From Candidatus Omnitrophota bacterium (GTDB taxonomy: Bacteria; Omnitrophota; Gorgyraeia; Zapsychrales; Zapsychraceae): a DNA stretch of 33,021 bases. How positions within the stretch are numbered: the stretch's first letter is position 1; every line of letters begins with the position of its first letter. The DNA lies in assembly GCA_029567025.1 (NCBI GenBank), contig JAKQLT010000217.1, forward strand, positions 1 to 33,021, read 5' to 3'. Below, piece by piece: positions 1 through 33,021 of the stretch. A model generated the notes under the pieces. The model did no database searches. It was not told the DNA's origin and was given only the letters and a program-made list of their open reading frames with translations. Position numbers and translations under genes: made by a program.

Positions 1-189
1 GATAGAAAAGCTCAAATTGGCACGGGAGATAGAAGTGAGAAAATCCGCACTTATAATTTTCCTGATAGAAGAGTCACCGATCATCGTATTGGTTTTACAA
101 CGCATCAATTGATGAATGTCATCGAAGGCGAATTAGATGAAATTACCGAAGCGCTTTTAAAGGCAGAATATGAGGCGTCTTTAAAATGA
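1..189 (+). CDS. prfA: Peptide chain release factor 1, C-terminal part (5' truncated by window)
   Basis: Frame 1 translates [82 protein letters not shown] is typical RF1; stop overlaps the prmC start (ATGA). Confidence 0.93.
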
Positions 190-980
190 AAATAGAGGAG
201 CAATTATTAACTCATCTTTTTAATTGTCGTCGTGTTGATCTTTATGCTGGAAAACGGACGTTAACGGATGAACAGATGCAAGTTTTTTCTCATATGAAAT
301 CACGGCTTTCTCAAGGAGAGCCGTTACAATACATTTTGGGCGCTGTTGATTTTATGGGCATTTCTTTATGTGTGGATGAAAGAGTCCTTATTCCTCGTCC
401 CGAGACAGAAGAATTAGTCGTATGCGCGATTGATTTATTGAAACAGGGAAACGGGTCACAGATAAGATATGTTTTGGATTTGGGGACAGGTTCTGGCAAT
501 ATCGCGATCGCGATTGCGAAAAATGTTTTAAATAGTTTTGTGACGACGGTTGACATTTCCCCAGCCGCGATAGATTTAGCTACATTAAACGCCCATGAAA
601 ATAAACTTAACGATAAAATACGTTTTATTTGCCAAGATATGAAGATTTTTTTAAAAGAAGAGATATTTCGCAATAAGTACGATCTTGTCATTTCTAATCC
701 TCCGTATATTCCTACCGCCCAGATCGAACAGCTTCCCTGTGATGTGAAGAAGGAGCCGTTTATCGCTTTAGACGGCGGAGAAGATGGTCTTAATTTTTAT
801 CGCGAAATTATTTCCGCGGCGCATTTATTGTTAGAAGATAATGGATGCCTTCTTCTGGAAATTGGCGAGTATCAGGCCGAGGATATTAAAAAAATAGTTG
901 AGGCATCAGGAAAATATCAAGAATGTTCTTTTCGAAAAGATAATGCAGGAAAACAACGGATAACCATTATAAAAAGGTAG
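186..980 (+). CDS. prmC: Release factor glutamine N5-methyltransferase
   Basis: [15 protein letters not shown] motif and NPPY motif; adjacent to prfA. Confidence 0.95.
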
Positions 981-985
981 ATTGT

Positions 986-2257
986 ATGGATAAATTGATC
1001 ATCGAAGGTGGAAAATTTTTAAAAGGCGAGATTATGGTCAGCGGGTCCAAGAATGCCGCATTGCCTATTATTGCGGCCACATTATTAACGGATGAACCGT
1101 GTGTGATTCGCAATGTCCCACGGTTAATGGATACATCGACGATGATACGGCTTTTGAAATCGTTAGGTAAAGATGTGGAGTGGGGCAAAGATAATAAAAT
1201 TTTAATTTCTTCCAACGGTAAACCGAGTGATTTTGCGGATTATAAACTTGTCTCGACGATGCGCGGGTCTTTTTGTGTCTTAGGGCCTCTTTTAGGGAAA
1301 TTGGGTCATGCGAAAGTTTCTTTACCTGGCGGATGCGTTATTGGGGTTCGTCCGGTCGACCTTCACTTAAAAGGGTTGCGCGCTTTAGGGGCAAAAATTG
1401 AGGTTGAAGCCGGCTATGTTCTGGCCAAAGCGAATCGTTTAAAAGGAACGCATATGTATTTAGGCGGAGGGTTTGGTTCTTCTGTTTTGGCGACGGCTAA
1501 TGTGATGATGGCCGCTGTTTTAGCTGAAGGGGAAACCATTATTGAGTCTGCGGCGTGTGAGCCCGAAGTAGAAGATTTAGCGGATTTTTTAACGGCGATG
1601 GGCGCGCGCATTAAAGGAAAGGGAAGTCCGCGTCTTATTATCACAGGGGTAAAGAAATTAAAAGGTGTTAATTATCAGATTATTCCAGATCGTATTGAGG
1701 CCGGAACGTTTATTTTACTGGCGGCTGCCCTTCGTAATAATAATATCGTTATTAAAGGAGCGAACCTATCTCATTTAATGGCGCTTGTTGATAAAATGAA
1801 AGAAGCGGGCGTGAAGATAACGGAAAATAATGAAGGAGATATTTTTGTAAAAACTTCGAAAAATTTAAAACCTGTAACGGTTACAACTTATCCTTATCCG
1901 GGATTTCCGACGGATCTTCAAGCACAAATGATGGCTCTTATGACAACTATTGATGGGATTAGCGTGGTCACAGACAGGGTTTATCCGGATCGCTTTATGC
2001 ATGTCGCGGAATTAAATCGTATGGGCGCGAATATAAAAAAAGAAGGCAGCAACGCGGTTGTCCATGGTGTTAAACATTTATCGGGCGCGCCTGTTGTCGC
2101 GTCTGATTTACGCGCATCAGCCGCTCTTGTTATGGCCGGATTAACCGCTAAAGGAAAAACAGAAATACGGCGACTTTATCATTTAGACCGCGGCTATGAA
2201 AATCTTGATAAGAAATTAACACAGCTCGGCGCAAAAATTTATCGCGAAAAAGAATAA
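986..2257 (+). CDS. murA: UDP-N-acetylglucosamine 1-carboxyvinyltransferase
   Basis: 423 aa, [28 protein letters not shown]...; [11 protein letters not shown] and [14 protein letters not shown] motifs. Confidence 0.97.
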
Positions 2258-2264
2258 ATGGCGC

Positions 2265-2297
2265 AACCTTTCCCCACCCCCGGGGTGGGGAAAGGTT
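2265..2297. repeat. GC-rich intergenic palindrome, copy 1 (perfect 16-bp arms, 1-nt centre)
   Basis: aacctttccccacccc-c-ggggtggggaaaggtt in an AT-rich genome; related copies at 13581, 26021, 30614 and 31209. Confidence 0.9.
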
Positions 2298-2310
2298 AAA
2301 GGGAGATGGT

Positions 2311-2889
2311 ATGATTTTGATGATCGATAATTATGATTCGTTTACGTATAATCTCGTCCAGTATTTCGGCGAGTTGGGCGCTGATTTACAAGTGTATCGG
2401 AATGACGCATTATCTCTCAACGATATTCAAAAAATGAATTCGAAGAAAATTGTTATTTCTCCTGGTCCTGGACGTCCAGAAGATGCGGGGATTTCTGTTG
2501 ATATTATTAAGTGTTTTTCTGGAAAAATTCCGATTTTAGGCGTGTGCTTGGGGCATCAGGCCGTTGGTTATGCTTTTGGAGGAAAAATCATTCGCGCTAA
2601 AAATATTATGCACGGAAAAACATCTCGTATAAAACATAACAATAAAGATATTTTTAAAAATTTAAAGAATCCTTTTGAGGCGACGCGATATCATTCTTTA
2701 GTCATTGAAGAAAAGACGTTACCTGATTGTTTAGAGGTTATGGCTTATACGCAAGAAGATAAAGAAATTATGGGCGTTCGACATAAACAATTTCCTTTGT
2801 GGGGTGTGCAGTTTCATCCGGAATCGATTTTGACAAAAGAAGGGAAAAATTTGTTAAAAAATTTTCTTCATATTAATGGAGGGCATTAA
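2311..2889 (+). CDS. trpG: Anthranilate/aminodeoxychorismate synthase glutamine amidotransferase component
   Basis: [31 protein letters not shown] nucleophile motif; WGVQFHPES; followed by trpDCF. Confidence 0.95.
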
Positions 2890-2905
2890 TTGTGAAGGTG
2901 TTTTT

Positions 2906-3919
2906 ATGAGAACATTTATTGAAAAAATTAAAGATGGCGAAAATTTAACGCAACAAGAGGTTGAAATTGCGATGCACGCCATTATGGAAGGTAAAACTCC
3001 TAAAAATGATATTGCGGATTTTTTATTGGCCTTGCGTCATAAAGGCCCAACTATCGATGAGATTACTGGCGCGGCAAAGATTATGAGGCGATTTGTTGTC
3101 CCCATAAAAAGTTGTCATAAAAATATTTTAGATACCTGCGGAACCGGTGGAGATAGAAAAAATACGTTTAATATTTCAACATTGTCGGCCTTAGTCGTGG
3201 CTGGCGCAGGAGTTCCTGTCGCCAAACACGGAAATCGTTCTGTTTCGAGTAAATGCGGAAGCGCAGATATTTTAGAAGAGCTGGGTGTTAATCTTGATAT
3301 TGCACAAGAACGTGTAACGGAATGTTTAAATGAAGTGGGGATTGCTTTTTTATTTGCGCAAAAACTTCATCCGGCGATGAAGAATGTCGCACCTATCCGT
3401 AAAGAATTAGGAGTTGAAACGATTTTTAATGTGTTAGGTCCTTTGACAAATCCGGCGAATGCGACACATCAGATTATAGGTGTCTATAATCGTGATTATG
3501 TGGAACCGTTAGCGCATGTTTTGAAAAATTTAGGTCTTAAGAAAGCGCTTGTTGTTCATGGCGGCGATGGGCTGGATGAAATTACGACAACCACCAATAC
3601 GTTTATCAGTGAATTTAATGGAAAAGACGTTGTGAGCTATGATATTTCCCCTGAAGAATTAGGCTTTCCATTAGCCGAGTTAGCCGATTTAGTCGGCGGA
3701 GACCTTTGCACGAACCTTGACATTGCTCAAAGAATTTTAGACGGCGAACACTGGCCTAAGAGGGATATTGTTGTTTTAAATGCTGCTTACGCTTTATATG
3801 TTTTCGGAAAAGTTGACACTATTTCCGATGGCATTGAAATGGCTCAAGGCTCTTTAGACACCGGCAAGGCCTTTGAAAAATTACAACAATTAAAGGAATT
3901 TACCAATCGTGGAAGCTGA
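2906..3919 (+). CDS. trpD: Anthranilate phosphoribosyltransferase (ORF-track start 2876 is probably too early)
   Basis: DTCGTGGDRKNTFNIST and KHGNRSVSSKCGSADILEELG motifs; ATG at 2906 gives MRTFIEKIKDGENLTQQE, a typical TrpD N-terminus. Confidence 0.95.
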   Translation: MRTFIEKIKDGENLTQQEVEIAMHAIMEGKTPKNDIADFLLALRHKGPTIDEITGAAKIMRRFVVPIKSCHKNILDTCGTGGDRKNTFNISTLSALVVAGAGVPVAKHGNRSVSSKCGSADILEELGVNLDIAQERVTECLNEVGIAFLFAQKLHPAMKNVAPIRKELGVETIFNVLGPLTNPANATHQIIGVYNRDYVEPLAHVLKNLGLKKALVVHGGDGLDEITTTTNTFISEFNGKDVVSYDISPEELGFPLAELADLVGGDLCTNLDIAQRILDGEHWPKRDIVVLNAAYALYVFGKVDTISDGIEMAQGSLDTGKAFEKLQQLKEFTNRGS

Positions 3920-4700
3920 TTTTCTTCAACAGATCATCTCTCATAAACGCCATATCATCGAAACTAAAAAGGAATATTTTTTAAAGTTAAAGGATCATGC
4001 CAGCTGTTTGCAGACACAAAAGTATCATGTTTTTAAAAAAAGCATTTCAGCGCCTGATAAAATAAGTCTTATCGCAGAAATTAAGAAAGCCTCGCCTTCT
4101 AAAGGTCTTATTCGTGAAAATTTTGATGTTCTGTCTATTGCAAAAACTTATGAAGAACAAGGCGCGGCCGGGATTTCTGTCTTGACGGAAGATAGATTTT
4201 TTTTAGGAAGCATATCTTATTTGAAAAAAGTTGCGGATTGTGTTCATGTTCCGGTTTTAGCAAAAGATTTTTTTATCGATGAAGGACAGATTTATGAAGC
4301 CCATGCGCACGGGGCGAGCGCGGTTCTTTTAATTATGGCGATTCTAAAAGATCATGAAGTAAAACAATTAATGAATGTCGCGCGGTCTTTAGACGTGGAT
4401 TGTTTAGTTGAGGTTCACAATCGAGAAGAATTTTTGCGTGCTTTAGATTGTGGCGCTGAAATCATAGGCATTAATAATCGCGATTTAAAAACGTTTCATG
4501 TGGATCTTCGCGTTGCCGAAGAATTAATTCCGCAAATTCCTAAAGATAAAGTGATTGTCGTTGAAAGCGGCATTCATTTTTATGGTGAAGTAAAACGTTT
4601 TAAAGAATTGGGCGCGCAGGCGGTTTTAATCGGAGAAACTTTTATGAGAGAACAAGATATAGCACAAAAAATAAAGGAAGTGATGTATGGTCAAAGTTAA
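3909..4700 (+). CDS. trpC: Indole-3-glycerol phosphate synthase (GTG start overlapping trpD)
   Basis: LIAEIKKASPSKGLIRENFD, GINNRDLKTFHVDL, VESGI motifs. Confidence 0.96.
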   Translation: MEADFLQQIISHKRHIIETKKEYFLKLKDHASCLQTQKYHVFKKSISAPDKISLIAEIKKASPSKGLIRENFDVLSIAKTYEEQGAAGISVLTEDRFFLGSISYLKKVADCVHVPVLAKDFFIDEGQIYEAHAHGASAVLLIMAILKDHEVKQLMNVARSLDVDCLVEVHNREEFLRALDCGAEIIGINNRDLKTFHVDLRVAEELIPQIPKDKVIVVESGIHFYGEVKRFKELGAQAVLIGETFMREQDIAQKIKEVMYGQS

Positions 4701-5298
4701 GGTGTGCGGGATAACGAATTTTGAAGACGCGTCGAAATCCGCGTTTTATGACGCGGCGGCTGTTGGTTTTGTTTTTTGCAAAAAAAGTCCTCGCTATATT
4801 TCGCCGAGTAAGGCCAGAACGATTATTGAAAAGTTACCGCCGTTTGTGACTCCTGTCGGAGTTTTTGTAGATTTAAATGAGCGTGCGGTACGCGATATTT
4901 GCCGTTTTACGCGTATTTCAACGGTGCAGTTTCACGGAGAAGAAGATCAGATGTATTGCAAGCGCTTTAAAGATTATAAAATCATTAAAGCGTTTCGTGT
5001 CGGAGAGTATTTTGATATTGAAAAAGTGAAAAAATACAAAGTAGACGCGTTTCTTTTTGATACATATCAAGAAAATGTTGCCGGAGGCACAGGAAAGACA
5101 TTTAATTGGTATCTTTTAAAAGATATAAAATTTGATAAACCGGTTATTTTGTCCGGCGGCTTAAATCCTCTTAACGTAAAAGAGGCGATAGGGATTCTTA
5201 ATCCTTTTATGGTCGATGTCTCAAGTGGCGTTGAACAATCACCCGGCATTAAAAGTCCAAAATTAATCCGAGATTTCTTTGAGGCGGTAAAAGCGTAG
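4687..5298 (+). CDS. trpF: Phosphoribosylanthranilate isomerase
   Basis: VKVCGITNFEDA, GFVFCKKSPRYI, LSGGLNPLNV, VDVSSGVE motifs. Confidence 0.96.
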   Translation: MVKVKVCGITNFEDASKSAFYDAAAVGFVFCKKSPRYISPSKARTIIEKLPPFVTPVGVFVDLNERAVRDICRFTRISTVQFHGEEDQMYCKRFKDYKIIKAFRVGEYFDIEKVKKYKVDAFLFDTYQENVAGGTGKTFNWYLLKDIKFDKPVILSGGLNPLNVKEAIGILNPFMVDVSSGVEQSPGIKSPKLIRDFFEAVKA

Positions 5299-5338
5299 GA
5301 AGTTTTTTACAGCTTATAATTATGAGAAAGACAATTTC

Positions 5339-7293
5339 ATGAATTTTTTTATTAAGATGGTAGTCCCGTTTTTGCCTGTTTTCGTTTTCTGCTTTGTTTA
5401 TTTATTTTTTTTAACGATTTCTAGGCCCCAATTATTAGGATGGAAAGATTCTTTTTTAAAGAGTGCTGTCGTTTGGGCAGGATTAGTGGTTCTTAGCACT
5501 GAAATATTAAGTATTTGGCACGCGTTAAATTTTGAAAATTTAGTCTTTTTTTGGTGTTTTTTATTCTTTGGGCTTCTTTTTTTATTTTTTATAAATCGTA
5601 AAAAAGTATTTTCTATAGAAATAGAATTTTTAAAAAAAAGATTCCTTTCTTTTTTTTCTTTTTCCTTCGCAGTAATATTAAGTTTTTCCTTAGGGCTTCT
5701 TTTTTTGGCGGTAGTGGCCCCGCCGAATAATTATGATTCAATGACTTATCATATGTCGCGGGTAGAGCATTGGATCCAAAATCAAAGTGTTTTTCATTAC
5801 CCTACTAATATTACTCGTCAATTATTTTCTGCTCCATGGGCAGAGTTTGCGATTCTTCATTTTCAGATATTATCTCGATCAGATTTTTTTGCAAATTTAG
5901 TTCAGTGGACATCTTTTCTCGGAGTTGTGATTGGCGTTATGGCGATAGTTGAGAAAATAGGTGGGGGGGGGTATATGTTCAAACTTTAGCGGCATTATTG
6001 ACAGCTTCTCTTCCCATGGGTATTTTGCAAGCCACAACGACACAAAATGATTTAGTCTTAAGTTTTTGGGTCGTTTCTTTTGTTTATTTTTTGTTCCAAA
6101 CTATTAAAAATAATAATCGCAGTATCCTTCCATATGTTTTTTTAGGGTTATCGGTGGGGATTGGGTTCCTCACAAAAGCTACAATGATTTTTTTTATTGT
6201 TTCTTTTTGTAGTCTGGGAGTGCTTCATTTGTTATGCAAAAGAGAATTCAAAAAATATCTGAAAGGATTTGTTATTGTTTTTTCTATCGCGCTTTTGTTT
6301 AATGTAGGGCATTTTTATAGGAATTATGATTTGGGACAGCACATTCTTATGCCGATTCCAGAGGTGTCAAAAAATGTTGTTAATGAGCGTTTTTCTTTTA
6401 AGGGAGGATTGTCTAATACGATGAGAAATATTCTCCTGCATCTGAATTCGCCTTTTGAAGAAATAAATAATTTGATTTTTTCTTTTTCAAAAAAGATTCA
6501 TCAGTGGATGGATGTCGATTTTGATGATGCTCGGTATACTTATGGAAAAATTAAAGATTTTACTGTGAAAAATCATATTCATGAAGATGTTAGTGGGAAT
6601 TTTTATCATTTTTTGTTTTTGTTTATTTCTTTCATGGCGATTTTTTTATCGAGAAAAAAATATTTTAATAATTTTTATTTTTCTTTCTTGTTTTTTGGGA
6701 ATTTATTGGCTTTTTTTATTTTTTCTTTTTATTTAAAATGGCAACCATGGGGAAGCCGTTTGCAATTGCCTTTTTTTATGCTTGCGATTGCTTCAGTTGT
6801 ATTATTGTTTCAAGATATTAAAACTCGTTGGAGGTTTATTGTAAATGGGATTATTTTTTTCATTGTTTTTTCTTCTAGTCCATATCTTTTAAAAAATCCT
6901 GCTAAACGGTTAATTTCTGCGAAAAAGGCTACTGTTTGGAATACTTCGCGAGAGGATATGTATTTTGTTTATCATGAGAGATTGAGGAAAAAAGAATATA
7001 GAAAAATAGTGAATTATATAAAAGACTCCAACTGCCATGAGATTGGCTTATTTGTTGGGGAAGATGATTGGGAGTATCCCTTTTTTGCTTTGTTTCGAAA
7101 AGAGCAGTATCCTGTTCACATAGAACATGTTTTTGTTAAAAATGCGTCTTATAAATATTCTGACTTTTTATTCTCTCCTTGCGCTGTTATTCTTAAGCGC
7201 GAAATATCTGAAATAGATAGAAAGAAGAACGAAGATTTTTTTAAGTTGAAAAAATATTATTCGGATTATTTTGAATTATATTTAAAGGAGTAA
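5339..7293 (+). pseudogene. Multi-pass membrane glycosyltransferase (GT39/ArnT-like), split into two ORFs by a frameshift at a G9 tract
   Basis: ORFs 5339-5989 and 5998-7293 are consecutive parts of one protein: ...PPNNYDSMTYHMSRVEHW... then VYVQTLAALLTASLPMGILQATTTQNDLVLSFW... The frame changes at tGGGGGGGGGtat (5962-5970). Confidence 0.8.
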
Positions 7294-7380
7294 AGAATTG
7301 TTATTTTATATGAATCTTGTAAGTCTTTTATTTTCTAAGCGATAAAAATTTGTTATTTTTTAAAATGCATGTTATCTTTT

Positions 7381-7580
7381 GTTTAGGCCGATAAAGGTAA
7401 ACCCGGGGAAACTCGGGGACACAAAGCCGACAGACCTAAATAGCGTAAGACCTAAAAGGCCCGACGGTTCCTTAAGTGGACGGGGCATACCACGAGATGT
7501 GGCGAGGCGGTTGATGAGCTAAATGGTGGCTGGGTTGCCGAAGAGCGAGGGCGGGAGATATCCGCATCTTTATCGGCTCT
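7381..7580 (+). promoter_or_regulatory. c-di-GMP-I (GEMM-I) riboswitch aptamer with strongly expanded P3
   Basis: AAAGGTAAACCcggGGAAACtcggGGACACAAAGCCgacagaCCTAAA...TGGTGGCTGGGTTGCCGAAG matches the GEMM-I core (AGGGCAAACC-hairpin with GAAA loop-GGGACGCAAAGCC...GGTAGCCGGGTTACCGA). By reference to Vc2 numbering, G20 is kept and the C22-G45 pair appears as U-A. A 10-bp stem GCCGATAAAG (7387-7396)/CTTTATCGGC (7568-7577) can close it. Confidence 0.85.
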
Positions 7581-7595
7581 CTTCTTTAAAACGAT

Positions 7596-7624
7596 AATCC
7601 CTTACATGATAAGGGATTTTTTAT
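7596..7624 (+). terminator. Rho-independent terminator, probable riboswitch expression platform
   Basis: AATCCCTTA-catga-TAAGGGATT followed by a T-rich tract, directly after the aptamer. Confidence 0.88.
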
Positions 7625-7684
7625 TTGAAAGACATCTTTTCAAAAATCCTTTTAAAAAAAATAAGCAAAAAAAATGAATTATGC

Positions 7685-7701
7685 TACAATACGAATTTAT
7701 G
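7685..7701 (+). promoter_or_regulatory. Possible extended -10 (TGcTACAAT) 8 nt before the ATG at 7699
   Basis: tatgcTACAATacgaatttATGAGTG; no clear Shine-Dalgarno; -35 weak. Confidence 0.4.
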
Positions 7702-8004
7702 AGTGAAAAATTAATGCGTGTGTATAAGAAATATGATGTGAGTCAGATCAAGCCGCATTTGATGATTTATGGCGATTTAAACGGCAGTTGCGCTAATTGT
7801 AATAATCTTAATGTGAAATTTACCGATATACAATGCCCCGAATGTAAATCTATTTTTAAATATATCGCTTTTCGCAATCCCAAGAATCATATCCCCAAAA
7901 TTTATAAATTAATGGAAGAAAAGCCCGATATGCTGATTATTGATTATGATGATTATCATAAAGCCTTAGGGGATCAGAAAGCCAAGAGCATTTTTAATGA
8001 TTAA
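7699..8004 (+). CDS. Small zinc-ribbon-like protein of unknown function (ORF track start 7681)
   Basis: MSEKLMRVYKKYDVSQIKPHLMIYGDLNGSCANCNNLNVKFTDIQCPECKSIFKY...; two CxxC pairs. Confidence 0.75.
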   Translation: MSEKLMRVYKKYDVSQIKPHLMIYGDLNGSCANCNNLNVKFTDIQCPECKSIFKYIAFRNPKNHIPKIYKLMEEKPDMLIIDYDDYHKALGDQKAKSIFND

Positions 8005-9139
8005 TCGGCCGCGTCTCATTCAAACACTGCAAAAAGTTGTTTCCTATAATTCTGAAAATCCGCCGGGAAATGAATTAGTCTTATCTCGTTTTATCGCCCA
8101 AGATATGAGATCGCTTGGGCTTGATGTGAAATTATATTCTTTTGCCAAAAATCGGCCGAATGTTATCGTCACATTAAAAGGAACATTTGAACGAGAAAAA
8201 GCGCAAAAACAAGCTCTTTTAATTACGCCGCATATTGACACTGTGCCGGCCGGAAAGGGATGGAAATATCATCCGTTAAGCGGTACTATTTCTGGCGGAA
8301 AAATTTACGGTCGAGGCACAAGTGATGATAAAGGAAATTTAGCCTCTTGTATGGAAGTCATGCGCGGTTTAGTTGAGGATAAAATAAAATTGCGTAAAGA
8401 TGTGATTTTAGCCGCGACGGTTGATGAAGAAACAGGAAGCCATTATGGCATAAAACCGCTTTTGGATAAAAAAATATTACGTCCGAAAATTGCGCTTGTC
8501 TTAGATTCTGATGAAGGCGACGCGATTGTCGCTCAAAAAGGATTGATGCATATTCGGATTCAGATTTTTGGAAAAAAAGCGCATGGCGCGTATAATTGGA
8601 AAGGTGTTAATGCGATTGAAATCGCGACGAAAATTATTACGCAATTAAAACAGATGGCTTTTAAATATAAAAAACATCCTTTATTGCGGCCTCCGACGGT
8701 AAATATCGGGACGATTAAAGGCGGTGACAAGGTCAATATCGTTGCGGATTTTTGTGAGTTTTCGGTTGATATTCGTTATTTGCCTGGCATGAATCCGCGC
8801 AATATTTTAAAAGAAGTAAAACATATTATTCGGAAATATATTTCAAAATTTAAAATTCTCGTTGATGATTTACAGTTTCCGTATGAAATAAGTGCGGAAA
8901 ACTCAGCTGTAAAATTGTATGTGGAAACAATCAGAAAATATGGGCTTAAAGGAAAATTAAAGGGAAGCGAAGGCGCGACCGTGATTACATTTTTTCAGGA
9001 ACATAAAATTCCAGCATTTGCATCAGGCTTTAGCGCCAGCGGCACCGCGCACGCAACCGATGAATTTATTCGCATGAACACATTATATAAAGGAACAAAA
9101 GCGCTTGAGGCGTTTATTAAAGAATATGATAAGAAATAA
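7997..9139 (+). CDS. M20 family metallopeptidase (ArgE/DapE/CPG2-like)
   Basis: LLITPHIDTVPAGKGWKYHP, GRGTSDDKGN, ATVDEETGS, GTAHATDEFI motifs. Confidence 0.92.
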   Translation: MINRPRLIQTLQKVVSYNSENPPGNELVLSRFIAQDMRSLGLDVKLYSFAKNRPNVIVTLKGTFEREKAQKQALLITPHIDTVPAGKGWKYHPLSGTISGGKIYGRGTSDDKGNLASCMEVMRGLVEDKIKLRKDVILAATVDEETGSHYGIKPLLDKKILRPKIALVLDSDEGDAIVAQKGLMHIRIQIFGKKAHGAYNWKGVNAIEIATKIITQLKQMAFKYKKHPLLRPPTVNIGTIKGGDKVNIVADFCEFSVDIRYLPGMNPRNILKEVKHIIRKYISKFKILVDDLQFPYEISAENSAVKLYVETIRKYGLKGKLKGSEGATVITFFQEHKIPAFASGFSASGTAHATDEFIRMNTLYKGTKALEAFIKEYDKK

Positions 9140-9848
9140 GAACATTTTTTTATCTGCAATAATTGTTTTTATGTGCTTTTGGGTTTCGCCGACGCAAGGA
9201 GAAGAAAGAAATTTTTTTGGTGAAACGATTTCCTATCGCATAAAACAATTAGGCATGTCAGGAACCGCGACTTTAACGATTGACGGGCTCACAACGATTG
9301 AAGGCAAAGAAGCGCTGCTCATTACTTTTGTCGCTAAAGGATTTACGTTTTTTGATGAGGAAAAAATATATTTGGATCCAAAAACCTATTATCCGATTAT
9401 CGTAAAACGAGATTTAGATATTTTTGGCAATAAAGAAAAAATTGTGGAATATTATGATAATGAAAAAGGTTCTGTAAAAATTATTAATTCTCAAGATCCT
9501 CATAAGCCGCGCATTATTGAAAAAGGTAAGCCTATTGAAAATATTTACGGATTTATTTATCGTCAGCGTATTAAAGGGACATTTCATATAGGAGATGAGT
9601 TTTCTGTTCAGTTTCCGACACAAGAAGTGACGATTAAAGCGGTTGATATACAAAAAATGAATGTGGCTAAGGAAGATTATGAAGTTGTTTTTATGCAAGG
9701 CAAACCACGTAATCTTAAAATTTATTTTGATATAAGCGAAAATAAAATTCCTGTTCGTCTGGAAGGCACGTTTGGTTTTGGCGGCGCGGTAATGATTATG
9801 ACCGATTATAAAGAGACCAAAGACCAAAGACCAAAGACTAAAGACTAA
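9126..9848 (+). CDS. DUF3108-type exported protein (ORF track start 9105); C-terminal ETKDQRPKTKD encoded by a heptad repeat
   Basis: Signal peptide MIRNKNIFLSAIIVFMCFWVSPTQG; FFGETISYRIKQLGMSGTATLTI; ...FGFGGAVMIMTDYK. Confidence 0.75.
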   Translation: MIRNKNIFLSAIIVFMCFWVSPTQGEERNFFGETISYRIKQLGMSGTATLTIDGLTTIEGKEALLITFVAKGFTFFDEEKIYLDPKTYYPIIVKRDLDIFGNKEKIVEYYDNEKGSVKIINSQDPHKPRIIEKGKPIENIYGFIYRQRIKGTFHIGDEFSVQFPTQEVTIKAVDIQKMNVAKEDYEVVFMQGKPRNLKIYFDISENKIPVRLEGTFGFGGAVMIMTDYKETKDQRPKTKD

Positions 9849-9849
9849 A
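9815..9849. repeat. Five tandem heptads (GACCAAA x3, GACTAAA x2), left flank of IVS-like element
   Basis: gaccaaa gaccaaa gaccaaa gactaaa gactaaa. Confidence 0.95.
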
Positions 9850-9853
9850 AAAC

Positions 9854-10213
9854 ATGAGAGATTATAGAAATATTAATGCGTATAAGCATGCTGATGAATT
9901 GGCAATTGAAGTTTATAAAACAACAAAGAATTTCCCGAAGGGAGAATCTTTCGGTCTTATATCTTAATTAAGAAGGGCGGCAGTTTCAGTTGCAGCTAAT
10001 ATTGTAGGAGGCTCCAGTCGTCAACATAAAAAAGATTATTTAAATTTTCTTTTTGTATCAAGAGGATCTTTATGTGAAACAGATTATTTGTTAAATTTGT
10101 CTTTTAAATTGGGTTATCTAAAAGCAAATGAGTTTGACCTATTAGATGAGAAAAGAAAGGAAGTGGCAAAAACGCTATTTGGCCTTATTGAATCTGTCAA
10201 AAAAGAAGTTTAG
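9854..10213 (+). pseudogene. Four-helix-bundle (S23 / 23S rRNA intervening-sequence type) protein with one in-frame stop
   Basis: MRDYRNINAYKHADELAIEVYKTTKNFPKGESFGLIS*LRRAAVSVAANIVGGSSRQHKKDYLNFLFVSRGSLCETDYLLNLSFKLGYL...; TAA at 9965-9967 where family members usually have Gln (S-Q-L-R-R-A). Confidence 0.88.
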
Positions 10214-10247
10214 GTCATTGGTCGTTGGTCTTTTGTCATTAGTCTAA
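10213..10247. repeat. Five inverted heptads (GGTCATT GGTCGTT GGTCTTT TGTCATT AGTCTAA), right flank of IVS-like element
   Basis: Reverse complement matches the GACYAAN heptads at 9815-9849; ends 4 nt before the trpB ATG. Confidence 0.88.
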
Positions 10248-10251
10248 AAAT

Positions 10252-11427
10252 ATGTTATCTAACAAAAATGGGCGATTTGGGCAATTCGGCGGAAGATTTG
10301 TTCCCGAGACACTCATGTCTTTATTAGAAGACCTTGAGAAAGTTTATTTTTCTTTGAAGAAAGATAAAAAATTTCATGCGGAACTTGATTTCTATTTAAA
10401 AGAATTTGCCGGCCGTCCCACTAATCTTTATCATGCCAAACGCTTAAGCGCGTATTATAAAACGCTTAAAATTTATCTTAAACGCGAAGATTTGCTGCAT
10501 ACCGGCGCGCATAAAATCAATAATACATTAGGCCAGATTCTTGTTGCTAAACGGATGGGAAAAGCGCGTATTATCGCCGAGACTGGCGCCGGACAGCATG
10601 GTGTCGCGACCGCGGCTGTGGCCGCGCTTTTTGGCTTAAAATGCGAAGTTTATATGGGTGAAGAAGATATGAAACGTCAGGCGCTTAATGTTTATCGTAT
10701 GCAATTATTCGGCGCAAAAGTTATTCCGGTTACCAGCGGATCAAAAACGCTTAAAGATGCGATGAACGAAGCGATTCGTGATTGGGTCACAAATGTTCAC
10801 AATACATTTTATTTAATTGGCTCCGTCGCCGGGCCTCATCCTTATCCGACGATGGTTCGCGATTTTCAATCGGTTATTGGCCAAGAAGCGCGCGCGCAAT
10901 TTTTAAAGAAAGAAAAATCCTTGCCGGATTATGTTTTAGCTTGTGTCGGAGGTGGAAGTAATGCCATGGGAATTTTTCATGCTTTTTATAATGATAAGAA
11001 AGTTAAATTTATCGGCGTTGAGGCTGCCGGACACGGATTAAATACACAACAACATTCAGCTTCTTTGCATAAAGGACATTTAGGCGTTTTGCATGGAAGT
11101 AAAAGTCAAGTATTGCAAACCTCCAACGGTCAGATAAAACTTGCGTATTCAATTGCCGCGGGGCTTGATTATCCTGGCGTTGGACCGGAACATTCTTTTT
11201 ATAAGGAAAGCGGCCGCGCCCAATATGTGGCTGTAACGGATAAAGAAGCGGTTTCGGCACTTAAGCTTTTATCTAAAGTGGAAGGAATTATTCCAGCGAT
11301 GGAATCCGCGCATGCGCTTAGTTATTTAGAGAAATTAGCGAAGAAGGTAAAAGATAAGGCTTCTGTGATTGTTTGTTTGTCCGGTCGTGGCGATAAAGAT
11401 ATGGAAACGATCAAGAATTTTATTTAG
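10252..11427 (+). CDS. trpB: Tryptophan synthase beta chain
   Basis: [57 protein letters not shown]. Confidence 0.98.
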
Positions 11428-11433
11428 TTTTTT

Positions 11434-11514
11434 TGTCATCCTTGTGGATGCAGGGAACTCAGATTTGAAAAGGTTGTGGCAATAAAAGAGATTCCTGCCT
11501 GTGCAGGAATGACA
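11434..11514. repeat. Dispersed TGTCATyCC...GGAATGACA repeat between trpB and trpA
   Basis: tgtcatccttgtggatgcaggga...gattcctgcctgtgcaggaatgaca; related ends at 32377-32475. Confidence 0.75.
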
Positions 11515-11523
11515 GATAGGAAA

Positions 11524-12321
11524 ATGATGAATCGCATTGATGAAAAATTTAAAGAATTAAAAGCGAAAAAAAAGAAGGCGTTTATTGCTTTTATAACAGC
11601 CGGTTATCCGGATTTAAAAACAACAAAAGAATTAGTTTTATCATTTGCTCGCGTTGGCGTTGATATTATTGAACTCGGTGTTCCGTTTTCTGATCCTTTA
11701 GCTGATGGCCCAACTATTCAAACAGCGTCTTATAAAGCGCTGCAAAAAGGCATAACATTAGAGAAAATTTTAAAATTAGTCGCTGAAATTAGGGAAATTT
11801 CTCAAATCCCGATTGTCCTTATGAGTTATTATAATCCAATTTTTTATTATGGTGAAAAACGTTTTGTTGAATGTGCGAAAAAATGCGGTGTAGATGGCGT
11901 AATTATTCCGGATTTGCCGCCGGAAGAAGCAAAAAATTTAATCGTTACAGCTAAAAAGAATGATTTTTCAACTGTGTTTTTTCTTTCGCCGACAACAAAA
12001 AAACCGCGCATAAAAAATATTGTGAATGCCTCAAGTGGTTTTATTTATTTTGTTTCAGTTTCAGGCGTGACAGGCGTACGTAATCAGTTTTCATCATCGA
12101 TTAAAGGAAAAATTATCGCGGTAAAGAAAATAACAAAAAAACCGATTTGTATTGGTTTTGGTATTTCAACGCCTCAACAAGTTAAAACAATGTCGCAAAT
12201 TTCTGACGGCGTTATTGTCGGAAGCGCGATTGTCAGTGAAATTTTAAAGCATGAAGGAAGAAAAGATCTTGTTCGAAAAGTTTCTTTTTTTGTCTCTCAA
12301 TTAACCAGCGAATTATCCTAA
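11524..12321 (+). CDS. trpA: Tryptophan synthase alpha chain (ORF track start 11476 extends into a repeat)
   Basis: FITAGYPDLKTT, ELGVPFSDPLADGPTIQ, GFIYFVSVSGVTGVR, GFGISTPQQV. Confidence 0.95.
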   Translation: MMNRIDEKFKELKAKKKKAFIAFITAGYPDLKTTKELVLSFARVGVDIIELGVPFSDPLADGPTIQTASYKALQKGITLEKILKLVAEIREISQIPIVLMSYYNPIFYYGEKRFVECAKKCGVDGVIIPDLPPEEAKNLIVTAKKNDFSTVFFLSPTTKKPRIKNIVNASSGFIYFVSVSGVTGVRNQFSSSIKGKIIAVKKITKKPICIGFGISTPQQVKTMSQISDGVIVGSAIVSEILKHEGRKDLVRKVSFFVSQLTSELS

Positions 12322-12326
12322 TCAGT

Positions 12327-13613
12327 ATGTATCAAAAAGAAATCTTACAAAATGGTTTTCGTCTTGTAACCCATCAGATGCCTAAACGCGATAGCGTTTC
12401 TTTGGGTTTTTGGTTTGGCGTCGGAGGGCGGCATGAAACATTGTCTCAAAAAGGGCTGGCCCATGTCATAGAGCATATGGCCTTTAAGGGAAGCCGAAAA
12501 TATTCATCGCGAGAAATTAAAGAGCGCGTTGAAGGCGTCGGCGGTATGCTTAATGCCTTTACGTCAGAAGAACAAACGTGTTTTTTTGCAAAAGTCCCAT
12601 CAAAATTTTTAAAAGAGGCCTTTGATGTTTTGTCTGATATTTCGTTTTTTCCGCAATGGAGACAGAAGGATTTTATAAAAGAAAAATCCGTTATTATGGA
12701 AGAAATAAAAATGTATCACGATCAGCCGCAATATTTGGTTATGGAATTATTGCATAAACTTTTGTGGCCGAATAATTCTTTAGGCGCGCCTCTTGCCGGA
12801 ACCGTTGATTCTGTCGCCGGGCTAACGTTAGAGGATCTTAAAAGTTTTCATCATAATTATTATCATTCCGGAAATGCTGTTTTGGTGGTGTGCGGAGATG
12901 TTTGCCATAGGGAAGTTAAAAAAATAGTAAAAAAGAAATTAGCGTCTTTAAAAAAACAAGAAGTATTGTTTTTTGATAAAGTGAATGAAGCTTTTTCCTC
13001 CCCGCGTATTCATTGTTATAAAAAAGATATCGAACAAACGCATTTGGCCATAGGGTTTCCTTCTTATGCCTATAGGGATGAGAGAAAATACGCGTTAGAA
13101 CTTTTGTCTATTATTTTAGGAGAAAATATGTCGAGCCGTTTGTTTGCGCAAGTGCGCGAGAAAAAAGGGCTGGCGTATGCTATTCAATCTAAGGAAAAAA
13201 CTTTTGAGGACACAGGATTTTTTGTGATACGTGCAGGGGTGGATAATAAAAAAGTTGTTGAAGCCACCGATGTTATTTTAAAAGAACTTATTAAAATAAA
13301 AGAAAAAAGCATTTCTTCCGATGAGCTTATTCGCGCGCGTGAGTATAAAATAGGACATCTCTTATTAGAAATAGAAGATACGTTAGAGCATATGTTATGG
13401 TTAGGAGAACATCTAATCTTTCGAAATAAAATAGAGTCTGTCAAAAATCTTGTAGAGAAATTTAAGAAAATAGGAAAGAAAGATATTGGCTACGTGGCGC
13501 AAGATATTTTTAAGCATAATAAACTAACTTTAGCGATTATCGGTCCTGTGGAAGAAAAAGATGAAAAGAAATTAAATGACTTTGCCTCACCCCGGGGATG
13601 GGGCAAGGGTTAG
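12327..13613 (+). CDS. M16 family zinc peptidase
   Basis: HVIEHMAFKGS (HxxEH) and GGRHETLSQKGLAH; C-terminus encoded by a palindromic repeat. Confidence 0.95.
   Translation: MYQKEILQNGFRLVTHQMPKRDSVSLGFWFGVGGRHETLSQKGLAHVIEHMAFKGSRKYSSREIKERVEGVGGMLNAFTSEEQTCFFAKVPSKFLKEAFDVLSDISFFPQWRQKDFIKEKSVIMEEIKMYHDQPQYLVMELLHKLLWPNNSLGAPLAGTVDSVAGLTLEDLKSFHHNYYHSGNAVLVVCGDVCHREVKKIVKKKLASLKKQEVLFFDKVNEAFSSPRIHCYKKDIEQTHLAIGFPSYAYRDERKYALELLSIILGENMSSRLFAQVREKKGLAYAIQSKEKTFEDTGFFVIRAGVDNKKVVEATDVILKELIKIKEKSISSDELIRAREYKIGHLLLEIEDTLEHMLWLGEHLIFRNKIESVKNLVEKFKKIGKKDIGYVAQDIFKHNKLTLAIIGPVEEKDEKKLNDFASPRGWGKG
13581..13612. repeat. GC-rich palindrome, copy 2, overlapping the M16 3' end and the secretin stop
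   Basis: ttgcctcaccccggggatggggcaagggtt. Confidence 0.75.
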
Positions 13614-14959
13614 TCGATTTTTATAATTTTCGGTGTGATGAAAATAAGAAGGTCTCGGTTGGTTTTTTCTTTAGATTTATGTTTAAATAAATTCCCCACA
13701 ACAGGAATGCTTCCTAAGACAGGAACTTTAGAAACAGTTTCCACCGTTTTTTCTTTTATTAGCCCGCCGATAACCAGCGTGTCATTATTTCTCACGGTTA
13801 CTTTTGTAGAAGCGGATTGTGTATAAAATATGGGAATCGTCGCATCCATGCCAGAGGCGGAAGAGAAATTACGCTCGCCGACTTTTTCGCTGATTTCTGG
13901 AGTGGCTTCAAGGGTTACAAATTCATTATTATTGATTTTGGGCGTTACGTTTAAAACCACGCCATATTCCATCCAGTCAAACCCTGTAATTTCCCATTGC
14001 CCGATTTCTCCGCTGTAAGAATATTTAGGAACCGGGTCCTGGCTGACGACCTCAATTTTTGCTGGATTATTATCTAATGTCGTAATTCTTGGAGCTGAAA
14101 GCATTTTTGTGTCTTTGTCTTCAAAAAGAGCTTGCATCACAATAGAAAAATCTGAAGCATCCAAAGTCCCGAAGCTAAAAATATTGCTGATTTTTGGATC
14201 ATAAGGGCCTCCGGGATAGGCTTCTATAGCTGACGGGAAATCATCCGAGAAATAACGGGTATTTTTAGATTTTTTGTTAAAAGGAAATGTTGTAGCTTTT
14301 TTAGCGCCTATGGCTGTCCCAGAGATATTCCATTTAATACCGAGATTTTTTGATGCGTCTGCGTTGGTTTCAACGACTTTGACTTCAATAAGCACTTGCG
14401 GAATTTGCTCGTCTAAAAATTCTAAGCTATTTTCAAGGATTTTTAAATTAGCCACCGTGTCTGTTGCAATAACAATATTTGTCCTTTCGTCAACGACTAA
14501 TCGTCCGCGTTCTCCCAATAATTGGGTTAAAATATCTTTAACTGCTGTTACTTTCGCGAAATTAAGTTTAAAACGACGCGTTGTGATTGTTTCCTGGTCT
14601 TGTAAAAGAGGAGACGAGAGTGGATTTGGGTTCGCTTCTTTGGCCAATTCTTCTAAAGAATTGATAGTACGTTCAATCCCCATAATAGCGAGTAATGAAT
14701 CATTGACCGTTACAGTATTATTTTTTTCATCAATGAGGATTTCGCCGTTTTCTGTTAAAAGTTTTGATAAGGAGTCTTTAAAATCAGCGATTTTGATATG
14801 TTTGGGTTGAAAAGAGCGCGTGACCCAGCGGCTCGAGGATGGCGTTTTTATAACATTGTCGTTATCGGACAAAGAAGACGTTCCTTGCGCCCGTCCTAAA
14901 GAAGAAAAGCAAAAGATAAAGATAATAAAAAATATTAGAAATAATTTTAAATTTTTAAT
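13610..14959 (-). CDS. Secretin (GspD/PilQ superfamily); proposed ATT start at 14959 gives 449 aa with a signal peptide (ORF track start 14872)
   Basis: Secretin_N-like repeats, VLIEVKVVETNADASKNLGIKW, MLSAPRITTLDNNPAKIEV, VIGGLIKEKTVETVSKVPVLGSIPVVGNLFKHKSKEKTNRDLLIFITPKII. Upstream in frame: (I/M)KNLKLFLIFFIIFIFCFSSLGRAQGTSSLSDNDN. Confidence 0.9.
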   Translation of the reverse strand: MKNLKLFLIFFIIFIFCFSSLGRAQGTSSLSDNDNVIKTPSSSRWVTRSFQPKHIKIADFKDSLSKLLTENGEILIDEKNNTVTVNDSLLAIMGIERTINSLEELAKEANPNPLSSPLLQDQETITTRRFKLNFAKVTAVKDILTQLLGERGRLVVDERTNIVIATDTVANLKILENSLEFLDEQIPQVLIEVKVVETNADASKNLGIKWNISGTAIGAKKATTFPFNKKSKNTRYFSDDFPSAIEAYPGGPYDPKISNIFSFGTLDASDFSIVMQALFEDKDTKMLSAPRITTLDNNPAKIEVVSQDPVPKYSYSGEIGQWEITGFDWMEYGVVLNVTPKINNNEFVTLEATPEISEKVGERNFSSASGMDATIPIFYTQSASTKVTVRNNDTLVIGGLIKEKTVETVSKVPVLGSIPVVGNLFKHKSKEKTNRDLLIFITPKIIKID

Positions 14960-14989
14960 AGCGCGTCCTTTTTTTAAAAAATCATTTTC

Positions 14990-15018
14990 ATTATAGGCAG
15001 ATAAAATAATGAATGCAA
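14990..15018 (-). promoter_or_regulatory. Sigma70-type promoter for the secretin gene
   Basis: Minus strand TTGCAT-N17-TATAAT. Confidence 0.75.
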
Positions 15019-15035
15019 TTATATTTCAATAAATT

Positions 15036-15064
15036 TTGCTAAAGGACAAAAAGTGTGGTATCTT
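15036..15064 (+). promoter_or_regulatory. Sigma70-type promoter for the 29-aa peptide gene
   Basis: TTGCTA-N17-TATCTT. Confidence 0.55.
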
Positions 15065-15128
15065 TTTAGTGAGAGTAAAAATTGGCGTGATTATTTTTAA
15101 GAAAAATTTTGATATAAAAGGAGTTAAA

Positions 15129-15218
15129 ATGACAAAGATAAAAGATATGGCAAAAAAAGTGAAAACGTGTGTGAAAAAGATTGGAAAAGAAGAGGATCGC
15201 GAAAGGCAAGAAGAGTAG
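15129..15218 (+). CDS. 29-aa charged peptide MTKIKDMAKKVKTCVKKIGKEEDRERQEE
   Basis: Shine-Dalgarno aaaggag 6-7 nt upstream, promoter upstream, terminator downstream. Confidence 0.55.
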   Translation: MTKIKDMAKKVKTCVKKIGKEEDRERQEE

Positions 15219-15254
15219 GCTTTTTAAAATATTTGTTATTATTTTTTTATTAAT

Positions 15255-15293
15255 TCCGGGCCGTTTTTATTTCTTACGGCTCGGATTTTTTTG
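15255..15293 (+). terminator. Rho-independent terminator
   Basis: TCCGGGCCGT-ttttatttctt-ACGGCTCGGA (one G-U) followed by TTTTTTT. Confidence 0.85.
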
Positions 15294-15501
15294 CCTGTTT
15301 CTTAACTGTTGGTAGAATAAACTCTTGATCGATTATTTCATTGGAATAAACGAGTATATGTCAACGGCCGGACCTTTTAAGAAATATTTCGTCTGCTTTA
15401 CCTTTGTTGCCCGTAGGAATTATTAAGGAATTCCTGCTTGAGGACAGGGAGGCAATGTAAAAATTTTAGTTTTTGATTGTTCGTAAAAATTAAAAAATAG
15501 T

Positions 15502-15530
15502 TTGATTTGTATACTTAAAAGAAGTATACT
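15502..15530 (+). promoter_or_regulatory. Promoter TTGATT-N17-TATACT overlapped by palindrome GTATACTT-aaaag-AAGTATAC (15509-15529)
   Basis: Palindrome spans the spacer and -10; upstream of the ATPase gene. Confidence 0.65.
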
Positions 15531-15566
15531 CCATTTTAGTAATACTAATTCGGAGGACAATGCGTA

Positions 15567-16730
15567 ATGAAAAATCTAAAAAGAATTCTTAATATCAAAC
15601 TTCCGCAAAAACAATCCGCGTTTTTATGGGGAGCTAGAAAAACAGGGAAGACAACTTATCTTAAAGAGAGATTTCCTAAAAGCATTGTATATGATTTTTT
15701 GAAAACGGATTTATTTTTTGAGATCTCAAAGAATCCTTCGCTTTTACGTGAACGATTGCTGGCACAAGATGAAACGGCCCTTAAAGAACCTATCATTCTT
15801 GATGAAGCACAGAAGGTTCCTCAAGTTCTGGATGAAGTGCATTGGTTAATAGAAAATAAAGGTTTAAGATTTGTCCTCTGTGGATCAAGCGCCAGAAAGC
15901 TTAAGAAAGGGCATGCTAATCTTTTGGGTGGCAGGGCTTGGCGATATGAATTGTTTCCTCTTGTTAGTGCGGAAATTGGAAAAATTGATTTGCTGCGTGC
16001 TTTAAATCAGGGGCTCATTGCCAGTCATTATTTAGAAGAGGAACAATCGTCTAAGAAATCTTTAGAGGCTTATTTGCAGGATTATCTACGAGAAGAGGTT
16101 TTTGCTGAAGGGTTGACACGCAACATTCCAGCTTTTTCGAGATTTTTTGATGCTTTCGGATATTCCCATGGGGAGTTAACAAACTATACTAACATTGCGC
16201 GGGAATGCGGCGTTGATTCAAAAACGGTTAAAGAATATTATCAAATTTTGGTAGACACTTTGTTGGCGGTCAGGGTGGAACCTTTTAAAAAAAGACAATC
16301 GCGGCAAGTTATTTCTAAAGCTTCAAAATATTATTTGTTTGATGTGGGCGTTGCAGGATATTTGACAAAAAGACATTTAACAGAATGTAGGGGTTCAGAG
16401 TTTGGAAAGGCGTTCGAACATTTTATTTTGATGGAAATCGTTGCGTATAAATCCTATTCAAGTAAGGGTTTTACAATAAATTTTTGGAGAACGAAATTGG
16501 GCGTTGAGGTTGATTTTGTATTGGCACAAGGCGAAGTGGCCATTGAGGTTAAAGGTTCTAACCAAATTGAAAGAAGAAATATGAACGGAGTAGAAGTTTT
16601 TGCCCAAGCCTTTAATCCTAAAAGAAGCATTATTGTCTGCAATGAAAAAGAAAAGAGATTGTGTGGAAAAATAGAAATATTACCCTGGCGGATTTTTTTA
16701 GAGCAACTCTGGGCAGGCAAAATATTGTAA
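15567..16730 (+). CDS. ATP-binding protein of the AAA_14/DUF4143 family
   Basis: WGARKTGKTTYLKERFP (P-loop), IILDEAQKVPQVLDEVHWLI, LCGSSARKL; C-terminal region with EVDFVLAQGEVAIEVKGS; SD cggagg. Confidence 0.9.
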   Translation: MKNLKRILNIKLPQKQSAFLWGARKTGKTTYLKERFPKSIVYDFLKTDLFFEISKNPSLLRERLLAQDETALKEPIILDEAQKVPQVLDEVHWLIENKGLRFVLCGSSARKLKKGHANLLGGRAWRYELFPLVSAEIGKIDLLRALNQGLIASHYLEEEQSSKKSLEAYLQDYLREEVFAEGLTRNIPAFSRFFDAFGYSHGELTNYTNIARECGVDSKTVKEYYQILVDTLLAVRVEPFKKRQSRQVISKASKYYLFDVGVAGYLTKRHLTECRGSEFGKAFEHFILMEIVAYKSYSSKGFTINFWRTKLGVEVDFVLAQGEVAIEVKGSNQIERRNMNGVEVFAQAFNPKRSIIVCNEKEKRLCGKIEILPWRIFLEQLWAGKIL

Positions 16731-16758
16731 ATGGACCGGCCGATTAAATTTTCAGAAA

Positions 16759-16920
16759 TTATGCTGACGCATTTCCGTTATATTTGCGCCAAGGGCGTTT
16801 TGAGGCAGCACTCTCTTTGTTAAAAGTGTCAAAATACTGTTTGGACGTCATATAGTTCAAGGATTGATGCGGATAGTCGGTATTGTAGTCGACAATACAA
16901 AAGATGTGGAAATCGAGAAA
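16759..16920 (-). pseudogene. C-terminal remnant of an IS transposase (rve-type integrase, IS3/IS481-like)
   Basis: Minus strand translates FLDFHIFCIVDYNTDYPHQSLNYMTSKQYFDTFNKESAASKRPWRKYNGNASA*; YNtdyPHQSLNY is the usual transposase C-terminal motif. Frame is closed upstream. Confidence 0.8.
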
Positions 16921-16950
16921 TTAAATGAAGGCATTTTTTAGCGTTGGCTA

Positions 16951-16979
16951 TTGACAAATGTGCTATTTTGAAGTATTCT
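16951..16979 (+). promoter_or_regulatory. Promoter of the AbiE operon
   Basis: TTGACA-N17-TATTCT. Confidence 0.75.
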
Positions 16980-16982
16980 TCG

Positions 16983-17018
16983 TTTCAGATAATGGACAAT
17001 AAAAGGATTTATCTGAAA
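16983..17018. promoter_or_regulatory. Inverted repeat TTTCAGATAA...TTATCTGAAA between promoter and start codon, candidate AbiEi operator
   Basis: Perfect 10-bp arms (16983-16992, 17009-17018) reaching the A of the ATG. Confidence 0.7.
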
Positions 17019-17629
17019 TGAACAAAGAAGAGGTTATTAAACAGTTTTTAGATCAAAAAATGCTGGTTTTTTCTTTTGAGGATTTTTGCGCGTTTTATCC
17101 TCAAGAAAATCCGGAAACGATTAAGAAGTGCCTTTTTCGTCTAAAAAAAAGAGGCTGGTTGTCTTCTTTGCGTAAAGGCCTTTATGAAATAACATTTCCG
17201 CAGGATTCTAATCTTCCTGATTTATATTTAGCCAATAAAATTTACGCGCCGTCTTATGTGTCGCTTCAAACCGCATTGTCGCATTATGGCATTATTCCTG
17301 AAGTCGCTATGGCGGTAACCTCCATTACGAGTAAAACAACACGGCAATTTAAAAATAAATACGGTTTGTTTATTTACCGCGCGGTTCAGCCTAAAATGTT
17401 TTGTGGTTATCAGATTGAAAAATATAATGGTTATAATGTGTTAATTGCAGAGCCAGAAAAAGCCTTGATGGATTATATTTATTTTCAAACATTTCGAGGC
17501 CAGAAATTTGATAGAGAAGCGCATCGTATCGATATGAAAAGAGTGAAGAAGATGAATAAAAAGAAAATTCAAAATTATGCGCAGTTATTCGGGCTAAAAT
17601 TAAAGGAGTCGCTTTATGCTCACATTTGA
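17018..17629 (+). CDS. AbiEi-type antitoxin (type IV TA)
   Basis: N-terminal winged-helix-like segment, LRKGLYEITFP, YVSLQTALSHYGIIPE, AEPEKALMDYIYF; overlaps downstream nucleotidyltransferase-like gene. Confidence 0.88.
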   Translation: MNKEEVIKQFLDQKMLVFSFEDFCAFYPQENPETIKKCLFRLKKRGWLSSLRKGLYEITFPQDSNLPDLYLANKIYAPSYVSLQTALSHYGIIPEVAMAVTSITSKTTRQFKNKYGLFIYRAVQPKMFCGYQIEKYNGYNVLIAEPEKALMDYIYFQTFRGQKFDREAHRIDMKRVKKMNKKKIQNYAQLFGLKLKESLYAHI

Positions 17630-18410
17630 GGCTTTAAGCGAAGATGCAAAATTAAGAGGCATGCCAACGGCTAATACTCGCGGTATTTTACGGGAATATC
17701 TTCAGATTTTGATTTTAAAAGAGATGTATCAATTGCCGGCGGGCAGAAAGCTTTTCTTTACTGGTGAAACCTATTTAAGGCTGGCGCATCAAACGAAAAG
17801 ATTCTCAGAAAATTTAGATTTTAATGTCAGCGCTATGAGTAAGATTGAATTTGAAAGTGTTTTACAAAAAATCCAGGCCACGCTTAAGAAAACGGGTGTT
17901 AATACAAATTTGGAATTTGAGCATTGGGGAAATCTTTTTGTGGCTGAGCTCATTTTCCCAGATATCGAGAAATTTTATGGGATCGTTTTACCTCATTCTA
18001 AAAAAGAGGGAATTGTCATTAAGGTTGAAGCAAACAATCCAAAGTGGAACATTAAAACACAAACGCTCGCCATTACAGGTTTCGGACAAATGTATCCAGT
18101 TATTTGCACGGATAAAGGCGCTTTGTTTGCTGATAAAATTGACGCTTTGTTAAAGAAAAATCGAGCAAGGCATCTTTTTGATATTATTTTTATGTTATCT
18201 AAGAAATATCCGGTTGATAGCTACGTATTAAAATCGTTGGGAATTACAGAAAATCCTTTTGATGTTATTGTTAAATGTGTCAACAGTTTTTCTATTGAAG
18301 AATTAAAGAAGCAAGCGGAATCTTTAAGGCCTTTTCTTTTTGATGAAAGAGAGGCTGATTTAATTATTAACGCTCCTGCTATTGTAAAACAGTTGCTTGA
18401 GATGGATTAA
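17616..18410 (+). CDS. AbiEii-type nucleotidyltransferase toxin (divergent active-site motifs)
   Basis: FFTGETYLRLAHQTKRFSENLDFNV and DKIDALLKKNRARHLFDIIFML correspond to GGTxLRL..RFSxDLDF and xKxxALlxRxxaRDlfDxxfL. Confidence 0.85.
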   Translation: MLTFEALSEDAKLRGMPTANTRGILREYLQILILKEMYQLPAGRKLFFTGETYLRLAHQTKRFSENLDFNVSAMSKIEFESVLQKIQATLKKTGVNTNLEFEHWGNLFVAELIFPDIEKFYGIVLPHSKKEGIVIKVEANNPKWNIKTQTLAITGFGQMYPVICTDKGALFADKIDALLKKNRARHLFDIIFMLSKKYPVDSYVLKSLGITENPFDVIVKCVNSFSIEELKKQAESLRPFLFDEREADLIINAPAIVKQLLEMD

Positions 18411-18430
18411 CTGTATAAATAGTTTTTTTG

Positions 18431-18474
18431 CTTGCTTTCCGTTTAACCTTTCGACATTATATCTTTTGATGAAA
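18431..18474 (+). repeat. Copy A of a ~45-bp promoter/start segment (diverged)
   Basis: CTTGCTTTCCGTTTAACCTTTCGACATTATATCTTTTGATGAAAA, similar to copy B at 20889-20933; ATG followed by MKTPQLF*. Confidence 0.7.
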
Positions 18475-18778
18475 ACCCCGCAATTATTTTAGATTTTGTA
18501 TTAGACTGTCCGTTTGAGCGCCTTTTTTAAATGATTATTTTAAAAAACAGCAGATTATAAAAAGGCCACTGTTTATCCGCATTAAAAATTCTGTTTTAAT
18601 TTCTAAATTTTACTTTTTTACAATTTCCGTTTTAACTCGCAAAATATTGGAAAGATTTTATGATTTAGGGAAATTTATTTTGACGCTTGCTGGGGGGGGC
18701 AAGTGGCGCGATTTTATTCTCCGTCGGTAGAATTTAAAAAATGGCAAAGAAAACGGTTTTAAAAAAATGAATAAGGGC

Positions 18779-18808
18779 TTGCTTTTCTTCTATGGTATGG
18801 CATACTTA
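18779..18808 (+). promoter_or_regulatory. Promoter upstream of candidate precursor peptide
   Basis: TTGCTT-N18-TACTTA. Confidence 0.5.
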
Positions 18809-18881
18809 TCGTAGAACAAAAATTTGGGAGTTAGAAAAAATTAATTTTAACCGTAATTTTTTTTTAAAAAAGGAGGAAAAT

Positions 18882-19030
18882 ATGGCGAAAAACGTATCGA
18901 TTAAAAAAATGCTACAGGTAAGGACAATACAGTTCGGGGAGAGGTAGCAAATCCTGGTCCAGATAAAGGTTGTCATTATCTTCCGAAGATCTCTAACCCG
19001 TGTGAAACAGACGACCCAATGTATCAATAA
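18882..19030 (+). CDS. Candidate RiPP precursor, 49 aa if a -1 slip (or one missing A) occurs at A7 (18903-18909); otherwise a 21-aa peptide
   Basis: Strong SD AGGAGG at 18871-18876. Frame 0: MAKNVSIKKMLQVRTIQFGER*. Frame -1 after the A7 run: MAKNVSIKKNATGKDNTVRGEVANPGPDKGCHYLPKISNPCETDDPMYQ*. Next gene is a radical SAM/SPASM enzyme. Confidence 0.55.
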
Positions 19031-19044
19031 AAAGTATATCTTAA

Positions 19045-19098
19045 TTTTTTTAAGAAGATTATTAATTTATGCGTTTTTTAATAATCTTCTTAAAAAAA
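19045..19098. repeat. Perfect 21-bp inverted repeat with 12-nt loop between precursor and maturase
   Basis: TTTTTTTAAGAAGATTATTAA-tttatgcgtttt-TTAATAATCTTCTTAAAAAAA. Confidence 0.9.
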
Positions 19099-19223
19099 AT
19101 ATAATTTTAGTCGTAAAATTTGAACGATTTTGTTTCTATAAAATCATTAGTAATATCCCCACCCTTTTTTTAAAGAAATTATTAAATAAAAAAAGATATG
19201 AATTTGAATGTAAGGAGTCCTGA

Positions 19224-20864
19224 TTGAAAATGAAATGTTCGAAAATAATTAAGCCAATGCTTTTATTCCCATTTATTGCTAATGAGAAATATTATGTTTA
19301 TTTGCCTGTTTTGGGGGAAGTGTGGAATATTGATAGAAATGTTTTATATGAGGCTTTAAAACTTTTAAGTTCTTTACGTGTTGAAATGAGCGTTAGTGTT
19401 TTTAAAAAAAAATTAGTGGATAAGACAGCTGTTTCTGAACAGGATTGGAAGGGTGTTGAAGAATTGATTTTAACACTACAGACTCCTCAAAACACGAGAT
19501 TTTTAAAAAGGTCTGAAATTAATAAACGATTTTATCGAGAAAAAGAAATCATTGAAAAACGATATAATGAAACGTTAAAAATATATCGTTTGGGAAAAAA
19601 CAACGATGCAATTTCTGGTAAGCTTATATTAAATTTAACAGATCGTTGTAATTTTAAATGCAAATATTGTGTAGAGAGGGGAGATTTGTATTATGAACCA
19701 TCTGATCGTTGCTTGGGGAAAATGACTAGGGAAATAGGTTTTAATGCTATTCAAGACTTCTTATTTCAGCGAAAAAGAAGTGTTGTTAAGGAAGTTGAGA
19801 TTGTTTTTTTTGGCGGAGAACCTCTGATAGAGATGAATCTTTTAGTGGATCTTATTGAATTTGCAAAGAAAACACATAAAGGGTTATCCATGCGGCCTTG
19901 TTTAGTCCTAAAAGTTGCGACGAATGGGACATTACTAAACAAAACAAATGTTAGATATTTTGTTAAGGAAAACATTTGTTTACAAATCAGCCTTGATGGC
20001 CCTAAGGAAATACATGATAAATTTAGGCATAATATCGCGGGATTAGGCACGTTTAAGGCGGTAAGTAAAGCTGTAAGGATGCTTAAAAGAGAAGCCTTTG
20101 AAATGAGAAAGTTTGATTACTTTAGTAAATGTGTGTTTTTTATCGGGACATTTACAGATAATGCCGATAAGGAAAAAATAAAGAATTTTTTCTTACGGAC
20201 ACCTCTTCTTGTTTCTCTTCATGGAAAAAGGGCAATGTTTTTTTTGAACGCGATTTCTCCCTGTGGCCTGAAGGATTGTTATAGCTTTATAGAAAGAAAA
20301 ACAACAGCGCTTGAGAACTATGATTCAATAAAAAAGGATATTAACTCATTGAAAGATTCAAATGTCCCAAGAGATTATAAAATAAGCATACAAAGGCGAT
20401 TGAATTATTTTTGTGAAAAGAATGCTCAAAAGTTTTTGACCCCATCCCCCAGGAAAGAGCCTTGCGTATTAAGTGATAAATTGTGCAATATAGTTCAAGA
20501 AACAAAAACATTTGTAGAGTCTGATGGAACTATATATTTCTGTTCTCTTTGTAAAATTAAAGAGTTGGCCATAGGGAGTTATGCGGATAAAGGAATTGAT
20601 TTTGAGAGAATTAAAATTATTATGCAAGAATATTTGCAGTTCGGTAAAAAATGTTATAGTTGTCCCATACAGCCAGTATGTTCTCTTTGTTATCGAGATG
20701 GGAATGTTAATGGTCAGAAATATTTTTTTCCGCATAAAAATTCAAAGAATTGTGTGGATAATTTTAGACGGGTTCGCGAAAATTTTTCCTTTTTTTATGG
20801 ATTGATTGATGTTGTCCCCGAATTTAAGGTTTTTTATGAGAGATGGTTGAATAGGAGAAGATAG
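19224..20864 (+). CDS. Radical SAM/SPASM peptide-modifying enzyme (RiPP maturase-like)
   Basis: LNLTDRCNFKCKYCVE (CxxxCxxC), FFGGEPLIEMNLL, SLDGPKEIHDKFR; Cys-rich C-terminus FVESDGTIYFCSLCK...CYSCPIQPVCSLCYRDG (SPASM); SD aaggag. Confidence 0.92.
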   Translation: MKMKCSKIIKPMLLFPFIANEKYYVYLPVLGEVWNIDRNVLYEALKLLSSLRVEMSVSVFKKKLVDKTAVSEQDWKGVEELILTLQTPQNTRFLKRSEINKRFYREKEIIEKRYNETLKIYRLGKNNDAISGKLILNLTDRCNFKCKYCVERGDLYYEPSDRCLGKMTREIGFNAIQDFLFQRKRSVVKEVEIVFFGGEPLIEMNLLVDLIEFAKKTHKGLSMRPCLVLKVATNGTLLNKTNVRYFVKENICLQISLDGPKEIHDKFRHNIAGLGTFKAVSKAVRMLKREAFEMRKFDYFSKCVFFIGTFTDNADKEKIKNFFLRTPLLVSLHGKRAMFFLNAISPCGLKDCYSFIERKTTALENYDSIKKDINSLKDSNVPRDYKISIQRRLNYFCEKNAQKFLTPSPRKEPCVLSDKLCNIVQETKTFVESDGTIYFCSLCKIKELAIGSYADKGIDFERIKIIMQEYLQFGKKCYSCPIQPVCSLCYRDGNVNGQKYFFPHKNSKNCVDNFRRVRENFSFFYGLIDVVPEFKVFYERWLNRRR

Positions 20865-20888
20865 TCAGAAGCTAAAAATATTTTTCCT

Positions 20889-20933
20889 CTTGCTTTCCCG
20901 CTAACCTTTCGATACTATAATTCTCAATGAAAA
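20889..20933 (+). promoter_or_regulatory. Copy B: promoter TTGCTT-N17-TACTAT immediately before the exporter ATG
   Basis: -35 20890-20895, -10 20913-20918, ATG 20927 only 8 nt after the -10; no SD. Confidence 0.6.
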
Positions 20934-23089
20934 AAACAAATTTATTTTTTACCTACCAAAAATACATTCTCCCTTATTTAGGCAAAAGCGTTCTATCTCT
21001 TGTGATTGGCACAACGGCTATGATTTTTGGTATGATAACGCCGCTGATCACGAAGGTCTCCATTGATTACGCGTATCCTAATCGAGATATTTTTCTTTTA
21101 ACATTATTAATTCTTGCCGGAATTGTCCTTTTTCTTATTCGACGATTTTTTGATAGCATCGCCGGATATTTGGATATGTTTACGGATACGGACCTTGGCA
21201 TAAAGTTAAAAACAAAATTTTATGATAAGCTCCAAGAGCTTTCTTTAAAATTCCACAGTGAACAGCAAGCCGGCGATTTGGTCTATCGCATGGATGATGA
21301 TATTTCAACCGTTACATCCATGATCACGCAATTTATCGCGACTTCTTTGCAAACCTTAGCCCAGCTTTTCTTTTTATTATTTATCTGTTTTAAATTCGAT
21401 TGGCGTTTTACGGCGCTGGCTTTAACGGGCATTCCTATTTATTTTCTGGAAACCATGGTTTTTTCGAAAAAGCGTAAAGATGTTAGAGAAAAATCTTTAA
21501 AAATTCATTCCAGCCTTCAAAGTTATCTGCAGGAACGTGTGCCTGCTATAAAAATGATTAAATCTTTAGGCCGCGAGAAATTTGAATCCACGCTTTTTAA
21601 GAATAAAATAAAAGAAGTTTTTTTTGTGACTCGTCAAAGTCATGTGGTTTCATTTTTGAATTCTTTCGCGGATTCCTTTATTAGCACTATTTGGCTCGCG
21701 ATTCTTGGCTGGTATGGCGGCTATCGTGTGATTACCGGGAATTTAAGTATCGGCGAGCTTTTGGCTATTACCGCGTACGTTTCTCAAATTTACGGGCCGG
21801 TTATGCAAATCGGCGATATTTATAAATTTATGATCGAGGGCATGGTTTCGGTCAAACGTATTGATGAGGTTATTTCAGGAAAACCTGGAGTTGAAGACGC
21901 TCCCGACGCAAAAGAGCTCAAAGATGTCAAAGGCGATATTCTTTTTAAATCGGTTGATTTTAGTTATGTGCCGGAAAAACCTCTTATGAAGGATATTAAT
22001 TTAGCAATTAAAGCCGGGACATCCGTAGCCCTTGTGGGCCCAAGCGGCGCGGGAAAAACAACATTTACAGATTTGATTATGCGGTTTTATGATCCGGATA
22101 AAGGCGATATTTTTATTGATGGCCATAATTTAAAAAGCATCACACAAGAATCGTTGCGTAAGGCGGTGACTATTGTTAATCAGGAAATTACAATTTTTAC
22201 CGGGACAATTAAAGAAAATATTAAATATGGAAAAGAAAATGTGAGTTTTGAGGATATTGTCTCCGCGGCAAAAATGGCTAATGCCCATGAATTTATTGAA
22301 AAGCTTCCCGATGGATATGACACGATGCTCACTGAACGCGGGCGTAATTTATCCGGCGGACAAAGGCAAAGACTTACTATTGCGCGCGCGCTTATTCGTA
22401 ATCCTAAAGTTTTGATTTTGGATGAGGCGACTTCCGCGCTTGATCCTGAAAGCGAAGCGCGTATTCATGATGCGATGATTAAATTTAAAGAAGGCCGCAC
22501 GGTTGTTACGATTGCGCATAAACTTTCTACTATTGTTGATGCGGATGAAATAATGTTTTTTGAAAAAGGTCAGATTTCTGAACGCGGGATTTTTAATGAA
22601 CTTATGGCCATGAAAGGCCGTTTCGCTCGGTTTTTTGAAGTGGAGTTTGGAAATTTCCGTCATTTTTCAGATCGTTTGTCCCAGGAAGCCTTGCGTACCA
22701 AGCGTTATAAACGGCCATGTTCTTTTATGATGGTTCAGTTGCGAGATTTGGGGTTGTTAGCTCAAAAAATAGGCGAGGAAAATTTACGCGAAGTGTCTTT
22801 ACAAATAGAAGATGTGATACGTCTTTCTATTCGTGAAGTGGATTTTACGGCGAAATATCATGAAAATCGTTTTGTTGTGGGTTTGCCTGAAACTCCATCA
22901 GATGGCGCGCGTGTTGCCGCTGAGAGATTAGAAAAAAGAATCAGAGAATATTCTTTTGTAAAAAAAGATGAAGAAATAAAGGTTTCGCCTGTTATAGGCA
23001 TCGCGACGATAGGAGAAGACGCTCATACCACCACAGATCTTTATGTGCGCGCGGAAAAAATGATCGAAGATAAGTTGGCAGGAGTTTAA
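20927..23089 (+). CDS. MsbA-like ABC exporter (TMD-NBD) with C-terminal degenerate GGDEF-like domain
   Basis: Walker A GPSGAGKT, LSGGQRQR, LILDEATSALD, then ~140 extra aa: FMMVQLRDLGLLAQKIGEENLREVSLQIEDVIRLSIREVDFTAKYHENRFVVGLPETPSDGARVAAERLEKRI... Confidence 0.92.
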   Translation: MKKTNLFFTYQKYILPYLGKSVLSLVIGTTAMIFGMITPLITKVSIDYAYPNRDIFLLTLLILAGIVLFLIRRFFDSIAGYLDMFTDTDLGIKLKTKFYDKLQELSLKFHSEQQAGDLVYRMDDDISTVTSMITQFIATSLQTLAQLFFLLFICFKFDWRFTALALTGIPIYFLETMVFSKKRKDVREKSLKIHSSLQSYLQERVPAIKMIKSLGREKFESTLFKNKIKEVFFVTRQSHVVSFLNSFADSFISTIWLAILGWYGGYRVITGNLSIGELLAITAYVSQIYGPVMQIGDIYKFMIEGMVSVKRIDEVISGKPGVEDAPDAKELKDVKGDILFKSVDFSYVPEKPLMKDINLAIKAGTSVALVGPSGAGKTTFTDLIMRFYDPDKGDIFIDGHNLKSITQESLRKAVTIVNQEITIFTGTIKENIKYGKENVSFEDIVSAAKMANAHEFIEKLPDGYDTMLTERGRNLSGGQRQRLTIARALIRNPKVLILDEATSALDPESEARIHDAMIKFKEGRTVVTIAHKLSTIVDADEIMFFEKGQISERGIFNELMAMKGRFARFFEVEFGNFRHFSDRLSQEALRTKRYKRPCSFMMVQLRDLGLLAQKIGEENLREVSLQIEDVIRLSIREVDFTAKYHENRFVVGLPETPSDGARVAAERLEKRIREYSFVKKDEEIKVSPVIGIATIGEDAHTTTDLYVRAEKMIEDKLAGV

Positions 23090-23091
23090 AA

Positions 23092-23607
23092 ATGTTCGGG
23101 AAAAAAGAATTAAAAGAAAAGAAATTATCGCTTAAGCAAAAAGGTTTTTTGGATAAAATCTTTGAAGAAGACATTCAAAAGCAAGCGAATTGCGTTGAAG
23201 TTTTAGGATGGGTAGGGCTTGTTGTCTTTGTGTTTCTTTTAGCCGTGCTCTGGACAGCCAAATTTGATGTTACTGTCCCGGCTGATCATGTTAAATTGGT
23301 TTCTTTACCGTCGGATAATAGTTTTATTCTTGAAGGTGAGATTGCAGAACTTTATGCGGCCTCGATTAAGAAAGGTCAAAAGGTTCACGTTCAAATTACT
23401 ACTCATCAAAATGAAGTTTTAAAGGTCACAAGCGCTATTTCTGAAGCGTATCCTAAAACGGGAACATTAAGTTTAATTATTAAAGTCGCGCCCATGCTTG
23501 ACGCTGGCAAACTTCAAGCTATTTCCAAAGAGATAAAGAATATATCTTTACGCGTCATTGTTGAACAAAAACGTCTTGTGACTCTTTTTCTCGAAAAACA
23601 AGAGTAG
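23092..23607 (+). CDS. Small membrane-anchored protein, HlyD/membrane-fusion-like beta region without coiled coil
   Basis: One TM segment VLGWVGLVVFVFLLAVLW; FILEGEIAELYAASIKKGQKVHVQITT resembles MFP lipoyl/beta-barrel edges; 2 nt after the exporter stop. Confidence 0.6.
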   Translation: MFGKKELKEKKLSLKQKGFLDKIFEEDIQKQANCVEVLGWVGLVVFVFLLAVLWTAKFDVTVPADHVKLVSLPSDNSFILEGEIAELYAASIKKGQKVHVQITTHQNEVLKVTSAISEAYPKTGTLSLIIKVAPMLDAGKLQAISKEIKNISLRVIVEQKRLVTLFLEKQE

Positions 23608-23660
23608 GTTGTTTTTTATCCTTCGCGGTTTGTAAAAGAGGAAATTTCATTTTTTCACCA

Positions 23661-23689
23661 TTGACAAGCGAAAAAATATTCGTTACACT
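23661..23689 (+). promoter_or_regulatory. Strong sigma70 promoter
   Basis: TTGACA-N17-TACACT. Confidence 0.85.
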
Positions 23690-23730
23690 CATTTCAATAT
23701 TTAACTTATTATAAGAAAGGAAGGACGCAG

Positions 23731-23901
23731 ATGGAGAAATTATCATTTTATGATGTCAAGACTAAAGGAAAATTTGAAACCGATCAATATCAAGTCAAAG
23801 AAAAAGGCGGCAGATTTTTCGCCGTGGCCAAATCCCCTAAAGGCCCACATGAATGCTGGAGAGTTTTAAGCAAAGATCAAGCACAAAAGATGAAGAAGTA
23901 A
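23731..23901 (+). CDS. 56-aa conserved-looking small protein (below ORF-track cutoff)
   Basis: SD aggaagga; MEKLSFYDVKTKGKFETDQYQVKEKGGRFFAVAKSPKGPHECWRVLSKDQAQKMKK*; own promoter. Confidence 0.75.
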   Translation: MEKLSFYDVKTKGKFETDQYQVKEKGGRFFAVAKSPKGPHECWRVLSKDQAQKMKK

Positions 23902-24329
23902 TTCTTTCGAGGAATTCCAGCACAAAAAATAATTATTTATTGGAAAGAGTTTTGAAGATTACCAAGTCCTCTTTAACATCAAAAAAACTTGCTGTTGTCA
24001 TAGCCCAACTGGCTTTTGATAAAAAGGCGGAAGATATTGTTGTCTTGGACATGCGCAAGGTCGTGAATTTTTGCGATTATTTTGTAATTTGTTCTGGGAC
24101 AAGCGACCGTCATGTCAAATCTATTGCCGATGGCATTGATCTTGGGCTTGAAGCATTAGGGGAAGCCATTCCGAAATTTAGCCGTAAAGCGCAGGAAACC
24201 GATTGGATCGTCTTAGATGTTGGAAATGTCGTGGCACACATTTTTCAAAAAGATCTAAGAGCGTTTTATAATTTGGAATATTTGTGGCAGGAAGCCAAAG
24301 TGGTTAATTTAGATAAAGACCTTTTATAA
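23853..24329 (+). CDS. rsfS: Ribosomal silencing factor RsfS (true start probably ~23940-23955)
   Basis: KKAEDIVVLDMRKVVNFCDYFVICSGTSDRHVKSIAD, WIVLDVGNVVAHIF, YNLEYLW. Confidence 0.93.
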   Translation: MLESFKQRSSTKDEEVILSRNSSTKNNYLLERVLKITKSSLTSKKLAVVIAQLAFDKKAEDIVVLDMRKVVNFCDYFVICSGTSDRHVKSIADGIDLGLEALGEAIPKFSRKAQETDWIVLDVGNVVAHIFQKDLRAFYNLEYLWQEAKVVNLDKDLL

Positions 24330-24338
24330 AAATGTCCC

Positions 24339-26012
24339 ATGTTAGATGCATTAAAAACGCAATTACAAAATGTTTTAGCAGATTCTCTTAAAGATATTTT
24401 TGCGTCTGAAAATAACGTGCCAGAGGTTATATTAGAAATCCCCGCGGATAAAAACCACGGGGATTTTTCTTGTAATATCGCGCTTAAATCCGCAAAATTG
24501 CTAAAAAAATCTCCTATAGCAGTGGCAGAAAGAATCATCGCGGCTTTTCAAAAAGAGTTATCTTTAAATTTTTTAAAAAATAAAATTCAAAAAGTAGAAG
24601 TTAAGGCGCCGGGGTTTATCAATATTTTTCTCTCATCAGAAAGTTTTTATGATGTCTTAACCGCTATTGGGAAACAGAAAGATTTGTATGGCCAAACCAG
24701 TATCGGACAAGGCGAAAAAGTTCAGATAGAATTCGTGAGCGCTAATCCGACGGGGCCGTTAAGTGTCGCGCACGCGCGTCAGGCGGCTGTGGGAGACGCG
24801 CTGGGGAATATTTTAAAATTTTTAGGATTTAACGTTGATAAAGAATATTACGTCAATGACGGCGGCAATCAGATAAATATTTTAGGGCTTTCGGTGCGCG
24901 CGCGCGCTTTTCAAATTTTAGGAAAAGAAGTTGAATTTTTAGAAGATTATTATCAGGGCGAATATATTAAAGATATGGCGCGGCTTTTTATGGAGGAAAA
25001 TAAAATAAAAACGCTGGCCGATCTCGAGAAAAAAACGTCGAAAGAGTTTTCCCAATGGGCGTGTGCGTATTTATTAGGCGTTATTAAAAAAGAATTGAGT
25101 GATTTTGGCGTTCATTTTGATGCCTGGAGTTATGAGTCGAAAATTTCAACGCCGGAGAAAATTGAAAAAACATTGCGAGCATTGAAATCGAAAGATTTGG
25201 TTTATGAAAAAGAAGGGGCTTGGTGGTTTCGTTCGACGAGTTTTGGCGATGATAAAGACCGCGTGGTGAAAAAAAGTGACGGGGCGTATACATATTTAGC
25301 GCCGGATATTGTGTATCATGAGAATAAATTTAACCGAGGATATTCGTGGCTCATTAATATTTGGGGGCCGGATCATCACGGCTATATTCCGCGTATTAAG
25401 GCGGCGGCGCAGGCCTTGGGAAAAAATAAGGAAGATTTGGATGTCTTAATTGTTCAGCTTGCCACTATTTATCGAAATGGCGAATTATTATCTATGTCAA
25501 CCCGTCGGGGTCAATATATCAGTTTGCGCGAAGTGATGGATGAGGTCGGAGTGGATGCGGCGCGATTTTTCTTTTTGATGCGCCATATTGAAGCGCATTT
25601 GGAGTTTGATTTAGAAGTGGCTAAAAAACAAACAGCGGAAAATCCTGTTTATTATATTCAATACGCCCACGCGCGCATCCATAGCATTAATAAAAAAGCC
25701 CAAGAACAAAATATTTCTGTCGCAGAAAAAGGATTTTCGTTGCTTAAAGAAGAGGAAGAAATAACGCTGATTCGTCAATTGGGAGAATTCTCTCAGGCTC
25801 TTTCTTTTTGTTATGACCAGCTTGATCCGTATCCTTTGGTCAGCTATTTAATGGAATTAGCGATTATTTTTCATCGATTTTATGATAAACATAAAGTCAT
25901 TTCTGATAATATTGCTCTATCTCAAGAGCGGTTAACTCTTGTGAATTGCGCCAGGATTGTTTTCGCCAATGGCCTGCGACTTTTGGGTCTTCAAACTCCC
26001 GAACAAATGTGA
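24339..26012 (+). CDS. argS: Arginyl-tRNA synthetase
   Basis: VSANPTGPLSVAHARQAAVGDAL (HIGH-like), YYVNDGGNQI, LSMSTRRGQYISL, C-terminal anticodon-binding domain. Confidence 0.97.
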   Translation: MLDALKTQLQNVLADSLKDIFASENNVPEVILEIPADKNHGDFSCNIALKSAKLLKKSPIAVAERIIAAFQKELSLNFLKNKIQKVEVKAPGFINIFLSSESFYDVLTAIGKQKDLYGQTSIGQGEKVQIEFVSANPTGPLSVAHARQAAVGDALGNILKFLGFNVDKEYYVNDGGNQINILGLSVRARAFQILGKEVEFLEDYYQGEYIKDMARLFMEENKIKTLADLEKKTSKEFSQWACAYLLGVIKKELSDFGVHFDAWSYESKISTPEKIEKTLRALKSKDLVYEKEGAWWFRSTSFGDDKDRVVKKSDGAYTYLAPDIVYHENKFNRGYSWLINIWGPDHHGYIPRIKAAAQALGKNKEDLDVLIVQLATIYRNGELLSMSTRRGQYISLREVMDEVGVDAARFFFLMRHIEAHLEFDLEVAKKQTAENPVYYIQYAHARIHSINKKAQEQNISVAEKGFSLLKEEEEITLIRQLGEFSQALSFCYDQLDPYPLVSYLMELAIIFHRFYDKHKVISDNIALSQERLTLVNCARIVFANGLRLLGLQTPEQM

Positions 26013-26020
26013 TTTCCACT

Positions 26021-26055
26021 CTTTTCCTCACCCACCCCAGGGGTGGGGAACGGTT
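26021..26055. repeat. GC-rich palindrome, copy 3
   Basis: cttttcctcacccaccccaggggtggggaacggtt. Confidence 0.75.
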
Positions 26056-26108
26056 AAAATTTTTTAAAAAATTCTATTTTAAAAATAATACTCTTGTAGA
26101 ATAACTCC

Positions 26109-27806
26109 ATGCAAAAGATTTGGAATATGGCGCCATGTGATTTTAAAAAGGCGGCTGATTTAAGCCGTCTTTTAAATGTCCCGTCTATTATCGCGCAAAT
26201 ACTTATCAATCGCGGCATGGAAGATGCTGAAATCGCGAAACATTTTTTAAACGCGGACCGTAAAAATCTATTTGATCCTTTTCTCTTAAAAGATATGGAT
26301 AAGGCGGTTTATCGTATTCAGGAGGCACAAAAAAATAAAGAAAAAATACTTATTTACGGCGATTATGATGTGGACGGGGTTACCTCCGCCGCCGTTTTGA
26401 TAAAAACATTGCGTGCGTTAGGATTAGACGTGATTAACTATATTCCGCATCGCGTGGAAGAAGGTTATGGGCTTAATTTAGAAATTGCTTCTTTTGCAAA
26501 ATCACAAGGCATTCATTTGTTGATAACCGTCGATTGTGGAATTACCGCGAATAAGGAAATCGACGCTTTAAACGCGCAAGGGATTGATGTTGTGGTCATT
26601 GATCATCATGAGCCGTCGGAGATTCTACCCAAGGCCTATGCGATTATCAATTCTAAAAGAAAAGATTGTGATTATCCGTGCAAGGATTTAGCGGCTGTAG
26701 GAACCGTCGCGAAAATGGTTCAGGCCTTGACAGGAGAAATCCCTCAAGATGTGATGAATTTTGTGGCGATGGGCACCATCGCCGATGTCGTGTCTTTAAC
26801 ATCGGAAAATCGTATTTTTGTCAAAGAAGGATTAAAAGGTATTGCGCAAACACAAAACTTAGGATTAAAGGCGCTTCTTCAAATTGGAAAAATTCAAGAG
26901 AAAGAGCTTTCCCCGTTTCATATCGGATTTGTTTTAGGCCCGCGGATTAATGCCGCCGGGAGAATGGATTCGGCGCAGACCGCGTTAGATCTTTTTCTGA
27001 CGGATGACCCGCATAAGGCCCTTCAATTAGCCAAGCAATTAGATGGTTTCAACGCGGATCGTCAAAAAATGCAGAAAGATATTTTAGAAGAGGCCTTAAA
27101 TAAAATAGAACAAGAGATGAATTTTAATCAAGAGAAGATTATTGTGATCGCGCAAGAGTCTTGGCATCGAGGAGTTTTAGGCATTGTGGCGTCAAAGATC
27201 GTTGAAAAATATTACCGTCCGGCAATTGTTATTTCTTTGGAAGATAATATCGGCACAGGTTCGGCGCGTTCTATCGACGGATTTCATTTGTTTGATGCCT
27301 TAGCCGCGTGTTCGTCTTTTTTAGAAGAATACGGCGGGCATAAAGGCGCGGCAGGTTTAACGATTAAAAAAGATAATATTGAACCGTTTAAAAAGAAAAT
27401 TAATCAAATGGCGGAGGATTTTTTAGAGATCAAAAAATTATTGCCGACGGTTTTTATTGACGCGGAAATTTCATTGCGAGATATTGACATTCATTTGGCG
27501 CGTTTGATAAAGTCCCTTGAGCCGTATGGGGAAGGAAATCCCTCTCCGGTTTTTTGTTCGAGGAATTTATCGGTGATTAGCGAGCCTCAGATTTTAGGGA
27601 AGGAGACATTAAAATTTTGGGTAACCGATGGGCGTCAAACGCTTTCTGCGGTCGGCTTTGGCATGGCAAAATATAAAGAAATGTTAACGCCGGAGAATTA
27701 TATTGATTTGGCGTATGAAATTATTATTGATGATTGGAATAAAACGCCAACACCCCAATTAAAATTGAAAGATATTAAATTGTCTGAAGTAGAAGAGGCG
27801 TTTTAG
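26109..27806 (+). CDS. recJ: Single-stranded-DNA-specific exonuclease RecJ
   Basis: YGDYDVDGVTSAAVL, DCGIT, VIDHHEP, GPRINAAGRM, GGHKGAAGLTI. Confidence 0.97.
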   Translation: MQKIWNMAPCDFKKAADLSRLLNVPSIIAQILINRGMEDAEIAKHFLNADRKNLFDPFLLKDMDKAVYRIQEAQKNKEKILIYGDYDVDGVTSAAVLIKTLRALGLDVINYIPHRVEEGYGLNLEIASFAKSQGIHLLITVDCGITANKEIDALNAQGIDVVVIDHHEPSEILPKAYAIINSKRKDCDYPCKDLAAVGTVAKMVQALTGEIPQDVMNFVAMGTIADVVSLTSENRIFVKEGLKGIAQTQNLGLKALLQIGKIQEKELSPFHIGFVLGPRINAAGRMDSAQTALDLFLTDDPHKALQLAKQLDGFNADRQKMQKDILEEALNKIEQEMNFNQEKIIVIAQESWHRGVLGIVASKIVEKYYRPAIVISLEDNIGTGSARSIDGFHLFDALAACSSFLEEYGGHKGAAGLTIKKDNIEPFKKKINQMAEDFLEIKKLLPTVFIDAEISLRDIDIHLARLIKSLEPYGEGNPSPVFCSRNLSVISEPQILGKETLKFWVTDGRQTLSAVGFGMAKYKEMLTPENYIDLAYEIIIDDWNKTPTPQLKLKDIKLSEVEEAF

Positions 27807-27811
27807 TATTT

Positions 27812-28039
27812 TTAGGCCTTTTTGATTTTTCCGGCCTGGATACAGCTGGTGCAGACATACGCTCTTTTAACCGTTCCATCGAGATTGATTTTAATCCGTT
27901 GAAGATTCGGAAGGAAACGGCGCAATGTTTTTCCTGTAATTTTTGAACCTGCACCGCCTTTTTTCTTTTCCATACCGCGTCGTTTATATTTATTGCCTGG
28001 AATAGCGCCTTTATTGCAGATAATACATGATTTAGCCAT
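27812..28039 (-). CDS. rpmB: 50S ribosomal protein L28
   Basis: MAKSCIICNKGAIPGNKYKRRG...KTLRRFLPNLQRIKINLDGTVKRAYVCTSCIQAGKIKKA; Cys pairs typical of zinc-type L28. Confidence 0.93.
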   Translation of the reverse strand: MAKSCIICNKGAIPGNKYKRRGMEKKKGGAGSKITGKTLRRFLPNLQRIKINLDGTVKRAYVCTSCIQAGKIKKA

Positions 28040-28089
28040 GGTTAAAATCCTTTATCAAAAAGTTAATGAAATTTTTATTTGAGATTAAA

Positions 28090-28117
28090 AGTATACTGAA
28101 AAAGATTTCTTTGTCAA
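28090..28117 (-). promoter_or_regulatory. rpmB promoter
   Basis: Minus strand TTGACA-N16-TATACT. Confidence 0.75.
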
Positions 28118-28169
28118 GCCCATACTCATTGGCTTTAACCGAATCGTTGAGGGCCTTTTAAGGAGAAAT

Positions 28170-29891
28170 ATGGAAACAAATCTTTTCGAAGGTTTAAAGG
28201 TTTATCAAAAACGTGTTTTTGTGCCGGAAAACGCGGATTTAATGGACGAGCAAGTTATTAAAGAAATGTTTAACACGTTATTGCATAAACGCATAAATTT
28301 TTTCCAGGAATTTGAAGAATGGATTTTAAATCGTTCGGAATTAGAATCAGTTTTGGATCAGCACGGCGCTATTTTATATATTCGTATGACGTGCCAGACG
28401 GACGACGTGGTGCGCGCGCAGGCGTATACGCGATTTATAGAAACGATAGCCCCGGTGATAAAACCGCTTGAAGACGCGTTGAATAAAAAATATTTAGAAC
28501 TTCTACAGTCGTTTCCTTTGCCTGAGCGTTATGATATTTATAGCCGAGAGATAAAAGTTGATGTGTCTTTGTTTCGAGAAGAAAATATTTCTTTGGAAAA
28601 AGAATTAGAACTTTTATCACAGGAATATCAGAAGATTTCAGGAGCTATGACCGTTTTTTTTCAAGGCGAAGAAAAAACGATGCCGCAAATGGCGACATAT
28701 TTGCTTAATCCTCAGAGAAATTTACGAGAATCTGCGTGGAGGGTGACGGCTTCTCGTCGGTTACAAGATAAAGATGCATTAGAGGGGATTTTTAATAAAA
28801 TGGTTTTACTCCGTCATAAAATTGCCCAGAATGCGGGATTTAAAAATTACGCGGAATATAAATTTCAGGCCCTGCATCGTTTTGATTATAACCTTGCGGA
28901 TTGCAAGCAATTTCATCAAACGGTTGAAAAGAGTATCGTCCCTGTTTTAAGGAAAATGTTAGAAAAAAGAAAAGAAATCATGGGGCTTGAGGCGCTTCGT
29001 CCGTGGGATGTAGCGGTTGACGCGTTATCGCGGCCTGCTTTAAGGCCTTTTGAAAAAACCGAAGATCTGATAATCGGTTGCCAGAAGATTTTTCATCAAC
29101 TCGATGAAGCGCTGGGCGCAACGTTTGAGGGCATGAGACAAGATAACCTTTTGGATCTGCAAAGCCGTAAAGGCAAGGCTCCCGGCGGATATCAGTCAAC
29201 GCTACAGGAATTTCGCAAGCCGTTTATTTTTATGAATGCCGTCGGTACAGACCAAGACGTGCGCACGCTTCTTCATGAGTCGGGACACGCGTTTCACGCG
29301 CTTTTGTGCGCTGATGAGCCGTTATTGGATTATCGTCACGCTCCTATGGAGTTTTGTGAAGTAGCATCAATGAGTATGGAATTGTTGGCCGGAAATTTTT
29401 TAGGCGTTTTTTATAAAAACGCAGAAGATGTCAAAAGATCTCAAGTTGATCATTTAGAAGATTGTTTGTCTGTCTTAGCGTGGGTGGCGACGATTGACGC
29501 GTTTCAGTTTTGGATTTATGAGAATCCGGACCATTCTTTAGAAGATAGAAAAAAGGCCTGGTGTGAAATTTATCGACGGTTTAGTTCCCAAGTGGTTGAT
29601 TGGTCAGACTTATCTCAAGAGGAAAATTATTTATGGCATCGGCAGTTGCATATTTTCGAAGTTCCGTTTTATTATATCGAATACGCTATCGCGCAATTAG
29701 GCGCCTTACAGATTTGGCTTAATGCTAAAAAAGATTTCAAAAAAACGATGCGTCAATATAAAGAGGCGTTGTCTTTAGGTGGTTCGCAAAAATTACCCGA
29801 ACTGTTTGAAAAGGCAGGTATTGTTTTTGATTTTTCAGAAAGAACGATTAAGCCGCTTGCCACTCTTTTAGAAAAAGAAATCGGCTTATAA
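28170..29891 (+). CDS. M3 family oligoendopeptidase (PepF-like)
   Basis: LLHESGHAFHALL (HExxH variant HESGH), 573 aa, PepF/M3 layout. Confidence 0.93.
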   Translation: METNLFEGLKVYQKRVFVPENADLMDEQVIKEMFNTLLHKRINFFQEFEEWILNRSELESVLDQHGAILYIRMTCQTDDVVRAQAYTRFIETIAPVIKPLEDALNKKYLELLQSFPLPERYDIYSREIKVDVSLFREENISLEKELELLSQEYQKISGAMTVFFQGEEKTMPQMATYLLNPQRNLRESAWRVTASRRLQDKDALEGIFNKMVLLRHKIAQNAGFKNYAEYKFQALHRFDYNLADCKQFHQTVEKSIVPVLRKMLEKRKEIMGLEALRPWDVAVDALSRPALRPFEKTEDLIIGCQKIFHQLDEALGATFEGMRQDNLLDLQSRKGKAPGGYQSTLQEFRKPFIFMNAVGTDQDVRTLLHESGHAFHALLCADEPLLDYRHAPMEFCEVASMSMELLAGNFLGVFYKNAEDVKRSQVDHLEDCLSVLAWVATIDAFQFWIYENPDHSLEDRKKAWCEIYRRFSSQVVDWSDLSQEENYLWHRQLHIFEVPFYYIEYAIAQLGALQIWLNAKKDFKKTMRQYKEALSLGGSQKLPELFEKAGIVFDFSERTIKPLATLLEKEIGL

Positions 29892-29943
29892 AAATTTTTA
29901 TAAAAAAAATAAGGATTTTTTTAGCCAAGCCAATCTTCTGTGT

Positions 29944-29949
29944 TATAAT
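29944..29949 (+). promoter_or_regulatory. Extended -10 TGtTATAAT upstream of the exported protein gene
   Basis: ctgTGTTATAATG, weak -35. Confidence 0.45.
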
Positions 29950-30000
29950 GACAAAAAATAAATATAAAAGATAAAAATCTTTTTAAGAAAGGCGGGAATT

Positions 30001-30594
30001 ATGAAATCTGTTAAATATCTATTAATAGTATTATTTTTATTGTGCGTCATTCCAGCTTTTGCCCTTAAAGGTGTTTTAGCGACAGAGGAAGATATGACGG
30101 CCCTTAAAAAAGATATTTTGGCGGGTAATATCCAGGCCGGGAAAACTCGTTTAAGCGAGATTCAGGAAAAATACGGAGAAGCCGCGAGTATTAAAGAAAC
30201 AGATAAAACGATTATTTATGATTATAACGGCAATTTGAAAATAGAATTTGAGAAAAAATGTTATATGCGCAAATGGGAATATGATTATTCCCAACCGCAG
30301 CAATATCGTAACACCACTGAAATTAAACAGCTTCGAAAAGATTTGGCGGCTGAAAGAGTCGCCGGAGAGTATGTTGAGTTTAATGAAAAAATTGTTAAGG
30401 ATTATAAAAAGCCAACAGCCGCTTTTGAAAAATTCGGTGATGGAGAGCTTTCGATTTATTATTATGGGGAGCTTAAGTTGACTTTTGAGAATGTGTACGC
30501 GGTAAAAAAGTGGGAAGGCAAAGAATTGGATAAATTGGAAACGGGTGTTTTGACATCTTCCTCAGCGGTTTTATCCACAGCAGAGAAAAAATGA
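30001..30594 (+). CDS. Exported protein of unknown function with internal duplication
   Basis: Signal peptide MKSVKYLLIVLFLLCVIPAFA; repeated pattern ...YDYNGNLKIEFEKKCYMRKWEYD / ...YYYGELKLTFENVYAVKKWEGK. Confidence 0.75.
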   Translation: MKSVKYLLIVLFLLCVIPAFALKGVLATEEDMTALKKDILAGNIQAGKTRLSEIQEKYGEAASIKETDKTIIYDYNGNLKIEFEKKCYMRKWEYDYSQPQQYRNTTEIKQLRKDLAAERVAGEYVEFNEKIVKDYKKPTAAFEKFGDGELSIYYYGELKLTFENVYAVKKWEGKELDKLETGVLTSSSAVLSTAEKK

Positions 30595-30613
30595 TTTATT
30601 CATATTCTCTTTT

Positions 30614-30647
30614 AACCTTTTCCCCACCCCGGGGGTGAGGGAAGGTT
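30614..30647. repeat. GC-rich palindrome, copy 4
   Basis: aaccttttccccaccccgggggtgagggaaggtt. Confidence 0.85.
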
Positions 30648-30661
30648 AAAAGAAAGCCAGC

Positions 30662-31210
30662 ATGATATTTCATAAAGATAGATATAAGAAAAAAGTCGTT
30701 ATTGCCGAAGGCCAATTTATTCGTTTTGTTAAAAGAGGCCATTGGGAATATTTTGAGCGTAATAATTGCGGCGGCATGGTGATTATTTTGGCCATGACCA
30801 AGAAGCAAGAAGTTTTATTTGTCGAGCAATACCGTCCGCCGGTGGATAATGTGGTCATTGAATTTCCTGCCGGGTTAGTTAAAGATAAAAAGAAAAAAGA
30901 ATCTTTTGTTCAAGCGGCGCGTCGTGAATTATTAGAAGAAACAGGTTATCACGCTAAAAAGATAAAGAAAATCCTTTATGGCCCGGCCTCAAGCGGCATG
31001 ATGTCAGATATGTTGACGGTTATGATGGCGTTTGATTTGAAAAAAGTAAACGGCGGTGGCGGAGATGAAAGCGAAGATATCAAAGTGCATCAAATTCCTT
31101 TTTTTAAAGTTGAGAAATGGCTTGAAGCTATGCGAAAGAAAGGTAAGCTCGTGAGCCCGCGTATTTACGCTGGACTTTATCTTTTGGCAAAATATAATAA
31201 ACTTAAATAA
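30662..31210 (+). CDS. Nudix hydrolase (ADP-ribose pyrophosphatase-like)
   Basis: FVEQYRPPVDNVVIEFPAGLVKDKKKKESFVQAARRELLEETGY; REllEEtGy Nudix core. Confidence 0.92.
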   Translation: MIFHKDRYKKKVVIAEGQFIRFVKRGHWEYFERNNCGGMVIILAMTKKQEVLFVEQYRPPVDNVVIEFPAGLVKDKKKKESFVQAARRELLEETGYHAKKIKKILYGPASSGMMSDMLTVMMAFDLKKVNGGGGDESEDIKVHQIPFFKVEKWLEAMRKKGKLVSPRIYAGLYLLAKYNKLK

Positions 31211-31242
31211 CCTTTCCTCACCCCGGGGGTGGGGGAAGGGTA
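31209..31242. repeat. GC-rich palindrome, copy 5
   Basis: aacctttcctcaccccgggggtgggggaagggta. Confidence 0.8.
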
Positions 31243-31270
31243 AGGTAAATTAAAAACGAAGGAGACAACA

Positions 31271-32278
31271 ATGGTTTCATACAAACAATTAGGTTTTGTT
31301 AACACCAAAGAAATGTTCGCTAAAGCATTTAAAGGCCAATACGCTATTCCCGCCTATAATTTTAATAATATGGAACAAATTCAGGCGATTATTACGGCCT
31401 GTGTGGAAACGCAATCGCCGGTTATTTTGCAGGTTTCCAGCGGCGCGCGTAAATACGCGAATCAAGTCCTTTTGCAATATATGGGGCAAGGCGCGATAGA
31501 GATGATGAAGGCTTACGCTAAAGAAAAAGGATTGAAAGAAATTCCTATCGCGCTTCATTTGGATCACGGCGACACCTTTGAATTATGCAAATCCTGTATT
31601 GAAACAGGTTTTTCATCCGTTATGATTGACGGCTCGCATCATTCTTTTAATGATAATATTGCCTTAACCAAAAAAGTGGTTGAATACGCGCATCAACATG
31701 ATGTCACGGTTGAAGGCGAGCTTGGCGTTTTAGCCGGGATTGAAGATGAGGTTTCTTCCGCCGTTTCTCATTATACAAAGCCCGAAGAAGTCATTGAATT
31801 TGTCAGTAAAACCGGCGTTGATTCTTTGGCGATTTCAATTGGAACATCCCACGGCGCAAATAAATTTAAACCAGAACAATGCACGAAAAATGCGGATGGT
31901 GTTTTAGTTCCGCCGCCTTTACGTTTTGATATTTTAGAAGAAATTGAAAAGAAAATTCCGGGATTTCCTATTGTCCTTCATGGATCTTCTTCTGTTCCGG
32001 TTGACGCTGTTAAAATGATTAATTCAAATGGCGGAGCGCTTAAAGATTCTATCGGTATTCCTGAAGAACAACTTCGACGCGCGGCAAAATCTGCAGTGTG
32101 TAAAGTAAATATTGACTCCGACGGACGGCTTTGGATGACAGCCGCGATACGAAAAGTATTTGTTGAGAAACCAGCGGAATTTGACCCGAGAAAATATTTA
32201 GGCCCGGCAAGGGATGCATTGGTCATGATGTATAAACATAAAAATCAAAATGTTTTGGGTTCAGCAGGCAAAGCGTAA
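31271..32278 (+). CDS. fba: Class II fructose-bisphosphate aldolase
   Basis: AIPAYNFNNMEQIQAI, IALHLDHGDTFELCKSCIETGFSSVMIDGSHH, VEGELGVLAGIEDEV, HGSSSVP. Confidence 0.95.
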   Translation: MVSYKQLGFVNTKEMFAKAFKGQYAIPAYNFNNMEQIQAIITACVETQSPVILQVSSGARKYANQVLLQYMGQGAIEMMKAYAKEKGLKEIPIALHLDHGDTFELCKSCIETGFSSVMIDGSHHSFNDNIALTKKVVEYAHQHDVTVEGELGVLAGIEDEVSSAVSHYTKPEEVIEFVSKTGVDSLAISIGTSHGANKFKPEQCTKNADGVLVPPPLRFDILEEIEKKIPGFPIVLHGSSSVPVDAVKMINSNGGALKDSIGIPEEQLRRAAKSAVCKVNIDSDGRLWMTAAIRKVFVEKPAEFDPRKYLGPARDALVMMYKHKNQNVLGSAGKA

Positions 32279-32298
32279 AGTTTTTTGGATTATTGGGC

Positions 32299-32319
32299 GG
32301 ACCGTTTTGGAAACGGTCC
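32299..32319. repeat. Inverted repeat GGACCGTTT-tgg-AAACGGTCC downstream of fba
   Basis: Perfect 9-bp arms; followed by ctacga, no T tract. Confidence 0.7.
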
Positions 32320-32376
32320 CTACGAGAAAAAGAAGGGAAAACTTTTTGTTTTTTGTAGGGCGCGATTCTCCGGGTT

Positions 32377-32475
32377 TGTCATTCCCGCATGCTTTAGGCG
32401 GGAATCCAGGTGGGAGTCATGGATCCCCGACAAAAGATTTCGGGGATGACAGTTTTATGGAAGCCAGGAATGACA
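32377..32475. repeat. MITE-like/dispersed repeat with TGTCATTCC...GGAATGACA termini
   Basis: tgtcattcccgcatgctttaggcgggaatccag...ggatccccgacaaaagatttcggggatgacag...ccaggaatgaca. Confidence 0.75.
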
Positions 32476-32506
32476 TTTAAAAAAATATAAAAAAAGGATA
32501 AAAAAA

Positions 32507-33021
32507 ATGAAAAAAAATATAAATTTGCTTTTGTTCTTCTTTTTTATTTTTTTCGCAACATTATCTTTTGCTGGTTCGGTTTCTTTAACCACGTATTATC
32601 CTGCGCCGTTTGGTAATTATGACACGCTCCGCCTTGTGCCGCGAAGTGCTCCAGCGTGTCATGGGGATGGGGCTAATAGAGGGATTATGTATTTTGATAC
32701 AACGACGGATAGTTTTAATATTTGTGGAGCTGTTTATAATTTTGATACAGGAGCTAAATCGATTGTTTGGACGCCTGTTGAACAGTTTTGGCAACGAAAC
32801 CTCTCCTATCCTTATGCGATTATTGCATCTGGACATGAGGGTATTCCTGTTAAAAAGCTTATGGTTGGAATAAGGACAAAAGAACCTCGAGGGATTCTTG
32901 ATGTGAATGGCGGGAGTGCAGTCGATACTGATGGAGATGTAGAATCTATTTATCTTGAGGCTGAAAGCACATCTGCGGCCGTTGAAGGAGGAAGGATTTA
33001 TTTTATACCAGGGAGTGCCCC
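32507..33021 (+). CDS. Exported protein with N-terminal TTYYPAPFGNYDTLRL motif (3' truncated by window)
   Basis: Open to the window end: MKKNINLLLFFFFIFFATLSFAGSVSLTTYYPAPFGNYDTLRLVPRSAPACHGDGANRGIMYFDTTTDSFNICGAVY... Confidence 0.8.
   Translation, partial: MKKNINLLLFFFFIFFATLSFAGSVSLTTYYPAPFGNYDTLRLVPRSAPACHGDGANRGIMYFDTTTDSFNICGAVYNFDTGAKSIVWTPVEQFWQRNLSYPYAIIASGHEGIPVKKLMVGIRTKEPRGILDVNGGSAVDTDGDVESIYLEAESTSAAVEGGRIYFIPGSA

Follow-up and report, generated by a model that had tools for sequence, protein, structure and literature searches.

A type IV ABC exporter fused to a degenerate GGDEF domain in a RiPP cluster of Omnitrophota: a candidate c-di-GMP-gated exporter

The window analyzed here, a stretch of 33,021 nucleotides from a Candidatus Omnitrophota bacterium (contig JAKQLT010000217.1), holds a gene in which an ABC exporter runs on, beyond its nucleotide-binding domain, into a C-terminal domain of the GGDEF type (Table 1). 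Read from its translation, the protein is a complete type IV ABC exporter (a half-transporter), whose transmembrane domain is joined to a nucleotide-binding domain bearing Walker A (GPSGAGKTT), LSGGQ, Walker B (VLILDE) and, further downstream, the H-loop histidine H531; since all four can be read, the ATPase motor looks intact. Pfam finds neither a C39 nor a C39-like domain in the protein, the membrane domain beginning at residue 22, and by its domain content the exporter is not of the peptidase-containing PCAT/AMS type. Additionally, it scores under every specific NCBIfam cut-off. The GGDEF match is well above threshold (Pfam E 8.8e-14, 52 bits versus a cut-off of 23.8). The original prediction, made from the DNA letters, had placed a GGDEF-like domain after a complete nucleotide-binding domain, at 22650-23089; the Pfam match at 22652-23068 falls inside this interval, and the architecture is confirmed by Pfam, by the predicted fold and by a second copy of the gene at 72% identity.

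Table 1. Coordinates of the features described, as positions in the window
Feature	Position	Strand	Evidence
ABC exporter-GGDEF fusion gene, 720 aa	20927..23089	+	ORF; ABC_membrane, ABC_tran and GGDEF above Pfam cut-offs; 72% full-length orthologue
ABC transmembrane domain, residues 22-292	20990..21802	+	PF00664, E 1.9e-38
Nucleotide-binding domain, residues 355-503	21989..22435	+	PF00005, E 2.1e-34
Degenerate GGDEF-fold domain, residues 576-714	22652..23068	+	PF00990; AlphaFold and Foldseek
Degenerate signature HENRF, residues 645-649, replacing GG[DE]EF	22859..22873	+	Translation; HENYF in orthologue
I-site RxxD, R636-E-V-D639	22832..22843	+	Kept in Aceula copy and in 31/31 related GGDEF domains
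R667, candidate third I-site arginine (AER motif)	22925..22927	+	Both copies; 97% of related GGDEF domains
Radical SAM/SPASM peptide maturase, 546 aa, CxxxCxxC	19224..20864	+	PF04055, E 2.1e-10; directly upstream of exporter
Short HlyD-like membrane adaptor, 171 aa	23092..23607	+	PF13437, E 8.5e-5; begins 2 bases past exporter stop
Candidate RiPP precursor region (tentative)	18882..19030	+	Ribosome site, MAKNVSIKK..., A7 run, -1 frame Cys stretch
Inverted repeat, 24-nt arms, 96%	19042..19101	+	Between precursor region and maturase

The genes flanking the exporter give it a recognizable setting. A radical SAM/SPASM maturase and an exporter share one operon, as in RiPP clusters, and from this gene content a modified peptide is the probable cargo. 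The maturase finds its best NCBIfam match in CcpM (E 6.5e-44) and is nearest to the CcpM and PapB families, scoring under the cut-offs of both. The candidate precursor region is tentative: behind a strong ribosome site, the frame opened by its start codon stops at 18947, and the Cys-containing -1 frame that follows the A7 run ends at 19030, a stop-free stretch of a length common by chance (1694 of 2000 shuffles). A sequencing error, a pseudogene and slippage are all possible explanations of this frame break. Just upstream of the cluster, positions 15567-18410 carry a DUF4143/AAA_14 ATPase and an AbiEii-type gene, the latter preceded by a 203-aa gene at the position of its antitoxin, a content that suggests a variable island amid housekeeping genes. 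Ordinary genes fill 7997-14872, among them M20 and M16 peptidases, tryptophan synthase alpha, a PLP enzyme at the trpB position and, on the opposite strand, a secretin.

A scan of genome contigs returned one full-length relative, in Candidatus Aceula lacicola (Omnitrophota), which belongs to a different family of the same order as the organism of the window. The two fusion proteins are 72% identical over residues 1-719, with no internal gap; the Aceula protein reads HENYF where the window has HENRF, and Pfam recognizes its GGDEF domain with 49.6 bits. Its locus runs in the order candidate precursor, two maturases, UPF0489 peptide arginase, exporter-GGDEF and adaptor. The candidate precursor (1053-1199), the positional counterpart of the region in the window, is a plausible peptide of 48 aa (MAIRKKIGGSVKSSNGCRVNRQRDLDTMQCCSASSVKYPRRTISSPEI). 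Its ribosome site is clear, and downstream of it lies an inverted repeat with perfect 17-nt arms (1272-1313); in both loci an inverted repeat separates the candidate precursor from the first maturase. The arginase (4691-5848) retains intact DxHxD and LDIDMDYFSC, the motifs given for the peptide arginases FlmR and OhkR (PMC12703449), and scores 106.7 bits against a family cut-off of 350; no peptide arginase occurs in the window. The paper that describes these arginases makes no mention of Omnitrophota.

Conservation between the two loci is uneven, falling from 72% identity for the exporter to 45% for the HlyD-like adaptor beside it and 28% for the maturases. In the window, the maturase is also lower in G+C (32%, third positions 27%) than the exporter (39%, third positions 36%). 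It thus seems that the exporter stayed stable while the maturation genes beside it were swapped.

Within the order, where all genomes were searched, the fusion is present in 2 of 81; the other genome of the genus to which the window belongs gave none. A domain-profile sample of 384 genomes across the phylum gave no fusion beyond that of the window and that of Aceula. Genomes of three other phyla (399, 294 and 388) yielded none either, a soft negative given that scoring took in only the first 7-10 candidates of each genome and that the profile ran without a control on the two positive genomes. Altogether, the fusion was found in two genomes only and did not turn up in about 1,500 others sampled, a patchy distribution that fits loss or transfer inside the order. 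None of the best approximately 80 ABC relatives has a comparable C-terminal extension, and a similar maturase, arginase or adaptor is absent from their loci within the flanks examined. A Photobacterium plasmid match spanning both parts proved to be a PAS-GGDEF cyclase and not an ABC protein, and long GGDEF-bearing frames in two other Omnitrophota loci are GAF/PAS cyclases rather than fusions. The original statement, that no described system with this fusion was known to its author, agrees with the open-access papers searched; subscription journals and protein-architecture databases lay outside that scope, so priority for the ABC-GGDEF combination is not established. The parts of the fusion are all known, and their combination is new as far as the open-access literature searched goes.

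Structure prediction supports the assignment of the C-terminal domain. Modeled by AlphaFold from a 33-sequence alignment, it reached a pLDDT of 86.3 and a pTM of 0.82, and Foldseek matched this model to GGDEF domains, with TM scores of 0.83 to 3ign, 0.86 to 6d9m and 0.85 to 4iob; PleD entries were also among the matches, within the range of 0.83-0.86. The 33-sequence alignment includes canonical GGDEF domains, which aid the model, and a shallow model built from two sequences (pLDDT 66) agrees without them, its top PDB matches being solely GGDEF structures. A non-GGDEF fold would have spoken against the original identification of a degenerate GGDEF domain; with TM scores at this level to solved GGDEF domains, the predicted fold is that of GGDEF.

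The residues that the domain has lost and kept are sharply partitioned. We aligned the domain alone with its canonical GGDEF relatives in Omnitrophota (31 domains), among which 35 columns reach a conservation of 85% or more. Following PleD, we assign 13 of these columns to the catalytic A-site; in cyclase residues they are D604, D606, F608, K609, N612, D613, H617, G620, D621, G645, G646, E647 and E648. Both fused proteins keep 0 of these 13 and, jointly, 16 of the 22 other conserved columns (P = 1.8e-5), and both copies carry other residues where GTP and metal would be held (D604Q/H, N612A/S, D621R/N, E647N). The domain should not, as originally predicted from its signature, make c-di-GMP: with HENRF or HENYF in place of the signature and all A-site columns changed, it does not read as an active diguanylate cyclase.

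The inhibitory site presents the opposite picture. The signature region of the window protein reads R636-E-V-D639-FTAKY-H645-E-N-R-F649, and R667 would complete the triad as the putative equivalent, by alignment, of PleD R390 and PelD R402. R636 and D639 stand at -9 and -6 relative to the signature, which is the canonical I-site spacing, described as invariant for the RxxD of PleD (PMC2170427). All three I-site residues are kept in both copies, a result that is not striking among the columns outside the A-site (P = 0.36), since these residues are near-universal in relatives. Inheritance could account for the retention, since each of the 31 closest canonical domains has RxxD. The conservation pattern is stronger as an argument against an enzyme or a GTP sensor than as proof of a c-di-GMP receptor. 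A dead A-site together with RxxD at canonical spacing is the sequence profile of degenerate c-di-GMP receptors of the PelD/PopA type, and retention of the I-site favors c-di-GMP over GTP as the putative ligand. The nucleotide-sensing or dimerization role first proposed for the domain still seems its best reading; the I-site motif, the surrounding RiPP operon and the Aceula copy were not part of that first proposal.

Divergence between the two genes indicates how long this state has been maintained. At synonymous sites the two have reached saturation (pS 0.72-0.76), with a dN of 0.16-0.18 in the exporter part and 0.36 in the GGDEF part, corresponding to 74-78% and 56% identity; the GGDEF part evolves faster. 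As dN lies far under the saturated dS, the frame and fold of the GGDEF part have long been kept by selection, more loosely than the exporter, and the codon comparison places the domain under purifying selection.

The network that such a receptor would need is present. Besides the fusion, the window's genome has five strong GGDEF matches, all with intact GG[DE]EF, and 11 PilZ proteins above cut-off, and it thereby encodes a c-di-GMP network of canonical cyclases and PilZ proteins; the Aceula genome has nine PilZ proteins. c-di-GMP acts on polysaccharide secretion, type II-like ATPases and proteolysis, and in the literature searched we found no direct control of an ABC exporter by c-di-GMP through a fused receptor. 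Precedents exist for each half of such a design: the degenerate GGDEF domains of PelD (PMC7112168) and PopA (PMC12564702) bind c-di-GMP through RxxD, and c-di-AMP bound to CBS domains of the ATPase subunit gates or locks the ABC transporter OpuA/BusA (PMC10243994).

The best explanation of the locus, to which we give an even chance, is a RiPP exporter gated by c-di-GMP via its fused degenerate GGDEF receptor. In the mechanism that we infer, in homodimer formation and c-di-GMP binding as in gating direction and cargo identity, the protein would export a radical-SAM-modified peptide as an ABC homodimer and carry a cytoplasmic c-di-GMP receptor at the end of each ATPase domain, and the joining of two half-transporters would pair two GGDEF-like domains beneath the ATPase dimer. 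When abundant, c-di-GMP would bind at the retained I-sites (RxxD and R667) and alter the packing of the two domains or crosslink them, and this change would hold back or free the ATPase dimer in its cycle of opening and closing. In that case, export of the peptide would track the c-di-GMP level immediately, without transcription. That c-di-GMP gates the exporter directly, tying release of the modified peptide without delay to a lifestyle second messenger, we rate slightly below an even chance. The faster evolution of the GGDEF part and the small base of two sequences weigh against the gated reading, and binding at the I-site could equally serve the stability of the domain alone.

The main rival is a ligand-free scaffold, in which the GGDEF fold holds the ATPases together or offers a docking surface, for instance to the maturase, to a peptidase or to another cyclase. 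Complete loss of the catalytic site and the faster evolution of the domain would suit such a role, and GGDEF domains that work through protein contacts have been reported (PMC9061725, PMC5635695). Preservation of the I-site triad and its spacing in both copies, despite saturated synonymous divergence, weighs against a scaffold, which we consider rather unlikely. Sensing of another nucleotide, for instance GTP or (p)ppGpp, would couple export to the growth state; GTP binding by degenerate GGDEF domains has precedents, and the fold matches include PleD entries that contain ppGpp and pppGpp, but the replaced GTP and metal residues of the A-site make this improbable. Slightly less credible still is a decaying or functionless appendage, the relic of a chance fusion: rarity and faster evolution would agree with it, whereas the reading frame has been kept, dN stays far under dS across two families, and the fold is predicted with confidence. 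Residual cyclization or hydrolysis of a nucleotide at an unusual active site is very improbable, for although some variant signatures such as AGDEF are reported to be active (PMC3974145), here the loss extends past the signature to all the conserved contacts tested for metal, base and phosphate. Finally, the window comes from a metagenome assembly of 241 contigs, but the identical junction in the independent Aceula assembly, where the adaptor gene likewise adjoins, effectively refutes an assembly accident joining two genes.

If the gated-exporter reading is true, the fusion would be for c-di-GMP what OpuA is for c-di-AMP, would show how the release of a peptide might be timed to surface or biofilm life in a RiPP producer, and would provide a testable regulatory module for exporters. 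The locus also adds a RiPP cluster for Omnitrophota, a phylum almost uncultured.

Among known systems, PelD, which acts in Pel polysaccharide secretion in Pseudomonas and Bacillus, resembles the fused domain in its lost signature and its I-site RxxD, and the fused domain would share its c-di-GMP binding and post-translational control of export (PMC2170427, PMC7112168). Unlike the fusion, PelD is a separate inner-membrane protein on a polysaccharide synthase, and its binding of c-di-GMP is proven where that of the fusion is putative. PopA of Caulobacter shares a GGDEF domain with a dead A-site, and its working I-site has been shown (PMC12564702) where that of the fusion is predicted; it is a response-regulator adaptor for proteolysis, without a transporter. 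In OpuA/BusA and OpuCA, the ABC ATPase subunit bears a gating domain that binds a cyclic dinucleotide (PMC10243994), to which the putative receptor of the fusion may be likened, although these are importers with CBS domains and c-di-AMP, as opposed to an exporter with a GGDEF fold and, presumably, c-di-GMP. Exporters of the NHLM_ABC1, HlyB and McjD types share the type IV architecture, the nearby RiPP maturases and the HlyD-like partner, whereas the fusion lacks a C39 or C39-like domain and has an extra C-terminal domain. Lastly, the Aceula cluster joins radical SAM maturases with a UPF0489 arginase as the flm and ohk peptide arginase clusters do (PMC12703449), and differs from them in a precursor candidate without DD(I/V)LF and in an arginase under the family cut-off.
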